Shown one piece after another: positions 1 through 64,000 of a stretch of DNA of 64,000 bases (the stretch's first letter is position 1; every line of letters begins with the position of its first letter). The notes beneath the pieces are model-generated. The model had not been told where the DNA came from. It worked only from the letters and a program-made list of their open reading frames with translations, and did no database searches. The translations under genes were made by a program, and so were the position numbers. Origin of the DNA: Nevskiaceae bacterium. GTDB taxonomy: Bacteria; Pseudomonadota; Gammaproteobacteria; Steroidobacterales; Steroidobacteraceae. The DNA lies in NCBI GenBank assembly GCA_018883185.1, contig VEQP01000011.1:1-64000 (forward strand). The letters are read 5' to 3'.

Positions 1-1
1 G

Positions 2-1543
2 GTGCAGGCTGTACTCGGACTCGTCGAGCCGCAGTCCTCGGGAATCGGCGGTGGCGCGTTCCTCGTTCACTACGCTGCAGCCACCGGTGATGTCATCACC
101 TACGACGGGCGCGAGGTCGCGCCCCGGGGCGCAACGGCCGACATGTTTCTCGATGGTGCCGGCAAGCCCTTAAAATTCTTTGATGCTGTGCGCTCGGGGC
201 GTTCGGTGGGCGTGCCGGGTGCGGTGGCGATGCTCGAGCTTGCGCATCGTGAGCACGGTCGGCTGCCGTGGCGTCAACTCTGGCGCCCAGGTATCACGCT
301 GGCGGAAAATGGGTTTGCCGTATCGCCGCGACTGAACGAGTTGATCACGGCCGTTGTCGCACGCGGTACATTGCCCGCGGAGTCCGCCGCCTATCTGACG
401 CTCGATGGCAAGGCGCCGCGGCCTGTCGGCAGCCTGCTGCGTAATCCGGAGTATGCCGCGACGCTGCGCAGGATCGCGGTGCAGGGCGCACGCGCACTCA
501 GCGAGGGACCTATAGCCCAGGAAATTGTCGACGCCGTGCGCGCCGATCCCTTACCCGGCACGCTGACGCTGCAGGACCTGCGCGACTATCGGCCGAATCG
601 GCTGGAGCCGGTGTGCAATCCGTATCGCGTGTATCTCGTCTGCGGCATGCGTCCGCCGTCCTCGGGCGGTGTGGCGGTGCTCGCGGCGCTCGGTATCTTG
701 AGTCACGTCGACATGGCTGCGCGCGGTCCGCAGACGGTGGCCGGTTGGCACCATCTCATCGAAGCCCAGCGTCTCGCCTACGCAGACCGTGACACCTACG
801 TCGCCGACGATCGTTACGAGGCCGTGCCGATCGTGGGGCTGCTGGATGCCAATTATTTGGCCTCGCGGGCAGCGCTTGTTTCGCCTGATCGGGCGATGGC
901 GCGAGTGGAGCCGGGTCGACCGCCAGGCGCGGCGGTGCGCGGGCGGGATGCCTCCGGTGGCACCACGGGCACGAGCCATTTCGTGATCGTCGATGGTCGC
1001 GGCAACGTCGTGTCGATGACCACGACCGTGGAGAGCCTGTTCGGCTCGCAGCGCATGGCCGGCGGGTTTTTCCTCAACAATCAGTTGACCGACTTCAGCT
1101 TCACGCCCTTCGATGACAAGGGTCAACCCATCGCCAATGCCGTGGCGCCTGGCAAGAAGCCGCGCTCCTCGATGTCGCCTACGATCATCTTCCGCGACGG
1201 CCGCTTCGAACTTGCGGTGGGCTCGCCGGGCGGTCACGCGATCATCGCTTACGTTACCAAGAGCATCGTGGGCATGCTCGATTGGGGTCTGAGTCCGCAA
1301 GCCGCCGTCGACTTACCGAATGTCATTGCTCGAGGCCTCGTGGTCGCCGAAAGCGCGCGCATGGATCCGGCCCTGATCGAGTCGTTGCGCGCCATGGGGC
1401 ATGAGTTCCGCGGTGGCCGCAGTGGCAGCGAGGTCTCGGGGATCCACGCGGTGCGCCGCTTGTCTGATGGTCGGTTGGAGGGTGCCGCTGACAGTCGGCG
1501 GGAGGGTAAGGTCATTTCCGTGCCCTCTGATCCGGTTCGTTAA
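2..1543 (+). CDS. ggt: Gamma-glutamyltransferase (GGT), 5' truncated
   Basis: Periplasmic Ntn-hydrolase that cleaves gamma-glutamyl bonds (glutathione and related peptides). The reading frame is open to the left edge, so the signal peptide and first part of the large subunit lie outside the window. Seen: the family core SSGIGGGAF near the visible start, the self-processing site GTTGTSHF whose Thr (about visible residue 324) should become the N-terminus of the small subunit, the downstream LNNQ-DF segment, and the SMSPT and GSPGG substrate-binding motifs. E. coli GGT has its catalytic Thr at 391, so roughly 65 or more residues are missing here. Family assignment is firm; the physiological substrate is not shown. 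Confidence 0.9.
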   Translation: MQAVLGLVEPQSSGIGGGAFLVHYAAATGDVITYDGREVAPRGATADMFLDGAGKPLKFFDAVRSGRSVGVPGAVAMLELAHREHGRLPWRQLWRPGITLAENGFAVSPRLNELITAVVARGTLPAESAAYLTLDGKAPRPVGSLLRNPEYAATLRRIAVQGARALSEGPIAQEIVDAVRADPLPGTLTLQDLRDYRPNRLEPVCNPYRVYLVCGMRPPSSGGVAVLAALGILSHVDMAARGPQTVAGWHHLIEAQRLAYADRDTYVADDRYEAVPIVGLLDANYLASRAALVSPDRAMARVEPGRPPGAAVRGRDASGGTTGTSHFVIVDGRGNVVSMTTTVESLFGSQRMAGGFFLNNQLTDFSFTPFDDKGQPIANAVAPGKKPRSSMSPTIIFRDGRFELAVGSPGGHAIIAYVTKSIVGMLDWGLSPQAAVDLPNVIARGLVVAESARMDPALIESLRAMGHEFRGGRSGSEVSGIHAVRRLSDGRLEGAADSRREGKVISVPSDPVR

Positions 1544-1566
1544 TCGACGTTTTCTTCGGGGGTTGT

Positions 1567-2451
1567 ATGACGTCGTTTCTGTATCGCAAGCCCGTGGTCG
1601 GGCTGCTTGGCCTGCTGATCGGGTTTCTGACCCAGCCGCTCGGCCATACGGCCTACAAGGTGCTGGAGAGTGGCTTTGGCCGCGGCGTTTACGTGGCGGC
1701 GGTGATCGTCGGTATCGTGGGTTTCGTCATTGTCTGGCGAGGTCTGCGAGGCAATGAATTGCAGGCCACGCTGTCGGGTTTGATCGGCGGCTGGTTGATC
1801 TGGATCGGTTGGTTCGAGTACGCCTTCAAGTTCTTCAGCGTGCTTTATGACGTACCGGCATTTCCCGTCGAGGAAAACGGCTACGCCGCCGCGCCGCAGG
1901 CGAACATGCTGCAGGCCACGGTGACCATCATGTTCGCGTTGTTCTTGTTGTACGGCATGTTCAACCTGCAGACCAAGTGCAACTTCATGCGCTTCTTCCA
2001 CCGCAACCTGCATTTTTCGCCAGGGATGCCTACGCCCGACAACCAGCGCAGTTTCGCGCGCATCACAGCCATGGAAGTGTTGTTCGTGACCTGGTTTTGC
2101 TATCTCTTTTGGTTGTACGCGATCTACTTCGGCACGCGCGGTACCGGCGTGCAGATCATCATGGGTCTATACCTGCTCTGGAGCGCGTGGGCGGCATATC
2201 TCGTCTGGAAGTGCACGCAGCAAATTCGCATGGCCGCGGCCCTGCGCTATGGCGTCGGCGCCGGTATCGTGTTGTGGGGCTCGGCGGAAATGCCGGCCCA
2301 CTTCGGGGCTTATCGCGAATACTGGCTCTATCCGCTCGAGTATCCGATCTTCAACTCGGTGGTCACTGTGATCTTCGTCACCGCGCTGGTCTTGGCAGCG
2401 CGACGCCCGACGACTCAGTCTGCGGCGAAGTCGGCGTCCGTCAGTAACTGA
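1567..2451 (+). CDS. Unknown polytopic membrane protein
   Basis: I do not recognise this 294-residue protein. It has about seven hydrophobic segments: residues about 8-25, 40-58, 66-90, 115-135, 165-190, 195-213 and 260-280. Charged loops include an aromatic-rich stretch before residue 100 and an HFGAYREYW motif near residue 240. A GGGGG ribosome-binding site precedes ATG 1567. It lies 23 nt after GGT on the same strand, so co-transcription is possible. Its last 37 nt overlap the end of the convergent SDR gene. No catalytic motif or known transporter signature is visible. Confidence 0.6.
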   Translation: MTSFLYRKPVVGLLGLLIGFLTQPLGHTAYKVLESGFGRGVYVAAVIVGIVGFVIVWRGLRGNELQATLSGLIGGWLIWIGWFEYAFKFFSVLYDVPAFPVEENGYAAAPQANMLQATVTIMFALFLLYGMFNLQTKCNFMRFFHRNLHFSPGMPTPDNQRSFARITAMEVLFVTWFCYLFWLYAIYFGTRGTGVQIIMGLYLLWSAWAAYLVWKCTQQIRMAAALRYGVGAGIVLWGSAEMPAHFGAYREYWLYPLEYPIFNSVVTVIFVTALVLAARRPTTQSAAKSASVSN

Positions 2452-3239
2452 CGTTTGCGGAACAGCGACATGAAGAATCGTCCGCCAGCCTTGGCTCCGG
2501 TGAGCCAGGCAACGCGGGCGCCTGCCTTTTGCGGTTTCAGGATGTTCTCGACCAGCCAGGGCGTGACCGTCTCGACCCGGTCGGCGAGGATGTTGTAAAT
2601 GCGGCGGGTGCGCGCAATGTCACGCGCATCATTGCTACCCATGTCGCGCTTGAGTAGATCGGTGAGCACGATGCCGGGGCTGAGATAACAGATCTTCACC
2701 GGGCTATCGCGCGTCTCGGCCAGCAGTGCCTTGTTGAAATAAGTCAGGGCAAATTTGCTTGCGCCGTACAGACCCATGCCCGGGTTCATCATGCCGTTGG
2801 AGCCGTAGCCTTCCATGTTGTAGATGGTGCCGCTGCCTTGGGCCTGCATGCCCGCAAGCGCCACCTGAGTGCCCTGCATCATTCCGAGCAGGTTGATCTG
2901 CTGAGTGTTCTGGATGTCTTCGCCATGCATTTCGCCGGCGCGCTGTCGCGACGGCGAAATCCCGGCATTGTTGATCCAGACGTCCACCCGGCCGAAGGCC
3001 TTGATCGCCTCATCCCATAGCCGCTGCAGCGACTCACGTTGGGCTACGTCGCAGGGCACACCGAGCACGCGCGCCGAGCCCGTCGCGACGGGTTCAATTT
3101 CGGTCATGGCCTGTTGTACGGCGGTTGCGGTGCGCCCGCTCACCACCACGTTGTGACCGCGCTTGAGCAGCTCGGCTGCCATGCCTTTACCAATGCCGCG
3201 TGTGCTGCCGGTGATCACGATGGTTTGTTGGCTAGTCAT
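2415..3239 (-). CDS. SDR-family oxidoreductase (first copy)
   Basis: Classical short-chain dehydrogenase/reductase of 274 residues. Seen: N-terminal NAD(P)-binding TGSTRGIG at about residues 11-18, the NNAG motif, and the catalytic YGASK (Tyr-x3-Lys) at about residues 160-164. RGIG and a basic residue after the second beta strand suggest NADPH preference (inference). A GAGGCGAG ribosome-binding site precedes ATG 3239. A paralogous SDR starts about 155 bp away in the opposite direction, so the two are divergently transcribed. Substrate unknown. Confidence 0.85.
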   Translation of the reverse strand: MTSQQTIVITGSTRGIGKGMAAELLKRGHNVVVSGRTATAVQQAMTEIEPVATGSARVLGVPCDVAQRESLQRLWDEAIKAFGRVDVWINNAGISPSRQRAGEMHGEDIQNTQQINLLGMMQGTQVALAGMQAQGSGTIYNMEGYGSNGMMNPGMGLYGASKFALTYFNKALLAETRDSPVKICYLSPGIVLTDLLKRDMGSNDARDIARTRRIYNILADRVETVTPWLVENILKPQKAGARVAWLTGAKAGGRFFMSLFRKRQLLTDADFAAD

Positions 3240-3395
3240 CTCGCCTCTCCCCCGAGTGCAGGGGTTGATCGTAAGGCCTGAAGAGCCACCGCGACGTCCA
3301 AACTGCGGTCAGGCACCGGCCCCGGTCTGCAGCGAAGACGGTGGTGGGTATTCTGGCGGTCTCAGGTCGGCCAGATCAGCACGGGGGTACGCGCG

Positions 3396-4226
3396 TTGGC
3401 CACACAAACGGTTGTCATTACGGGCAGCACGCAGGGGCTGGGCTTCGGATACGCGCGGGAGTTTCTCGCCCGCGGCCTCAACGTCGTGGTCAGTGGCCGC
3501 GATCCGCGCACGGTCGCCGCAGCCGTCGAACGCCTCGCAGCGGGCGGTGCAGCGGACCGCGTCAGTGGTTGCGCCTGCGACGTGGCGGATCTGGCCGCGG
3601 TCGAGGCGCTGTGGGCACACGCTGTGGCGCGTTTCGGCGCGGTCGACATCTGGCTCAACAATGCAGGCTACGCGCGCACCGGCGCGCGCTTTGCCGACAT
3701 CACGCCCGCCGAGATCGAATCCATGGTTCGCGCCAATGTCATCGGCTCGATGAATGCGGCGCAGGTCGCGATCGCCGGCATGCAGCGACAGGGCCACGGC
3801 AAACTCTATCTCACGCTTGGGGGTGGCGGGGCGAGTGGTCGCGTGGTGCCCGGTATGAGCGTTTACTCGACCACCAAACGCGCCGTCAAATATTTCGCCG
3901 ATTGCCTCGTCAAGGAGCGCGAAGAGCAGCGCGAGTCGAAGATACTGGTCGGCACCATCAGTCCGGGCATCAATCTCACCGAAGGCATGATGCGTGAGCT
4001 TGGCCAACTGCCCATTGACGAGCGGCGTCGTGCCCTCAAACAACTGAATTTCCTGGGTGAGCACGTCGAGACCACGACGCCCTGGATTGTCGAGCGGATT
4101 CTCGGCGATTCGAAACAGGGCAACGAGATCACCTGGCTGACGAGCGGGCGTCTGCTCAGGCGCGCCGTGAGTGCGCTGTTTGGTGCCCGTCGCGACATCA
4201 CTTCACGTTATCCCATCGAGGTCTGA
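3396..4226 (+). CDS. SDR-family oxidoreductase (second copy)
   Basis: A second short-chain dehydrogenase of 276 residues, clearly related to the divergent upstream copy. Both share TGSTxGxG, NNAG, a YxxxK active site (here YSTTK) and a similar C-terminal end containing ETxTPWxVExIL and (I/V)xWLT. The start is TTG at 3396; no ATG is available upstream in frame near the conserved N-terminus. One nucleotide separates its stop from the following beta-propeller gene, so they are probably one operon. Substrate unknown. Confidence 0.82.
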   Translation: MATQTVVITGSTQGLGFGYAREFLARGLNVVVSGRDPRTVAAAVERLAAGGAADRVSGCACDVADLAAVEALWAHAVARFGAVDIWLNNAGYARTGARFADITPAEIESMVRANVIGSMNAAQVAIAGMQRQGHGKLYLTLGGGGASGRVVPGMSVYSTTKRAVKYFADCLVKEREEQRESKILVGTISPGINLTEGMMRELGQLPIDERRRALKQLNFLGEHVETTTPWIVERILGDSKQGNEITWLTSGRLLRRAVSALFGARRDITSRYPIEV

Positions 4227-4227
4227 G

Positions 4228-5172
4228 ATGAGTGCATCCACTTTCAAGTCCTACGCACCCGGCGATCTGTTTGTCGCGGCCACCGTGCTCAACAATCCGG
4301 CGGACGACCACGCGGGGCAGGGGCGCATCCTGCAATACGGCGCAGATCTCACGCCGAAGGGCGAGTTGCGGCTCGCGGAGACGACCCATCTCGTCGGCGG
4401 GCTCGAGTTCGATGCGTCGGGCGTGCTCTGGGCCTTCGACAGTCAGGAGTTCGTGGTGCTCAATATCCATCGTGACGGTCGGGTGGTGCGCCGCCGCGAG
4501 TTTGGTGCCCGTTCGTATTCTCATGTCAATTTTGCTGCCGACGGTACGCTGCTCTTTGGCGAGCACGTGGTCGGTGATGTCATCAAGCCCGAGATCCGTG
4601 CGCGCATGCATACGGACATCCCCTTCATGCCGGGCACACAGCGGTTCGGCGATGGTCACGTGTTTCGCTATACGGCAGATGGGCGCTTTTTGAAGGAGTA
4701 CGCCACTGCGACGCATGGCGGCATGGGCGGGTTTCTCGGCGTGACGATGTCTGCACTGGCGCCGGATGGCCGAACGCTCGTGTATTGCTCGGAGACCGGG
4801 CCGCGGCTGATGCGCTACGACCTCAGCGACGATCGGCAACTCCCCGATTTGCAATCGTTCACGCCGCCCTATCCGCCGGGCCCGCCGCCGATGTTTTTCG
4901 GCATGGCTTTCGCAACCGACGGCACGCTTTACGTGCTGCGCGGTGCCAGCATTCACATCGTCGATGGCGCGGGAGTCACCGTGCGGCAGATTCCACTCGA
5001 AGGCTTTGGTTGGGCCACCATCAAATTGTGTGCCGATGGCCGGCATGCCTTCATCAGCAGTTTTTTCTCTGGCGAAGTGGCAAAGATAGACCTCGCAAGC
5101 GGTGCGAAGGTAGGCAGCATCGCCACCGGCGCTCCCAAGGCCGTCGCCGGACTTGCAGAGTTCGCAGGCTAG
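4228..5172 (+). CDS. SMP-30/NHL-like beta-propeller protein
   Basis: A 314-residue protein with repeated D-G-x-L and FxxDGTL(Y) blades typical of six-bladed SMP-30/gluconolactonase/NHL propellers. The frame is open further upstream, but ATG 4228, just after the preceding stop, gives a sensible N-terminus (MSASTFKSYAPGD). No signal peptide is evident, so it is probably cytoplasmic. It follows the SDR gene by one nucleotide; a lactonase- or esterase-like role next to the dehydrogenase is possible but inferred. Confidence 0.65.
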   Translation: MSASTFKSYAPGDLFVAATVLNNPADDHAGQGRILQYGADLTPKGELRLAETTHLVGGLEFDASGVLWAFDSQEFVVLNIHRDGRVVRRREFGARSYSHVNFAADGTLLFGEHVVGDVIKPEIRARMHTDIPFMPGTQRFGDGHVFRYTADGRFLKEYATATHGGMGGFLGVTMSALAPDGRTLVYCSETGPRLMRYDLSDDRQLPDLQSFTPPYPPGPPPMFFGMAFATDGTLYVLRGASIHIVDGAGVTVRQIPLEGFGWATIKLCADGRHAFISSFFSGEVAKIDLASGAKVGSIATGAPKAVAGLAEFAG

Positions 5173-5182
5173 TCCGCGGCAC

Positions 5183-6403
5183 TCACTCGTAGCGCAGGGC
5201 TTCGATCGGGTCGAGCCCTGCGGCTTTCGATGCCGGCGCGATGCCGAACACTACCCCGACGAGTGCGGAGAAACCCGCGGCCGCAAGCATGATCCACACC
5301 GGCACGTGGGCCGGCGGAAAGTTCGGGATCAGCGAGGCGATGCCCATGCCGGCGAGCAGACCGAGCACGATGCCGATAATGCCGCCGAGCAGTGAGAGCA
5401 GGGCGGCCTCGAGCAAAAACTGCACGAGGATGTCGCGTCGTGTGGCGCCCAGAGCTTTGAGGATGCCGATCTCGCGCGTGCGCTCGGTGACCGACACCAA
5501 CATGATGTTCATGATGCCGATGCCGCCGACGAGCAGTGAAATGCCGACGATGCCGGCGAGCACGGCGGTGGCCGTAGCAGTGATTTGCTCGAACTGCTTG
5601 ACGAACGAATCCGCAGCCTTGATTTCGAAGTCGTCATCCTTGCCCGGGGCAATGCGGCGGTTGGTGCGGACGGCGCGGATCGCCCGCTCGCGCACCTGGG
5701 CGATCTGCGTCAGGTCAGTGACCGTGAAAGATACCTCCATGAAGGTACGATCGAAGATGCCCGTGAGCGAGCGCGCCACGCTGAAGGGGATAATGACGCG
5801 GTTATCCTGGCTAAAGCCAAAGATTTCGCCGCGTTTTTCCAGCAAACCGACTACGCGGAACCACTCGTTGCCGAGCAGCAGGAATTCGCCGACCGGGTTT
5901 TCCGGCATCTTCAGTTCGTCGCGCACTTCGGTGCCGATCACCACCACGCGTCGACCGCCCTTGTCGTCGCTCGAGGTGATGTAGCGGCCGACCGAGGCGT
6001 CGACATTGAGCACGTACTGCGACTCCTCGGTTGCTCCGAGCACTTGGGGGGTTGCGTTGCGCCCCTTATAGGATGCACCGCGCAGCGGCGTGGAGATGAT
6101 CGGCGCGACCCGCGAAATGCCACTGACCTTGTATCGCAATACTTCCACGTCGGCGAAAGAGAGCGTGTTGATCTGCCCGCTACGGAAGTTTTCCTGTTCG
6201 TTGACGGCTTCGAGCGTCAGCGTATTGCTGCCCAAGTCGGAAAACTGACTGCTGATGGATTCCGAGAATCCCTGCAGCACGGAAACCACGGCGATCACCG
6301 CCATGGTGCCGATGAGGATGCCGAGAGTGGTTAGGAAACTACGCAGCCGGTGGGCGTTGAGGCTGGCGAGTGCGGCACGGAACGCTTCACCGAGCACGTT
6401 CAT
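5183..6403 (-). CDS. MacB-type ABC transporter permease
   Basis: 406 residues with MacB/FtsX-family architecture: a cytoplasmic N-terminus and TM1 at about residues 21-42, a large periplasmic domain (about 45-280), then three C-terminal TM segments (about 285-310, 330-358, 375-396) and the typical ending [11 protein letters not shown]. It forms a tripartite set with the ATPase and membrane-fusion genes upstream on the same strand; the 4-nt overlap with the ATPase gene implies translational coupling. Such systems export peptides, macrolides or lipophilic compounds. No outer-membrane TolC partner is in the window and the substrate is unknown. Confidence 0.9.
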
Positions 6404-7089
6404 GCGGCACGCGCGGGGTTTTGTGTGTCTTCGACGATGCGTCCGTCGAAGACACGAATGGTGCGCCGGCAGTGCGCGGCAATGTCAGGCTCGTGGGTGA
6501 CGACGATCACCGTCTGGCCTTGCGCATGCAGGGCATCGAATAGCGCCATGATTTCGGCCGAGGTTCGCGAGTCGAGATTACCGGTGGGCTCATCTGCCAA
6601 CAGGATCGAAGGTTGACCGACGAGCGCGCGGGCCACGGCCACGCGCTGGCGTTGTCCACCCGAGAGTTGATTTGGGCGGTGATCGAGTCGATCGCCGAGA
6701 CCGACTTTGGTCAAGGCTTCGATGGCGAGCTTGCGTCGTTCGGCCGGAAGCATCCGCCGATAGACCAGTGGCTGCATCACGTTCTGCAGTGCAGTTTGCC
6801 GTGGCAGCAAATGGAAACTCTGGAACACGAAACCGATTTCCCGGTTGCGGACTGCCGCCAATTCGTCCTCACTCAGTGAAGACGTGTCACGACCGTTGAG
6901 GATGTAGTGCCCCTCGCTGGGTGAGTCGAGGCAACCGAGCAGATTCATCAGCGTCGACTTGCCCGAGCCGGAGGGCCCGATCAGGGCCACGTACTCGTTG
7001 CGACCGATATGCAGGTCTACGCCTGCGAGCGCGAGCACGGTCTCCTCGCCGAGCACGTAGCGCTTGACGATGCCGCGCAGTTCGATCAT
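6400..7089 (-). CDS. ABC transporter ATP-binding protein (MacB/LolD-like)
   Basis: 229-residue ATPase. Walker [10 protein letters not shown] at about residues 38-46, Q-loop near residue 90, signature LSGGQ at 142-146, Walker B ILLADEP at 162-168, and H-loop VTHEP near the C-terminus. It powers the adjacent permease. ATG 7089 overlaps the adaptor stop, and its own stop overlaps the permease start, so the three genes form one tightly coupled operon. Confidence 0.93.
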
Positions 7090-8291
7090 TCGTTGCCGTC
7101 CGCCTTGTCGCTCTTCTGAGCGGTCGATTCGACTTTGCGCTCCGAGACCGCCTCACCGTCGCGCAGGCGACGCAGCGTCTTAGAGGGGCCGACGATTAGT
7201 CGATCGCCGGCTTTGACGCCGGACTCGATCGACTCCCAGCGGTCATCCGAGAGGCCCGTGGTGACTGCGGTTTTCTTTGCCTTGCCATCGACGGCCAGCC
7301 AGACATAACGCTTGACCACGTTCTTCTCGGGCGTTTCGCTCACCACCGATTCCACCGGAACGGCGAGCGATTTGCCGCCATCACCGAGATAGATCACGGC
7401 GCGTGCGCTCATGCCCGAGCGCAACAGCAGATCCTTCGGCGCCTCGATGGCGAGCGTGACCCGATAAGAGCGACCCTGCCCATCCACGGTGGGCGTGAGC
7501 GCTATTTTCTCGACGCTGCCTTGGAGAGAGTTGTCGGGATACGCAGCCGCGAACACATCGGCCCGTTGGCCCATACGAATCTTGGCGACATCCGCTTCGT
7601 CGACCTTGACCTCGGCCTGGATCGCCGAGGTGTCGGCGATCTTCATCAGCTGCGCTCCGGCGAGTGAGGCCGTGGAGGGAATGGCAACTTCACCGACCTT
7701 GATGGGCAGCGAGACGATACGCCCGGCGATGGGTGCGCGGATCTCGGTCTTAGCGCGCTGCTCGCGGGCGTCGCTGAGCACGGCGCTCGCACGTCGCAGT
7801 GCTTCTTCCGAACTCTTCAGATCGGCTTCAGCGACGACGAATTGGTTACGGTCCTCATCGAGTCGATTACGGTCGATCAACTGTGACTCGGCCAGGCGCT
7901 GGCTGCGTTCGTACTGCTGCTTGCGCAGCGCAACGACCGCGCGTTGCCGCTCGATGCTGATGCGGTTTTGCCGTACGCCAGCCTCTTCGCGGGCGATGAC
8001 GTTGTTGTAGGTCTCTGGATCGAGACGCAGCAGCAGCTGGCCTTTCTCGACTACATCGCCCTCTTCAACCGCGATGCTGGCGACGCGCGCAAGCACTTCA
8101 GCCGTCAGGTTGACCTCAACCTTGTAGGCCAAGGTTCCCGAAGCCAGGATGCTCGGGCGCACCTGCTGTTCGGCCGCGGTAGCAAACTCCACGGGTGTGC
8201 CGCTGTCGCCGGTGATGCGCTTGAGGCCGAGGGGCACGGCAATCGCCAACACCAGCACTGCGCCCGCGATCCATCGCTTGTCGATTTTCAT
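7086..8291 (-). CDS. Periplasmic adaptor (membrane fusion) protein, MacA/HlyD-like
   Basis: 401 residues: short cytoplasmic N-terminus, one N-terminal TM/signal anchor (about residues 9-24), a biotinyl-lipoyl-like segment ([15 protein letters not shown], about 72-86), a coiled-coil hairpin (about 95-190), a second lipoyl half ([13 protein letters not shown]), then beta-barrel and membrane-proximal domains. It should bridge the inner-membrane MacB-like complex to an outer-membrane channel. First gene of the coupled efflux trio; the YIP1-family gene ends 1 nt upstream and may share the transcript. Confidence 0.9.
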
Positions 8292-8292
8292 G

Positions 8293-8979
8293 TCAGTTGA
8301 GCAGGGCTTTGATCGCCATGCCTCCGTAGATCAGCACGGTCGGCAGCGCAGCGACCACCACTGCACCGGGCCACTGTTTCGCCTGGCTCCACAGTTTCCA
8401 GCCGAGCGCTGCAAGCCAGGTGGTCCAGATCGCGAGGAAGCTCGCCGAGGTGGCAAGACCCTTCCACGGGCTCTCAGGGGGCAGTTGCACGAGCATCGGA
8501 TCGACGCTGGTTAACACCAAAGATTCGATTGGCGTCTGCGGACTCATGCCGAATACGCCTACCAGCAGCAAGATCGTGCTGATCAAGGTTGGCATGGCAC
8601 TCCACGCCGCGAGCGCCAGCCCTTGCTTGTAGCTCAGGGCGAGTCCGGTGACTTTACCGGCCAGGAAGTAATAGAGACCAAAGGCGAGAAAGCTTACGAG
8701 GATGCCGACCGATCCCCCGATGGAGCCCGTCCACTTGAGCATGCCGCTGCTGGGTCCATTGGCGCGGATCGCCTGCAGGTCTTTCTCGCTCACGTCCTGT
8801 CCTGAGGCGGCGATGCTGCGTTCCATGAACCAGGCTGCATCGACGCGATCGAAGTATAGGTACGAGGCAACCGCAGTCAGGCCGACGATGAGCAGCAAGG
8901 GAAGAAAGAAGTTCGGTTGATCCTTCAGGCGCCCGAGGACCGCCGAAGGTTGCAGAAAAATATCGATCAAGTCTTTCAT
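8293..8979 (-). CDS. YIP1-family integral membrane protein
   Basis: 228 residues from MKDLIDIFLQPS. A longer in-frame extension exists upstream, but the Yip1-domain start is at ATG 8979. Five predicted TM segments lie at about residues 28-46, 85-105, 112-130, 165-187 and 200-220. Yip1-domain proteins are poorly understood; bacterial copies often sit beside ABC or export genes, as here (1 nt from the adaptor gene). Confidence 0.72.
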   Translation of the reverse strand: MKDLIDIFLQPSAVLGRLKDQPNFFLPLLLIVGLTAVASYLYFDRVDAAWFMERSIAASGQDVSEKDLQAIRANGPSSGMLKWTGSIGGSVGILVSFLAFGLYYFLAGKVTGLALSYKQGLALAAWSAMPTLISTILLLVGVFGMSPQTPIESLVLTSVDPMLVQLPPESPWKGLATSASFLAIWTTWLAALGWKLWSQAKQWPGAVVVAALPTVLIYGGMAIKALLN

Positions 8980-9095
8980 GAGAGGCCCTCCCGCGGCGCA
9001 TTGTGCCAGAAGTGCCGCTTGGTACACTTCCCATGAACTTGCGGCCCGCTGCCGCGGTCTCATGTTTTGTTGTCGTTCCCTTGGAGGCACGTGCC

Positions 9096-9524
9096 ATGTA
9101 CAAGTTCCCCTCGCTGGCCTTGATGGCCTTGGCTCTGACCCCGGTGCTGACATTGATGGGCTGCGCCTCGGGGCCTTCGCGGCAAACGGACGATGTAAAG
9201 CTCAATTACCGCGACTACGCCGGCGCGCCCGTCGAGCAGATCACCGCGATGCGGGGCGTCGATTCTTGGACACCGGTGTCGCGCAACGAGATCGTCATCT
9301 GGACCGGCATCAACGAGGCGTATCTGCTCAAGGTGTGGGATGCCTGTCCCGATCTGCAGTTCGCCAACACCATCAGCGTGACCCAGACGGGGCGTCAGAT
9401 CAGCAAATTCGAAAAGGTCCGCGTCCGTGATCAGACTTGCCCGATCAGCGAAATCCGACCCGTGGACGTCAAGCAGATGAAGGCGGATCGCAAAGCGGCG
9501 AAGGAGACGGCACCTAGCCCATAA
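9096..9524 (+). CDS. DUF6491-like lipoprotein
   Basis: 142 residues. A signal peptide of about 20 residues ends in a lipobox-like LMGC, giving a lipid-anchored periplasmic protein. The body carries a WxxxxRNEIVIWTGINEAYLLKV pattern and two further Cys (WDACPDL, DQTCPI) that could form a disulfide, fitting DUF6491 proteins of gammaproteobacteria. ATG 9096 follows a TTGGAGG ribosome-binding site; an upstream in-frame ATG at 9003 would destroy the signal peptide. Function unknown. Confidence 0.7.
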   Translation: MYKFPSLALMALALTPVLTLMGCASGPSRQTDDVKLNYRDYAGAPVEQITAMRGVDSWTPVSRNEIVIWTGINEAYLLKVWDACPDLQFANTISVTQTGRQISKFEKVRVRDQTCPISEIRPVDVKQMKADRKAAKETAPSP

Positions 9525-9531
9525 TGGGCGG

Positions 9532-10698
9532 ATGAGCCAGATCCGCGACGTCGAGGGGTTCGAGGAGATCCGGGCAGGCGTGCGTGCGCTCTGTGCCGAG
9601 TTTCCCGATGAGTATTTCCGCAAGATCGACGCCGAACGCGGCTATCCGGCCGAATTCGTCGATGCGCTGACCCGTGCTGGTTGGCTCGCTGGGCTGATTC
9701 CCGCCGAGTACGGGGGCTCTGGGCTTTCGCTGGCCGAGGCCTCGGTGGTCATGGAAGAGATCAATCGCAGCGGTGGCAACTCAGGCGCCTGTCACGGTCA
9801 GGTCTATGTCATGAACGTGCTGGTGCGCCACGGCTCTGAAGCTCAGCGCCGGCAGTATCTGCCGAAGATCGCCGCGGGCGAGTTGCGCATGCAGTCGATG
9901 GCCGTGACTGAGCCGACCACCGGTACCGATACCACCAAACTCAAGACCTTTGCGGCTCGCAAAGGGGATCGGTACGTCATCAACGGGCAAAAGGTGTGGA
10001 TCTCCCGCGTCCAGCACTCCGATCTCATGATCCTGCTGGCGCGCACCACGCCGCTGGCGGACGTCAGTCGCAAGTCGGACGGATTGTCGGTGTTTCTCGT
10101 CGATCTGCGCGAGGCGCTTGGCAAGGGGTTGTCGCTGCGTGCGATTCCCAACATGGTCAATCACGAGACCAACGAATTGTTCTTCGACAACCTCGAGATA
10201 CCGGTCGAGAATCTGATTGGCGAGGAGGGCAAGGGCTTCAAGTACATCCTAGATGGACTGAACGCCGAGCGCGTGTTGATCGCTGCCGAGTGCATCGGTG
10301 ATGCCTACTGGTTCGTGGCGCGCGCTGCGCGCTACGCGAGCGATCGGGTGGTGTTCGATCGGCCGATCGGCCAAAACCAGGGCGTGCAGTTCCCGATTGC
10401 TGAGACCTACATCGAAACTGAGGCCGCAAGTCTCATGCGCTACAAGGCCTGCGAACTCTACGACGCCAAAAAGCCCTGTGGTGCCGAGGCGAATATGGCC
10501 AAGTACCTCGCAGCCAAGGCCTCCTGGGAGGCAGCTAACGCCTGCATTCAGACCCACGGTGGCTTCGGCTTCGCGGCCGAATACGACGTGGAGCGGAAGT
10601 TTCGCGAGACTCGGCTGTATCAGGTTGCGCCGATCTCAACCAACTTCATCCTTTCTTACGTCGCCGAGCACCTGCTTGGTCTGCCGCGCTCGTACTGA
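9532..10698 (+). CDS. Acyl-CoA dehydrogenase family protein
   Basis: 388-residue flavoenzyme with the three-part acyl-CoA dehydrogenase fold: helical N-domain (1-120), beta domain with MAVTEPTTGTDTT (FAD/acyl contact, about 122-134) and KVWIS, and helical C-domain with the conserved QTHGGFGFAAEYDVERKFRE ending. The presumed base lies in the C-terminal helices. It should oxidise an acyl-CoA alpha-beta bond, passing electrons to ETF. Neighbours do not reveal the chain type. Confidence 0.9.
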   Translation: MSQIRDVEGFEEIRAGVRALCAEFPDEYFRKIDAERGYPAEFVDALTRAGWLAGLIPAEYGGSGLSLAEASVVMEEINRSGGNSGACHGQVYVMNVLVRHGSEAQRRQYLPKIAAGELRMQSMAVTEPTTGTDTTKLKTFAARKGDRYVINGQKVWISRVQHSDLMILLARTTPLADVSRKSDGLSVFLVDLREALGKGLSLRAIPNMVNHETNELFFDNLEIPVENLIGEEGKGFKYILDGLNAERVLIAAECIGDAYWFVARAARYASDRVVFDRPIGQNQGVQFPIAETYIETEAASLMRYKACELYDAKKPCGAEANMAKYLAAKASWEAANACIQTHGGFGFAAEYDVERKFRETRLYQVAPISTNFILSYVAEHLLGLPRSY

Positions 10699-11548
10699 TT
10701 CCGGCTCCATTGATGCTGCGCTGATCGCCTCGGTTCGGCGCATCGCGCGCGAGGCGGGCAATGCCATCCTGCAGATTTATCGCGAGCACGAACGCGGCAA
10801 TGCGATCGCCCTGCAGCATAAGTCCGATCATTCGCCGCTGACGGCTGCGGATCTCGCGGCCCATCGACTGATCAGCACGGAACTTGCCGCGCTGACCCCT
10901 GAGTGGCCGGTGTTGTCCGAAGAGTCTGCTGAGGTGTCGTTTGCGGAACGACAGCAATGGCAACGGTTTTGGCTTGTTGATCCGCTCGATGGCACCAAAG
11001 AATTTCTATCCTGCAACGGTGAGTTCACCGTCAATATTGCCCTCATCGATGCACACCAACCCGTATTTGGCGTCGTACACGTGCCGGTGAAAGATCTCGA
11101 TTACTGGGGCGTGACGTCTCCGGCTGTAGGCATGCCCGTCGGTGCCTGGCGTGCGCGGCAGCGTGGTGCGCTCGTTGAGTCGATCTGCGTGGCACGGCGG
11201 ACGGCGCAGCCAGTGCGGGTGGTCGGTAGTCGCTCGCATCGCGGCGATTCGCTCGATGGGTTTCTGAGCCGGTTGGGTCCGCACGAGCTCGTGTCCATGG
11301 GCAGCTCGCTGAAGTTCTGTGTGCTCGCCGAGGGCGCTGCCGATGTGTATCCCCGTCTTGGACCGACGTCCGAGTGGGATACGGCTGCCGCCCATGCCGT
11401 AGTGCAGGGGGCGGGCGGACGAGTGGTGCAGTTGGATGGTTCGCCACTCGAATATAACTGCCGCGATACGTGGCTCAATCCGCATTTCATCGCCTATGCC
11501 GCTGCCGACCGAGACTGGTCAGCGCTGCTGCACGGTAGCGATCAATGA
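10676..11548 (+). CDS. cysQ: 3'(2'),5'-bisphosphate nucleotidase CysQ
   Basis: Removes the 3'-phosphate from PAP, a by-product of sulfate assimilation. Seen: the Li-sensitive phosphatase motifs DNSP-like (SDHSPLTAAD), EE near SEESAE, the metal site DPLDGTKEF and the C-terminal WDTAAAHA. Alignment from memory with E. coli CysQ is close throughout. The start is uncertain: no ATG or GTG is near. TTG 10676 (23-nt overlap with the upstream gene) is the nearest conventional start; CTG 10721 aligns with the E. coli Met, and ATT 10709 is also possible. Confidence 0.85.
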   Translation: MVCRARTDSGSIDAALIASVRRIAREAGNAILQIYREHERGNAIALQHKSDHSPLTAADLAAHRLISTELAALTPEWPVLSEESAEVSFAERQQWQRFWLVDPLDGTKEFLSCNGEFTVNIALIDAHQPVFGVVHVPVKDLDYWGVTSPAVGMPVGAWRARQRGALVESICVARRTAQPVRVVGSRSHRGDSLDGFLSRLGPHELVSMGSSLKFCVLAEGAADVYPRLGPTSEWDTAAAHAVVQGAGGRVVQLDGSPLEYNCRDTWLNPHFIAYAAADRDWSALLHGSDQ

Positions 11549-11561
11549 TCTCGGGTACTCA

Positions 11562-12086
11562 ATGATTTACGAATTCGACGGTCGAAGACCCGAAATTGCC
11601 GCGAACGCCTATATCGCGCCGTCCGCCGATGTCATCGGCAGCGTGCGCCTCGGCGCCCGATCCAGTCTCTGGTTTCAGGTGGTGCTTCGCGGTGACAACG
11701 ATTGGATCGACATCGGTGCCGACAGCAACATTCAGGATGGCAGTGTCATTCACACCGATGTCGGTGTGCCGACCCGACTCGGTGAACGCGTCACGGTGGG
11801 GCACGTCGCCTTCTTGCACTGCTGCACGGTCGGGGACGATTCCCTGATTGCCAACGGTGCGCGGGTGCTTGATCGGGTGGTGATCGGCAGGCACTGCGTC
11901 ATCGCGGCCGGTGCATTGATTCCACCAGACCGGACGATTCCCGATGGCTCGGTCGTCATGGGATCACCCGGCAAGATCGTGCGCGAGGTGACCGAGCGCG
12001 ATCTGGCGATGATTGCCAATACGGCGCGCCATTACGCTGCCCGCGCCGCCGCTTACCGCGAAAAGTTGCTGCCGCTCAACCGTTGA
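11562..12086 (+). CDS. Gamma-carbonic anhydrase family protein (YrdA-like)
   Basis: 174 residues forming a left-handed beta-helix trimer of hexapeptide repeats. The three metal-ligand histidines expected in the family are at residues 64, 81 and 86 (VIHTDVG and VGHVAFLH). Such proteins bind Zn/Fe; many homologues (YrdA, CaiE relatives) have weak or undefined carbonic anhydrase activity. ATG 11562 is chosen because the conserved N-terminus MIYEFDG starts there. Convergent neighbour: alpha/beta hydrolase, immediately adjacent. Confidence 0.9.
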   Translation: MIYEFDGRRPEIAANAYIAPSADVIGSVRLGARSSLWFQVVLRGDNDWIDIGADSNIQDGSVIHTDVGVPTRLGERVTVGHVAFLHCCTVGDDSLIANGARVLDRVVIGRHCVIAAGALIPPDRTIPDGSVVMGSPGKIVREVTERDLAMIANTARHYAARAAAYREKLLPLNR

Positions 12087-13064
12087 TCACCGCGTCTCGA
12101 GAAATGCCGTGATCCACGCGCGCACGCGCGCCGTGTCGCGCGCGGCGAGGATATCGCCCGCCAGCACGTGACTCGAACGATCAGCGCTGCCGTTGACCGC
12201 TTGCAGTCGTTTGTCCTTGGCGCCGAGGCGGGCAAACGCCCGTTCGGTTTGCTCTGGCTCAACCACCTGATCCTGGGGCGAGTACAGCACCAGAGTGGGC
12301 GTCGTGATTGCCTCCAGCGGCGAATCGCGCACGAGTTTCACGAGCGCCATCATCGGCAGCAAGGCGTCCGAGGGGTACTGCCAATTCCAGTAGCGCGCTT
12401 GCGCGGGGTTAGCCGGTTGCCAGCGATGTTCGGACCCCATGACCGCGCGTAACACCTGCGCGCCCCAGGGTCCCGCGAGCAATTCCGCGCCTGCGCCGCG
12501 TGGTCCGAGATTGGGTGAAATCAGTACGAGCGCCGCGATTCGCGCGGGATCGCGCTGCGCGAGCCACAGTGCCAGCGTGCCGCCGGTAGAGGTGCCGACG
12601 ACGATCACCCGCTCGCCGAGTTCGCGGCCGATGGCCAAGGCCTCCGTCGCATCTTGCAGCCACTCGTTGCCCTGCACCTGACCCATCGCCTGCGGGTTGC
12701 GGCCGTGGCCGGCGAGACGCGTGTAAAACACGTTGGCACCGAGTTGTGCGCCGAGTTCGTCGCAGAGTGGGGCCACTTCCTGTCGCGAGGCGCTGAAGCC
12801 GTGCAAATAGATGATCGACAGTGCTGTCTTGCGTCGATCAGGATGCGCCCAAACAATCGTTTTTTCAGCGCCCGGAACGATGTCTGGATGGCGTTGCTCG
12901 TTTGCGGCAAGGTAGGCATCGAGCACCGCCGGGGTTTGCGGTACCTGCACCGGTGTGACCGTCTCATCGATGCGATAGACGGGTCCGGCAAAGTAGACGA
13001 GCGTGAGCAGCACGGGCGCCGAGGCCGCCACGAGCCAACGACGCTTGGGAGATTGGGGAGCCAT
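12087..13064 (-). CDS. Alpha/beta hydrolase (membrane-anchored)
   Basis: 325 residues from ATG 13064, with an N-terminal hydrophobic anchor (about 10-30) and then an alpha/beta hydrolase domain. Seen: the oxyanion region YLHGFSASRQE, nucleophile elbow GTSTGG (Ser), Asp in YSPQDQVV and His in DRSSHV, a complete triad. It resembles lysophospholipase/carboxylesterase-like enzymes. It is divergent from bchO (45 bp apart), and I infer no role in photosynthesis. Confidence 0.8.
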   Translation of the reverse strand: MAPQSPKRRWLVAASAPVLLTLVYFAGPVYRIDETVTPVQVPQTPAVLDAYLAANEQRHPDIVPGAEKTIVWAHPDRRKTALSIIYLHGFSASRQEVAPLCDELGAQLGANVFYTRLAGHGRNPQAMGQVQGNEWLQDATEALAIGRELGERVIVVGTSTGGTLALWLAQRDPARIAALVLISPNLGPRGAGAELLAGPWGAQVLRAVMGSEHRWQPANPAQARYWNWQYPSDALLPMMALVKLVRDSPLEAITTPTLVLYSPQDQVVEPEQTERAFARLGAKDKRLQAVNGSADRSSHVLAGDILAARDTARVRAWITAFLETR

Positions 13065-13108
13065 TGGGCGGGTAACATACCCCAAGCGGCGGGGACGGAG
13101 AGGCGACG

Positions 13109-14005
13109 GTGACGCAATTGCAGGGTCCCTCATGGGAGGCGGACGGTCAGGATTGGCCGAATAGAGACTGCAGCCGCTTCGTTTCGGCGGCCGGCCTGCG
13201 TTGGCACGTGCAGTACGCAGGTACGGGCCCGGTGTGTCTGCTGTTGCACGGTACCGGTGCTTCGACGCACTCGTTCCGCGATCTGCTGCCGCAGCTGGCA
13301 AAGTCGTTCACCGTGATCGCGCCTGATCTCCCGGGACACGGCTTCACTGAGCGCCCGCGCGAGCTGGCCGGCTTGTCGCTGCCTGGCATGGCGGCGGGCG
13401 TCGCGGCTTTGCTCGATGAATTGCGCTTGTCTCCGGCGCTAGCCGTCGGTCACTCAGCGGGTGCTGCGATCCTCTGCCGGATGTGTCTCGATCGGCGTAT
13501 CGAGCCCGGGCTGCTCGTCAGTCTGAACGGTGCGCTGTTGCCGTTGCCGGGGTTCAAGCACCCGTCGATCACGCCCTTCATCCGCCCCTTTGTCAGCAGC
13601 GATTGGTTATCGCGCTGGTTCGCAAAGCGACTCGAAGCCCCTGGCGAAGTAGAGCGTTTGCTGCGGGCCACGGGTTCGCAACTCGATGCCCGCGGATTGC
13701 AGCTCTACGCGCGTCTCGTTCGCGCGCCGGCGCATGCAGGCGCTGCGCTGGCGATGATGGGCGTATGGGACGTGCGGCCGCTCGAGCGCGAAATAGCCTC
13801 GCTCGCAACACCGCTGCGGCTGTTCGTTGGCGCCAATGATCGGATGATCCTCCCGGGCGAGGCCCTGCGCGTACTTCGTCTGCTGCCGCAAGCCGAACTC
13901 ACGCAACTGCCTGGACTCGGACATCTGGCGCACGAGGAGCAGCCGGCCCTGCTCGCGCAGTTGATCATCGACGCGGCTCGCGAGCGACGGATCGTTCCAT
14001 CCTGA
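13109..14005 (+). CDS. bchO: BchO, magnesium-chelatase-associated alpha/beta hydrolase
   Basis: 298-residue alpha/beta hydrolase matching BchO proteins: LLLHGTGASTHSF oxyanion segment, nucleophile elbow VGHSAGAAIL followed by the diagnostic LNGALLPLPGF, late Asp in VGANDRMI and His in GLGHLAHEE. BchO is a putative accessory of Mg-chelatase in bacteriochlorophyll synthesis; its chemistry is unproven. The start is GTG 13109. It normally lies with bchI and bchD; here neither is present, and the following gene is crtI. Confidence 0.85.
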   Translation: MTQLQGPSWEADGQDWPNRDCSRFVSAAGLRWHVQYAGTGPVCLLLHGTGASTHSFRDLLPQLAKSFTVIAPDLPGHGFTERPRELAGLSLPGMAAGVAALLDELRLSPALAVGHSAGAAILCRMCLDRRIEPGLLVSLNGALLPLPGFKHPSITPFIRPFVSSDWLSRWFAKRLEAPGEVERLLRATGSQLDARGLQLYARLVRAPAHAGAALAMMGVWDVRPLEREIASLATPLRLFVGANDRMILPGEALRVLRLLPQAELTQLPGLGHLAHEEQPALLAQLIIDAARERRIVPS

Positions 14006-14009
14006 TCCG

Positions 14010-14027
14010 CCGCACGGTATCGTGCGG
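14010..14027. other. Short hairpin between bchO and crtI
   Basis: A perfect 7-bp inverted repeat, CCGCACG and CGTGCGG, separated by a 4-nt GTAT loop, lies just after the bchO stop and 26 bp before crtI. There is no T-tract, so it is a weak terminator at best; it may separate or stabilise the two messages. Confidence 0.4.
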
Positions 14028-14053
14028 GGCGTCGGTTACGCAGAGGTAGATGA

Positions 14054-15526
14054 ATGGCTCGGGCAATCGTCATCGGCAGCGGCTTCGGTGGGTTGGCAGC
14101 AGCGGCGCGTCTCGGCGCACGCGGCTACGAGGTCACGGTGCTGGAGAAACTCGATGCCCCGGGCGGTCGCGCCTATGTGTATCGGCAGGACGGCTACACC
14201 TTCGATGCCGGCCCGACGATCGTCACGGCGCCCTATCTATTCGAGGAGTTGTGGCAGGCTTGCGGTCGTCGGCTCGCCGACGATGTGACGTTGCGCGCCC
14301 TCGACCCGTTTTACGAAGTGCGCTTCGATGATGGTGACGTGTTCCGTTACACCGCTGACTTGGCCCTCATGCGCGAGCAGATCGCGCGCATCGAACCACG
14401 GGATGTGGCCGGTTTCGACAGGTTTCTCGAGGTCAGCAAGGAAATCTACCGCGTGGCGTTCATCGGCCAGGCCGAGCAACCGTTCCACGAACTCGGTGCC
14501 TTGTTCAAGGCAGCGCCGGATCTACTGCGTCTCGGCGGTTACCGCTCGGTCTACAGCGAGGTATCGCGTTATTTTCACAGCGATAAATTGCGCATCCTGT
14601 TCAGCTTCCATCCGCTGCTGATCGGTGGCAATCCGTTCACGACCACGGCGTATTACTGTTTGATCGCTCATCTCGAGCGCACGCATGGTGTGCACTACGC
14701 CGAGGGCGGTATGGGCGCGTTGGTCCGCGGCATCGTCGGTCTCATCGAGCGACAAGGAGGGCGCGTCCGCTGCAATGCGGAGGTCAGCGAGGTGCTGGTG
14801 GATCGAGGCCGGGCGAGAGGTGTGCGCCTCGTCGATGGCGAGGTGCTCGAAGCCGACATCGTCGTCTCCAATGCGGATGCCGCGTGGACCTACGGCAAAC
14901 TGCTAGCGCACCACCCGCGGCGTCGCTGGACTGATGCCAAGCTTGCGCGTGCGCGCTACTCGATGAGCCTGTTCGTCTGGTACTTCGGTACACACCGTCG
15001 CTACGACGACGTCTATCACCACACGATGGTGCTGGGCCCCCGTTACAAGCCGCTGCTCGACGATATCTTCAAGCGCAAGGTGCTCGCCGAAGATTTCAGT
15101 CTCTACCTGCATCGTCCGAGTGCCAGCGACAGCACGCTGGCGCCGCCGGGCTGCGATTCTTTCTACGTGCTCGCGCCGGTACCGCATTTGCAGAGCGGCA
15201 CGGATTGGCGCAGCCATGCCGAGCCCTACCGTGCCGCGGTGGAGTGCAGGCTGGAGGCCACGGTGCTGCCGGGTCTCAGCCAGTCGATCGCAACCTCGCA
15301 CATGCTCACGCCGCTGGATTTTCGCGATCGACTTTCTTCGGTGAACGGGGCGGCCTTCGCCATGGAACCGCAGCTGTTCCAGAGCGCGTGGTTTCGCCCG
15401 CACAATCGCAGCGAGGAGGTGGAGGGCTTGTATCTCGTGGGCGCGGGAACCCATCCGGGCGCAGGGCTGCCCGGTGTGCTGTCCTCCGCGCGTATCCTCG
15501 ACAAGATCGTGCCGTCGCCGCGCTGA
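14054..15526 (+). CDS. crtI: Phytoene desaturase CrtI
   Basis: 490-residue FAD-dependent desaturase converting phytoene stepwise to neurosporene/lycopene. Seen: N-terminal dinucleotide-binding GSGFGGLAAAARL (about 8-20), GGRAYVYRQDGYTFDAGPTI, the MG-LV-GI segment, and the C-terminal carotenoid-oxidoreductase signature GLYLVGAGTHPGAGLPGV. With crtB, crtC, crtD and crtF nearby it should feed the spirilloxanthin series. It is convergent with crtD, with a 47-bp gap. Confidence 0.95.
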   Translation: MARAIVIGSGFGGLAAAARLGARGYEVTVLEKLDAPGGRAYVYRQDGYTFDAGPTIVTAPYLFEELWQACGRRLADDVTLRALDPFYEVRFDDGDVFRYTADLALMREQIARIEPRDVAGFDRFLEVSKEIYRVAFIGQAEQPFHELGALFKAAPDLLRLGGYRSVYSEVSRYFHSDKLRILFSFHPLLIGGNPFTTTAYYCLIAHLERTHGVHYAEGGMGALVRGIVGLIERQGGRVRCNAEVSEVLVDRGRARGVRLVDGEVLEADIVVSNADAAWTYGKLLAHHPRRRWTDAKLARARYSMSLFVWYFGTHRRYDDVYHHTMVLGPRYKPLLDDIFKRKVLAEDFSLYLHRPSASDSTLAPPGCDSFYVLAPVPHLQSGTDWRSHAEPYRAAVECRLEATVLPGLSQSIATSHMLTPLDFRDRLSSVNGAAFAMEPQLFQSAWFRPHNRSEEVEGLYLVGAGTHPGAGLPGVLSSARILDKIVPSPR

Positions 15527-15540
15527 ACGGCGCGCAACCA

Positions 15541-15570
15541 TGATCGGCGCCGGCCTGATCGGTGCCGGTC
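15541..15570. repeat. Tandem 15-bp repeat between crtI and crtD
   Basis: Two adjacent 15-bp units (TGATCGGCGCCGGCC, then TGATCGGTGCCGGTC), 13 of 15 bases identical, fill most of the short convergent gap. The units are GC-rich and partly self-complementary. Probably a chance or replication-slippage repeat; a bidirectional terminator is possible. Confidence 0.4.
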
Positions 15571-15573
15571 CGC

Positions 15574-17064
15574 TCAGCTCGCGTCGGCGGCGAGTCGTGC
15601 GGCAGCGAGGCGCCCCGAGAGTGTCGCCATCGGGATCCCAGGCCCGGGATGCGCCGATCCACCCGCCAGATACAACCCCGCGATCGGGGTCTGCGAGGCG
15701 GGCTTCTCAAAACTCGCGAACGCCCCGTGGTTGGCGCGGCCGTAGAGGGCGCCCCCCGTGCAGGGAAACAAGCGCTCGAAGTCCTGCGGGCGTGTCACCA
15801 CCCCATCGCCAGGTCGGTAGTCGATCTGCAGATCGCAAGCTTGGAGCAACTCGAACACACGCTGTTCGAGCGTGGCAAGGCTCGCATCGTCGACACCGCC
15901 GCGATCGCCATCAGCCGGTGCGTTGACGAGCAGCAGCATGCGCTCGCGACCCTGTGGATCCGCTGTGACTTCCTTTGAATCGCTTCGATCCTGAGCGCAG
16001 AGATACACCGTGGGCTCCGCTGTAATGCGCCGATCGGCAAAAATTGCCGAGAACTCCCGCGGATAGTCGGCGGCAAAGAATACATTGTGGTGTTGCAGTT
16101 CGAATCCGCTGGTTCGAGCATGCAGACACCACGTCACGGCGGAGAGTCCCCGTTGCTGCGGCGCGATGACGCCAGTGGCGACGCGAACGTTATCGCCGAG
16201 TGCGCCGCTCGCCAACGCATTCGCGTCGCCATTGAACACCACGGCATCGGCATCAAGGATTTCGCCCGACTGCAACTCGACGCCGCTCGCGCGGCCGTTG
16301 CGAGTCAGTATGCGTTGAACGGGAGCGTCGTAACGGTAGACCACCCCCTGCGAGCGACCGAGATTCTCGAGTGCGCGGGCCACTTCGCGCATGCCGCCGC
16401 GCACTAGCCACACGCCGCTTTGCTCGACGTGGGCAATCAGCATCAGCGTAGCCGGTGCGGCAAGTGGCGAGGAGCCGACGTAGGTCGCATAGCGCCCAAA
16501 TAGCTGTCGCAGTCGCGGATCCCGGAAATGGGCGCCAAGCGCCTGCCACAGTGACTGCCACGGTGGCGTACTCCACATCGCGGCGAGGCCTCGTGCGCCG
16601 AGCCGCCCGACGAGTTGCGCGGGCGAGGGTCGCGCCACCATCATGAAACTGTCGCGCAGGGTTGCGTATACCCGGGCACTGCGCTGGCAGAGTTCTAGAT
16701 AGCCTTGAGCCTCGCGCTCGCCGGCGAACTCGCGAATGGCAGCGGCGGAGCGCTGCACGTCGGCGTGCAGATCAAGCACGCCGCCCGAACGCCAGGCATG
16801 CCGCGCGAGGATGCCCGCTCGTTCCAGCTGCAGATGATCTTCGAAACGTTGTCCGCAATCGCGGAACAACTCCGCGAACACCTCGTGCATCGTGAACACG
16901 GTGGGTCCTGCATCGATCGCTTGTCCGTCGACATCGACGCTGCGCAGCTTGCCGCCCGGGCCGGATGCACGTTCGAGGACGGTGACGCTTCGACCTTGAC
17001 GGGCGAGATCCGCAGCAGCGGCCAGGCCACCCATACCAGCACCGACGACGATAACGCGACGCAC
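15574..17064 (-). CDS. crtD: Methoxyneurosporene/hydroxyneurosporene desaturase CrtD
   Basis: 496 residues, CrtI-family FAD desaturase with VVGAGMGGLAAAADL at the N-terminus, GPGGKLRSV, DAGPTVFTM, and the C-terminal GLYLAGGSAHPGPGIPMATLSGR. The ending is that of C-3,4 desaturases (CrtD) rather than CrtI, and a separate crtI is present, so CrtD is preferred. It introduces the 3,4 double bond in 1-hydroxy carotenoids of the spirilloxanthin pathway. Start taken as GTG 17064, directly before the FAD fold. Confidence 0.9.
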   Translation of the reverse strand: MRRVIVVGAGMGGLAAAADLARQGRSVTVLERASGPGGKLRSVDVDGQAIDAGPTVFTMHEVFAELFRDCGQRFEDHLQLERAGILARHAWRSGGVLDLHADVQRSAAAIREFAGEREAQGYLELCQRSARVYATLRDSFMMVARPSPAQLVGRLGARGLAAMWSTPPWQSLWQALGAHFRDPRLRQLFGRYATYVGSSPLAAPATLMLIAHVEQSGVWLVRGGMREVARALENLGRSQGVVYRYDAPVQRILTRNGRASGVELQSGEILDADAVVFNGDANALASGALGDNVRVATGVIAPQQRGLSAVTWCLHARTSGFELQHHNVFFAADYPREFSAIFADRRITAEPTVYLCAQDRSDSKEVTADPQGRERMLLLVNAPADGDRGGVDDASLATLEQRVFELLQACDLQIDYRPGDGVVTRPQDFERLFPCTGGALYGRANHGAFASFEKPASQTPIAGLYLAGGSAHPGPGIPMATLSGRLAAARLAADAS

Positions 17065-17072
17065 GACCCGCT

Positions 17073-17795
17073 TCAGCCGCGCGCCGGTGTCCGGCGACCG
17101 ACGCTGGCCTGATGGTAGAGGATGAGACCGAGACCCACGACCAGAGGGATCGCCCAAAGGCCGGGGTGCAAGGCCAGAGCCGGTACGGTGCGTACGGCGC
17201 CGAAAGCGAAGAAGGCCGTGTACACGGAAATACCGGCGCCAACCAGGGCCTTGATGTGCTCGCGCAACCAGTCGAGCGGGCGACGCTGCGGCTTATAGAG
17301 AAACCAAAGATTGGTGGCGACGGTGGCAAGCCCGATGGCCGGCATGCCGAGCATCAGCGGCAAGTCGGCACGCCAGGACTGGTAGGCGCAGTGGATGGAG
17401 GCGATGAACAGAGCGCCTTGCAGCGCGAGGTTGCGCCACTCGAGATTCGCCTCGTGTCGCTCGCGGTTTTGCACGCAGAGCCAGCCGTACCACGCGAGGT
17501 TCAGCGTAAGAATCGCTAGACCCTGCATCATCCAGCCGAAGATGCCGCGGATCCACACAGGGTTGGTCAGATGTGGGTGCGTGCCGAGCGGGTCGAGCAG
17601 CGTGCAGGCGCTGATGCCGACAGCGGCCGTGCCTGTCAGCAGCATGCAGACGCTGAATACACGACCCCATTTGCGATGCTGCACGCCACCCTTCAGGCCG
17701 AGTATCGGCACCCAAAACGCGACGAGGCCCACGCTGCCGAACAGGATGTGCAGCACGACGAAGGATTTGAAGAAAACCGGAATCAACGAGTCCAT
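17073..17795 (-). CDS. DUF2306-like multi-span membrane protein
   Basis: 240 residues from ATG 17795 with about seven TM helices: about 8-30, 43-63, 82-103, 120-138, 145-163, 180-200, 208-228. The N-terminal pattern G-x3-FW-x-P-x3-KGG-x2-H-x3-G resembles DUF2306 proteins; conserved His residues (LHILFG, VQHRKWG, GTHPH) could bind haem or metal (inference). It precedes crtD by 8 nt on the same strand, so it shares the carotenoid transcript. No function known to me. Confidence 0.7.
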   Translation of the reverse strand: MDSLIPVFFKSFVVLHILFGSVGLVAFWVPILGLKGGVQHRKWGRVFSVCMLLTGTAAVGISACTLLDPLGTHPHLTNPVWIRGIFGWMMQGLAILTLNLAWYGWLCVQNRERHEANLEWRNLALQGALFIASIHCAYQSWRADLPLMLGMPAIGLATVATNLWFLYKPQRRPLDWLREHIKALVGAGISVYTAFFAFGAVRTVPALALHPGLWAIPLVVGLGLILYHQASVGRRTPARG

Positions 17796-17815
17796 GAGGT
17801 GGTGATGCTGCGCTG

Positions 17816-17829
17816 CAGGCGTGCGCCTG
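17816..17829. repeat. Palindrome in the P450 upstream region
   Basis: CAGGCG-TG-CGCCTG is a perfect 6-bp inverted repeat in the 84-bp gap between the DUF2306-like gene and the divergent P450 gene. A second near-palindrome (AAGGCCGCGGCCCTT, 17832-17846) follows directly. Both could be operator sites for this divergent promoter region. No TGT-N12-ACA site is present. Confidence 0.35.
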
Positions 17830-17879
17830 TAAAGGCCGCGGCCCTTCACGTCAGCCTCGGTGCGCGTTAGGGTAAGACC

Positions 17880-19271
17880 ATGAGCTCGTTGTACGTTCCC
17901 CCGCGGCCGCAGCCCTTGGCTGCGCTGGTGTCCTTGCTGCGGGTGATGGCGCAAGGCGACGGCGATCTGCTCAGTCTGCTGCCGGCCAAGGCCTATCGCG
18001 TGAAGACAGGTTGGCTCGGTTATTCGCGTCGCTCGATCCTCATCGTCAATGAACCCGAGCTGCTGCGCGACATACTCACCGACCCCACTGACATCTACCC
18101 GAAGAACGATTTGATGGTCGGCGCGCTGGAGCCGCTCGTCGGTAATTCGATTTTCGTTTCGAGTGGCGCTGTGTGGCGCCGGCAAAGGCAGATGATCGAT
18201 CCGGCCTTTTCGCACATGCGGCTCAATAAGGCGTTCGTATCGATGTCGGCGGCGGTCGATGATTACGAGCGCCGGCTAGATGAGTCGGCCGAGCGCGGTG
18301 AGTCGTTTTCGCTCGATCTGGCGATGAGTCATCTGACGGCAGATATCATTTGCCGTACCGTGTTCTCTACCTCGCTGAAGTCGCAGACGGCGGTCGACGT
18401 GTTCGAGGCTTTTACGGTGTTCGAGCGCACCTGTGCACAGGTCGAGTTGAAACGGCTGATCTTCGATGCGCCCTTCGCGGCGATTCCGCAGCATCCACAG
18501 GTCCTCGAGGCTTGCGAGCAGATCAGGCGACACCTTGGCGATCTCGTCGATACGCATCTCGGTGCCAATGAGGCGCAGTACGACGACATTGCAGCCGAGG
18601 TGATCGCCGCACGCGACGTACAGAGCGGCGAGGGCTTTACGCGCAAGGAACTGCTTGATCAGCTCGGCGTGATGTTCCTGGCAGGGCACGAGACGACGGC
18701 GAGCGCGCTGATCTGGGCTTTCATGATTCTCGCGCTGAATCCGCCGGCGATGGCCCGTATTCGAGCCGAAGTGGCCGAGATCGCAGGCGATGGTCCGATC
18801 AGCCTGGAGCAGGTGCGACGTATGAGTTACGTGCGCAATGTCTTTCGCGAGGCGTTGCGACTCTATCCGCCGATCACCTTCATTCCGCGGGTGGCGGCGG
18901 AGGCCGCGACCATCGGGCCGCATCGGGTCAAGCGCGGTGCCATGCTCATGATCGCGCCGTGGTGCATACACCGACACCGCGACTATTGGAAAAACCCGCA
19001 CGCCTTCGACCCTGATCGCTTCAGCGCCGAGCGGGAACACGAACTCGTGCCGGGTGCTTATCTGCCTTTCGGCCTCGGACCGCGAGTTTGTGTGGGCGCG
19101 GGCTTCGCTCAACTTGAGGCCAGTCTGATCCTTGCTCGCCTCTGTCGTCGCTACGACTTCATGATGCAGGATGCACATAAGGTGCGCCCGGTAGCGCGCC
19201 TGACGACACGTCCTGCGCAGCAGTTGATGTGTCGGGTGGCGCATCGTTCAGATGGCGCCGCTGCGGGATGA
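17880..19271 (+). CDS. Cytochrome P450 within the carotenoid cluster
   Basis: 463-residue soluble-type P450. Seen: the I-helix oxygen-activation motif AGHETT (residues 268-273), ExxR as EALR (324-327), a PERF-like DPDRFSAE, and the haem-thiolate loop PFGLGPRVCVGAGF with Cys404. It lacks a clear N-terminal membrane anchor. It resembles broad bacterial CYPs that hydroxylate fatty acids, terpenoids or carotenoids. It opens a same-strand run P450 - ATP-grasp - crtB with gaps under 40 bp, so a carotenoid or related isoprenoid substrate is a fair inference. P450s are not part of standard spirilloxanthin synthesis. A putidaredoxin-type ferredoxin lies at 51969. Confidence 0.93.
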   Translation: MSSLYVPPRPQPLAALVSLLRVMAQGDGDLLSLLPAKAYRVKTGWLGYSRRSILIVNEPELLRDILTDPTDIYPKNDLMVGALEPLVGNSIFVSSGAVWRRQRQMIDPAFSHMRLNKAFVSMSAAVDDYERRLDESAERGESFSLDLAMSHLTADIICRTVFSTSLKSQTAVDVFEAFTVFERTCAQVELKRLIFDAPFAAIPQHPQVLEACEQIRRHLGDLVDTHLGANEAQYDDIAAEVIAARDVQSGEGFTRKELLDQLGVMFLAGHETTASALIWAFMILALNPPAMARIRAEVAEIAGDGPISLEQVRRMSYVRNVFREALRLYPPITFIPRVAAEAATIGPHRVKRGAMLMIAPWCIHRHRDYWKNPHAFDPDRFSAEREHELVPGAYLPFGLGPRVCVGAGFAQLEASLILARLCRRYDFMMQDAHKVRPVARLTTRPAQQLMCRVAHRSDGAAAG

Positions 19272-19309
19272 GCGCGACACCATGATTGTCCTGCGATGAG
19301 CGTCCTGCC

Positions 19310-20491
19310 GTGAGCGAGACTGTGCTGCTGACCTTGGGCCGCTTGCCCAAGGCGCTGGAAATCGCGCGTGCTTTGGCGGCTGCGGGTTGCCGGGTCGTCG
19401 TCGCCGAACCATTCAAACGCCATCTGACCGGTGCCTCGCGGGCGGTGGCGCGCAGCGTCGTGGTCCACTCGCCGGTCGACGATCACGAGCGCTACCTCAC
19501 CGATATGCAGCGCGTCATCGAGGAGGAGGGAGTTGGGCTCGTGGTACCGGTCTCGGAGGAAATCCTCTTTGCGGCCGCGCTGCGCGATCGATTGCCGGAT
19601 AGCGTGCGGGTGTTTTCCATGCCGTTCGCAACGCTGCGCGCACTGCACGACAAGTATTCATTCATCGGCGTGTGCGCCGCAGCGGGCGTGGCGGCACCGC
19701 AAACCCGTGCGCTCGACTCGCCGGACGCGCAGGCTTTGGCGGATGCGTGTCCTACCGTGGTCAAACCGGTGGCCTCCTGCTCCGGTCGCGGCGTGCAATT
19801 TCTAGAGCGCGGGGCGCGCTTGCCGAGTGTCACGGAGCCCTGCATCGTGCAGGAGTTTTGCGCCGGACAGCTGCTGAGCACCTTCTCGGTGGCGCGTCAC
19901 GGCCAGGTGCTGCTCACGGTCACCTACCGTGGTGCCGTGATGCAGGGCACTGTGGCGGTGTGCTTCGAGCGCATCGATACGCCGCCGCCCGTCGCGCAGT
20001 GGGTCGAACGTTTCGTAGGCCACTGCGGCTTCGACGGTTTCATTTCCTTCGATCTCGTGCAGCAGGCAGAGGGTCTGGTGCATGGCATCGAGTGCAATCC
20101 GCGGGCGACTAGCGGTATCCACTTCGTAGACCCCGAGGGCTTGGCCACGGCCATCCTGCACCCTGAGCAGCCATCGACGCTGCGCTATCGCGAGGAGCGT
20201 TTGCTACAGCAGTTTTATCCTTGTCTCACCGAGACGCAGAAGTCGATGTTCACCGAGCGTTTCGCGCACAATTTTCGCTGTCTACGTCGCGCCCGCGATG
20301 TGACCTGGTCGCTGAGTGACCCGTGGCCGTGGCTCAGTATGCCGTTGAGCTCTTGGACGATCATCGAGCAGGCGCTGCGTCGGGGTTGCACCTTCGGCGA
20401 GGTGGCCATGCTCGACATGGCCTGGACTGGCGGGCCATTGCGCGAGGGCCAGCCGCGAGTTGCCGCGGCGCAAACCCCTGACGTAAAGTGA
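19310..20491 (+). CDS. ATP-grasp ligase within the carotenoid cluster
   Basis: About 393 residues from GTG 19310 (TTG 19286 possible). Layout: an N-terminal pre-ATP-grasp Rossmann-like domain (VLLTLGRLPKALEIARAL and later VPVSEE), an ATP-binding subdomain with VVKPVASCSGRGVQFL (Lys and Gly-rich loop) and IVQEFCAG, then the Mg/ATP site FISFDLV and IECNPRATSGIHF (ExNPR). The C-terminal 90 residues carry no known domain. ATP-grasp enzymes join a carboxylate, through an acyl-phosphate, to an amine, thiol or hydroxyl. It is 38 nt after the P450 and 27 nt before crtB, so a joint tailoring function is suspected; the substrate is unknown. Confidence 0.82.
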   Translation: MSETVLLTLGRLPKALEIARALAAAGCRVVVAEPFKRHLTGASRAVARSVVVHSPVDDHERYLTDMQRVIEEEGVGLVVPVSEEILFAAALRDRLPDSVRVFSMPFATLRALHDKYSFIGVCAAAGVAAPQTRALDSPDAQALADACPTVVKPVASCSGRGVQFLERGARLPSVTEPCIVQEFCAGQLLSTFSVARHGQVLLTVTYRGAVMQGTVAVCFERIDTPPPVAQWVERFVGHCGFDGFISFDLVQQAEGLVHGIECNPRATSGIHFVDPEGLATAILHPEQPSTLRYREERLLQQFYPCLTETQKSMFTERFAHNFRCLRRARDVTWSLSDPWPWLSMPLSSWTIIEQALRRGCTFGEVAMLDMAWTGGPLREGQPRVAAAQTPDVK

Positions 20492-20518
20492 TTCGGGGGT
20501 CGAGGCGGAGACATCGAC

Positions 20519-21586
20519 ATGTTGGGTGATGGTGGCATGGCACCGGGCCTTGCGACGCGGGCGGATCTCGAGGCCTGCCGAGAGGCCATTCGTGTCGGCT
20601 CGCGGACCTTCCACGCGGCTTCTTTTTTGTTGCCCATCCGTGTACGTGAGCCGGCGCTGTCCTTGTATGCCTTTTGTCGTGAAGCGGATGACGCCATCGA
20701 CACCGCGAGTGATCCCGCACCGGCACTGGTGGCGCTGACGAACCGCCTGCAGCGTGCCTATCGCGGTGAACCCATCGACAATGCGGCTGATCGTGCTCTC
20801 GCCGATGTCGTCGCCCGTTTTCATATTCCGATCGACATCCCGGCCGCGTTGCTTGAAGGCTTTGCCTGGGACGCGGAGGGGCGCCGCTACGAGGAGCTGT
20901 CCGATTTGTGCGCTTACGCCACGCGCGTGGCGGGCACGGTGGGCGTGATGATGTCGCTGCTGATGGGTGTGCGTGCGCCGCATGCCTTGGCGCGCGCGGC
21001 GGATCTGGGCATTGGCATGCAACTGTCCAACATAGCGCGCGATGTCGGTGAGGATGCGCGTATGGGACGCATCTACTTGCCATTACGCTGGCTGCGCGCG
21101 GCGGATATCGATCCGCTGCTCTGGTTGCAGCGTCCCGACTTTGATCCGCGACTCGGACGCCTGGTCGATCGGCTGGTGGCGGAGGCGGAGCAGTTGTATA
21201 CCCGTGCGGCGAGCGGCGTCGCGGAGTTGCCCGTCGAGTGTCGCCCGGCCATTCATGCTGCGCGGCTGATGTATGCGCAGATCGGTCGCGAGGTGCAGCG
21301 TCACGGCGGCGATTCGATCAGTTCGCGTGCGGTTGTTTCGGCGCGCCGAAAACTATTTTTGCTGTTGCAGGCCATCACAGTGTCGAGTCATGGCGGTCCG
21401 CCGCTTGATGCGGGGCCGGCCTTGCCGGAGGCTGCCTTTTTGGTCGACGCTGTGCTCCGGCACGATCGGCAACACGGCGTGGTGGCGACTCATGTTGGCG
21501 AGAGCCTGCTGACTCGCGAGTTTTCTCTTGCCCTGCGAGCCTTCGAGCGACTCGAACGCATGGACCAGCGCAGCGGAACGGTCTAG
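20519..21586 (+). CDS. crtB: Phytoene synthase CrtB
   Basis: 355 residues. Condenses two GGPP to phytoene. Seen: first Asp-rich motif READDAID, YCYxVAGTVG-like YATRVAGTVG, and the second motif NIARDVGEDARMGRIYLP. Slightly longer at the C-terminus than typical CrtB (about 300-340). Its stop overlaps the convergent crtC stop by 4 nt. Confidence 0.95.
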   Translation: MLGDGGMAPGLATRADLEACREAIRVGSRTFHAASFLLPIRVREPALSLYAFCREADDAIDTASDPAPALVALTNRLQRAYRGEPIDNAADRALADVVARFHIPIDIPAALLEGFAWDAEGRRYEELSDLCAYATRVAGTVGVMMSLLMGVRAPHALARAADLGIGMQLSNIARDVGEDARMGRIYLPLRWLRAADIDPLLWLQRPDFDPRLGRLVDRLVAEAEQLYTRAASGVAELPVECRPAIHAARLMYAQIGREVQRHGGDSISSRAVVSARRKLFLLLQAITVSSHGGPPLDAGPALPEAAFLVDAVLRHDRQHGVVATHVGESLLTREFSLALRAFERLERMDQRSGTV

Positions 21587-22563
21587 GCGCCTCGCTGCAG
21601 GGGGCGACGCGGTAGGCGCACGGGCAGCAGCGTCTGCACCCAGCGTGACGCGAAGCGATCAAGCGACACGCTCTCGTGAAAGGCGCGCATCGGCTGCCCG
21701 TCCACCGTGGTATCGACCAGCGAACGGGCATAAAACGGTCCGTTCTCTAGCGTCTTGTAGATCGAGGCCTGCGCCCCCGCATCGCAGCGCGTGGTGCGCT
21801 CGATCCCCCAAGGGGTGCAGGGCAGCGTCTGCAGTGGCGGTGGATCGCAGTGGTGCACGCCACGCCCATCGAATCGTAGTGCGAGTGATTTGCCACCGCC
21901 GCCACGCCATGCGGTGTCGTAATAGACGCGGGCGTGATCGTCGAGGGCTGCGCGCGACCAGTTCCAACTGTGGAAGTCGTCCTCGAGTGGGCGCGCCCCT
22001 TGATTGGCATCGAAGTACGCATGACCTTGCCACTGCAGGCGAGGGCGGCTGAACTCGACCTCAATGCGCGCCTGCGGTGCGATCGGATACCAGCGATGTG
22101 CGCCGTCGCGGTCGATGACGTGGTCGATGCCGATCAAGGCCTCAGGGATCAACCGCAGTCGGCCTTGCAGGCGCGTTGGCCATGGTGAGGTGATTTCATT
22201 GATTTCGGCATGCAGCGCGGTGCCATCCCAGTGCAGGCTGCTGCGACCGATGGTCAACTGACCGTTGCTGCGGACAAGATCGGCAGCGCCCCTTTCGGTC
22301 AGCGCCCAACGATGTCCTGCTGCGCCATAGAGGGCGAGATTGAGCGCCGAGTGCTCGAGCGGGTTGATCTGCCGCCGACCGCCCGCCCGCGCCCAAGCGT
22401 ACCAGGGCGAGAACACGCAACCGAGCATGGCGATCATCGTCAGACCGTGACGGCCGCAGTCGCTGAGCGCGTCCACGTACCACCACGCGTAGCCGTTGGT
22501 CGGCAGGCTCGCGGCGAAATCCGGGCCGGTTTGACTCGCTACAGGGTGATGTCTATATTGCAT
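21583..22563 (-). CDS. crtC: Hydroxyneurosporene synthase (1,2-hydratase) CrtC
   Basis: 326 residues. Adds water across the C-1,2 double bond of acyclic carotenoids. Recognised from NGYAWWYVDALSDCGRHGLTMIAMLG, FSPWYAWAR, WYPIAPQARIEVEF, FHSWNWSRA and the RTTRCDAG segment, all CrtC-typical. ATG 22563 is chosen although the frame stays open upstream, because the conserved family N-terminus begins soon after and the divergent crtE promoter region starts there. A TGT-N12-ACA PpsR site overlaps its start codon. Confidence 0.92.
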   Translation of the reverse strand: MQYRHHPVASQTGPDFAASLPTNGYAWWYVDALSDCGRHGLTMIAMLGCVFSPWYAWARAGGRRQINPLEHSALNLALYGAAGHRWALTERGAADLVRSNGQLTIGRSSLHWDGTALHAEINEITSPWPTRLQGRLRLIPEALIGIDHVIDRDGAHRWYPIAPQARIEVEFSRPRLQWQGHAYFDANQGARPLEDDFHSWNWSRAALDDHARVYYDTAWRGGGGKSLALRFDGRGVHHCDPPPLQTLPCTPWGIERTTRCDAGAQASIYKTLENGPFYARSLVDTTVDGQPMRAFHESVSLDRFASRWVQTLLPVRLPRRPLQRGA

Positions 22564-22593
22564 GACAACCCAGTGTGACAACCTAACTTGACA
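22550..22593. promoter_or_regulatory. PpsR/CrtJ operator array between crtC and crtE
   Basis: One perfect TGT-N12-ACA palindrome (22550-22567) is followed by two more TGACA half-sites at 22576 and 22589. All half-sites are in exact 13-bp phase (22550, 22563, 22576, 22589). TGT-N12-ACA is the known CrtJ/PpsR recognition sequence, and ppsR is encoded at 42016. The array fills the 53-bp divergent region and reaches into the crtC start codon, which fits repression of both genes. Confidence 0.75.
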
Positions 22594-22616
22594 TATGCCA
22601 GTCTGAGGGCCTGACC

Positions 22617-23486
22617 ATGGAAAGCACCTCCGCGATCGAGCAGGCTCTCGAGGTCGCCGTGGCGTCCTGCGATACGCTGGGTTGCCCGCCGCGCCTCGCT
22701 GCCGCGATCCGCTATGCGGTATTCCCGGGTGGAGCGCGAATCCGCCCCCGACTTTGTCTGGCCATCGCCGCAGGTTGCGGTGAGCCACACTCACCGCTCG
22801 CGGAGGCAACCGCCGCTTCGATCGAATTGCTGCACTGCGCTTCGCTGGTGCATGACGATTTGCCCTGTTTCGACGATGCCGCGTTGCGGCGCAATCGGCC
22901 ATCGGTGCATCGCGCATTCGATGAGCGGATCGCGCTGCTCGTCGGCGATGCGCTGATCGTGCTCGCGTTTCAAAACGTCGCCCGCGCATTTTCGAGTGCA
23001 GCACCGCGGCTACCCGGCATCGTATTGGCGTTGGGTCGTGCGGCCGGCGCTCCGGGCGGCATCGTCGCGGGTCAGGCCTGGGAGTGCGAGGCCGCGACTC
23101 CGCTTGAGGAATATCGCCGCTTGAAAACGGGTGCGCTGTTCGTCGCGGCGACCGTGGGTGGGGCCTTGTCGGCTGGTGCAGACCCTACGCCGTGGCGGGC
23201 ACTCGGTGAGCGCTTGGGCGAGGCGTATCAATTGGCTGACGATGTGCGCGATGCGCTCGGCACCGACGAGGAGCTTGGCAAACCCGCCCATCGCGACGCG
23301 GATCTCGGTCGTCCGACCGCAGTCGCCGAGCTTGGGTTGCAAGGCAGCGTGCAACGATTCGATGCCTTGATGGCCGAGGCCGTCGAGTCGATCCCGCAGT
23401 GTCCGGGTGCTGAATTCCTGCGTGATCTCGTCGAACTCGAGGCGCAACGCCTCCTGCCCTCGAGCCTGTTGCAGCGCGCTGCCTGA
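22617..23486 (+). CDS. crtE: Geranylgeranyl diphosphate synthase CrtE
   Basis: 289-residue trans-prenyltransferase with the first Asp-rich motif DDLPCFDD (DDx4D) at about residues 80-86 and the second, DDVRD, near residue 203. It supplies GGPP for phytoene and for the bacteriochlorophyll tail. First gene of the crtEF-bchCXYZ-puf superoperon order. ATG 22617 lies 53 bp from the crtC start. Confidence 0.94.
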   Translation: MESTSAIEQALEVAVASCDTLGCPPRLAAAIRYAVFPGGARIRPRLCLAIAAGCGEPHSPLAEATAASIELLHCASLVHDDLPCFDDAALRRNRPSVHRAFDERIALLVGDALIVLAFQNVARAFSSAAPRLPGIVLALGRAAGAPGGIVAGQAWECEAATPLEEYRRLKTGALFVAATVGGALSAGADPTPWRALGERLGEAYQLADDVRDALGTDEELGKPAHRDADLGRPTAVAELGLQGSVQRFDALMAEAVESIPQCPGAEFLRDLVELEAQRLLPSSLLQRAA

Positions 23487-23513
23487 GCGGCCGCGCGCGG
23501 GACGCTCTCGTCG

Positions 23514-24662
23514 ATGCTCGGCAAGCGTTCCTGGCGCGATTGGCGCAATCAATGGGTCATGAACCCGCGCTTCCAGCGCTGGGCCGCTGCCTTTCCCTTG
23601 ACCCGTTCTATCGCACGCTTCGAGGCGCGGGCGATGTTCGATGTCGTCGCCGGCTTCGTGTACTCGCAGCTCGTGCTGGCCTGCCTGCGGCTCGGTTTAC
23701 TTGAGCGCTTGCGTTCGGGTGCCGTGACCGAGGCCGTGTTACAGGCGGAGATTGATTTACCCCCAGCGGCGTTGCGCACTTTGCTGCGGGCTGCCGCGGC
23801 CCTGGAAGTGCTCGAGGTGCGTGAGCCGGGGGATGCGATCAATCGCGAGTCGCCGGATCCTGCGCGCAGTTGGGGCTTGGGGCTGCGAGGCGCCGCATTG
23901 CTCGGCAACCCAGGTGTGCTGGCGATGATCGAACACCACGCGATGCTGTACGCGGATCTTGTCGATCCGCTCGCTATGTTTGCAGCACCACGTGGCTCTA
24001 CCGCGTTGGCGCGGTACTGGCCTTATGCCGCGGCGGATTCGCCTGCGGTCGTCGCGCATGACTCGACCCGTGCCTACACCCGCTTGATGTCCGCGTCGCA
24101 ACAGCTGGTCGCCGGCGAAATTCTCGATGCTTACGACGTGCGGGAGCACCGCTGCGTGCTCGACGTCGGCGGTGGCGACGGCACGTTCCTGCGTGCCGTT
24201 GCGGCGCGCGCACCCGCGGCGCAGCTGATGCTCTTCGATCTTCCAGGTGTCGCCGACCAGGCGCAGGCGGCGTTTGCCGCGGCCGGGCTCGCCACGCGAT
24301 GTCGGGTGGTGCCGGGCGATTTCAGTCGAGACTCGCTGCCTCGTGGTGCGGATCTCATCACTTTCGTTCGAGTGTTGCACGACCACGACGATCCGCGCGT
24401 CGAGCGGATGCTGCGTATGGCCTATGAGGCCTTGCCGCCGGGCGGGCGGCTGGTGGTCGCCGAACCCATGGCGGGTACGGCGGGCGCGGCGCGCATGGGC
24501 GATGCGTATTTCGGCGTCTATCTCTGGGCAATGGGTTCGGGGCGACCGCGCACCATCGCCGAACTAACCGAAATGCTCAGCGCGGCAGGGTTCAGCCGCG
24601 TTCGTCGCCGACCCACGCGCATACCGTTGCAGACCAGCGTGCTCGTCGCCGAGCGGAAGTGA
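23514..24662 (+). CDS. crtF: Hydroxyneurosporene O-methyltransferase CrtF
   Basis: 382 residues. SAM-dependent methylation of the 1-hydroxy group of acyclic carotenoids. Seen: the basic N-terminal region (NQWVMNPRFQRWAAAFPLTR), a dimerisation domain, SAM site VLDVGGGDGTFL (about 220-231), HDHDDPR and AEPMAG. With crtC and crtD it completes the spirilloxanthin branch. 27 bp after crtE. Confidence 0.93.
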   Translation: MLGKRSWRDWRNQWVMNPRFQRWAAAFPLTRSIARFEARAMFDVVAGFVYSQLVLACLRLGLLERLRSGAVTEAVLQAEIDLPPAALRTLLRAAAALEVLEVREPGDAINRESPDPARSWGLGLRGAALLGNPGVLAMIEHHAMLYADLVDPLAMFAAPRGSTALARYWPYAAADSPAVVAHDSTRAYTRLMSASQQLVAGEILDAYDVREHRCVLDVGGGDGTFLRAVAARAPAAQLMLFDLPGVADQAQAAFAAAGLATRCRVVPGDFSRDSLPRGADLITFVRVLHDHDDPRVERMLRMAYEALPPGGRLVVAEPMAGTAGAARMGDAYFGVYLWAMGSGRPRTIAELTEMLSAAGFSRVRRRPTRIPLQTSVLVAERK

Positions 24663-24681
24663 AAAGGTGTCCATTCTCAAG

Positions 24682-24725
24682 TGTCTAAATCAGTTGACAC
24701 CTAATAGCGTAAGCGTAGACTGACA
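24682..24725 (+). promoter_or_regulatory. bchC promoter with PpsR/CrtJ sites
   Basis: A sigma70-like promoter, TTGACA (24694-24699) - 16 bp - TAGACT (24716-24721), lies 32 bp before bchC. A perfect TGT-N12-ACA (24682-24699) covers the -35 box. A second near-match, CGT-N12-ACA (24708-24725), covers the -10. This is the arrangement known for CrtJ-repressed bchC promoters of purple bacteria, and should drive bchCXYZ-puf. Confidence 0.8.
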
Positions 24726-24752
24726 CTTGGAGCACTAGGGAAGGGTTCATCC

Positions 24753-25709
24753 ATGTCTCGTGGGTGGCATGCACATGCGGTGGTGATCGAAGGACCGGAA
24801 CGCCTGTCGGTGGACCGGCTCGCCCTGCAATTGCCTACTGATGACGATGTGGTCGTCGACACCGAGTGGAGTGGCATCAGTAGCGGCACCGAACGATTGC
24901 TGTGGTCCGGTCGCATGCCGGCCTTTCCGGGAATGGGCTATCCCCTTGTGCCCGGGTACGAGTCGATCGGGCGTATCAGCGCGGTTGGCCGCGCGGGTGA
25001 CCCGACGCGTATCGGCGAGCGGGTGTTCGTTCCCGGCGCGCGCTGTTTTGGCGAAGTGCGAGGCCTTTTCGGCGGCGCCGCTTCGCGCTTGGTCGTCCCA
25101 GCCGCCCGAGTCACTCGCGTCGACGAGTCGCTGGGTGATAACGCGATTTTGCTGGCTCTCGCCGCCACTGCCTATCACGCGCTTGCCGCGCCCGGCGCCC
25201 GCGCGCCCGAGTTGATCGTCGGCCACGGAGTCCTCGGTCGGTTGTTGGCGCGCTTGTGTATCGCGGTGTTCGGCAGCCGGCCCACGGTGTGGGAGCGCAG
25301 CGTCACGCGAATGCAAGGAATGCAGGCCTATCCCGTGTGTTCGCCTGACATCGATCAGCGTCGAGATTACAACAGCATCTACGACGTCAGCGGGGACGCC
25401 TCGATCCTCGATCAACTCGTCGGGCGCATCGCGCATGGCGGCGAAGTCGTCCTCGCCGGTTTTTACGTCGAGCCTCTGTCTTTCACCTTCACGCAGGCCT
25501 TTATGCGCGAGGCGCGCATCCGGGTCGCAGCCGAATGGAAGGACACGGATCTGGCGGCGGTGAACGAGCTGTGCGCCAGCGGTCGTCTGTCGCTCGACGG
25601 TCTCATTACGCATCGTCAAAGCCCGCAGCAAGCTGCTGCCGCCTATCAACAGGCGTTTGGCGACCCGGAGTGCCTAAAAATGGTCATTGACTGGAGATCC
25701 GCTGCATGA
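24753..25709 (+). CDS. bchC: Bacteriochlorophyllide a dehydrogenase BchC
   Basis: 318 residues. Oxidises the 3-hydroxyethyl group of the bacteriochlorophyllide precursor to acetyl. MDR-like architecture: N-terminal GroES-like part (SGISSGTERLLW, VPGYESIGRI), a shortened Rossmann part (VGHGVLGRLLARL), and the BchC-typical RRDYNSIYDVSGD. First gene after the PpsR-type promoter. ATGA overlap with bchX. Confidence 0.95.
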   Translation: MSRGWHAHAVVIEGPERLSVDRLALQLPTDDDVVVDTEWSGISSGTERLLWSGRMPAFPGMGYPLVPGYESIGRISAVGRAGDPTRIGERVFVPGARCFGEVRGLFGGAASRLVVPAARVTRVDESLGDNAILLALAATAYHALAAPGARAPELIVGHGVLGRLLARLCIAVFGSRPTVWERSVTRMQGMQAYPVCSPDIDQRRDYNSIYDVSGDASILDQLVGRIAHGGEVVLAGFYVEPLSFTFTQAFMREARIRVAAEWKDTDLAAVNELCASGRLSLDGLITHRQSPQQAAAAYQQAFGDPECLKMVIDWRSAA

Positions 25710-26719
25710 CACCTCCCGCTGAAACGGTCTCCATCCCGATCGAAAAACTCAAACGCAGTTTGCGCGCCGAGGCTGCCGTCGAACCGACGCCCGTGGCCCC
25801 CGCTGCGGTGACCCGCGAGACACAGATCATCGCCATCTACGGCAAGGGTGGTATCGGCAAAAGTTTCACGCTCGCGAATCTCAGCTACATGATGGCCCAG
25901 CAGGGCAAGAAGATCCTTCTCATAGGCTGCGACCCCAAGAGTGACACCACCTCCTTGCTCTTCGGTGGTCGCGCCTGTCCCACCATCATCGAAACCAGTT
26001 CGCGCAAGAAACTTGCGGGCGAACAGGTGGAAATCGGCGATGTCTGCTTCAAGCGCGACGGGGTGTTCGCCATGGAGCTTGGCGGCCCCGAGGTCGGTCG
26101 TGGCTGCGGTGGTCGCGGCATCATCCACGGCTTCGAGACGCTGGAGAAACTGGGCTTCCACGACTGGGGCTTCGATTACGTCCTGCTCGATTTCCTTGGT
26201 GATGTCGTATGCGGCGGATTCGGTCTGCCGATTGCGCGCGACATGTGTCAGAAGGTGATCGTCGTCGGTAGCAACGATTTGCAGTCGCTGTACGTCGCCA
26301 ACAACGTCTGCTCGGCCGTGGAGTACTTCCGCAAGCTCGGCGGCAATGTCGGGGTCGCGGGGCTTGTCATCAACAAAGACGATGGCACGGGCGAAGCGCA
26401 GGCCTTTGCCGAGGCGGCAGGGATACCCGTGCTCGCCGCGATTCCGGCGAACGAAGAAATCCGTCGCAAAAGCGCCAACTACGAAATCATCGGACGACCC
26501 GAAAGCACTTGGGGTTCGCTGTTTGCGCAACTCGCCGAAAACGTGGCTTCAGCGCCTCCCGTACGGCCAAAGCCGCTGTCGCAGGATGGGTTGCTGGGTC
26601 TATTCAAGGGCGAAGCGGTCGGTCGTGGCGTCACCTTGCAACCGGCGACTTTCGAGGACATGTGCGGTGCGTCGCAGATCCACAAACCATCCCTCGAAGT
26701 GATTTACGACACGGTCTGA
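25706..26719 (+). CDS. bchX: Chlorophyllide a reductase iron protein BchX
   Basis: 337 residues, nitrogenase-NifH-like ATPase of chlorophyllide a oxidoreductase, which donates electrons to BchYZ to reduce the C7=C8 bond. Seen: a deviant P-loop YGKGGIGKSFT (about residues 45-55; Phe is usual in BchX), GCDPKSDTT, and the [4Fe-4S] cysteines in GRGCGGRG and DVVCGGFG. Translationally coupled to bchC (ATGA). Confidence 0.96.
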   Translation: MTPPAETVSIPIEKLKRSLRAEAAVEPTPVAPAAVTRETQIIAIYGKGGIGKSFTLANLSYMMAQQGKKILLIGCDPKSDTTSLLFGGRACPTIIETSSRKKLAGEQVEIGDVCFKRDGVFAMELGGPEVGRGCGGRGIIHGFETLEKLGFHDWGFDYVLLDFLGDVVCGGFGLPIARDMCQKVIVVGSNDLQSLYVANNVCSAVEYFRKLGGNVGVAGLVINKDDGTGEAQAFAEAAGIPVLAAIPANEEIRRKSANYEIIGRPESTWGSLFAQLAENVASAPPVRPKPLSQDGLLGLFKGEAVGRGVTLQPATFEDMCGASQIHKPSLEVIYDTV

Positions 26720-28270
26720 ATGATGAACGAGCTCGCCCACGAAACCGGCACCACGGAGGTCATCTACGATGGCCCGCCGTCGTCCGTGGCGGGCGAGGGC
26801 AGCGGCTGTCACGGTGGCAAGGAGCAGATGCGCGCCGCAGCGGCCGTGGCAGGCAAGAGCGCCACGCTCGAACAGTACGCGCGAGACTATCCCGCAGGTC
26901 CCCACGATCAGCCGCAAAGCATGTGCCCGGCCTTTGGTTCGCTGCGCGTGGGTCTGCGCATGCGCCGCACCGCGACCATCCTCTCGGGTTCGGCGTGTTG
27001 TGTGTACGGGTTGACCTTCACGTCGCACTTCTACGGGGCGCGGCGCACGGTCGGCTACGTGCCGTTCAATTCCGAGACGCTGGTCACCGGCAAGTTGTTC
27101 GAAGATATCCGCGACGCTGTGCACTCGATCGCTGATCCGGCGAATTACGACGCGATCGTGGTGACCAATCTCTGCGTGCCGACCGCTTCTGGTGTGCCGC
27201 TGCAGTTGTTGCCCAAAGAAATCAACGGCGTACGCATCATCGGCATCGACGTGCCGGGCTTCGGCATTCCGACGCATGCCGAGGCCAAGGATGTGCTCGC
27301 GGGTGCGATGCTGAAATACGCACGCAACGAAGCTGAGGCCGGTCCCGTGCAGGCGCCTCGCGTTGCCCGCTCGGGCAAGCCCACGATCACGCTGGTGGGC
27401 GAGGTTTTCCCCGCGGACCCCGTGGGCATCGGCATGATGCTCGAGCCCATGGGGCTTTCCGCCGGGCAATTGGTGCCGACGCGCGAGTGGCGTGAGCTCT
27501 ACGCCGCGCTCGATTGTGCGGCGGTCGCAGCGATTCATCCGTTTTATACGAGCGTGTACCGCGAGTTCGACGCAGCCGGACGGCGTATCGTCGGCTCTGC
27601 GCCGGTGGGTCACGACGGTACGGCAGATTGGCTCGAAGCCATTGGCCAAGCGTGCAACGTGCCGCGTGCCGGCATCGATGCCGCCAAAAATCGAGTGCTG
27701 CCTGCCATCCGCGCGGCGCTCGCTGCCGCGCCGATTCGCGGCCGCATCACCCTGTCCGGGTACGAAGGCTCCGAGCTTTTGGTGGCGCGCCTGCTCATCG
27801 AAAGCGGTGCCGATCTGCGTTATGTGGGAACAGCCTGCCCGCGCACTCGATGGTCTGATCCGGATCGGGAGTGGCTCGAGGCCAAGGGCGTACACGTGCA
27901 GTTTCGCGCCTCGCTCGAGCAGGACCTGGCGGCAATGGCGGAATTCCAGCCGGATCTGGCGATCGGCACCACGCCTGTCGTACAGAAGGCCAAGGAAGCC
28001 GGTACGCCCGGTCTGTATTTCACGAACTTGATTTCCTCTCGGCCCTTGATGGGTCCTGCAGGCGCCGGGTCGCTCGCGCATTTGATCAATACGGCGCTCG
28101 GTAGCAAATCGCGTTTCGATGCGATGAAAGAGTTTTTTGGCGAAACCGGTAGCGGCGACGTCGCCGGAATCTGGACTGACCGCCCCGAGGCGCGTCCGGA
28201 ATTTCGCGAACAGTACAAGCGTCGACTGGAGAAGCAGGCGAAGGCGCGCAAAGCAGAGGAGATGCTCTGA
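26720..28270 (+). CDS. bchY: Chlorophyllide a reductase subunit BchY
   Basis: 516 residues, NifD-like subunit of the catalytic (BchYZ)2 component. Cys in [10 protein letters not shown] and the [12 protein letters not shown] region fit the Fe-S ligands. Directly follows bchX (stop and start abut) and overlaps bchZ by 1 nt (TGATG). Confidence 0.95.
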
Positions 28271-29721
28271 TGCTTGTGCTCGACCACGACCGCGCGGGGG
28301 GCTACTGGGGTGCGGTGTATGTATTCACCGCCATCAAGGGGCTGCAGGTGATCATCGACGGGCCGGTCGGTTGCGAAAATCTGCCGGTCACCTCGGTGCT
28401 GCACTACACGGACGCGTTGCCGCCGCACGAGTTGCCAGTTGTGGTCACGGGGCTCGCGGAAGAGGAACTCGGGCAGCATGGCACCGAGGGCGCGATGAAA
28501 CGCGCGCACAAGGTACTCGATCCGCATTTGCCCGCCGTCGTGGTCACGGGTTCGATCGCGGAAATGATCGGCGGTGGTGTGACGCCCGAGGGCACGAGCA
28601 TCAAGCGCTTCCTGCCGCGAACCATCGACGAGGATCAGTGGCAGTGCGCCAATCGCGCGCTGTGGTGGCTGTGGACCGAGTTCGGCCCGAAGAAAGTCCC
28701 GGCACGCGTGCGCAAAGAGGGCGAGAAGCCGCGCGTCAATATCATTGGTCCCTCCTACGGCGTGTTCAACATGCCTTCGGATCTTGCCGAGATCCGTCGC
28801 CTCGTCGAGGGGCTCGGCGCCGAGATCAACATGGTGTTCCCGCTCGGCAGTCACCTCGCCGATGTTGCCAACCTGGCCAACGCCGACGTCAATATCTGCA
28901 TGTACCGTGAATTCGGTCGCATGCTGTGCGAGGGCATGGAGCGCCCCTGGTTGCAGGCGCCGATCGGTCTGCACAGCACCACGAAGTTTCTACGTACGCT
29001 TGGTGAACTGTTGGGGCTAGACCCCGAGCCGTTCATCGAGCGCGAAAAGCACACCACCATCAAGCCGATGTGGGACCTGTGGCGCTCAGTCACGCAGGAT
29101 TTCTTCGGCACAGCGAGTTTCGCCATTGTGGCGAGCGAAACCTACGCGCGAGGTGTGCGCCACTTCCTCGAATCCGAGCTCGGTCTGCCGTGCACGTTCT
29201 CTTATGCGCGTCGGCCCGGTGTCAAGCCCGATAACGCGGCCGTACGTCAATCGGTACGCGAGAAAACCCCCCTCGTGTTATTCGGTAGCTATAACGAGCG
29301 TATGTACCTGGCCGAGCTCGGACCTCGTGCGATGTACATCCCCGCATCCTTCCCAGGCGCGATCATTCGCCGTCATACGGGAACGCCCTTCATGGGCTAT
29401 GCGGGGGCGACCTACCTGGTCCAGGAGGTCTGCAATGCCCTGTTCGATGCCTTGTTCAACATCCTGCCGCTCGGCACCGAGATGGACAAGGTTGACCCGA
29501 CACCTGCACGCCTCGCCCGAGAGGCAAGTGTGTGGGACGAGGACGCGCGCTCACTGCTCGATGAGTATGTGGCGAACGAACCTTATTTGGTACGCATCTC
29601 TGCCGCCAAACGTCTGCGTGATCTCGCTGAACGCGAGGCCCGTCAGGCTGGCGAGGAGCGCGTTACGGCGGCCCGCGTTACACGCGCGCGGGCGGAGCTC
29701 GCTGGAGGGCGTGCGGCATGA
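28270..29721 (+). CDS. bchZ: Chlorophyllide a reductase subunit BchZ
   Basis: 483 residues, NifK-like partner of BchY. Begins [21 protein letters not shown] with the Fe-S Cys in [17 protein letters not shown], all BchZ-typical. Its 3' end (GGGYRRA-like Arg/Ala-rich tail) precedes pufB by 129 bp; a short frame starting ATG 29718 overlaps its stop (see findings). Confidence 0.95.
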
Positions 29722-29760
29722 CGAGGGCCACGAAGGAGTGGAGAGGTCAAGGGGGTCAGC

Positions 29761-29797
29761 ATTGTCGTGCGGGTGCCGTTCTGCGGCAGCCGACAAT
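29761..29797 (+). other. Stem-loop upstream of pufB
   Basis: Inverted repeat ATTGTCG (29761-29767) with CGACAAT (29791-29797), plus an inner TGCCG/CGGCA stem (29774-29778 with 29784-29788). It lies in the bchZ-pufB gap, 53 bp before pufB. It may protect the 5' end of processed puf mRNA, or act as a regulator site (perfect outer palindrome). No T-tract follows. Confidence 0.5.
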
Positions 29798-29850
29798 CCC
29801 TTCCGTGCGGGAGTGCGCGGTTCGAGTAAAGCCTGAGGAGGTGAATAGTT

Positions 29851-29994
29851 ATGGCAGATGGTAAGAGCATTTCAGGAGCCACACCGGACGAGGCACGCGC
29901 CATCAACCGGTTCTTCTGGTTGAGCACGTGGGCCTGGTTCGCGGTGTCCGCGCTTGCCCATTACCTCATTTGGAACTGGGTTCCCTGGTTCTAA
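29851..29994 (+). CDS. pufB: Light-harvesting 1 beta polypeptide PufB
   Basis: 47-residue LH1 beta: hydrophilic N-terminus rich in acidic residues, then one TM helix with the BChl-ligating His in ALAHYLIW (residue 37) and the aromatic C-terminal WNWVPWF. A strong ribosome-binding site (TGAGGAGGTGA) precedes ATG 29851. First structural gene of pufBALMC; no pufQ lies before it. Too short for usual ORF cut-offs but unmistakable. Confidence 0.95.
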   Translation: MADGKSISGATPDEARAINRFFWLSTWAWFAVSALAHYLIWNWVPWF

Positions 29995-30019
29995 ATCAAT
30001 TCTTTGAAGGAGTTATTTT

Positions 30020-30226
30020 ATGTGGCGAATCTGGATGGTAATGGATCCGCGTAAAGTGATCATCGTTGGCGGCGCTCTCGTCGCTACGATCGTCGCGACG
30101 AATCACTTCGTGCAATTGAGCACAAAGTATTCGTGCTGGCTCGATGGAACGGGCAGTGGTTCGTGTCTTGCACCGGCTGAGGCTTCGGCCCACAACGTGC
30201 AGCACAACGCTCCGCTTCCGAACTGA
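30020..30226 (+). CDS. pufA: Light-harvesting 1 alpha polypeptide PufA
   Basis: 68-residue LH1 alpha: N-terminal MWRIWMVMDPRKV, one TM helix (about 13-33) with BChl-ligating His29 in ATNHFVQLST, and a C-terminal periplasmic tail rich in Ala. The tail has two Cys (YSCW, GSCL), unusual enough to note; a disulfide is only inferred. GAAGGAG ribosome-binding site. 25 bp after pufB. Confidence 0.95.
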   Translation: MWRIWMVMDPRKVIIVGGALVATIVATNHFVQLSTKYSCWLDGTGSGSCLAPAEASAHNVQHNAPLPN

Positions 30227-30241
30227 GTCCGGATCGCTGAA

Positions 30242-30284
30242 GGCGACGGGCCGTGTCCCCCCGAGGGAGCATTGGTCCGTCGCC
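30242..30284 (+). other. Intercistronic pufA-pufL stem-loop
   Basis: GGCGACGGGCC (30242-30252) pairs with GGTCCGTCGCC (30274-30284): 11 bp with one G-U, around a 21-nt loop. In Rhodobacter a stable hairpin at the same place protects pufBA mRNA from 3' decay and gives LH1:RC stoichiometry; the same job is inferred here. Confidence 0.75.
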
Positions 30285-30346
30285 GGATGCGACGCTCGCG
30301 CGGGTTTCTGGGTGGGATTTCACGCTGCTCTTGACGGGGATAAGTC

Positions 30347-31171
30347 ATGGCAATGCTAAGTTTTGAAAGGAAGTACCGCATACGCGGCGGGACGCTGGTA
30401 GGCGGCGACCTGTTCGATTTCTGGGTTGGGGCGTTCTACGTAGGTTTCTTCGGGATCACCGCAGCGTTTTTTGCGCTGCTCGGCACCGCACTGCTCGTGT
30501 ACGGGGCAGCCATCGGTCCGACCTGGAACCTGTGGCAGATCAGCATCGCGCCGCCTGACCTGAGTTACGGTCTTGGGCTCGCACCGCTGCATGAGGGCGG
30601 GATCTGGCAGTTGGTGACAATCTGCGCTGTCGGCGCTTTCGTCTCCTGGATGCTTCGCGAGGTAGAGATCTGTCGCAAGCTCGGCATGGGATTCCATGTT
30701 CCGGTTGCTTTCGGTAGCGCGATTCTCGCTTACGTCACGCTGCAGGTCATCCGACCATTGTTGCTTGGCGCCTGGGGTCATGCCTTTCCGTACGGCATCT
30801 ACAGTCACCTCGACTGGGTGTCGAACGTGGCGTACCAGTACTTGCACTTCCACTACAACCCCGCGCACATGGTGGCCGTGACGTTCTTCTTCACGACCGT
30901 GCTCGCGCTGGCTTTGCACGGATCATTGGTGCTGTCAGCACTCAATCCGGCGAAGGGTGAGGTGGTCAAGGGCGCTGAACACGAGAACACGTTCTTCCGC
31001 GACAACATCGGCTATTCGATCGGTACCTTGGGTATCCATCGTTTCGGTCTGTTGATCGCGATCAACGCGGGCGTGTGGAGTGCGATCTGCATCGTCATCA
31101 GCGGACCTTTCTGGACACGCAGCTGGACGGACTGGTGGGCCTGGTGGCTCAACCTGCCGATCTGGAACTGA
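30347..31171 (+). CDS. pufL: Photosynthetic reaction centre L subunit PufL
   Basis: 274 residues, five TM helices. Recognised from [24 protein letters not shown]. Ligand residues present: SHLDW and NPAHM (BChl), ALHGS and GIHRFG (non-haem Fe). Near the QB pocket it has HENTFFRD: Glu at the L212 equivalent and Asn at the L213 equivalent (Rhodobacter has Asp), as in Blastochloris viridis. Start ATG 30347 matches the conserved N-terminus; Shine-Dalgarno is weak (GGGGATAAGTC). Confidence 0.97.
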
Positions 31172-31181
31172 GGGTACGAAC

Positions 31182-32162
31182 ATGGCCGAATATCAAAATT
31201 TGTTTACTCGCGTGCAGGTCGAGGCACCGCACTACCCGGGCGTACCGCACGACCCGAAGGGCGTGTGGAGCCGCGGGCTCAAGGCGAGCGCGAACTACTG
31301 GCTAGGTAAGATCGGCGATGCGCAGATCGGACCGTTTTATCTCGGTTCCACCGGGGTGATATCGATCATCTGCTTCATCATCGCCTTCGAGATCGTCGGC
31401 TTGAACATGCTGGCGTCGGTGAACTGGAATCCGTTGCAGTTCATCAAGCAGTTGCCGTGGCTAGCGCTGGAACCTGCTGCGCCGCAGTACGGTTTGCGTT
31501 TGCCACCGCTGCAGCATGGCGGTTGGCACTTGATGGCGGGCTTCTTTCTGACGGTGTCCGTGCTCTTGTGGTGGGTGCGAACCTACATGCTGGCGCGCAA
31601 GCTGCGCATGGGCACGCACACCGCATGGGCGTTTGCTTCGGCGATCTGGTTGTTTCTGGTGTTGGGCTTCATCCGCCCGGTGCTGATGGGCAGCTGGTCC
31701 GAGGCGGTACCCTTTGGAATCTTTGCTCATCTCGACTGGACCGCTGCGTTCTCGCTGCGCTACGGGAATTTGCTCTACAACCCGTTCCACGCGTTGTCGA
31801 TCGTGTTCCTGTACGGCTCGGTGCTGTTGTTCGCGATGCACGCGGGCACGATCATGGCGGTCAGCCGCTACGGTGGCGAACGCGAAGTCGAGCAAGTGCT
31901 CGATCGCGGCACCGCCTCGGAGCGCGCGGCGCTGTTCTGGCGCTGGACCATGGGCTTCAACGCCACCATGGAGTCGGTGCACCGCTGGGCCTGGTGGTTT
32001 GCCGTGTTGTGCACGTTGACGGGAGGCATTGGCATCCTGCTCACGGGCACGGCGGTCGACAACTGGTATCTGTGGGCAGTTAAACACGGCGTCGCGCCGA
32101 GCTATCCGGCGACCTTCGACGTGCTGCCTGATCCCGCCTTGAATTCGGGAGGCGCGCAATGA
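31182..32162 (+). CDS. pufM: Photosynthetic reaction centre M subunit PufM
   Basis: 326 residues, five TM helices. Begins [13 protein letters not shown]. The frame is open upstream but ATG 31182 is the conserved start. BChl and Fe ligands lie in AHLDW, YNPFHAL, AMHAG and [16 protein letters not shown] supplies the Fe-ligand Glu. [10 protein letters not shown] places Asp where Rhodobacter M44 has Asn, which complements Asn at L213. ATGA overlap with pufC. Confidence 0.97.
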
Positions 32163-33346
32163 ATCACTTTGGACGCATCGTGCTGGCGGGTATCGCCAGC
32201 CTCGGACTGCTCGTCGGTTGCGGCGAGCGACCGCCCATCGAGACGCAGCAGTTGGGTTATCGCGGCACCGGGATGGAAGAGAACACCAACCCGCGCCTGC
32301 TGGCCGAACTCGTTGCGAAAAATCAGGTTCCGGCATCGCAACCGCCGGCTGATACGAGCGGCCCGTTGGCCTCGGAGATCTACCAAAACGTGCAGGTGCT
32401 CAAGGACCTCAGTGTCGGCGAGTTCACGCGCGTGATGTTGTCGATGACCGAGTGGGTGGCTCCGGCGGAGCAGAAAAACTGCACTTACTGTCACAACGGC
32501 GAGAACTACGCCGATGAAGGTAAGTACCAGTACAAGGTCGCACGTCGCATGCTGAGCATGACTCGTGAGATCAACAGCTCCTGGAAAACGCATGTCGGCA
32601 AGACGGGTGTGACCTGTCATACCTGTCATCGCGGACAGCCGGTGCCGGAGTACGTGTGGTTCACCGATCCGGGTGCGGGTCGGGAGAACTCGTTCGTCGG
32701 TTCGCGCGCGGGTCAAAACTCGGCGATCACGGGGCTTGGTGTGACGACCATCGGTCACTCGAGCCTGCCGTACGACCCGTACACCCCGTTCTTGCTCGGC
32801 GAGCAGAACATCCGCGTCAACGGCCCGACGGCACTGCCAACCGGCAATCGCAATTCGATCAAGCAGGCGGAGTGGACCTACGCGTTGATGGTGCACATGT
32901 CGAACTCACTCGGCGTGAATTGCACCTACTGTCACAACACGCGCGCCTGGGCGAGCTGGGAGGAAAGCCGACCGCAGCGCAGTACTGCGTGGCACGGCAT
33001 CCGCCTCGCCCGTCACTTGAACAACGCCTACCTCGTGCCGCTGACCGACACGTTCCCGGATAAACGTCTCGGCCCCTTGGGCGATGTGGCGAAGATCAAT
33101 TGCAGCACCTGCCACCAGGGCGTGTACAAGCCGTACTTCGGCACGAGCATGGCCAAGGATTATCCGGAACTGCAGGGCGCCAAGCCGATGCCGGTCGCTG
33201 CGCCGATGGAAGGTGCTGCGGCACCTGCAGCGGGTGATGCCGCGGCTGCTCCGGCCACAGCGCCCGCGGCGGCACCGGCTTCGGCGAAGAACCTGACCGC
33301 CACGCCCGTGGCACGGGTGAACGTCGTCGGGAGGCCGATCGGCTGA
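32159..33346 (+). CDS. pufC: Tetrahaem cytochrome c subunit of the reaction centre, PufC
   Basis: 395 residues. Lipoprotein signal with lipobox LLVGC (Cys about 21) anchors it to the outer face of the inner membrane. Four haem-binding motifs are visible: CTYCH, CHTCH, CTYCH, CSTCH. It re-reduces the photo-oxidised special pair. The last about 50 residues are an Ala/Pro-rich tail absent from compact homologues. The stop overlaps ispH by 1 nt (TGATG). Confidence 0.96.
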
Positions 33347-34275
33347 TGAACGTGTTGCTCGCCCAACCGCGCGGATTCTGCGCCGGTGTGGCGCGAGCAA
33401 TCGAGATCGCCGAGCGGGCTTTGGAGACGCACGGCGCACCGGTCTACGTGTACCACGAGATCGTCCACAACGGACACGTTGTGGGCGATCTCGCTTCACG
33501 TGGCGCGATCTTCGTCGATGACATCGCCGAGATTCCGGAGGGCTCGCTGACCATCTTCAGCGCACACGGCGTCTCTAATGCCGTGGTCGAGCAGGCCGCG
33601 CGACGTCGTCTGCACGTTATCGACGCGACCTGTCCGCTCGTGACCAAGGTTCACGTGCAGGCAGAGCGCTACTCGCAACGCGGCCACGTCATCGTCGTCA
33701 TCGGTCATGCCGGTCACGAGGAAGTCGAGGGGACGCGCGGCTCGGTCAGCGGGCCAGTTCACGTGGTCGGGTCGTTGGAAGACATCGCAGCCTTGCCGAT
33801 GTTGCCCGGTACGCCCGTCGCCTACGTGACGCAGACTACTTTATCCCTCGATGACACTCGGGTGTTGATCGAAGCGCTCGAACGGCGTTATCCGGATATC
33901 GTTGGGCCGGGCCTCGAAGACATCTGCTACGCGACGCAGAATCGCCAGCGCGCCGTGCGGCAGATGGCTCGACAGGTTGATCTCGTGATCGTTGTGGGCG
34001 CTCGCAACAGCTCCAACGCCAATCGGCTGCAAGAGGTCTCCGCCGATCACGGCGTGCCCGCGCGTCTGGTGGAGCATGCCGACGAAATCGAAGCGGTATG
34101 GCTGGCCGGCGTGCGTAACGTGGGTGTGACCGCGGGTGCCTCGACGCCGGAGATTCTCGTTAGCGGTGTTTGCGAACGCCTGCGTCATTTAGGGGCCGGT
34201 TTGATCCGCGAATTGCCGGGTCTCGCTGAGACCACGCGCTTTCGGCTACCCGAAATCCTGCGCCGCGCCGGTTAA
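33346..34275 (+). CDS. ispH: 4-hydroxy-3-methylbut-2-enyl diphosphate reductase IspH
   Basis: 309 residues. Last enzyme of the MEP pathway, producing IPP and DMAPP. The three [Fe-S] cysteines are at 12, 96 and 194 (E. coli: 12, 96, 197). His in HEIVHNGHVV and SAHGVS, and the TQTTLS segment, complete the site. It is the last gene of the puf operon, translationally coupled to pufC, a setting that ties isoprenoid supply to reaction-centre expression. Confidence 0.96.
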   Translation: MNVLLAQPRGFCAGVARAIEIAERALETHGAPVYVYHEIVHNGHVVGDLASRGAIFVDDIAEIPEGSLTIFSAHGVSNAVVEQAARRRLHVIDATCPLVTKVHVQAERYSQRGHVIVVIGHAGHEEVEGTRGSVSGPVHVVGSLEDIAALPMLPGTPVAYVTQTTLSLDDTRVLIEALERRYPDIVGPGLEDICYATQNRQRAVRQMARQVDLVIVVGARNSSNANRLQEVSADHGVPARLVEHADEIEAVWLAGVRNVGVTAGASTPEILVSGVCERLRHLGAGLIRELPGLAETTRFRLPEILRRAG

Positions 34276-34300
34276 CGGTCTCGCGCCGCCTCGCGGGAAC

Positions 34301-36205
34301 TCAGCCCTTCAGTTGGCTGCGCGTCAGCAGCCGCAATACACCATTGAACATGGCGTTCTGACGCAGACCCGGCGCACGCCTCGGCGCTTGCCGCGCCAGG
34401 GTGATCCGACTGCTGTGGCGGGCGATGGCATCGAACAGGCCTGGCACGTCGAGGCCCGCATCCTGCAGGCATTGTTCGCGGGTGCCGTGTTCGATGTTTC
34501 GATCAGGTAAGCCGAGGTGCAGCACGCCGACATCGAGTGCATGGCGGGCGAGCACCTCGCCGACCGCAGCGCCCGCGCCACCGGCGATCACGTTCTCCTC
34601 GAGCGTCACTAGTAGTTCATGCTGAGAAGCGAGTTCGAGCACCAGCGCCTCGTCCAGTGGTTTGACGAAGCGCATGTTGACGACGGTCGCATCGATGATG
34701 TCTGCGAGCTCGTGCGCGGTCTCAAGCAAGGTGCCAAACGCCAGCAGGGCGATGCCCGAGCCGCGGCGTTGCAGCTCGGCGCGGCCGAGCGGCAGACTGC
34801 GTGGCCAGAGTGGCAGGGCAGCGCCTTCCTCGGTGGGCAGCGCGGGTGCCACACGGGCGCCGCCACCGATCGCCGCGGCGCGCGGATACCGGATGGCGCA
34901 AGGCAGACCCGATTCGATGCCGGTACGCAGCATCGCACGCAGCTCATCGGCATCGCCCGGCGTCATTACCGTCATGCCGGGGATACAGCGCAGGAAGGAC
35001 AGATCAAGGCTGCCATTGTGTGTGGAACCATCGGGGCCGACGAGTCCGGCACGATCGACAGCGAAAGTCACCGGCAAGTTTTGCAGGCAGACGTCGTGCA
35101 CGATCTGATCATAGGCGCGTTGCATGAACGTCGAGTAGATCGCGACCACGGGACGCAAGCCTTGGGTTGCGAGTCCGGCCGCGAAGGTCACCGCATGTTG
35201 CTCGGCGATGCCGACATCGAAATAGCGATCCGGGTAAGCCTTGGCGAAAGCGACGAGGCCCGAGCCTTCGCGCATCGCCGGGGTCACCACCACAATCCGC
35301 GGATCCTGGGCCGCGAGTTCGCACAACCACTCGCCGAAGATTTGCGTGTAGGTCGGCGCGGCAGGCTTGGCGGGCGGTAAACCCAGAGAGGGGTCGAAGG
35401 GCGTGACACCGTGATATTTGATCGGCTCGGCCTCCGCACGCGCGTAGCCTTTGCCTTTCACGGTCCGCACATGCAGTAATTTCGGGCCCGGACGATCGCG
35501 CATTGCGCGCAGTTCGTGCAGCAGCGCCGCCATGTCGTGTCCATCGATGGCGCCGCGATAAGCAAAACCGAGTGCGTTGAAAAAACCATCTACGTCACTG
35601 ACCGCATCGCGCCCCCGGCGAGTCAGGTAGGCCGACAGGGCACCGACGTTCTCCGAGATGGACATGCCGTTGTCGTTGAGTATGACGAGCACGTCCTCGT
35701 CAAGTGCGCCCGCGTGCTCCAAGGCCTCGAAAGCGAGACCTGCCGTCATCGAGCCATCGCCGATGATGGCGACGGCTTTGGCTGGACTACCTTGTCGGCG
35801 AGCAGCGACCGCCATACCGAGCGCGGCGCTGATCGAGGTGCTGGAGTGCCCGGCACCAAACGTGTCATAGGGACTCTCGTCGCGTTTGAGGAATCCGGAG
35901 ATGCCGGGCCGCTTGCGAATTTGGGCGAGGGCCGTGCGGCGCCCGGTGAGGATCTTGTGCGGATAGCATTGATGGCCGACATCCCATACCAGTAGGTCGC
36001 GCGGCGTTTCGTAGACGTGATGCAGCGCAACGCTCAGTTCGACGGTGCCGAGGCCGGCGGCAAGATGCCCCCCGACTGCCGCGATGGTCTGCAACAGACA
36101 GTCGCGTAGCTCGTCAGCGAGTTGTGGCAACTGCGCATCGTCGAGACGGCGCAAGTCGGCCGGGGAGTCGATCTGCTCGAGGAGCGTGCGAGTGGGGGTG
36201 TTCAC
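34301..36205 (-). CDS. dxs: 1-deoxy-D-xylulose-5-phosphate synthase Dxs
   Basis: 634 residues. TPP-dependent first step of the MEP pathway (pyruvate + GAP to DXP). Seen: [18 protein letters not shown], the TPP motif GDGSMTAG...[14 protein letters not shown], and [17 protein letters not shown]. Start chosen as GTG 36205: it overlaps the puhE stop as GTGA and has AAGGAG 11 nt upstream. Last gene of bchF-lhaA-puhABCE-dxs. Convergent with ispH. Confidence 0.95.
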
Positions 36206-36987
36206 GGTCGGCTGGCTCCTTGTCGATTGGCGAGACTCCACCGCCAGAAGCGTTCGCTCTGTAGTGGCAGCACCATCAAGATGTGTTCGAGTACGGCGAG
36301 GGCGGCGAGGGTGGTGAGGATGCCGTAGGCCGCCCCGGCGAAGGCCGAGTCCGCCTGCAGGGCGTGGCTACCGAGCCACCAGACGATCAGGCCACCGAGT
36401 GCGATGGAGAAGGGGAACAGCAGGTTCATCCGCCGGTGCTGCATGTAGCGCAACAGATGAGCCAGATGTTGCGGCAGGAACGCTTCGCCCAAGTTGCGGA
36501 CGCCGAGGAACAAGTTGAGTTTAGCGCTGCTGCGCATCAGCCAGAGCAGCAGCAGCGTACCCAAGGCGAGCCGATTGTCGGCATCGATCGTCAGCGCAGC
36601 GATCAAAGCAACGACGCCGATGATCAACAGTTCATGCCAGAGAATGACGCGGATGGCCTCGATCGCATGACGCCAGCCATACCCGTTGGCCTTGGCGGAG
36701 GCTCGCGGTGTGAGACCGGTGATCCGACCGGTGAGAAAACTGACCTCGATGCCTGCCCAGATACCGATCGCTCCGAGAAAGGCGACCGCTGCGCCGGCAA
36801 CGCTCTGTAAATCACGCGAAACCAGCACGGCGGCGAGGGCGATGATGCTGAGAGCGAGGGTGCCGCGCAGCAGCGAGGGGTAGGTATCTACCGATCGACC
36901 GATCAGCCAAGCGATGATGCCGGTTGCACCCCACCACACCGCAACGGTGAGCAGGAGGGACCCACACAGCAGGGTCCAGTCGATCAT
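36202..36987 (-). CDS. puhE: Photosynthetic complex assembly protein 2, PuhE (DUF3623)
   Basis: 261 residues, about seven TM segments, with [20 protein letters not shown] and the [14 protein letters not shown] stretch typical of PuhE. In Rhodobacter it modulates BChl synthesis and RC-LH1 assembly. Coupled by 4-nt overlaps to puhC upstream and dxs downstream; acsF, which often lies next to it, is absent. Confidence 0.88.
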
Positions 36988-37448
36988 CCGGTGCGCGCTG
37001 GCTTGAGGGCATCTCCGGCACGCCAGAGACGCGCGAAGGACTCGGCGTTGTCGGAGCCGAACACGCCGAGTTCTATGCTGACACCGCTCGCGCTATCTTC
37101 GAGAAGCAGTCGACCGTCGCGGGTACGGACCAGACGGTAGGGGTCTTCCTCTGCAGCGCCAGAAAGTTTGCGGCCGCGTCCGAGTCCACGAAGGATGCCG
37201 CGTGCAAAACCCGATTCCTCGACTGTCATTTTTGCGAGCACCGCGCCATCGGCGAGCATCGCGGTCAGTCCGCCATCGGCTTGATCGACAAAGCGGATGT
37301 CGTAGGCAGCAACGATTTCATCGCCTCGCAGGGCCGGGGTCTCTTGCCGCGTCAGCGCCCCGACGGTAGCCACGAACAACGAGCCGACGATCAGCGCCGC
37401 TGCTGCAAACAGCATCGGTCGCGGAAAGTCATGACGCGGTGTGCTCAC
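36984..37448 (-). CDS. puhC: Photosynthetic complex assembly protein PuhC
   Basis: 154 residues with one N-terminal TM (about 12-33) and a periplasmic domain containing RxLRFVDxxDG-like IRFVDQADGGLTAML and the GFARGILRGLGRGR motif of PuhC. Required for RC-LH1 organisation in Rhodobacter. ATGA overlaps on both sides. Confidence 0.9.
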   Translation of the reverse strand: MSTPRHDFPRPMLFAAAALIVGSLFVATVGALTRQETPALRGDEIVAAYDIRFVDQADGGLTAMLADGAVLAKMTVEESGFARGILRGLGRGRKLSGAAEEDPYRLVRTRDGRLLLEDSASGVSIELGVFGSDNAESFARLWRAGDALKPARTG

Positions 37449-38122
37449 GCTTGCCCCTCGGCCGCTACCACGCCCGTGCCGTGCGGCGCTTGAAGAGTAG
37501 TGTCATCGACCGTGACGTTGCTGCGCGAGACCACGGCAGCGAAGGCACGGCTGAGAATTCGACCGGCTTCCTGCGCGTCTGTGAGACTGCGCAGCATCGG
37601 TTGCGGTCGCGTGATGCGCAGGGTACGCACGTGCGGCCACAGCCAGAGGTAACTCACGCGCTCGTCAGGCAGCAGCACGAGGGCAATGTCGCCGGAACCA
37701 TCGCCTCGATCGCGCAGGTTCGCGGAGTGTAGTTTGCCGAGCGGCAGGTTGAGCGAGCTCGATAAGGCGATGCCCTGCCGCAGCACGATACGCCGATTGG
37801 TGATCGTGTAGAGCGTGCTGCGGGCCGCGAGCGCCGCCACGCCCGTGAGTAGACCAAGACCGATGAGGGAGAAAACGGCCGGGCCTATGCAACCTTGCAG
37901 CGCATCGCCGATCGAGCTGCCCGTACTGACGAGGTAGATGCCTCGTGCCAGCACGATGGCGCCAAAGTAATACGCCAGCGTACGCACTTGGTACGCGTTG
38001 AGAGCCAGGGAGCGCCAGTCCGGCGCTCCCTGCCACAACACACGCTCGCCTTCCGGCAAGACCGCAGGCAGACCGCGAACGGGTTCGCTGTCGTGCTCGC
38101 TGAACACCGCGCGCGTTGCCAT
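37445..38122 (-). CDS. puhB: Photosynthetic complex assembly protein PuhB
   Basis: 225 residues. Begins with LPEGERVLWQGAPDWRSLALNAYQVR, followed by TM segments (about 50-70, 83-103) and a bacterial PH-like domain (YTITNRRIVLRQGIAL). Needed for RC assembly. 5 nt after puhA. Confidence 0.92.
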   Translation of the reverse strand: MATRAVFSEHDSEPVRGLPAVLPEGERVLWQGAPDWRSLALNAYQVRTLAYYFGAIVLARGIYLVSTGSSIGDALQGCIGPAVFSLIGLGLLTGVAALAARSTLYTITNRRIVLRQGIALSSSLNLPLGKLHSANLRDRGDGSGDIALVLLPDERVSYLWLWPHVRTLRITRPQPMLRSLTDAQEAGRILSRAFAAVVSRSNVTVDDTTLQAPHGTGVVAAEGQA

Positions 38123-38127
38123 GCGGG

Positions 38128-38928
38128 TCAGATCAACGGTTCGCTGCGTGAGGGCACGGCGAGCAGGTGACCACTGCCGAAGTAGGCCGTGATGCGGTCT
38201 TCTTCGAGTTTGGTGACTTGCTCGGCGCTGGCGATCGAGGGCACGCCGGCGAATTGTCCGGCCGTGATCGCGACCACTTTCACCTTGCGACCGGCCGCGT
38301 CGTAACGCACGAACCCTGACGGCAGGAGCACCGGGCGTCCGCCGGGGCTGAGTTCCACCTCGAGGTAGCGGATCTGCGGCTCAGCCTTGTCCACCCACAC
38401 GTCGCGAACTACGCCCGCCTGCGCGCCGTCGAGACCGATCACGGTCATACCGCGCGGATCCGGGTCACGTGAGGCGATGCTCCAGCCGCTGACCGAGCGC
38501 ATCGGCACGATCATCGGCGATCCGTCGAGCATGCGTTCCGGTTGATCGGCGCGCTCGGCGTAAGCGGCAGGGCCGACACCATCGACCATCGGGTCGCCGG
38601 TGGGCTCTAGCGGCGCACCGACGTCGGCACCGTAGCGATCGTCCCAACCGACCTGACGCGCGGCCACTGGCCGGCGATCGTCACGCGAAGCGCTCGGCGC
38701 CTGCACGGTGCTGCCATCGGCCAGCAGAAAGGTCTTCGGACACGGTACGGGCGGCAGGCCCTCGACTTGCACGGGGTTGCCATTGCGATCGACACGATGC
38801 GTATCGAGTGGATAGCCCTCGCGTTTGTCCTCGCGATGGAGGTACCAGATCAAGCCAGCAAAGAAAATCCAGAACCCGTAGAGCGCGATCTGCGCCGTGT
38901 CGGTGTACTCAAGGAAATTGTTCGTCAT
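38128..38928 (-). CDS. puhA: Photosynthetic reaction centre H subunit PuhA
   Basis: 266 residues. One N-terminal TM (about 12-30) with the motif FWIFFAGLIWYLHREDKREGYPL, then the cytoplasmic PRC-barrel domain including LDGAQAGVVRDVWVDKAEPQIRYLEVEL. Caps the QA/QB side of the reaction centre. 55 bp after lhaA. Confidence 0.96.
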   Translation of the reverse strand: MTNNFLEYTDTAQIALYGFWIFFAGLIWYLHREDKREGYPLDTHRVDRNGNPVQVEGLPPVPCPKTFLLADGSTVQAPSASRDDRRPVAARQVGWDDRYGADVGAPLEPTGDPMVDGVGPAAYAERADQPERMLDGSPMIVPMRSVSGWSIASRDPDPRGMTVIGLDGAQAGVVRDVWVDKAEPQIRYLEVELSPGGRPVLLPSGFVRYDAAGRKVKVVAITAGQFAGVPSIASAEQVTKLEEDRITAYFGSGHLLAVPSRSEPLI

Positions 38929-38983
38929 GTGCTCACTCCCTCAATAAATCGATCACTCAACGTCCCTATCAACCCAAACCTGA

Positions 38984-40399
38984 TCAACCAGGCATCTCAG
39001 CCAGTCCCAATGAATTCCGCCCAGAGGCGAGCGGCGGTGTTGCGCTACGCCGTACCAGCGGGCCCATCGCCACCAGCGCGGCGAACAGCAGGGCAATCTC
39101 GATGTGGTACACGAACAAGTAGCCAGTGGCCGGCGAAACCAGTGCCGGCCCCAATTCGCCGCGGACGGCCATGTCGCCGATCAAGTTGCAGGCGCCGCCG
39201 CCGAGCGCGATGGCCAGCCCCGCACCGGTCGCCTGCACCGCGCCCCAAGCGCCGAGTGCCAAGCCGTTGTCGCTGCGTTCGAGGCCCATGGCGGCGAGCA
39301 GTGTGCCCACTGAGAACAGGCCGCCCCCGAAGCCGATCAGCAGTGCGCCGACGCGAAACAGTGCCGGCGAGCCGAGTGGATCGGCGAACACCACTGCGGC
39401 GAAGGCCAGCACGCCGACGAGAATTCCCAGCGCCGAGATCCGCAAGGGATCCGCGCCGCGTCGCAGCGCCCGGGCGGAGCCGCCGAAGGCTAACAGTGCG
39501 CCGCCCGCCGATAGGGCGGTGAGCAGACTCGTTGCACCGACTTCCATGTGCAGAATCGCGCCGCCGTAGGGTTCGAGCAGCACATCCTGCATGCTGAATG
39601 CGGCCGTGCCGAATCCGACCGTAGCGAGCAGGCGGCGAGTGGGACGCGCCGCCGTGAAGTCCCGCCAGACACTGCGGAATTTAGGCTGACTCGTCGCGAC
39701 GGAGCTGCGTGTCCGATCGCGAGGTTCTTGCTTCCAGAGGGCAATCACGTTGAGCAGGAATGTGATCACTGCAGCGCCCTGTATCGTCTGGATGAGACGC
39801 AGGTGCGAGTAGCGGCCCCCGAGCAGCCAGCCGAACAGCAAAGAGGCGCCCACCATGCCGACGAGCAGCATGACGTACATCAGCGCTACCACCCGCGGCC
39901 GGGTTTCTTTGGGTGCAAGATCGGTCGCGAGCGCAAGCCCTGCCGTCTGCGTCGCGTGCAAGCCGGCGCCCACCATCAGGAACGCCAGTGCCGCACCAGC
40001 TTGACCGATCTCGACCGGGCCACGACCCGTGCCACTCAGCACCATCAGCGCGAACGGCATGATGGCGAGGCCGCCGTATTGCAGCAGCGTGCCGAACCAC
40101 AGGTAAGGGACGCGCCGCCAGCCGAGCACCGAGCGATGGTTATCGGAGTGGAAACCGAGAAAGGCGCGGAACGGCGCGAACAGCAGCGGCAGGGCAACCA
40201 TGGCGGCAACGATCCACGCCGGCACATTCAGCTCGACGATCATCACGCGATTGAGCGTGCCGTTGAGCAGGGCGAGGGCCATGCCTACCGAGACCTGAAA
40301 TAGCGACAGCCGCAGCAATCGTCGCAGCGGCAGGTCGGCGCTCGCGGCGTCCGCGAACGGCAGAAAACGTGAGTCTTGTGCCCAGCGCGGCAGGCTCAT
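38984..40399 (-). CDS. lhaA: LhaA, PucC-family MFS protein for LH1 assembly
   Basis: 471 residues, 12-TM MFS/PucC family. Recognised from FQVSVGMALALLNGTLNRVMIVEL and the DPF-like F-LGFHSDNHRSVLGWRRVPYLW loop. Assists LH1 (LHI alpha/beta) insertion. Start taken as ATG 40399 because it overlaps the bchF stop (ATGA); an in-frame ATG at 40414 is possible. Lies directly after bchF, without the usual bchNBHLM between. Confidence 0.92.
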   Translation of the reverse strand: MSLPRWAQDSRFLPFADAASADLPLRRLLRLSLFQVSVGMALALLNGTLNRVMIVELNVPAWIVAAMVALPLLFAPFRAFLGFHSDNHRSVLGWRRVPYLWFGTLLQYGGLAIMPFALMVLSGTGRGPVEIGQAGAALAFLMVGAGLHATQTAGLALATDLAPKETRPRVVALMYVMLLVGMVGASLLFGWLLGGRYSHLRLIQTIQGAAVITFLLNVIALWKQEPRDRTRSSVATSQPKFRSVWRDFTAARPTRRLLATVGFGTAAFSMQDVLLEPYGGAILHMEVGATSLLTALSAGGALLAFGGSARALRRGADPLRISALGILVGVLAFAAVVFADPLGSPALFRVGALLIGFGGGLFSVGTLLAAMGLERSDNGLALGAWGAVQATGAGLAIALGGGACNLIGDMAVRGELGPALVSPATGYLFVYHIEIALLFAALVAMGPLVRRSATPPLASGRNSLGLAEMPG

Positions 40400-40920
40400 C
40401 GCTCGGTCACCCAAGTGCGGGCTGAAGAATTAAGGTGTGACACACTCGAGGGCTCGCGTCGCGCGAGGCGCAGCTTGTAGAAAAACTGCAGCGCGTTGAT
40501 CACGTAGCTCGCGTAGGCGACCAGGGCCAGCAGCAGCTGCTCGCGAACCCCGAGAGCATCGGTCAAGAAGGCATACAGGTAGGCCGTGTGCAGGGCGATC
40601 ACGACCATGCTGACCACGTCCTCCCAATAAAAACTTGGTGCGAACAGCCACACGCCGAAGACGCGTTTTTCCCAGATCGCGCCGGTGACCATGATGGCGT
40701 AGAGAAATAGTGTCTTGACAATGACCGACAGCGTCGCGGCCTCGGCACCTTCTCCGGTCTGCAGGAACCGCAACACCAGCCACAGGCTGACAAGAAAGGC
40801 GAGCAACTGCAGCGGTGCCAAGACGCCTTGCACGATCGTCCACGGGGATCCATCCCGGCGGATGCGCTCCTCGGGGGTGTACAACGGGCGGCCAACGGCT
40901 GCCTTGCGGGGCTCGAACAT
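40396..40920 (-). CDS. bchF: 3-vinyl bacteriochlorophyllide hydratase BchF
   Basis: 174 residues, about four TM helices. LYTPEERIRRDGSPWTIVQGVLAPLQ, VTGAIWEKRVFG, FYWEDVVSMVVIALHTAYL are BchF signatures. Hydrates the 3-vinyl group before BchC oxidation. First gene of the puh operon, behind a PpsR-type promoter divergent from aerR. Confidence 0.94.
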   Translation of the reverse strand: MFEPRKAAVGRPLYTPEERIRRDGSPWTIVQGVLAPLQLLAFLVSLWLVLRFLQTGEGAEAATLSVIVKTLFLYAIMVTGAIWEKRVFGVWLFAPSFYWEDVVSMVVIALHTAYLYAFLTDALGVREQLLLALVAYASYVINALQFFYKLRLARREPSSVSHLNSSARTWVTER

Positions 40921-40950
40921 GGCGGTACTCGCACCGGCTAATCCACGGTC

Positions 40951-40979
40951 AATCTAGTGAAGGACGCGGCAAGTGTCAA
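40951..40979 (-). promoter_or_regulatory. bchF-puh promoter
   Basis: Reading the minus strand: TTGACA (40979-40974), 17 bp, TAGATT (40956-40951), starting about 31 bp before bchF ATG 40920. The -35 box is the TGT half of an imperfect PpsR palindrome. Sequence evidence only, but spacing and boxes are near consensus. Confidence 0.7.
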
Positions 40980-41007
40980 TTAAAAATGACGTCTACATAG
41001 GTTGACA
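40974..41007. promoter_or_regulatory. Overlapping PpsR/CrtJ-like sites between bchF and aerR
   Basis: Two overlapping one-mismatch palindromes: TGT-N12-ACG (40974-40991) and CGT-N12-ACA (40990-41007). The first covers the bchF -35 box, the second covers the aerR -35 box, so one PpsR assembly could silence both directions. Confidence 0.65.
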
Positions 41008-41030
41008 AATAGCGGCCGCGAAAATATACA
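41002..41030 (+). promoter_or_regulatory. aerR-ppsR promoter
   Basis: TTGACA (41002-41007) - 17 bp - TATACA (41025-41030), close to sigma70 consensus, about 130 bp before aerR. The overlap of a PpsR-like site with the -35 suggests that ppsR is autoregulated. The long leader up to 41160 contains no other gene. Confidence 0.75.
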
Positions 41031-41160
41031 GGTAAGGTGTGACTTCGAGAGGGGGTTAACGGGGCGATTGACCGCCACCGGACCAATCCACAAGGAAGTC
41101 GTACTTCGACAGCACGCAGCCCGGCGGGAGCACTGGGCGGTGGGCGAGGCGGGTTGATTT

Positions 41161-42003
41161 ATGGACTTCTCATCACAACGGGGCCCTCCGCGTAGCGGGG
41201 GACGCCAGACACTTCTCCACACCATCGAAGGCGAGGTCATTCCGCGCCTGCTGCTCGCGCATCGTCGGCAGGGCTCGCGAGTCGAGTCCGCTGCGCCCGA
41301 CCGGGTGGCTGATGGTGACTCGCGACCAGCGACCACGCCGACCCCATACGACATTTCTCATCTGGCCGAGCTCGTGCTTCGGCGCGAAAAGGTCGAAGCC
41401 GAACGCTTCGTCGCTGCGGTTCGCGGGCGCGGCGTGGATACCGAAACCCTCTTGCTCGATCTGCTCGCGCCAGCCGCCCGCCACCTGGGTGCGATGTGGG
41501 AGACCGAGTGTGCCGATTTCATTGGGGTCACGGTGGGGCTGCGCTATCTGCAGGGCATTGCGCATGATTTGAGTGGCGACTCTGCGATGTTGGCCGCATC
41601 CGGCGCCGGTGGGCGACGGGTGCTGCTGGTGTCGCTGCCAGGCGAGCAACACGTGTTTGGTACGCAAATCGTGGCGGAGATGCTGCGCCGTGCCCATTGG
41701 GATGTGTGGGATGCGCCCGGTGCGAGCGACGACGATATACTTACACTCGTCAATACGGAGTGGTTCGCGTTCGTTGGAGTGTCCATCGGTGCACCGGAGC
41801 AACTCGAGGCGCTCGGCGCCCTTGTCCGGCGTATCCGGCGCAGCTCGCTGCATCGCGGCATCCGCGTCATGGTAGGCGGGATACCTTTTTCCGGTCACCC
41901 CGATCGGGTGACCCAGGTTGGAGCCGATGCCACGGCGGTTGATGCACGCGAGGCCGTGGCTCAGGCAGAGCGATTGCTGGAGTGGGTGAGTCAAGGGAAC
42001 TGA
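41161..42003 (+). CDS. aerR: AerR/PpaA-type B12-binding antirepressor
   Basis: 280 residues: N-terminal region of about 65 residues, a helical B12-cap-like domain (ISHLAELVLRREKVEAERF, LLAPAARHLGAMWETE), and a C-terminal cobalamin-binding Rossmann domain with GEQHVFGTQIVAEML and GGIPFSGHPDRV. The His in GEQH is the expected cobalamin ligand. In Rhodobacter, AerR/PpaA binds hydroxo-B12 in light and antagonises CrtJ/PpsR. Followed 12 bp later by ppsR. Confidence 0.88.
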   Translation: MDFSSQRGPPRSGGRQTLLHTIEGEVIPRLLLAHRRQGSRVESAAPDRVADGDSRPATTPTPYDISHLAELVLRREKVEAERFVAAVRGRGVDTETLLLDLLAPAARHLGAMWETECADFIGVTVGLRYLQGIAHDLSGDSAMLAASGAGGRRVLLVSLPGEQHVFGTQIVAEMLRRAHWDVWDAPGASDDDILTLVNTEWFAFVGVSIGAPEQLEALGALVRRIRRSSLHRGIRVMVGGIPFSGHPDRVTQVGADATAVDAREAVAQAERLLEWVSQGN

Positions 42004-42015
42004 CACGGTTTTACA

Positions 42016-43431
42016 GTGAAAACATTCAAGGCGCCAAGGAAGGCCCTAACCGGACTCGACGGCGAGACGGTCTCAGGTCTCATTAATGCGGCAGCGGACA
42101 TCGCACTGCTGCTCGACAAACGCGGTGTGATCCGCGACGTGTCGATCGGCAGCAAAACGCTTTCGTCCGCCCTGCAGCCCGACTGGATCGGACGCCCCTT
42201 TATCGATGTGGTCACCACCGACAGCCGGCCCAAGGTCGAGTTGTTGATGGCAGATCTCGAGCACGCAGAACCGCTGCCGCGCCAACTCAATCACCCTGCG
42301 CCGGGTGGCAGCGATACAGTCGCCGTGCAGTACAGCGTGCGGCCGCTCAATGGCGATGGCCGTAGCCTCGCGATCGGTCGTGACCTCAGTGCGCTCGCCA
42401 ATCTGCAGCAAAAGGTCATCGAAGCTGAGCAGTCTATCGAGAGCGATTACTCGCGACTGCGGCTTGCAGAGACCCGCTATCGTTTGCTGTTGCAAACAGT
42501 GTCGGATGCCATCGTCGTGGTCGACTTGCAGACGCGGCGAGTCGTTGAGCTCAATCCGTCCGCTTCCGCCTTGCTGGGTGACACCGGGCGGCGCCTGGTC
42601 GGTCGCGCAGTCACTGAGGCTTTCGATGCGCGGAGTTCCGAGTCTCTCGGCGAGTGGCTGGTGGGGCTGCGTACGGCAGGTCGTGCCGAGGAGCTGCGTC
42701 TGCGCAGCGCCGGCGGTCGCGAGTGCCGGTTGCAGGGCACGCTGTTTCGACAGGACAACGTTTCGCACGCCTTGCTGAAACTCTTTACGCCAGGGGCGGC
42801 GGCGCCCGCAACCGCATCGGGCACGGTCGGTCCGTGGGTCGAGGTGACGCAGCGCTTGCCGGACGCCCTCGTGGTGACGACGGCAGAGGGTCGCGTGGTT
42901 TCGGCCAATCGTGCATTTCTCGATCTTGTGCAGCTGGCGACCGACGAACAGGTTCGAAACGAGTCGCTCGAGCGATGGCTGGGTCGTCCGGGCGTCGATC
43001 TCGGGGTGCTGGTCGCCAACCTTCGCCAGCACGGCAGCGTGCGCTTCTTCGCTACAAGCCTGCGAGGCGAGTACGGTTCGAGCACCGAGGTCGAGATTTC
43101 GGCCGTCGCGGTCGATCTCGAGGGGCAAAGCTGGCTGGGGTTCGCCATTCGCAATGTGGAACGCCGCCGGGTGGCCGAAGGTCGACCCACGCGTGAATTG
43201 CCACGCTCCGTCGAACAGCTCACCGAACTTGTCGGCCGCGTGTCACTCAAGGAGCTGGTGCGTGAGACCACGGATGTGATCGAGCGACTGTGTATCGAGG
43301 CGGCACTGGAGTTGACGGGCGACAATCGGGCCTCGGCAGCCGAGATGCTCGGCCTGTCGCGACAGAGCCTGTATGTGAAGTTGCGTCGCTACGGCCTTGG
43401 CGACCTGCAGGACAGTTCGGAAGAGACGTAA
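42016..43431 (+). CDS. ppsR: Photosynthesis repressor PpsR/CrtJ
   Basis: 471 residues from GTG 42016. Layout: N-terminal PAS-like domain (about 20-120), Q-linker helix (120-155), PAS (155-255), PAS (275-390), and a FIS-type helix-turn-helix at the C-terminus (about 420-460; NRASAAEMLGLSRQSLYVKLRRYGL). Cys426 in the HTH and Cys237 in the middle PAS are the only two clear cysteines, placed like the redox pair of PpsR/CrtJ (C424/C251, C420/C249). Represses crt, bch and puf genes under oxygen or high light through TGT-N12-ACA sites. Confidence 0.93.
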   Translation: MKTFKAPRKALTGLDGETVSGLINAAADIALLLDKRGVIRDVSIGSKTLSSALQPDWIGRPFIDVVTTDSRPKVELLMADLEHAEPLPRQLNHPAPGGSDTVAVQYSVRPLNGDGRSLAIGRDLSALANLQQKVIEAEQSIESDYSRLRLAETRYRLLLQTVSDAIVVVDLQTRRVVELNPSASALLGDTGRRLVGRAVTEAFDARSSESLGEWLVGLRTAGRAEELRLRSAGGRECRLQGTLFRQDNVSHALLKLFTPGAAAPATASGTVGPWVEVTQRLPDALVVTTAEGRVVSANRAFLDLVQLATDEQVRNESLERWLGRPGVDLGVLVANLRQHGSVRFFATSLRGEYGSSTEVEISAVAVDLEGQSWLGFAIRNVERRRVAEGRPTRELPRSVEQLTELVGRVSLKELVRETTDVIERLCIEAALELTGDNRASAAEMLGLSRQSLYVKLRRYGLGDLQDSSEET

Positions 43432-43438
43432 ACTTTAA

Positions 43439-43470
43439 TTGACAGTGCCGGGTGTCATGGCTATTTTGCA
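43439..43470 (+). promoter_or_regulatory. bchG promoter with PpsR-like site; leaderless transcript predicted
   Basis: TTGACA (43439-43444) - 17 bp - TATTTT (43462-43467). The expected transcription start, about 7 nt on, coincides with the bchG ATG at 43474. A near-match operator TGT-N12-GCA (43453-43470) overlaps the -10, and TGACA/TGTCA half-sites sit at 43440 and 43453, exactly 13 bp apart. Confidence 0.6.
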
Positions 43471-43473
43471 GTC

Positions 43474-44376
43474 ATGTCCCGGCCGGCAAACAATCTCTTG
43501 TCCGAGCGACGGCCTGCATGGTCCACCATGCTGGAATTGCTCAAGCCGGTGACTTGGTTCCCGCCCATGTGGGCGTTCCTTTGTGGTGTGGTTTCTGCGG
43601 GCAGCGTGCCCCCGGGGCATTGGCCCGTGGTGTTCACCGGTGTATTGCTCGCGGGGCCGTTGATTTGCGGCACGAGTCAAGCGGTCAATGATTGGTTCGA
43701 TCGCCACGTCGATGCCATCAACGAGCCGCGACGACCCATCCCCTCGGGTCGTATGCCGGGGCACTGGGGTCTCTACATTGCTATAGGCTGGACCATCGTC
43801 TCCTTGCTGGTGGCTGCGACACTCGGCCCTTGGGTGCTCGGAGCGGCGACGCTCGGCATGGCACTCGCCTGGGCCTATAGCGCCCCGCCACTGCGCTTGA
43901 AGCGTAATGGCTGGTGGGGCAACTCCGCCGTGGCGCTGTGTTACGAGGGTGTGCCGTGGGTTACGGCAGCCGTGGTGATCTCGGACGCATTTCCCTCTTG
44001 GCACATCTTGGCGCTGGCCGGTCTCTACAGTGTTGGCGCGCACGGCATCATGACCCTCAATGATTTCAAGTCCGTGCAGGGTGATCGGCGCATGGGCGTC
44101 GGTTCGCTGCCGGTTCGGCTCGGCGTAGACCTTGCCGCTCGCGTGGCCTGCGCCGTCATGGTGGTGGCGCAAATCGCCGTGATCGCGTTGCTATTTCTTT
44201 GGGATCGCCCCGCTCACGCGGGGCTCATCGTTGTGCTGCTCATCGGGCAGTTGCTGATGATGGCGCGTTTGCTGCGCAGGCCCCAACAGCTCGACGTTTG
44301 GTACAACGCGGCCGGTGTGCCGCTCTACGTGCTCGGTATGCTGGTCAGTGCTCTCGCGGTGCGCCACTTGTCCTGA
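43474..44376 (+). CDS. bchG: Bacteriochlorophyll synthase BchG
   Basis: 300 residues, UbiA-type prenyltransferase with about nine TM helices. Esterifies bacteriochlorophyllide a with GGPP/phytyl-PP. Seen: LELLKPVTWFPPMWAF, the Asp-rich NDWFDRHVDAINEPRRP, and second motif NDFKSVQGDRRMG. No Shine-Dalgarno precedes ATG 43474; ATG 43528 would be an alternative but would remove residues present in homologues. Confidence 0.95.
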   Translation: MSRPANNLLSERRPAWSTMLELLKPVTWFPPMWAFLCGVVSAGSVPPGHWPVVFTGVLLAGPLICGTSQAVNDWFDRHVDAINEPRRPIPSGRMPGHWGLYIAIGWTIVSLLVAATLGPWVLGAATLGMALAWAYSAPPLRLKRNGWWGNSAVALCYEGVPWVTAAVVISDAFPSWHILALAGLYSVGAHGIMTLNDFKSVQGDRRMGVGSLPVRLGVDLAARVACAVMVVAQIAVIALLFLWDRPAHAGLIVVLLIGQLLMMARLLRRPQQLDVWYNAAGVPLYVLGMLVSALAVRHLS

Positions 44377-44406
44377 GTTGCCGGGTCTCGACTTGATGGG
44401 GGAGTG

Positions 44407-45867
44407 ATGGGTAAATCGGGCGTTGCGACATCGGGCGGGGAAACCCGGGACATCGGCTGGCTCGGAATCTTCCGTCTCGGCCTCGTGCAAGCGGCGATCG
44501 GCGCGATCGTCGTCATCACCACCTCGACACTCAATCGGGTGCTGGTCGTCGAACTGGCCTTGCCGGCGCTCGTACCCGGCGTGCTGGTCGCATTGCACTA
44601 TTTCGTGCAGGTGCTGCGGCCGCGGTTCGGTTACGGCTCTGATGTCGGTGGTAGGCGCACGCCATGGATCATCGGTGGCATGGCTGTGCTCGGGCTCGGC
44701 GCTGTCGGTGCCAGTATCTCCACCGCGCTGATGGTGACCCAACTGCCGCTCGGCTTGATGCTTGCGACCCTTTCGTTCCTGCTGGTCGGGCTTGGCGTGG
44801 GTGCCTGCGGCACTGCGATGCTGGTGTTGATGTCCACCAACGTCGCCAAATCGCGCCTTGCCGCGGCAGCGACCGTGACCTGGGTGATGATGATCGTGGG
44901 CTTCATCGTCACAAGCGTGCTGGCAGGCAAAATGCTTGAGCCGTTTTCGATGCTGCGGCTCGTCGAAGTCACTGCAGTGGTCGCAGCGACCGCGTTTCTC
45001 GTCACCTGTGTCGCGGTCTGGCGCATCGAGACACGCAGCAAAATCGCAGCTAGCGCCTCGAGCACCGCCGCGAGTAATGTCGATGCGGCTGTCGGGGGCG
45101 CGTCGGCCTCGACAGATGACGCATCGACACAGGGGTTTGTTTCGGCGCTGCGTGAGGTGTGGAACGAACCGCACTCGCGCCGCCTCGCTGGCTTCGTATT
45201 CGTATCGATGCTCGCCTACAGCGCGCAGGATCTGGTGCTTGAGCCCTTTGCCGGCGCCGTCTTTGGTCTGACTCCCGGCGAGTCGACGCGACTGTCGGGC
45301 ATGATGAGCAGCGGCACTTTGATCGGCATGCTGATCGTTGCGGTCATCTGCACAGCCGGTGCGAATACGCGCGCCGGCGCGCTGCGTGCTTGGACCATCG
45401 GTGGTTGTGTCGCTTCGGCTCTGATGTTGCTCACTTTGGCGGTCGCGGGTCTCGTCGGACCTTCGTGGCCGCTGCGTCCGACCGTGTTTGCGCTCGGACT
45501 GGCGAACGGTGCGTTTGCGGTGGCCGCGATCGGCTCGATGATGGGGCTCGTCGGTCGTGGTCGACAGTCGCGTGAGGGCACGCGCATGGGTTTGTGGGGC
45601 GCAGCACAGGCGATGGCCTTCGGACTTGGGGGCATTGCCGCGACTGCGACGGTGGATCTTATGCGTTGGCTGACCGGATCCGTCACGCTCGCGTACGGTG
45701 TTGTGTTCGTGCTCGAAGCCGTGCTGTTCGTCGTCGCCACGCTCTTTGCGGTGCGACTCAGCCGTGAGGACACCACAGCGCAGGTGGACGGCGGTGGCTC
45801 GACAGCGGGCCCGGCGTATTTGGCGGAAGCACGCGTATCGGGCGGCAGCGCGGCGAGGCTGACATGA
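44407..45867 (+). CDS. PucC/BCH-family MFS protein between bchG and bchP
   Basis: 486 residues, 12-TM PucC family, paralogue of LhaA in this window (both carry TSTLNRVLVVEL/NGTLNRVMIVEL and a GGRRTPWI/GWRRVPYL loop). The bchG-orf-bchP arrangement is standard in PGCs (orf428-type); a role in pigment delivery or antenna assembly is inferred. A Ser/Ala-rich insertion (about 205-235) lies in the central loop. GTG 44404 is an alternative start. ATGA overlap with bchP. Confidence 0.88.
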   Translation: MGKSGVATSGGETRDIGWLGIFRLGLVQAAIGAIVVITTSTLNRVLVVELALPALVPGVLVALHYFVQVLRPRFGYGSDVGGRRTPWIIGGMAVLGLGAVGASISTALMVTQLPLGLMLATLSFLLVGLGVGACGTAMLVLMSTNVAKSRLAAAATVTWVMMIVGFIVTSVLAGKMLEPFSMLRLVEVTAVVAATAFLVTCVAVWRIETRSKIAASASSTAASNVDAAVGGASASTDDASTQGFVSALREVWNEPHSRRLAGFVFVSMLAYSAQDLVLEPFAGAVFGLTPGESTRLSGMMSSGTLIGMLIVAVICTAGANTRAGALRAWTIGGCVASALMLLTLAVAGLVGPSWPLRPTVFALGLANGAFAVAAIGSMMGLVGRGRQSREGTRMGLWGAAQAMAFGLGGIAATATVDLMRWLTGSVTLAYGVVFVLEAVLFVVATLFAVRLSREDTTAQVDGGGSTAGPAYLAEARVSGGSAARLT

Positions 45868-47066
45868 ACGACATCAATCAGCAGCGTGACGAGTTCGATG
45901 TGGTTGTGGTGGGCGGTGGACCTTCCGGAGCCACGGCGGCCGACGACTTGGCCAGAGAAGGCTGGCGCGTATTGCTTCTCGATCGGGATGGGCGCATCAA
46001 GCCCTGCGGCGGCGCGGTTCCGCCGCGGCTCGTCGAAGAATTCGCGATTCCCGACGAGTTGCTGGTGGCACGCATCCGCTCGGCGCGCATGGTGTCGCCC
46101 TCTGCCAAAGAAGTCGATATGCCGATCGACGGCGGCTACGTCGGCATGGTCGATCGCGAAGTGTTCGACGAGTGGCTGCGCGTGCGGGCGGAGCGCAGCG
46201 GGGCTGTGCGCGCGCGGGGCACCTTTCTACGCATCAATCGCGATACCGAAGGTGATGCGATCGTCGAGTTTGAGCACAAAGATACCCGTGAAAAAGTCAC
46301 GGTGAGAACGCGCATGGTATTGGGCGCCGACGGAGCACGGTCGGAGGTCGCGCGACAGGCGATCGAGGGCGGTCGTGAGGTGCCGTTCGTCTACGCTTAT
46401 CACGAGATTTTACGCACCCCGAAGGCGACGCCGGGGAACTACGATGGCAGTCGTTGCGACGTCTACTACCAAGGCGAATTGTCGCCCGATTTCTACGCTT
46501 GGATCTTTCCGCACGGCGAAACCATTAGTGCGGGAGCGGGCACCGCGCACAAGGGCTTTTCCATCCGTAACGCTGTCGGAGCCTTGCGACGCAGCGCGGG
46601 GCTCGGTGCGGCCGAGGTCATCCGCCGCGAGGGCGCGCCGATTCCGCTCAAGCCCTTGCGACGATGGGATAACGGTCGCGATGTGCTCGTCTGCGGCGAT
46701 GCAGCTGGGGTGGTGGCCCCCGCCTCGGGCGAGGGTATCTACTACGCCATGGCCTGCGGTCGGATGTCGGCCCGCGCACTCGATCGTTGTCTGCGTACGG
46801 GCAACGCGCACGCTTTGCGAGCGGCGCGCCGCGAGTTCATGTCGGCGCACGGCAGGGTGTTCTGGGTGCTCGGCTTAATGCAGAGATTCTGGTACACCAA
46901 CGACAAACGACGCGAACGCTTCGTCAAAATGTGCCGTGACCCGGACGTGCAGCGTTTGACCTGGGAGGCGTACATGCACAAGCGTCTCGTCCGTCGCCAG
47001 CCCATGGCGCACTTGCGTATCTTCTTCAAGGATTTGGCACATCTGCTCGGTCTGGCGCCGACCTGA
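45864..47066 (+). CDS. bchP: Geranylgeranyl reductase BchP
   Basis: 400 residues, FAD flavoprotein. VVVGGGPSGATAADDL (about 13-28), RIKPCGGAVPPRLVEEF, GYVGMVDREVFDEWLR, and the GDAAGVVAPASGEGIYYAM FAD motif. Reduces the geranylgeranyl tail to phytyl on bacteriochlorophyll a. Confidence 0.95.
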   Translation: MNDINQQRDEFDVVVVGGGPSGATAADDLAREGWRVLLLDRDGRIKPCGGAVPPRLVEEFAIPDELLVARIRSARMVSPSAKEVDMPIDGGYVGMVDREVFDEWLRVRAERSGAVRARGTFLRINRDTEGDAIVEFEHKDTREKVTVRTRMVLGADGARSEVARQAIEGGREVPFVYAYHEILRTPKATPGNYDGSRCDVYYQGELSPDFYAWIFPHGETISAGAGTAHKGFSIRNAVGALRRSAGLGAAEVIRREGAPIPLKPLRRWDNGRDVLVCGDAAGVVAPASGEGIYYAMACGRMSARALDRCLRTGNAHALRAARREFMSAHGRVFWVLGLMQRFWYTNDKRRERFVKMCRDPDVQRLTWEAYMHKRLVRRQPMAHLRIFFKDLAHLLGLAPT

Positions 47067-47086
47067 GCGCCGCGGCAAGGCCATCC

Positions 47087-47371
47087 GTGAACGAAGCTTT
47101 GGCTGCCGGATTCGGCAACGGCAGTCTGCTGCTCGGCATCGTCGTGCTGATTGCGCTCGAAGGCTTGGGTATTTTTTGGCTAGAGCGGCGCGGTCGTAGT
47201 CCGCTCCGGCTCCGCGAAGTGCTTGGCAACCTCGTCTCCGGTGCGGCGCTGATGTTGGCCGTGCGCGCTGCACTGCTCGATGAGCCGTGGACGCTCGTCG
47301 CCGCATGGTTGTTGTGCGCGTTGCTCGCGCACGTGACGGATCTGCTCGTACGCTGGAGGCGCAGCGTCTGA
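47087..47371 (+). CDS. Small membrane protein downstream of bchP
   Basis: 94 residues from GTG 47087. Three hydrophobic segments (about 13-31, 44-62, 66-84) and a basic C-terminus. 20 nt after bchP on the same strand, so likely co-transcribed with bchG-bchP. I do not recognise the family. The ERRGRSPLR loop is the only charged feature. Ends 7 nt before the convergent PhzF gene. Confidence 0.55.
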   Translation: MNEALAAGFGNGSLLLGIVVLIALEGLGIFWLERRGRSPLRLREVLGNLVSGAALMLAVRAALLDEPWTLVAAWLLCALLAHVTDLLVRWRRSV

Positions 47372-47378
47372 CCGATCG

Positions 47379-48281
47379 CTACAGGGTGATTTCGGTCTCG
47401 AACACCAGCGCTGAGCTGCCGATGATCCACACGCCGGCAAGCACCCCGTCGGCGAACTCCAGCTCCACATCGACGCGACCTGGACGGTTCTGGAACTGAC
47501 CTTGGGCGCCCGAGAAATGGGCCTGGTCACCGTTACGTGCCAACACGCCGTGCTGCAGTAGATAGGCGCCGAGCAAACCGTGTGCGTTGCCGCTGACTGG
47601 ATCCTCAGGGATACCGATAGCGGGGCAGAACATGCGCGAGAGCGTGAGGCAGCCTTCGATGTTGGAGTCGGTGGTGAATACGAAGTGTCCCGAGGCACCG
47701 AGCTGTGCCGACAGCGTACTGAGCCGCGCGAAGTCGGGTTTCATCTGCTTGAGCTGCTGAGGCCCGCGCACGCCGATGAGCAGTCGATTGCCCGCGCCAC
47801 CCACGATACGCATTTCGAAACGCGGGTCTAGGTCTGCACTCGAGAGTGCGAGCGCATCGAGCACAGCGAGTCGTTCGCGATCGTTCAACTCGCGCCCCAA
47901 AGGCGGAGCAGGTTGGCGCACGGCGATGCGACGCTCCGCACCCTCTCCGCGGACCTCGATGTCGACGAGGCCTGCTTTTTGACGTTGACGCAGCCGACGC
48001 GGTGCATCGCCCGCCATCGACAGCACATAGTGCGTGGCCACCGTCGCGTGGCCGACGAACGAAGATTCGGTGCGGGGGGTAAAAAACCGCACTCGCAAGT
48101 CGTGGTCGGTGCCGTCAGCGGGCAGCACGAATGCGGTATCGCCGTTGTTGAGCTCGCGGGCAATGGCGAGCATCTCCTCATCGCTCAGCACCTCGGCGCC
48201 CAGCACCACCCCGGCAGGGTTGCCCGTAAACAATTTTTGGGTGAAGGCGTCGACCTGGAAGACGCGGATTGTTCTAGCCAT
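47379..48281 (-). CDS. PhzF-family isomerase/epimerase
   Basis: 300 residues, two-lobed DAP-epimerase-like fold. VDAFTQKLFTGNPAGVVLGA near the N-terminus and GHATVATHYVL, later GIPEDPVSGNAHG, match PhzF. The acidic catalytic position, usually Glu in the first lobe, reads Asp here (NNGDTAF), so activity may differ. Real substrates of most PhzF-like proteins are unknown. Divergent from the thiamine operon. Confidence 0.88.
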   Translation of the reverse strand: MARTIRVFQVDAFTQKLFTGNPAGVVLGAEVLSDEEMLAIARELNNGDTAFVLPADGTDHDLRVRFFTPRTESSFVGHATVATHYVLSMAGDAPRRLRQRQKAGLVDIEVRGEGAERRIAVRQPAPPLGRELNDRERLAVLDALALSSADLDPRFEMRIVGGAGNRLLIGVRGPQQLKQMKPDFARLSTLSAQLGASGHFVFTTDSNIEGCLTLSRMFCPAIGIPEDPVSGNAHGLLGAYLLQHGVLARNGDQAHFSGAQGQFQNRPGRVDVELEFADGVLAGVWIIGSSALVFETEITL

Positions 48282-48394
48282 ATCTTTGACGTCCTGCGGG
48301 TCGCGGCCATCGGCCGCGAAAGGGCGCGATTGTAGGCACTTGCCCGGTCGCTGCCTACCTCCTCGGTAGAGAAAACTCCGAACACTTGCAAACT

Positions 48395-48400
48395 TATGAT
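48395..48400 (+). promoter_or_regulatory. Possible -10 box for the thiamine operon
   Basis: TATGAT in an AT-rich patch of an otherwise GC-rich region, about 20 bp before the TPP riboswitch. No good -35 is 16-18 bp upstream, so this is tentative; another reading uses TTGCAA (48386-48391) with an AT-rich -10 at about 48409. Confidence 0.4.
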
Positions 48401-48418
48401 TTTAATGGAAAATATCGC

Positions 48419-48510
48419 CTACCTAGGGGTGGCCTGAGAGGGCCTGAGACGTCGCATGGGGCGACGAACCCGTTGAACCTGATCCGGTTAGTACCGGCGG
48501 AGGGAGCAGG
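48419..48510 (+). ncRNA. TPP riboswitch (THI element)
   Basis: Conserved thi-box landmarks in order: GGGGTGGCCTGAGAG, CTGAGAC, a variable hairpin (GTCGC-ATGG-GGCGAC, P3a-like), ACCCGTTGAACCTGATC, CGGTTAGTACCGG and CGGAGGGAG. The 3' strand (GGAGGGAGCAGG) ends 3 nt before the start codon and contains the ribosome-binding site. TPP binding should therefore block translation of the TonB receptor. No terminator stem or T-run is seen. Confidence 0.95.
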
Positions 48511-48512
48511 TA

Positions 48513-50567
48513 ATGCACAGATCTATCATCTTTCTCTTCATTGCGCTCGCCGTCCTGCAGCCCGTGGGCGCGAGTGAAACCGGTGCCTCGAGTGCGCTGC
48601 AGGAAGTTGTCGTCACCGCCACCTTGCGTCCTCTGCCCGCGCTCGAGTTGCCCGCCAGCGTGACGGTGCTCGAGGAGGGCACGCTGCGTGCCGCGGGCCT
48701 GCAACATTGGCAGGACGTGCTGCCGATGGTGCCCAACCTCAATTGGGCGTCGGGCAGTTCCCGGCCCCGCTATTTCCAGTTGCGCGGCATTGGCGAGACG
48801 GATCAGTGGCAGGGCGCGCCGAACCCTTCGGTCGGTTTCCTGATCGACGGCATGGATTTCTCCGGTATCGGCATGCCGGCGACGTTGCTCGATTTAGGCC
48901 AAGCCGAAGTGCTGCGCGGTCCACAAGGCACCACGCTTGGGGCCAACGCGCTGGCGGGTTTGATCAATCTGTCGACCCGCCGCCCGGAGCTCGCGCCCGA
49001 GTTGAGTCTGCAAGCGAGTGGTGGTGGCGAGGCGACTCGATCACTCGGTGTGGTGGCGGGCGGAGGCCTCGCGGAATCCTCCGAAACGGCTTGGCGTGCC
49101 GTCATGCAGCGCTTTCGTAGCGATGGCTCGCGGCGCAATTTGACGCTTGATCGCAACGATACCAACGGTTTCGACGAGACGACGCTGCGCGCCCGACTCG
49201 GCACCCGGCTCGGTGAGTCGTGGCGGGCGGATGTGTCTACACTCTGGGTCGATATCGACAATGGCTTCGATGCCTTCGCTATCGACAATTCGCGGCGTAC
49301 CCGTTCGGATGATCCGGGGCGCGACGCGCAACGCTCGCGCGGCGCCTCCGTCACGCTCGTGCGCAGCGGCGAGTCGATCGAGTTTCGAAGCCAGACGGCG
49401 CTGGTCGCGGCGGATATCACGTACTCGTTCGATGGCGACTGGGGTGCCGATCCCGACTACGATTTCACCTCGCGTTTTCTGCGCCAGCGCGACAGCGTGT
49501 CGCAAGACCTGCGATGGTTGTCGAGTGCTGCGCAGGGTGGTTGGAGCTGGCTCGCCGGTCTCTACGGGTTACGCCTGGCAGAGACCAACGATCAACTCGA
49601 TCTCTACGGCGGGGAGGTCTATCGCGCGCTCATCAGCGACTATCGATCTGAGACTGTCGCAGCGTACGGGCAGTTGACCCAAGACTGGTCCGAGGCGTGG
49701 AGTTTGAGCGCTGGCTTGCGCCTCGAGCAGCGCAGCGCCCGGTATCGCGATACCGATGGCAGTGCGTTGTCGCCTGGCGAGAACATGTACGGTGGCAACG
49801 TCTCGTTGCAGTATCGTCCGCGCGCGACTCAAAGAATGTATCTAACCCTGGCGCGCGGCTACAAGGGCGGCGGCTTCAATATTGGCGCCGCAATCCCCGC
49901 GGCACGTCGCGGCTATACCCCCGAGTTGCTGCACAGTGTCGAAGTCGGAGTGAAAGGGCAGGACGACGCGCGTCGCCTCGACTACTCCGCCGCCGTGTTC
50001 TACATGCAGCGCAGTGAGCAGCAGGTGAGCACTTCGGCGCAACTCGATCCCGGCGACCCGCTGTCGTTCATCTACCTCACCGACAATGCCGCGCGGGGTG
50101 TCAATTGGGGGCTTGAAGCAGCTGCCGCATTCAGGCTCGCTCGTTACTGGAGCATCAGTGGCACGCTCGGCATCCTCAAGACGCGTTTCGTCGACTATGT
50201 CGTCGGCGATCGATCGCTGAACGGCAGGGCGCAGGCACACGCGCCGCAGTATCAAGTGTCGGCGTCGGTGGAGTATCGGCGGCCGCAAGGTTGGTTCGCT
50301 CGAGCCGATGCGCAGCGCGTGGCGGCGTTTTTCTTCAGCGATAGCCACGACCAGCGCTCCGCGCCGTATACGCTGCTCAACCTCAAAGCCGGATATGCCA
50401 CGCCGCGTTGGAGCATCGATGTCTGGGTGCGCAACGCCCTGAATGAGACCTACGCGCAGCGGGGATTTTTCTTTGGCAATGAACCACCCGACTTCCCCGA
50501 TAAGCTGTATGTTCAGCAGGCCGACCCGCGAGTGGCGGGCATGACTCTCAACTGGACAGTGCATTGA
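48513..50567 (+). CDS. TonB-dependent receptor, probably for thiamine
   Basis: 684 residues: signal peptide (about 1-20), TonB box LQEVVVTA (about 30-37), plug domain with the RYFQLRGIGE and LRGPQGTTLGANALAGLINL motifs (60-170), then the 22-strand barrel with RGYKGGGFNIGA. Family alone does not give the substrate; the TPP riboswitch directly upstream and the downstream PnuC-like transporter and kinase indicate thiamine or a precursor. TTGA overlap with the next gene. Confidence 0.9.
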   Translation: MHRSIIFLFIALAVLQPVGASETGASSALQEVVVTATLRPLPALELPASVTVLEEGTLRAAGLQHWQDVLPMVPNLNWASGSSRPRYFQLRGIGETDQWQGAPNPSVGFLIDGMDFSGIGMPATLLDLGQAEVLRGPQGTTLGANALAGLINLSTRRPELAPELSLQASGGGEATRSLGVVAGGGLAESSETAWRAVMQRFRSDGSRRNLTLDRNDTNGFDETTLRARLGTRLGESWRADVSTLWVDIDNGFDAFAIDNSRRTRSDDPGRDAQRSRGASVTLVRSGESIEFRSQTALVAADITYSFDGDWGADPDYDFTSRFLRQRDSVSQDLRWLSSAAQGGWSWLAGLYGLRLAETNDQLDLYGGEVYRALISDYRSETVAAYGQLTQDWSEAWSLSAGLRLEQRSARYRDTDGSALSPGENMYGGNVSLQYRPRATQRMYLTLARGYKGGGFNIGAAIPAARRGYTPELLHSVEVGVKGQDDARRLDYSAAVFYMQRSEQQVSTSAQLDPGDPLSFIYLTDNAARGVNWGLEAAAAFRLARYWSISGTLGILKTRFVDYVVGDRSLNGRAQAHAPQYQVSASVEYRRPQGWFARADAQRVAAFFFSDSHDQRSAPYTLLNLKAGYATPRWSIDVWVRNALNETYAQRGFFFGNEPPDFPDKLYVQQADPRVAGMTLNWTVH

Positions 50568-51163
50568 TCGACACGGTGTTGCAGTCCATCGGCGCATCGC
50601 TGCGTGCCGCATCACCCCTCGAGCACGTCGCCTTGTTCGCCGGGCTCGGCTACGCGCTGCTCGCCGTTCGTCGGGATCATCGCGCCTGGGTCTTTGGTGC
50701 GTTGTCTTCGGGTCTGCTGGCGTGGCTCGCCGCGGGTGCGGCGTTGCCGTTGCAGGCGATATTGCAATCACTGTACGTACTGATGGCGATCTACGGTTTC
50801 GTGCGTTGGTCGCGCGAGTCGGCAGGCGCGCGTGCGCTGACCGTGCACCGCTGGCCAATTCGGGCGCACGTTTTGTCGGTGCTGCTGATCCTTCTGCTGA
50901 CGTTGTTGGTGGCGCCGACCCTCGGTCGTTACACGGCAGCGGCATGGCCGTATCTCGATACGCTGGTGACGGGGCTCAGTCTGCTGGCGACCTGGTTGAC
51001 CGCACGGGCGGTGCTGGAAAATTGGTTGTATTGGTTCGTCGTCAACCTGTTGTCGATGTTCCTGTACGGATCGCAGGGCCTGGTTTTCGTGAGCCTGCTC
51101 TACGTCGTCTATTTCGTGATCGCCATCGCGGGTTGGCGCGCCTGGCGCCGGGCTATCGCGTGA
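50564..51163 (+). CDS. pnuT: PnuC/PnuT-family transporter, probably thiamine uptake
   Basis: 199 residues, about seven TM segments. The NWLYWFVVN motif and YVLMAIYGFVRW correspond to the W-x3-W and substrate-stacking regions of PnuC-type facilitators. The start is TTG 50564, overlapping the receptor stop. In a TPP-riboswitch operon PnuC homologues are PnuT (thiamine). Facilitated uptake would be driven by phosphorylation of the vitamin by the next gene product. Confidence 0.88.
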   Translation: MIDTVLQSIGASLRAASPLEHVALFAGLGYALLAVRRDHRAWVFGALSSGLLAWLAAGAALPLQAILQSLYVLMAIYGFVRWSRESAGARALTVHRWPIRAHVLSVLLILLLTLLVAPTLGRYTAAAWPYLDTLVTGLSLLATWLTARAVLENWLYWFVVNLLSMFLYGSQGLVFVSLLYVVYFVIAIAGWRAWRRAIA

Positions 51164-51173
51164 GGGGCTACGT

Positions 51174-51935
51174 TTGACCGGCGTCGCCGCCCCGCCGCGC
51201 CTCAACCGGATCCAACGGCTGAGTGAGGGCGGCTGCGACATCGTGCGTCGACACTGGGTGGCGGATGTCGTCGCGGAGTCTTTGGGTGCCGATCGGCTCG
51301 TCGAACTCACTGCGCAGCGTATGGCGGCCTCGTCGGGTCTTGCGCCGCCTGTGCTGGCCGTGGATTTCGAGGCCGGTTGGATGAGCATGCCCTTCATCTC
51401 GGGTGTGCAGCTCGGTGCGGATTGGTGGCATGACGAGAGCAGCGCCGCGCCTGTACTCGGACTGCTCGAGGTCTTGCGCGCCCTACCTGCGGAACAACTT
51501 CCGGTGGTTCATTTGGCCGATCGAGCGAGTAGTCTGCAGCGCCGACTCGCGGGGCTTGCGCCAGATGTGGCGCAGCGCTGGGAGCAGCCACTCGAGCGTT
51601 GCATACGCGAGTGGGGGAGCGAGCCTGGGTTGGCGCACCGGGAGCTCGATTGTTTTGTGCATGGCGACGTCTCGACCGACAATCTGCTGTGCCAGGGCGA
51701 CGGGCGGCTGGTGCTGCTCGATTTCGAGTACGCCCATCGTGGGCACCGTCTGGAGGATCTGGCGGGGCTCGTGGTCAGCGGCGCGGTTGAGCCCCGCCGC
51801 TGGATGAGCTGGGTGCCGGGGCAGCAGCACATGCTTTTCGCGACCTTGGTTCGGACGAGGACGCTGCTCGATGGCCTCTGGACCGACCTGGCACGGGCCA
51901 TGACTGGAAACGCTGCGGCAGCCCGGGCACACTAG
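51174..51935 (+). CDS. Phosphotransferase-family kinase, probably thiamine kinase
   Basis: 253 residues, APH/choline-kinase fold. Brenner motif VHGDVSTDNLL (about 160-170), and DFEYAHRGHRLEDLAGLV (metal-binding DFE, about 182-199). N-terminal segment resembles ThiK-like proteins. Start TTG 51174, 10 nt after pnuT. Context implies phosphorylation of imported thiamine to trap it. Confidence 0.82.
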   Translation: MTGVAAPPRLNRIQRLSEGGCDIVRRHWVADVVAESLGADRLVELTAQRMAASSGLAPPVLAVDFEAGWMSMPFISGVQLGADWWHDESSAAPVLGLLEVLRALPAEQLPVVHLADRASSLQRRLAGLAPDVAQRWEQPLERCIREWGSEPGLAHRELDCFVHGDVSTDNLLCQGDGRLVLLDFEYAHRGHRLEDLAGLVVSGAVEPRRWMSWVPGQQHMLFATLVRTRTLLDGLWTDLARAMTGNAAAARAH

Positions 51936-51968
51936 CGACCCTCCAAGCAGCCGCGTCAGGATTTGCCC

Positions 51969-52283
51969 ATGCCTTTGCTGAAAGTCGTCGACCGTGACGG
52001 TCGCGAGCACGATGTCCCCGCACGCTCCGGTCAGAAGTTGATGGAAACTCTGCGGGAACTCGACTATGGAATCTCGGCGATTTGCGGCGGCATGTGTTCC
52101 TGCGCGACCTGCCACGTCTACATTGATGCCGACTGGGCAGCGAAGATTCCGGCGGCGATGTCGGATGAGCGTGAGCTCATCGCTGAGTTGTCGCATCATA
52201 AGAGCGGCTCACGCCTGTCCTGTCAGATCGAGATGACCGACGCGCTGGATGGCCTGCGCGTGACCATCGCGCCAGACGAGTAA
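51969..52283 (+). CDS. 2Fe-2S ferredoxin (adrenodoxin/putidaredoxin type)
   Basis: 104 residues from ATG 51969. Cluster cysteines follow the adrenodoxin pattern: CGGMCSCATC (first Cys, sixth-position Cys, then Cys three later) and SRLSCQI. GMCSCATCHVY is the classic putidaredoxin/ISC-Fdx loop. It donates electrons to P450s or Fe-S assembly. No reductase gene lies beside it; the P450 at 17880 is a conceivable partner. Confidence 0.93.
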   Translation: MPLLKVVDRDGREHDVPARSGQKLMETLRELDYGISAICGGMCSCATCHVYIDADWAAKIPAAMSDERELIAELSHHKSGSRLSCQIEMTDALDGLRVTIAPDE

Positions 52284-52303
52284 GCCCAACGGGGGGGTCT
52301 GCC

Positions 52304-52723
52304 ATGGATTGGTTTGTGGTGTTTCTCATCGCGGGAGCGGGCATCGCCGTGTGGCGCATCGTCTATCAGGTGCGCCGTGCTGCCGCCGTCAAGGTCGATG
52401 ACTGGGACACGCGGCTGATCGAGCGTTTGCGACGCAGCGGCGCTGACCCATTCCGCCCCGTAGAAGTGGATTTTTTTGTTGCCATGCCAACGCGCGAGCA
52501 GGCCGAACAACTTGCCGCCCAGCTAAGCGCTGAAGGTTATGCGGCCGACGTGCGTGACCTACCTGACAGCGCCGATTTACCCTACAGCGTGCACGCCCAG
52601 CGTGCCTTGCAGCTCAACGCCGACGCCATCCGCTCGATTTCGGGGCGGCTCCGCGAATTAGCGGCGTCAGGCGGTGGTCGGTACGACGGCTGGGCCCCCG
52701 GTCCGCCGAAGGCGACGAACTGA
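52304..52723 (+). CDS. RraB-family (ribonuclease E inhibitor-like) protein
   Basis: 139 residues: N-terminal TM (about 3-20), then an RraB-like ACT-type domain ending in HAQRALQLNADAIRSISGRLRELAASGGGRYDGW, a strong family tail. E. coli RraB lacks the TM; membrane-anchored versions are known in relatives. 20 nt after the ferredoxin gene. Confidence 0.82.
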   Translation: MDWFVVFLIAGAGIAVWRIVYQVRRAAAVKVDDWDTRLIERLRRSGADPFRPVEVDFFVAMPTREQAEQLAAQLSAEGYAADVRDLPDSADLPYSVHAQRALQLNADAIRSISGRLRELAASGGGRYDGWAPGPPKATN

Positions 52724-53473
52724 CTAGCGCCGCTCGGTCTGCCGGCGCACCGCGTCAGCGGCCGCCTGAATCGCTGCGGCATCGCCGAGGTAGCGGCGGC
52801 TCACCGGCCGAAGTTGCTCGTCGAGCTCGTAAAGCAGCGGGACGCCGGTCGGAATGTTGAGCTCGACGATCTCTCGCTCCGCGACGTTGTCGAGCATTTT
52901 CACCATGGCACGCAAGCTGTTGCCGTGCGCCGTGACGAGCACGTTACGTCCGGCGCGCAGTTCGACGGCGATGCGCGACTCCCAGAATGGCTGCACGCGT
53001 GCGAGCGTGTCTTTCAAAGATTCTGTGGCCGGCAGCAGCGCGGGATCGATGCCCGCATAGCGCAAGTCGTGTCGCGGGTGACGCGGGTCGTCGAGCGCCA
53101 GCGCCGGCGGCGGGATGTCGTAGCTGCGGCGCCAGATCTTGACCTGCGCCTCGCCGTGTTTGGCCACCGTTTCGGCTTTATTAAGGCCCTGTAGTGCGCC
53201 GTAATGCCGCTCGTTGAGGCGCCAGCTCCGCTCGACCGGCAGCCACATCCGATCCATTTCGTCCAACATGATCCAAAGCGTACGGATGGCTCGCTTGAGC
53301 ATCGAAGTAAAGGCAACGTCGACGGCGAGTTGCTCACGCAACAGCTCGCGTCCTGCTGCGGCGGCCTCCAGACGACCCTGCGGTGACAGGTCGACATCGT
53401 GCCAACCTGTGAAAAGATTTTCGACGTTCCAGATGCTCTGGCCGTGACGCACTAGGATCAGTTTGCCGGGCAC
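52724..53473 (-). CDS. gpmA: 2,3-bisphosphoglycerate-dependent phosphoglycerate mutase
   Basis: 249 residues. Glycolytic interconversion of 3- and 2-phosphoglycerate. Catalytic [10 protein letters not shown] (His10), the R-ER-YG motif as [14 protein letters not shown], and [11 protein letters not shown] with the second His. The start is GTG 53473, behind an excellent AAAGGAGG site. Confidence 0.95.
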
Positions 53474-53512
53474 GATGAGGCCTCCTTTAGGCGCTGCGAA
53501 GCGCCGCGAATG

Positions 53513-54883
53513 CTAACACGCGCGGGGTATTTGGATGCGCACCCGTAGCCCGCAGGGCGTGGCGGGTTCGGCGTGAATCCACCCCTCGTGGGCGGTGAAC
53601 ACACGACGCGCGATGGCGAGGCCAAGTCCCGTGCCGGTGCTATCGTCGCCCGCGGGCGCAAGGCGAGTGTAGGGCTCGAAAATCCGCTCGAGCATGTCGC
53701 TCGGTACGCCGGGGCCACGATCTTCGATGCTGACCGTCACGATGTCGATCGGTGGCTCACCGAGTGATTGTTCGGATGTGGCGCGGATGTCGATGCGGGT
53801 GTCGGGCGGTGCATGACGAATGGCATTGCGCAGGATGTTCTCGAAGCCACTGCGTAGCAGCGCCGGGTCACCGACTACAGTTAGATCAGGGGTTGCCTCC
53901 AGCGCCAAAAGCACCTCGCGAGTACCCGCCTCGACCCTTTCGTCTTCAACCAGCGTGTGCAGCAACTCATCGATGCGCAGCAAATGTTTGGCGCGAATGG
54001 GCTCTGCCTCAAGACGCGTGAAGCGCAATACATCGCCGATGGCCTGATTCATGCGCTCGAGTTCGGTGACGATGCGAGCGTGTTCGATGGCGGGCAGCGG
54101 CTGCTTGCGCTCTGCCAGGGCCAGCGCAGCCTGCAGCCGCGCCAGCGGCGAGCGCAGTTCGTGCGACATGTCCCGCATCAGTTGCTGCCGTGACGCTAGC
54201 AGACGCTCGATGCGCTCGGCCATCCCGTCGACATCCCGCGCGAGCGCTCCGAGTTCGTCGCCGCGTGCCGTGACCGCGGTTGGCGCGCGCGCGGCCACTT
54301 CGCCTTTAGCGACGCTGCGCACGGTGAGTTGCAATTCCCGAATGGGCTTGCCGAGGGCCCGAGCGATCAGTGCGGCCACTACGGCAATGACGATCAATGC
54401 TGCGGCGAGCAGGGCAATGAGCGTCGCCGCGTTGCCCCAGGGTGCGATGCGCTCAGGCAGCAGAAGGAACGCGTAGCGTGTGCCATCGGCAGCGACGAGC
54501 AGGGGAGCGAGGCGGATCGGACTGAAATTTCGCTCGTCACTGCGCACGGCGGCGAGCACGAAGCGCTCGACGAAGCGTCGATAGTTCGCAGGCAGTGCCT
54601 TGCCGGCGACATCGCGCCCCTCGGCATCGAGGATGTAAAGCACCACGCCGTCGGGAACGGTGCGCGGGTCCGTCATCCATTCGCGCAGCGCTGAAGGTCC
54701 GCCGCTCGCGAGGATCTGCGCGGCATCGCGCCCCAAGGTGCCCTCGCGGGCAAGCAGATAATTTTCCAATTGCTGGGATGCGATCAGTGCGAGGCTCGCG
54801 AGGGCGAGCAGCACGAAGCCGACGATGGCGGCCCCGATGTACACCGCCATGCGCACGTAGAGCCGCGACACTCGTCGCATCAT
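53513..54883 (-). CDS. Sensor histidine kinase (CpxA-like)
   Basis: 456 residues. TM1 at about 12-33, periplasmic sensor region (40-145), TM2 (150-170), HAMP (170-225), H-box HELRSPLARL (about 240-249), N-box NILRNAIRHAPPD, G1 DRGPGVP and G2 GTGLGLAIARR. The sensor region has no Cys and no known domain. 4-nt overlap with the response regulator upstream. Confidence 0.92.
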   Translation of the reverse strand: MMRRVSRLYVRMAVYIGAAIVGFVLLALASLALIASQQLENYLLAREGTLGRDAAQILASGGPSALREWMTDPRTVPDGVVLYILDAEGRDVAGKALPANYRRFVERFVLAAVRSDERNFSPIRLAPLLVAADGTRYAFLLLPERIAPWGNAATLIALLAAALIVIAVVAALIARALGKPIRELQLTVRSVAKGEVAARAPTAVTARGDELGALARDVDGMAERIERLLASRQQLMRDMSHELRSPLARLQAALALAERKQPLPAIEHARIVTELERMNQAIGDVLRFTRLEAEPIRAKHLLRIDELLHTLVEDERVEAGTREVLLALEATPDLTVVGDPALLRSGFENILRNAIRHAPPDTRIDIRATSEQSLGEPPIDIVTVSIEDRGPGVPSDMLERIFEPYTRLAPAGDDSTGTGLGLAIARRVFTAHEGWIHAEPATPCGLRVRIQIPRAC

Positions 54884-55614
54884 GCGACGTTTCCACCCTT
54901 TCGTTTTCCGTCTGCGCGCAGTACGTCGAGCACATAACCATGCCCCCGAAGACTGCGAATCTCCGCGCCGTCAGCGCCCGCCATGGTCAGTTTGCGGCGT
55001 AATTTGCTGACCAGCGAGTCGATGCTGCGATCGTAAGGTTCCAACGGGCGGCCTACGGCCACTTCGGTAAGTTCCGCACGCGAGAGCACTTCGCCCTGAC
55101 GCTGCAGCAAAGTTTCGAGCACCCGTAATTCCGTCGCGGTCAGCGGCACCACGCGGTCCGCCACCCGTACTTCGCGACGTTTGGCATGCAGCACGAGATT
55201 GCCAAACCCTGCGTTGTCCTCTTGCGCAGCAATGGCCGTGACAAGGCTGCGCTTGAGTACGGCGCGAACACGCGCAGCAAGTTCGAGTGGGTTGAAGGGT
55301 TTGGGCAGGTAGTCATCGGCACCCGCTGTGAGGCCTGCGATCCGATCCTGTTCCTCGCCCCGAGCAGTCAACATGATGACGGGTACCGCGTGGCTTTGTC
55401 GCAGGCGGCGCAAGGTTTCGAAACCATCGATCCCGGGCAGACCGACATCGAGCACGACGAGATCGATCGGCCGGCGCGGTAGCTCGGCCAAGGCTTGCTC
55501 ACCGCTGCTGGCGGTAGCGACCTCGAAGCCTTGCATCTCGAGATACTCGAGGAGCATGGCCGCGAGCGTGCGGTCATCATCGACGATCAATAATTGGGGC
55601 GCGGGTGCGGCCAT
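54880..55614 (-). CDS. OmpR-family response regulator
   Basis: 244 residues: receiver domain with DDD near residue 11-13, phospho-acceptor Asp in LVVLDVGLPG (about residue 56), Lys in LPKPFNPLEL, and a winged-helix DNA-binding domain (RAELTEVAVGRPLEPYDRSIDSLVSKLRRKL). Pairs with the kinase; CpxR-like by layout. Confidence 0.93.
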   Translation of the reverse strand: MAAPAPQLLIVDDDRTLAAMLLEYLEMQGFEVATASSGEQALAELPRRPIDLVVLDVGLPGIDGFETLRRLRQSHAVPVIMLTARGEEQDRIAGLTAGADDYLPKPFNPLELAARVRAVLKRSLVTAIAAQEDNAGFGNLVLHAKRREVRVADRVVPLTATELRVLETLLQRQGEVLSRAELTEVAVGRPLEPYDRSIDSLVSKLRRKLTMAGADGAEIRSLRGHGYVLDVLRADGKRKGGNVA

Positions 55615-55624
55615 GTTCGCAGGC

Positions 55625-56986
55625 TTAACGCGGTAGCGTGGCGAGACCGACGCGCCGTGCGCGGTAAAGCGCGAGCGCAGTCAGCCCAGCTGCCAGCGCC
55701 AGCAGAGCAAGACCTGCCTGCAGCAGATAACCCGCGGCCAGCGCCGCCAACACGAACGTGTAGAGCAACGCCTCAAGCGGGCCGATGGCAATGAAGGCCA
55801 TGCCGTAATCGGCCAGCACGCGCGTCTCGCCACGTGGGTCCGCGACCCGCAGCAGCGCCACGCCGAAGGCGATGGTGCCAGTGTTCCAGCCGTAGGTGAA
55901 TATCGCGGATTCGAACCATCGAGCACCGAAAACTCGCGGCGCCACAAGCAACAGCCAGCCTACACAGATCGCAAGGCCAAGCAACGAGAACACGGCCAGC
56001 GGCAGCGCGTACTCGAGCACGATCTGCACATTGATCGAGGCGATGCCGAAGGCGACAAGATAGTCCGAGCACAAGCCGCCGATCCGGCCGATCAGCTGTG
56101 CATCGATGTATTCGCCAACGCATTGCCCGCGCAGTCTCAGGCGATCGAATACGCTCTGCACCAGCCAGCCGAGCAACATGGCGATGCCAAAGGCGGGCAG
56201 CACGAAATTGGCGGGTAGCCACTCGCGAAGGCTAGGCAGTAGTGCCATCGCGGCACCATAGATGCCGAGTACCAGAGCCACGTGCCACGCCAGCGACTCG
56301 AGCGCCATGCCATTGACGGTGGCGCGGCCTAGCGAGTGCTGTTGTTCCGCAGGCATGAAACTCTGACCCTGGTGATCTTGTGCGGCCGAGCTGCCGGAAT
56401 CACCGGTCGCAATCCAGCCGCGGCGGCGCGCGAGGTTAATGAGTGTGAGACCACCGAACACGGCACAGCAAATGCCCACCGTCGCGAAGGTGAAGCCGAC
56501 GCTGCGCGCAGCCTCCCATCCGGGTAACGCCTCGGCATAGAGCGCTGCGGTACCGTGACCACCCGCGAAACCCGCGGGCAGCATGACGATGAACTCCGGC
56601 CGCAGGTCGACAAATACGACGGCGAGCAGTGCTACCCCTAAGCAAATGACGAGGCCGTACTGCATGACCTCGGAGGCGAGGTTGTAGAGAAAGGAAGTAC
56701 TGCTGTGCCGCCATACGGCGCCCCGCGCAGCGCGCGGTCGGTGGCCGAGCAGCAAGGTTGCAAACAGCAGCGTGATGAGTACGCCCGGATAACCGAGCAA
56801 CAACGGCGCGCCGTCCGCATCGCGCGAGAAGGGCAGCAGGTCGAAACCGCCCGGGCCAAGCGCCAACGCCAGCAGGCCCGCGACCATCGACGAGGGGATG
56901 AGGTAGCGTGACAGCGGCCGGATGGACGCGCGCAGCAGTTGCGCCAGCACGAGCAGGGCAGAGACGAGTGCGATGTCGGTCAGCAT
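55625..56986 (-). CDS. GltS-type sodium:glutamate symporter
   Basis: 453 residues with two inverted repeats of five TM helices, each with a re-entrant loop: PAGFAGGHGTAALYAEA (GGHGT hallmark) and TYGWNTGTIAFGVAL. ESS-family features are clear; the substrate may differ from glutamate. Shorter C-terminal loop than E. coli GltS is not evident. Confidence 0.85.
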   Translation of the reverse strand: MLTDIALVSALLVLAQLLRASIRPLSRYLIPSSMVAGLLALALGPGGFDLLPFSRDADGAPLLLGYPGVLITLLFATLLLGHRPRAARGAVWRHSSTSFLYNLASEVMQYGLVICLGVALLAVVFVDLRPEFIVMLPAGFAGGHGTAALYAEALPGWEAARSVGFTFATVGICCAVFGGLTLINLARRRGWIATGDSGSSAAQDHQGQSFMPAEQQHSLGRATVNGMALESLAWHVALVLGIYGAAMALLPSLREWLPANFVLPAFGIAMLLGWLVQSVFDRLRLRGQCVGEYIDAQLIGRIGGLCSDYLVAFGIASINVQIVLEYALPLAVFSLLGLAICVGWLLLVAPRVFGARWFESAIFTYGWNTGTIAFGVALLRVADPRGETRVLADYGMAFIAIGPLEALLYTFVLAALAAGYLLQAGLALLALAAGLTALALYRARRVGLATLPR

Positions 56987-57004
56987 GACTGCAGGCTCAT
57001 GTGA

Positions 57005-58846
57005 TCAGAAGCCTGCGAGTCGTTCGATGATGCGATGAGTTGCGTCGGCATCGTCGCTCGTGGCTCGCTCGCCCGCCGGTAGTTCAGAGGCTTTGCCGAG
57101 GTGCAAGGCGATGATGCCGTTCGGATACAGCGTGACGCGATTCTCGCCGGAGCCTTGCATAGACGGCAGGTGACGTACGATCCCGTCCCGCGCGCTGACG
57201 TAGCGGGGGAACCAATACCCCATTCGGTACAGCATGGGGGCTGCGGTGCGTGTGGCGGCATCGACACCCTGCGTGCCGTCGACCGTTGGCACCAGCGCCT
57301 CACGCGCGGCGAGCAGATCGCGTGTCAAAGGGCCATGCAGGATCTGTCGGCCTTGATGAGCGCCACCGGCTTGCAGCAGAAGGGCGATCTTTGCCAGCTC
57401 CTCGACGGTCGGGTAGTAGCCGGCGTTCGCCCAAATGACACCGTCGCGTTCGCTACTCTCGCGGGTGCGCACGGCCGGTGCTTGACGAATGCCGATCGGT
57501 GCGAACACCTCCTCTTGCAGCATGCGCCACAGGTCTGCGTCGGCGCCGCGTACGGACTTCAGAAATCCATCGATTGCGACGCCAAGCAGGAAGTAGTCCT
57601 GATCCCGATAGCGCATGACCGTGCCGGGTTCCCAAGGATACGGTTTGAGATTGCGGCGGATCGCTTGCAGTTTCTCGGCTGAGGACGGAGCCGTGTACCA
57701 ACCGTCGTAGTCGCCCTCGAGATAGCCCGCGTATGGGTCGTTCGGACGCGTCACGAGACTGCCGAGACCCCCAAAACCGCTCGCCATGTTGGCAGCATCG
57801 ATGAAGCGGATGCGGCTGAACTTGGCATCGAGTCCGGGTACATAGTCACCGATGCGCAACTCGAGCACGTACGGTCCCAGGGTTTCCGCGAGGCGCAATA
57901 GGGCCAGCGGTGCGGCGATGCTTTTCATTACGGAACGCACGCCAAAGCGCATTTCAAGCGGGTAAGGATAAGGGCCGTAGGGTGTAGGCGAGTCCTGCAC
58001 ATAAAGCGTGCCCCGATACACGACGGCGTTGAGTACCTGCCAGTGCGGCAGCACCGGGCCGCCGAAGCCGTCCAGGCTGCCGGTCGGGAATTGTTTGACG
58101 AGTTCCGTCCAAGGCTTGACCGGCAAGCGCTCGTCGCGTTCGCGGCGGGCCAAGGCACGCTCTGCGTCAAAGGCGGTCGGTGCGGCGCTGCGCCAACGCA
58201 GCGCCGCGCTGCCCCAAAGCACCGCATGCTGCTTCAGCAGATAGGGGCCTGTGTGCTGCGCGAACTGCAGCCGCAACGCGCTGACGGCGCCCTCGCGATA
58301 GAGGAAGGTCGCCACCCCCTGATGGGCGTGGTTTTCGGTGTCGTTGACCAACATCAACGGCAGCGCGGCACGCGACCACTCGCCATCGCCCGGTTCCCGC
58401 CAGATGCGGCCCGTCTGAGGAATCACCCGCCAATAGCTGCGCGGCGGCTTGGTTGCGAGTTCGCGGACCATACTGCCGCGTTGCACCGGTACGAGCAGAT
58501 CACCGTCGCTGAATAGCGACAAAGAAATCGCCGGAAATAGCAACGCATCGCGGCCCTCGATCAGCGGTTTCAACAGTTGCGGCGAGGACTGCAGGCGCCC
58601 CTCGGCGATCTCCAGAATCCCTTGCAAGACTGCCGCCGGTAGAGCGTCCGTCGAGGGCGTAAAGGCTGAATGATCGACGGGTGAGGCGGGCGAGGTGATC
58701 GGACCCGTGAGTGACGGGACGGGAAGATGTATTGATGCGGGGGCCGCCGTAGCCGTAGCGACGCTCATCAATGTGATCGCAGCGCAGGCCATGACCTGCC
58801 ACGCGCGCCTCGCCTCCCGATGACTCTGCGGATCAAAGCCCTTCAT
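57005..58846 (-). CDS. Secreted serine hydrolase, beta-lactamase/PBP4* family
   Basis: 613 residues from ATG 58846 (GGGGG ribosome-binding site 5 nt upstream; ATG 58858 possible). Signal peptide ends about residue 35. The catalytic SxxK tetrad reads SVMK, with a YRDQDYF Tyr motif. The first 200 residues before the catalytic domain are uncharacterised. Could be an esterase or D-aminopeptidase-like enzyme; the substrate is unknown. Confidence 0.78.
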   Translation of the reverse strand: MKGFDPQSHREARRAWQVMACAAITLMSVATATAAPASIHLPVPSLTGPITSPASPVDHSAFTPSTDALPAAVLQGILEIAEGRLQSSPQLLKPLIEGRDALLFPAISLSLFSDGDLLVPVQRGSMVRELATKPPRSYWRVIPQTGRIWREPGDGEWSRAALPLMLVNDTENHAHQGVATFLYREGAVSALRLQFAQHTGPYLLKQHAVLWGSAALRWRSAAPTAFDAERALARRERDERLPVKPWTELVKQFPTGSLDGFGGPVLPHWQVLNAVVYRGTLYVQDSPTPYGPYPYPLEMRFGVRSVMKSIAAPLALLRLAETLGPYVLELRIGDYVPGLDAKFSRIRFIDAANMASGFGGLGSLVTRPNDPYAGYLEGDYDGWYTAPSSAEKLQAIRRNLKPYPWEPGTVMRYRDQDYFLLGVAIDGFLKSVRGADADLWRMLQEEVFAPIGIRQAPAVRTRESSERDGVIWANAGYYPTVEELAKIALLLQAGGAHQGRQILHGPLTRDLLAAREALVPTVDGTQGVDAATRTAAPMLYRMGYWFPRYVSARDGIVRHLPSMQGSGENRVTLYPNGIIALHLGKASELPAGERATSDDADATHRIIERLAGF

Positions 58847-58883
58847 GAGAACCCCCATGATCTAGGTGCCGAGGCCGATGCTA

Positions 58884-59666
58884 TCAGCGTCCCTGCCACA
58901 CCGGTTTGCGTTTCTCGGCGAAGGCACGGGCGCCTTCTTTTTGGTCCTCGCTCGAGTACAGCCTATCCACGGTGGGCAAGCGACGTCTTGTGACCTTCTC
59001 GAAGGCCTCTTCGATCGACAAGTGGGCTGTATCGCGAATGATTTCCTTGATCGCCGCGAATACGAGTGGTGGTCCGTCGGCCAATTGCTGCGCGAGTTCA
59101 CGGGCGCGCGGCATCAGTTGCGCAGCGGGCATGACTTCGTTGACAAGACCCCATTGCCTGGCCTCCTGCGCATCGATGCGTCGACCGGTGAGCAGCAGAT
59201 CCATCGCCACGTGGAACGGGATACGCCGTGGCAACTTGATCGAGGCGGCATCGGCGACGGTGCCAGAGTTGATCTCGGGCAGCGCGAAGGTCGCATGGTC
59301 GGCGACGAGTAGCAGGTCGCAGGACAAGGCGATTTCGAAACCCCCGCCGAAGGCGAGACCGTTGATCGCGCCGATGACCGGTTTATTCAATCCAGGCAAC
59401 TGCTGCAATCCGCCGAAACCACCCACGCCGTAGTCGGCATCGGGCGGTTCACCGGCGGCGGCGGCCTTCAGATCCCAGCCTGGACAAAAAAATCGATCGC
59501 CCGTGGCGGTCAGGATGGCGACGCGCAGCGAGGCGTCGTCACGGAAGTTTGCGAATACGTTCCCCATGATGCGACTCGTTGCCGCATCGATGGCATTCGC
59601 CTTGGGCCGGTCGATGGTGACTTCGAGCACTGCGCCGCGACGTTCGCAGCGTATCGGTCCGCTCAT
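58884..59666 (-). CDS. Enoyl-CoA hydratase/isomerase (CaiD-like)
   Basis: 260 residues, crotonase fold. Oxyanion-hole residues in INGLAFGGGFEIAL and the catalytic-acid region PEINSGTVADAASIKL. The EKVTRRRLPTVDRLYSSEDQKEGARAFAEKRKPVW ending is close to carnitinyl-CoA dehydratases. Third gene of an acyl-CoA operon; overlaps the upstream ligase by 4 nt. Confidence 0.88.
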   Translation of the reverse strand: MSGPIRCERRGAVLEVTIDRPKANAIDAATSRIMGNVFANFRDDASLRVAILTATGDRFFCPGWDLKAAAAGEPPDADYGVGGFGGLQQLPGLNKPVIGAINGLAFGGGFEIALSCDLLLVADHATFALPEINSGTVADAASIKLPRRIPFHVAMDLLLTGRRIDAQEARQWGLVNEVMPAAQLMPRARELAQQLADGPPLVFAAIKEIIRDTAHLSIEEAFEKVTRRRLPTVDRLYSSEDQKEGARAFAEKRKPVWQGR

Positions 59667-61741
59667 GTTGACCTCGGGGTGACTGTCGCCAGGAATTCAT
59701 TCGTTGCGCGAAACTTGATGAGCGCATCGACCGCGATGGCTCGATCCGGCAAAGCAAGCAGGGGGTTGATGTCGAGTTCCTCGAGTTCCTCACGGTACTT
59801 GTCCGCGAAGTCTGCGATGCGTTCGATCGTCTGTATGATCGCTGCCGCATCGCCTTGGCGCCCGCGATAGCCGACGATCAGTCGCCAAATGCGAAGCCGG
59901 TTTAGCGCCGCCTCGATGTCGGCGCGTCGGGCGGGGAGCAGTAGCGTGACGTTGTCTGCCCACACCTCGGCCAGCACGCCGCCCGCGCCCAGCAATAAGG
60001 CGAGCCCGTATTGCGGATCGCGAACCACACCGACGATGAGCTCGGCGACACTGCCGGTCACCATCTGCTCGATCAGTACGCGATCGCCGAGATGACGCAT
60101 CTTCGCCACCGCTGCGGTCACCTCGTCAGCGGAATTCAGTGAAAGCGCGACCCCGCCGACGTCGCTCTTGTGCGCGATGGCTGCGTTGGAGATTTTCACG
60201 GCGACTGGAAAGCCGAGGTCTTTCGCGGCTTCGGGTGCCTCGGCGAGGCTGCACTCGATCGAGCGCGGAACATCGATACCCGCTGCGCCGAGCAATGCCT
60301 TCGCGGCGACTTCGCGTAAGGTGGCCACCTCTGTGCCTGCCTCGCGACCTCCGGTGCGCAAAGGCCACGGCGCCTGTGGCGCCGGACGCCGTTGATGGTC
60401 GCCGATCGATGCCGCAGCGCGCAGGGCTTGCAACGCATCGTCGATGCCGATCAGGGGCGCGACGCCCACGGCGGCAAGTTCGGCAGCCAGGTCGGCTGGC
60501 ATACCTTCAGGCAGACTCGCCACTACTGCGGCGCGCGCACCGGTGCGCTCGTGCGCGCTCACGAAGGCGCGCGCCGTGATCCGCCACGAATCGGCTTTCA
60601 TTGATGGATGAGTCGGCGTATCGAGAATCAGCAATGCCGCATCGAAGCCGTCCGACAAGGCCGCCGTAAAGGTGGCCTCTAGCTTGTCGCCTTGCCCCCA
60701 GATGAACGTGTGGTAGTCGAGTGGATTGTCGATGGTGACGAGTTCGTTCAGGGTGGCGGCGACGCGCAAGGCACCGCTGCTTGAAAAGGGCGGGAACAGC
60801 AACTCGTGTTCGACCGCGAGGTCGGCGACGAGGGCGGCCTCACCGCCCGAACAACTGAGCGAGAGCAAGCGGTTGCCCGTTAGCGGTCCGCCGCAATGCA
60901 GCAGCTTCAAGGTTTCCACCAGGCTAGAGAGCGTCGAGACGCGCGCTACGCCACAGCGCTCGAGCAGCGCATCGCAGAGACGATCGGCGCCGGCGAGCGA
61001 GGCGGTGTGACTGAAGGTGATTCGTGCGCCTTGTGGCGAGCGGCCGGTCTTTAGCGCCACGATGGGTTTGCCATGCTCACGCGCGATGGCGGCTGCAGCG
61101 ACGAAGGCATCGACATCACGCAAGCCTTCGATGTGCAGCCCAATCGCCGTGATCCGTGGGTCGAGAGCGAGATCGGCCACGGCACCGGCGATGTCGACGT
61201 CCGCCTGATTGCCGAGTGTCAGCAGCATCGCAATCGGCAAACCGCGTTGCAGCATGGTGAGGTTACAGCCGATATTGCCCGACTGGGTGACCACAGCGAC
61301 GCCGCGCTCGCAGCGCGCAAGCCCGTGCTCATCGGGCCACAGCGCCACCTGCGATGTCGTGTTGATGAAGCCATAGCAGTTCGGCCCGAGCAGCGGCATG
61401 CCGTCAGCGGCAGCCAGTAGCGCGCTCTGCAATTCATCCTCACCGGTTTCGGCGAAACCGGCTGCGTAGATCACGGCACCACCGCAGCCGAGCGTACGCA
61501 GGTCTTTGACAACCGGGATCGTCGCGGCGCGTGGTAAAGCGATGAACGCCGCGTCGGGGGCTGTTTTCAACTCCGTGACCGCGGTGATCGTCGGCACGCC
61601 GCCGAGCTGCGCTCGTCGCGGGTTGATCGCATGGATCTCACCCGTGAAGCCGAGGGCCCGAGTGCGTTCGATGGCGACGGCGCACTCCGCACCGCCAACG
61701 AAGGCAATCGAGCGCGGATTAAGCAGCCGCTGCAGGCGCAT
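59663..61741 (-). CDS. Acyl-CoA ligase, NDP-forming type
   Basis: 692 residues. Alpha part: CoA-binding Rossmann fold (10-130, GPNCYGFIN), succinyl-CoA-ligase-like domains with the active His in FSHTASLAG. Beta part (about 470-692): ATP-grasp with ECSLAEAPEAAKDLGFPVAVKI and IGVVRDPQYG. Converts an acid to its CoA ester with ATP/ADP. Follows the acyl-CoA dehydrogenase by 1 nt, so it probably activates the substrate of this operon. Confidence 0.88.
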   Translation of the reverse strand: MRLQRLLNPRSIAFVGGAECAVAIERTRALGFTGEIHAINPRRAQLGGVPTITAVTELKTAPDAAFIALPRAATIPVVKDLRTLGCGGAVIYAAGFAETGEDELQSALLAAADGMPLLGPNCYGFINTTSQVALWPDEHGLARCERGVAVVTQSGNIGCNLTMLQRGLPIAMLLTLGNQADVDIAGAVADLALDPRITAIGLHIEGLRDVDAFVAAAAIAREHGKPIVALKTGRSPQGARITFSHTASLAGADRLCDALLERCGVARVSTLSSLVETLKLLHCGGPLTGNRLLSLSCSGGEAALVADLAVEHELLFPPFSSSGALRVAATLNELVTIDNPLDYHTFIWGQGDKLEATFTAALSDGFDAALLILDTPTHPSMKADSWRITARAFVSAHERTGARAAVVASLPEGMPADLAAELAAVGVAPLIGIDDALQALRAAASIGDHQRRPAPQAPWPLRTGGREAGTEVATLREVAAKALLGAAGIDVPRSIECSLAEAPEAAKDLGFPVAVKISNAAIAHKSDVGGVALSLNSADEVTAAVAKMRHLGDRVLIEQMVTGSVAELIVGVVRDPQYGLALLLGAGGVLAEVWADNVTLLLPARRADIEAALNRLRIWRLIVGYRGRQGDAAAIIQTIERIADFADKYREELEELDINPLLALPDRAIAVDALIKFRATNEFLATVTPRST

Positions 61742-61742
61742 G

Positions 61743-62906
61743 TCAGGCGCCTAGCGGTCGCAGCAGGGCGCGGGAAATAATGTGGCGCTGGATTTCGGAG
61801 GTGCCTTCCCAGATGCGCTCGACGCGCGCGTCGCGCCAGATGCGCTCCAGGGGAAGGTCTGCCATCAGGCCCATGCCGCCGTGGATCTGGATGGCCTCAT
61901 CGGCCACGTAAGCGAGCATCTCGGTGGCCTTGAGCTTGGCCATCGCCATGTCAGCGTCGGTGACCGTGCCTTGGTCCGCTTTCCATGCGGCTTCCAGCGT
62001 CAATAGTTCGGCAGCCTTGAGTTCCATCGCCATGTCGGCGAGCTTGAAGGCGACGCCCTGAAACTTGCCGATGACCTGACCAAACTGACGGCGCTCGGCC
62101 GCCCAACGTGTGGCGAGCTCTAGCGCGCGCTCTGCGCGCCCGAGACAGGTTGCAGCCACCTGCAGCCGCGTGGCGCCGAGCCATTGATTGGCGATGTCGA
62201 AGCCGTGATGCACTTCGCCGAGCACCTGCGTCTTCGGTACGCGACATTCGTCGAAGCGCAAAATGCAGTTTTGATAGCCGCGATGCGACACGCTGCGATA
62301 ACCCTCATCGATGCTGAGGCCCGGCGTATCGCGGTCGATGAGAAAGGCCGTGATCAATGCGCGCGGACCGCGCGGTGTCTGCTCTTCGCCCGAGGCGGCA
62401 AAGAGCACGACGAAGTCCGCTTCGTCGGCATGGCTGATGAAGTGCTTGGTACCTGTGATGACGAAATCGTCGCCGTCACGCCGGGCGCGGGTCTTCATGC
62501 TACGCAGATCCGAGCCGACGTCGGGCTCGGACATGGCGAGGCAGTCGGATTTCTCGCCGCGCACCGCGGGCAGCAGATAACGCTCGCGCTGCTCGCCTAC
62601 ACAGGCGAGCAGGATGTTCGAGGGGCGCGCGACGCAAGTCCAGTGCAAAGCATAATTTGCGCGGCCGATTTCTTTCTCAAAGAGTATCCAGCTCAAAGTG
62701 TCGAGGCCGCCGCCGCCGATCTCGGCGGGCATGTTGGCTGCATACAGCCCCGCGTCGATGGCCTTGCGGCGCAATTCGTCGCGCAGTTCCGGTGGTAACC
62801 GGCCCGTCCTTTCGATTTCGGCTTCGTGCGGATACAACTCGCGCACGACGAATGCGTTCGCCGTCTGGACGATCAGGCGCTGTTCTTCGGTGAGCGAGAA
62901 ATTCAT
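61743..62906 (-). CDS. Acyl-CoA dehydrogenase (CaiA-like)
   Basis: 387 residues from ATG 62906 (MNFSLTEEQ), the usual family start; the in-frame extension upstream lacks homology. FAD/acyl motifs MSEPDVGSDLRSM and TKHFISHA, with the C-terminal IHGGMGLMADLPLERIWRDARVERIWEGTSEIQR. Opens the ACAD-ligase-hydratase operon, divergent from the BKACE gene. Confidence 0.92.
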   Translation of the reverse strand: MNFSLTEEQRLIVQTANAFVVRELYPHEAEIERTGRLPPELRDELRRKAIDAGLYAANMPAEIGGGGLDTLSWILFEKEIGRANYALHWTCVARPSNILLACVGEQRERYLLPAVRGEKSDCLAMSEPDVGSDLRSMKTRARRDGDDFVITGTKHFISHADEADFVVLFAASGEEQTPRGPRALITAFLIDRDTPGLSIDEGYRSVSHRGYQNCILRFDECRVPKTQVLGEVHHGFDIANQWLGATRLQVAATCLGRAERALELATRWAAERRQFGQVIGKFQGVAFKLADMAMELKAAELLTLEAAWKADQGTVTDADMAMAKLKATEMLAYVADEAIQIHGGMGLMADLPLERIWRDARVERIWEGTSEIQRHIISRALLRPLGA

Positions 62907-62936
62907 CTTCGGTACCCGTTCGCGCTTCAGCCAAGC

Positions 62937-62954
62937 TGTGGCATGATTGTGGCA
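62937..62954. repeat. Direct repeat in the divergent acyl-CoA/BKACE promoter region
   Basis: TGTGGCA occurs twice (62937-62943 and 62948-62954), 11 bp apart, one helical turn, between the divergent acyl-CoA dehydrogenase and BKACE genes. A plausible regulator-binding site; no regulator gene is visible nearby. Confidence 0.35.
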
Positions 62955-62986
62955 CACAAGATAAACCCGACGACAGGCGAGTTCGC

Positions 62987-63907
62987 ATGCCGCTGCAGTT
63001 CAGTCGAGAGGTCTTCATCACTTGCGCCGTCACTGGCTCAGGCGCCACGCAAGATAGGTCGCCGCACGTGCCACGCTCGCCGCGCGACATTGCGCAGAGT
63101 GCCATCGCCGCCGCGAAGGCCGGCGCCGCCGTCGTCCATTGCCACGTTCGCGATCCACTGACTGGCAAGGCCAGTCGTGATCCTGCACTGTATCGTGAAC
63201 TCACCGATCGTATTCGCGACGCAGACACGGACGTGGTCATCAATCTGACCGCGGGCATGGGCGGTGATCTCGTGCTCGGTCCCCCCGAGGCACCGCTACC
63301 CATCAATCCGGTGGGCACCGACATGGGCAGTGCCACAGATCGAATGCGCCCCATCGCCGACTGCCTGCCGGAGATCTGCACGCTCGACTGCGGCACCATG
63401 AATTTCGCCGAGGCCGACTACGTCATGACCAACACGCCGGGCATGCTGCGCGCCATGGGCCGCATGATGACCGAGCTCGGTGTGCGTCCGGAGATCGAGG
63501 CATTCGATACCGGGCACTTGTGGTTTGCGCAGCGATTGGTCGAGGAGGGCGTGCTCGAGGGGCCCGCGCTCGTGCAACTGTGCATGGGCGTGCCCTGGGG
63601 CGCGCCGAATGACATGAACACCTTCATGGCGATGGTCAACAACGTGCCGCAGGCTTGGACCTGGTCGGCTTTCAGTCTCGGGCGCGATCAGATGCCCTAT
63701 GTCGCGGCGGCCGTGCTCGCGGGCGGCAACGTGCGTGTGGGGCTCGAAGACAACCTTTGGCTCGATAAGGGTGTCCTTGCACGCAACGAGGATCTCGTCG
63801 AACGCGCCGTGGGCATCATAGAGCGTATGGGTGCTCGGGTGCTCGAGCCCGCAGCAGTGCGCAGCAAGCTGGGGCTCGTCAAACGCGCGCCGGTAGCCCA
63901 CGCGTGA
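62987..63907 (+). CDS. BKACE-family beta-keto acid cleavage enzyme, probable 3-dehydrocarnitine cleavage
   Basis: 306 residues, TIM-barrel Zn enzyme family (DUF849). Metal-ligand motif VHCHVRDP (about 47-54) and the LDCGTMNF, DTGHLWFA and LCMGVPWGAP segments are typical. BKACE proteins cleave a beta-keto acid with acetyl-CoA, giving acetoacetate and an acyl-CoA. The next gene starts as a carnitine-dehydrogenase-like protein, so 3-dehydrocarnitine to betainyl-CoA is the likely reaction (inference). Confidence 0.85.
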   Translation: MPLQFSREVFITCAVTGSGATQDRSPHVPRSPRDIAQSAIAAAKAGAAVVHCHVRDPLTGKASRDPALYRELTDRIRDADTDVVINLTAGMGGDLVLGPPEAPLPINPVGTDMGSATDRMRPIADCLPEICTLDCGTMNFAEADYVMTNTPGMLRAMGRMMTELGVRPEIEAFDTGHLWFAQRLVEEGVLEGPALVQLCMGVPWGAPNDMNTFMAMVNNVPQAWTWSAFSLGRDQMPYVAAAVLAGGNVRVGLEDNLWLDKGVLARNEDLVERAVGIIERMGARVLEPAAVRSKLGLVKRAPVAHA

Positions 63908-64000
63908 CCCGTCGCGCGGCGATCATCGGTGGCGGCGTCATCGGTGGCGGATGGGCAGCCCGTTTTCTGCTCAACGGTTGGGACGTGGCGGTGTTCGATC
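63904..64000 (+). CDS. Carnitine/3-hydroxyacyl-CoA dehydrogenase-like protein, 3' truncated
   Basis: Only the first 32 residues are in the window (from GTG 63904, GTGA overlap with the BKACE gene). They carry a Rossmann NAD motif, IIGGGVIGGGWAARFLLNGWDVAVFD, typical of L-carnitine dehydrogenase (CdhA/LcdH) and 3-hydroxyacyl-CoA dehydrogenases. The BKACE-dehydrogenase pair matches the carnitine catabolic layout known from Pseudomonas. Confidence 0.7.
   Translation, partial: MTRRAAIIGGGVIGGGWAARFLLNGWDVAVFD

Follow-up and report, generated by a model that had tools for sequence, protein, structure and literature searches.

A P450, ATP-grasp and membrane-protein gene trio beside carotenoid genes as a candidate pigment-tailoring module of aerobic anoxygenic phototrophs

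Genes for a cytochrome P450, an ATP-grasp ligase-like protein and a membrane protein, here termed MEM, lie together in Alpha-, Beta- and Gammaproteobacteria and Myxococcota (among the best 80 of 221 relatives of the ligase), mostly beside carotenoid genes. This trio is likely to be tied to carotenoid tailoring in aerobic phototrophs, and we give a probability of about 0.55 to the reading that it works as an oxygen-dependent module for carotenoid tailoring in aerobic anoxygenic phototrophs, with a chemistry and a product that we infer. No description of the trio was found in the open-access literature searched. It came from a stretch of 64,000 nucleotides of a Nevskiaceae bacterium (contig VEQP01000011.1; hereafter the window), for which a first-pass annotation had proposed the P450 and the ATP-grasp protein as a pigment-tailoring pair. 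The idea of tailoring is partly supported by the link to carotenoid genes, by co-variation and by PpsR-type sites, although the set is a trio and MEM had been overlooked.

The window contains a photosynthesis gene cluster. It carries bchO, pufL/M (PF00124), puhA, puhB, puhE, ppsR, bchG and bchP, as well as bchX/Y/Z-like genes assigned by Pfam only, and the spirilloxanthin set of crtI, crtB, crtE, crtC, crtD and crtF, which had been recognised around the pair, is present in full, with crtE and crtF as crtE-like and crtF-like genes. Two members are over their cut-offs, namely crtI for phytoene desaturase (14054..15526, + strand; TIGR02734, 607.6 bits, cut-off 238.1) and crtD for 1-hydroxycarotenoid 3,4-desaturase (15574..17055, − strand; NF045637, 661 bits, cut-off 580). 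Three are clear yet sub-equivalog: crtB for phytoene synthase (20519..21586, + strand; PF00494, 2.2e-65; NF045921, 389 bits, under the cut-off of 500), crtC for carotenoid 1,2-hydratase (21583..22500, − strand, start approximate; NF045922, 274 bits, under the cut-off of 400, match at 21601-22437) and the crtE-like gene for a prenyl diphosphate synthase (22617..23486, + strand; PF00348, 4e-42; GGPPSynCrtE, 148.6 bits, under the cut-off of 460). The crtF-like gene (23514..24662, + strand) is assigned by the Pfam O-methyltransferase match only (PF00891, 3.1e-40).

The P450 gene (17880..19271, + strand; 463 aa) and the ATP-grasp gene (19286..20491, + strand; 401 aa) are real genes, as the first-pass annotation had it, since both open reading frames match their families over the curated cut-offs (PF00067, 4.6e-69, 233.8 bits against 22.8; PF02655, 5.9e-08, 33.4 bits against 23.2). 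They stand head-to-tail before crtB, from which 27 nt separate them. The gap between the two had been put at 38 nt, which needs a start at codon 9 of the ATP-grasp gene; with the TTG at 19286 as start codon it comes to 14 nt. The proposed Cys404 thiolate and ATP-grasp motif hold up in alignments that include the window proteins, where C404, A268-T272 (AGHET) and E324/R327 (ExxR) are invariant in 33/33 P450s, and E269, N271, R273, K123, K160 and D256 in 41/41 ATP-grasp proteins.

Among solved structures, the top match of the P450 in a profile search is CYP97A3 (LUT5), with 245 bits against 202 for the next molecule; the lead is modest, and CYP97C1 (184 bits) scores about the same as CYP46A1 (187 bits). 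CYP97A3 is a plant carotenoid hydroxylase with a carotenoid as its substrate. It acts on the ring, whereas here the pathway genes indicate acyclic ends in most hosts. The gene neighbours of the nearest other P450 group, such as a DsbD-like protein in locus L163, gave no functional clue, and a search of plasmids at E ≤1e-60 found only P450s at ≤37.5% identity (9 records). The AF2 model of the ATP-grasp protein (pLDDT 91.9) has 455 fold matches in the PDB at E ≤0.001, the best being PylC, PurK, biotin carboxylase and the L-amino acid ligase 3vot. With PylC (E 6e-16) and the L-amino acid ligases it shares the fold and the ATP-grasp catalytic residues, but the identity is 18%, and it keeps further conserved residues beyond the ATP-grasp domain. 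It falls outside PRK06849 (NF005315; 241.6 bits against the curated cut-off of 406). Viral contigs yielded zero relatives of the ligase.

MEM (17073..17795, − strand) is a 240-aa membrane protein conserved in the relatives' loci, and its model (pLDDT 90.7) has seven long helices. Its gene adjoins crtD, with which it possibly forms one operon, and is divergent from the P450 gene, leaving a promoter region between the two at 17796..17879. The window protein has no Pfam match at 0.01 and lies under the gathering cut-off of DUF2306 (PF10067; 16 bits, E 0.014, against 31.6 bits). When 42 aligned MEM members, the window protein included, were scanned singly at E ≤1, 33 gave a weak match to this family (best 6.5e-5), which points to a distant relationship. 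Identity across 41 relatives is 47-94%, and His16, His73 and His180 are present in 78/78 sequences and His40 in 77/78. A fold search of solved structures gave no match at E ≤0.001, nor did the sequence profile against the PDB at E ≤1, and the neighbours of distant homologues (sensor kinases, a TPR protein, an MFS protein) gave no functional clue. An apparent MEM-crtD fusion in genome G835 was dropped because the coordinates put the two matches in different frames. A DUF2306 protein, PraC, is described as required for epoxidation of a hydrophobic chain in pramanicin synthesis (PMC12895699), and is a membrane protein of a family distantly related to MEM that likewise belongs to a biosynthetic locus. 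On the other hand, PraC is fungal, with 393 aa and five predicted helices, in contrast to the seven long helices of the shorter MEM with its sub-threshold family score, and the pra cluster, as far as it is described there, has no P450 or ATP-grasp gene, unlike the locus of MEM.

The arrangement of the trio was followed in a scan of 84,980 genomes, one per species, which yielded the 221 ligase relatives. Among the best 80 of these, 78 loci have a P450 (54-96% identity to that of the window) at most 1.5 kb from the ligase, both exceptions starting less than 200 nt from a contig end, and the pairing goes beyond chance. In 72 of the same 80 loci the ligase has MEM at most 6 kb away, and in seven of the eight loci without MEM the ligase is within 1.5 kb of the locus end. 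Host titles among these 80 include Steroidobacteraceae, Methyloversatilis, Roseococcus, Rubritepida, Roseomonas, Novosphingobium and Sphingomonas, and further Hyphomonadaceae, a Rhizobiaceae group and Myxococcaceae/Archangium; the three Myxococcota sequences group together in the P450 tree, with a support of 100/100. The trio is found in six arrangements, with the genes head-to-tail, convergent or divergent, and in two loci (L042 and L089) crtI and crtD stand between the P450 and MEM genes. In 29 loci left after thinning, distance correlations, all of which are raised by common ancestry, are 0.83 for P450-MEM, 0.74 for P450-ATP-grasp and 0.67 for ATP-grasp-MEM, against 0.55-0.65 between the trio and crtD, 0.32-0.46 between the trio and crtI and 0.25 for crtI-crtD.

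Rather than lying mostly away from carotenoid genes, a pattern that the first-pass annotation had named as counting against its idea, the genes have a crt gene as the nearest recognised neighbour outside the trio in 73 of the best 80 of 221 loci, a bch/puf-type gene in 5 and neither in 2 (L067 and L112, which have no crt or bch neighbours). In 54 of these 80 a crtD match lies within 400 nt of MEM. Nine Sphingomonadales loci combine crtD, MEM, P450 and ligase with a different crt set (another crtI and crtB), which suggests that the trio and carotenoid genes came together on more than one occasion. Locus L092 and its cluster have a lycopene cyclase, so that a cyclase-type crt set stands by the trio. 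CrtC was found in 54/57 trio genomes, in all cases under the curated cut-off.

The region between the P450 and MEM genes often contains TGTN12ACA, which we take to be the PpsR/CrtJ consensus. It occurs in 24/67 homologous regions, against a mean of 2.0 and a maximum of 6 in 500 draws of equal-length stretches from the same loci; in non-redundant loci the count is 6/22 against 0.6 expected and a maximum of 4. Among the Sphingomonadales loci, all eleven that possess either crtY or the other set of crtI and crtB carry it, and the window's own MEM/P450 promoter does not.

Of 59 genomes behind ligase relatives, 54 contain reaction-centre genes (PF00124); this set is part of all such genomes (that of locus L075 is outside it) and includes three distant ATP-grasp matches without a P450 in their 19-kb loci (G229, G240 and G422), so that the count is 54/56 without them; the five misses are these three and two MAGs (L098 and L107). 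Across a set of 59 relatives, 21 combine a reaction centre with a strong ligase match, 1 has the ligase only, 3 the reaction centre only and 34 neither (Fisher p 7.9e-12, uncorrected for relatedness), with the ligase counted at E 1e-49 or better, so that G012 (2e-11) and G026 (6e-8) are scored absent; at 0.001 the ligase tally is 25/60, the window's genome included. The sole ligase-only genome is 77% complete, and 34 of the 35 relatives without reaction-centre genes are also without the ligase. In 397 genomes drawn from the phylum, the P450 occurs at E ≤1e-100 in three, each with reaction centres. MEM matches occur in 12 of the 397, five with reaction centres and seven weaker ones (55-126 bits) without; because of these weak relatives, the presence of MEM by itself is not confined to phototrophs. 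Reaction centres themselves were found in 35 of the 397, and besides the window's genome the trio is present in 2/34 and absent in 32/34. Since these 32 other phototrophs lack it, the trio is an addition rather than a part of core spirilloxanthin synthesis, in agreement with the earlier claim that this pathway does not depend on the pair. CrtD, by comparison, is over the curated cut-off in 60/60 genomes tested, including 10 trio-free phototrophs. Co-variation and the PpsR-type promoter sites support a photosynthesis-linked pigment role.

CrtA, the spheroidene 2-ketolase, carries out an O2-dependent tailoring of acyclic carotenoids, and its gene lies within the photosynthesis cluster, both of which resemble the role proposed for the trio; CrtA differs in being a single enzyme that is not a P450 and has no ligase. 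Gemmatoxanthin of Gemmatimonas phototrophica, as reported, is an acyclic C40 carotenoid with acid and aldehyde groups in a light-harvesting complex, for which the oxidases were unknown to the authors (PMC8342508), and the likeness to the proposed product lies in this oxidised acyclic chain. Plain spirilloxanthin is reported to be made by Elioraea tepida (PMC8781829). Roseococcus thiosulfatophilus is reported to contain a C30 carotenedioate, also as the diglucosyl ester (PMC12654162), and strain RB-3 of this species carries the trio (L080). These C30 acids were not credited to the trio, however, because they could stem from a distinct CrtI-family gene pair, at a guess CrtN/CrtP-like, that lies on a different contig of the species' genome (G440).

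In the proposed module, the P450, the ATP-grasp protein and MEM would act as one functional unit on the acyclic carotenoid produced by CrtI, CrtC, CrtD and CrtF, using O2. The P450 would oxidise the carotenoid stepwise, at a methyl or end group, to an alcohol, aldehyde or acid, and the DUF2306-like MEM might oxidise or present the membrane-embedded chain. The ATP-grasp protein could then activate the carboxylate as an acyl phosphate and couple it to an amine, for instance an amino acid, which would yield a polar derivative of the carotenoid. What the trio makes is probably an altered pigment for light harvesting or protection. That the ligase couples a carotenoid carboxylate to an amine is a tentative proposal with the odds against it. 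Doubtful, too, is the full scheme in which a carotenoid acid arises by oxidation of the P450/DUF2306 type and is then turned by the ATP-grasp protein into an amide with an amino acid or amine, which would define a class of photosynthesis-regulated conjugates in aerobic phototrophs of two phyla. Within the tailoring reading, and overlapping it in confidence, stands the case that carotenoid tailoring falls to the P450 and MEM, while the ATP-grasp protein does not ligate the carotenoid but supplies a co-substrate or acts in some other way. The ATP-grasp protein is the most divergent of the trio (identities in L060-L125 are 45-55%, those of the P450 54-70%), and a paralogue occurs in G044 and G057 without a P450 in its 19-kb locus, but the invariance of the examined catalytic residues and the nearness of the P450 in 78 of the 80 loci count against this case, which we hold to be rather improbable.

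A location near crt genes could also come about through shared photosynthesis clusters if the trio modified some other lipophilic cofactor of photosynthesis (bacteriochlorophyll, its tail or quinone). This would agree with the tight link to reaction centres and with a MEM homologue immediately 3′ of a pufC-like gene in G778. Four loci (L065, L087, L101 and L104), three of them titled as the Rhizobiaceae group, have bch but no crt neighbours, and bchP is among the neighbours in the last three. However, of the 39 loci that have both kinds of gene, 38 have crt nearer than bch/puf, and a further 35 loci, some of them short, have crt only. In 19 loci, each 15 kb or longer, crt is present with zero matches to 16 bch/puf/puh/ppsR queries, and likewise to six more queries from a Novosphingobium cluster (bchM, L, H, B, N and lhaA, names assigned by position). 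Among these 19 are Sphingomonadales loci that place the trio and crtD next to the different, cyclase-type crt set. To our knowledge, moreover, bacteriochlorophyll a synthesis needs no P450, and we regard a cofactor as an unlikely target.

If the product were instead neither carotenoid nor cofactor, but a separate light-regulated metabolite (a photoprotectant, membrane lipid or signal) wanted during pigment-making under oxygen, the PpsR-type sites would be explained as well, together with the resemblance of the ligase fold to small-molecule ATP-grasp enzymes and locus L036 (genome G316), where the trio stands without any crt or bch match in 19 kb. Such a metabolite would leave unexplained that rearranged loci retain the trio with crtI and crtD and that crtD co-varies with the trio above crtI, and it seems quite unlikely. 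Mere hitch-hiking of neighbours with no functional tie to pigments is very improbable; horizontal transfer can carry whole photosynthesis clusters along as blocks, as is described for Gemmatimonas (PMC8342508), but six arrangements keep the three genes together, and relatives lacking reaction centres almost always lack the ligase too. The carotenoid-tailoring module stays the preferred reading.

In aerobic anoxygenic phototrophs, the carotenoid pathway is usually deduced from crt genes alone. A conserved photosynthesis-linked module that combines oxygenase, ligase and membrane protein would mean that the true pigment in many hosts is not plain spirilloxanthin. The trio offers candidate genes for enzymes oxidising carotenoid methyl groups, and, if the conjugate scheme is true, these would be candidates for the missing methyl-oxidation enzymes of carotenoids such as gemmatoxanthin.

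The trio of the P450, the ATP-grasp ligase and MEM, the seven-helix membrane protein, is found with crtD in loci of Myxococcota MAGs (L068, L071 and L111), and reaction-centre genes are present in these MAGs. A P450 with 36-39% identity to that of the window is found in all 12 of the family f238 phototrophs searched (loci of this family include L163, L164, L165 and L167); in L163, a DsbD-like gene and an unknown gene of 436 amino acids precede it. A second ATP-grasp paralogue, with 48-49% identity to the ATP-grasp protein of the window, is encoded in genomes G057 (L039:8891-10192) and G044 (L041:8912-10216), where P450 is absent from the surrounding locus. Both flanks of this paralogue are occupied by one protein family, whose members have 199-233 amino acids and of which the single member scanned had no Pfam match.

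The phototroph G778 has a MEM homologue (39% identity) immediately after a pufC-like gene (L141:9258-10001), and no match to the ligase at 1e-10 or to the P450 at 1e-40 was found in this genome. Distant MEM homologues at L143:9705-10514 and L144:9763-10545 adjoin histidine kinase genes, and a reaction-centre match was not found in either genome.

The isoprenoid precursor pathway genes ispH and dxs lie inside the photosynthesis cluster of the window, between the puf genes and puhE (33346-36241). In the trio-carrying genome of Roseococcus thiosulfatophilus (G440), a pair of CrtI-family genes is located on a contig other than that of the trio (contig 23, 36357-39388), and similar pairs are found in several further genomes among the 60 searched for CrtD. 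The Roseococcus pair is possibly CrtN/CrtP, and it may explain the C30 carotenoids reported for this organism.
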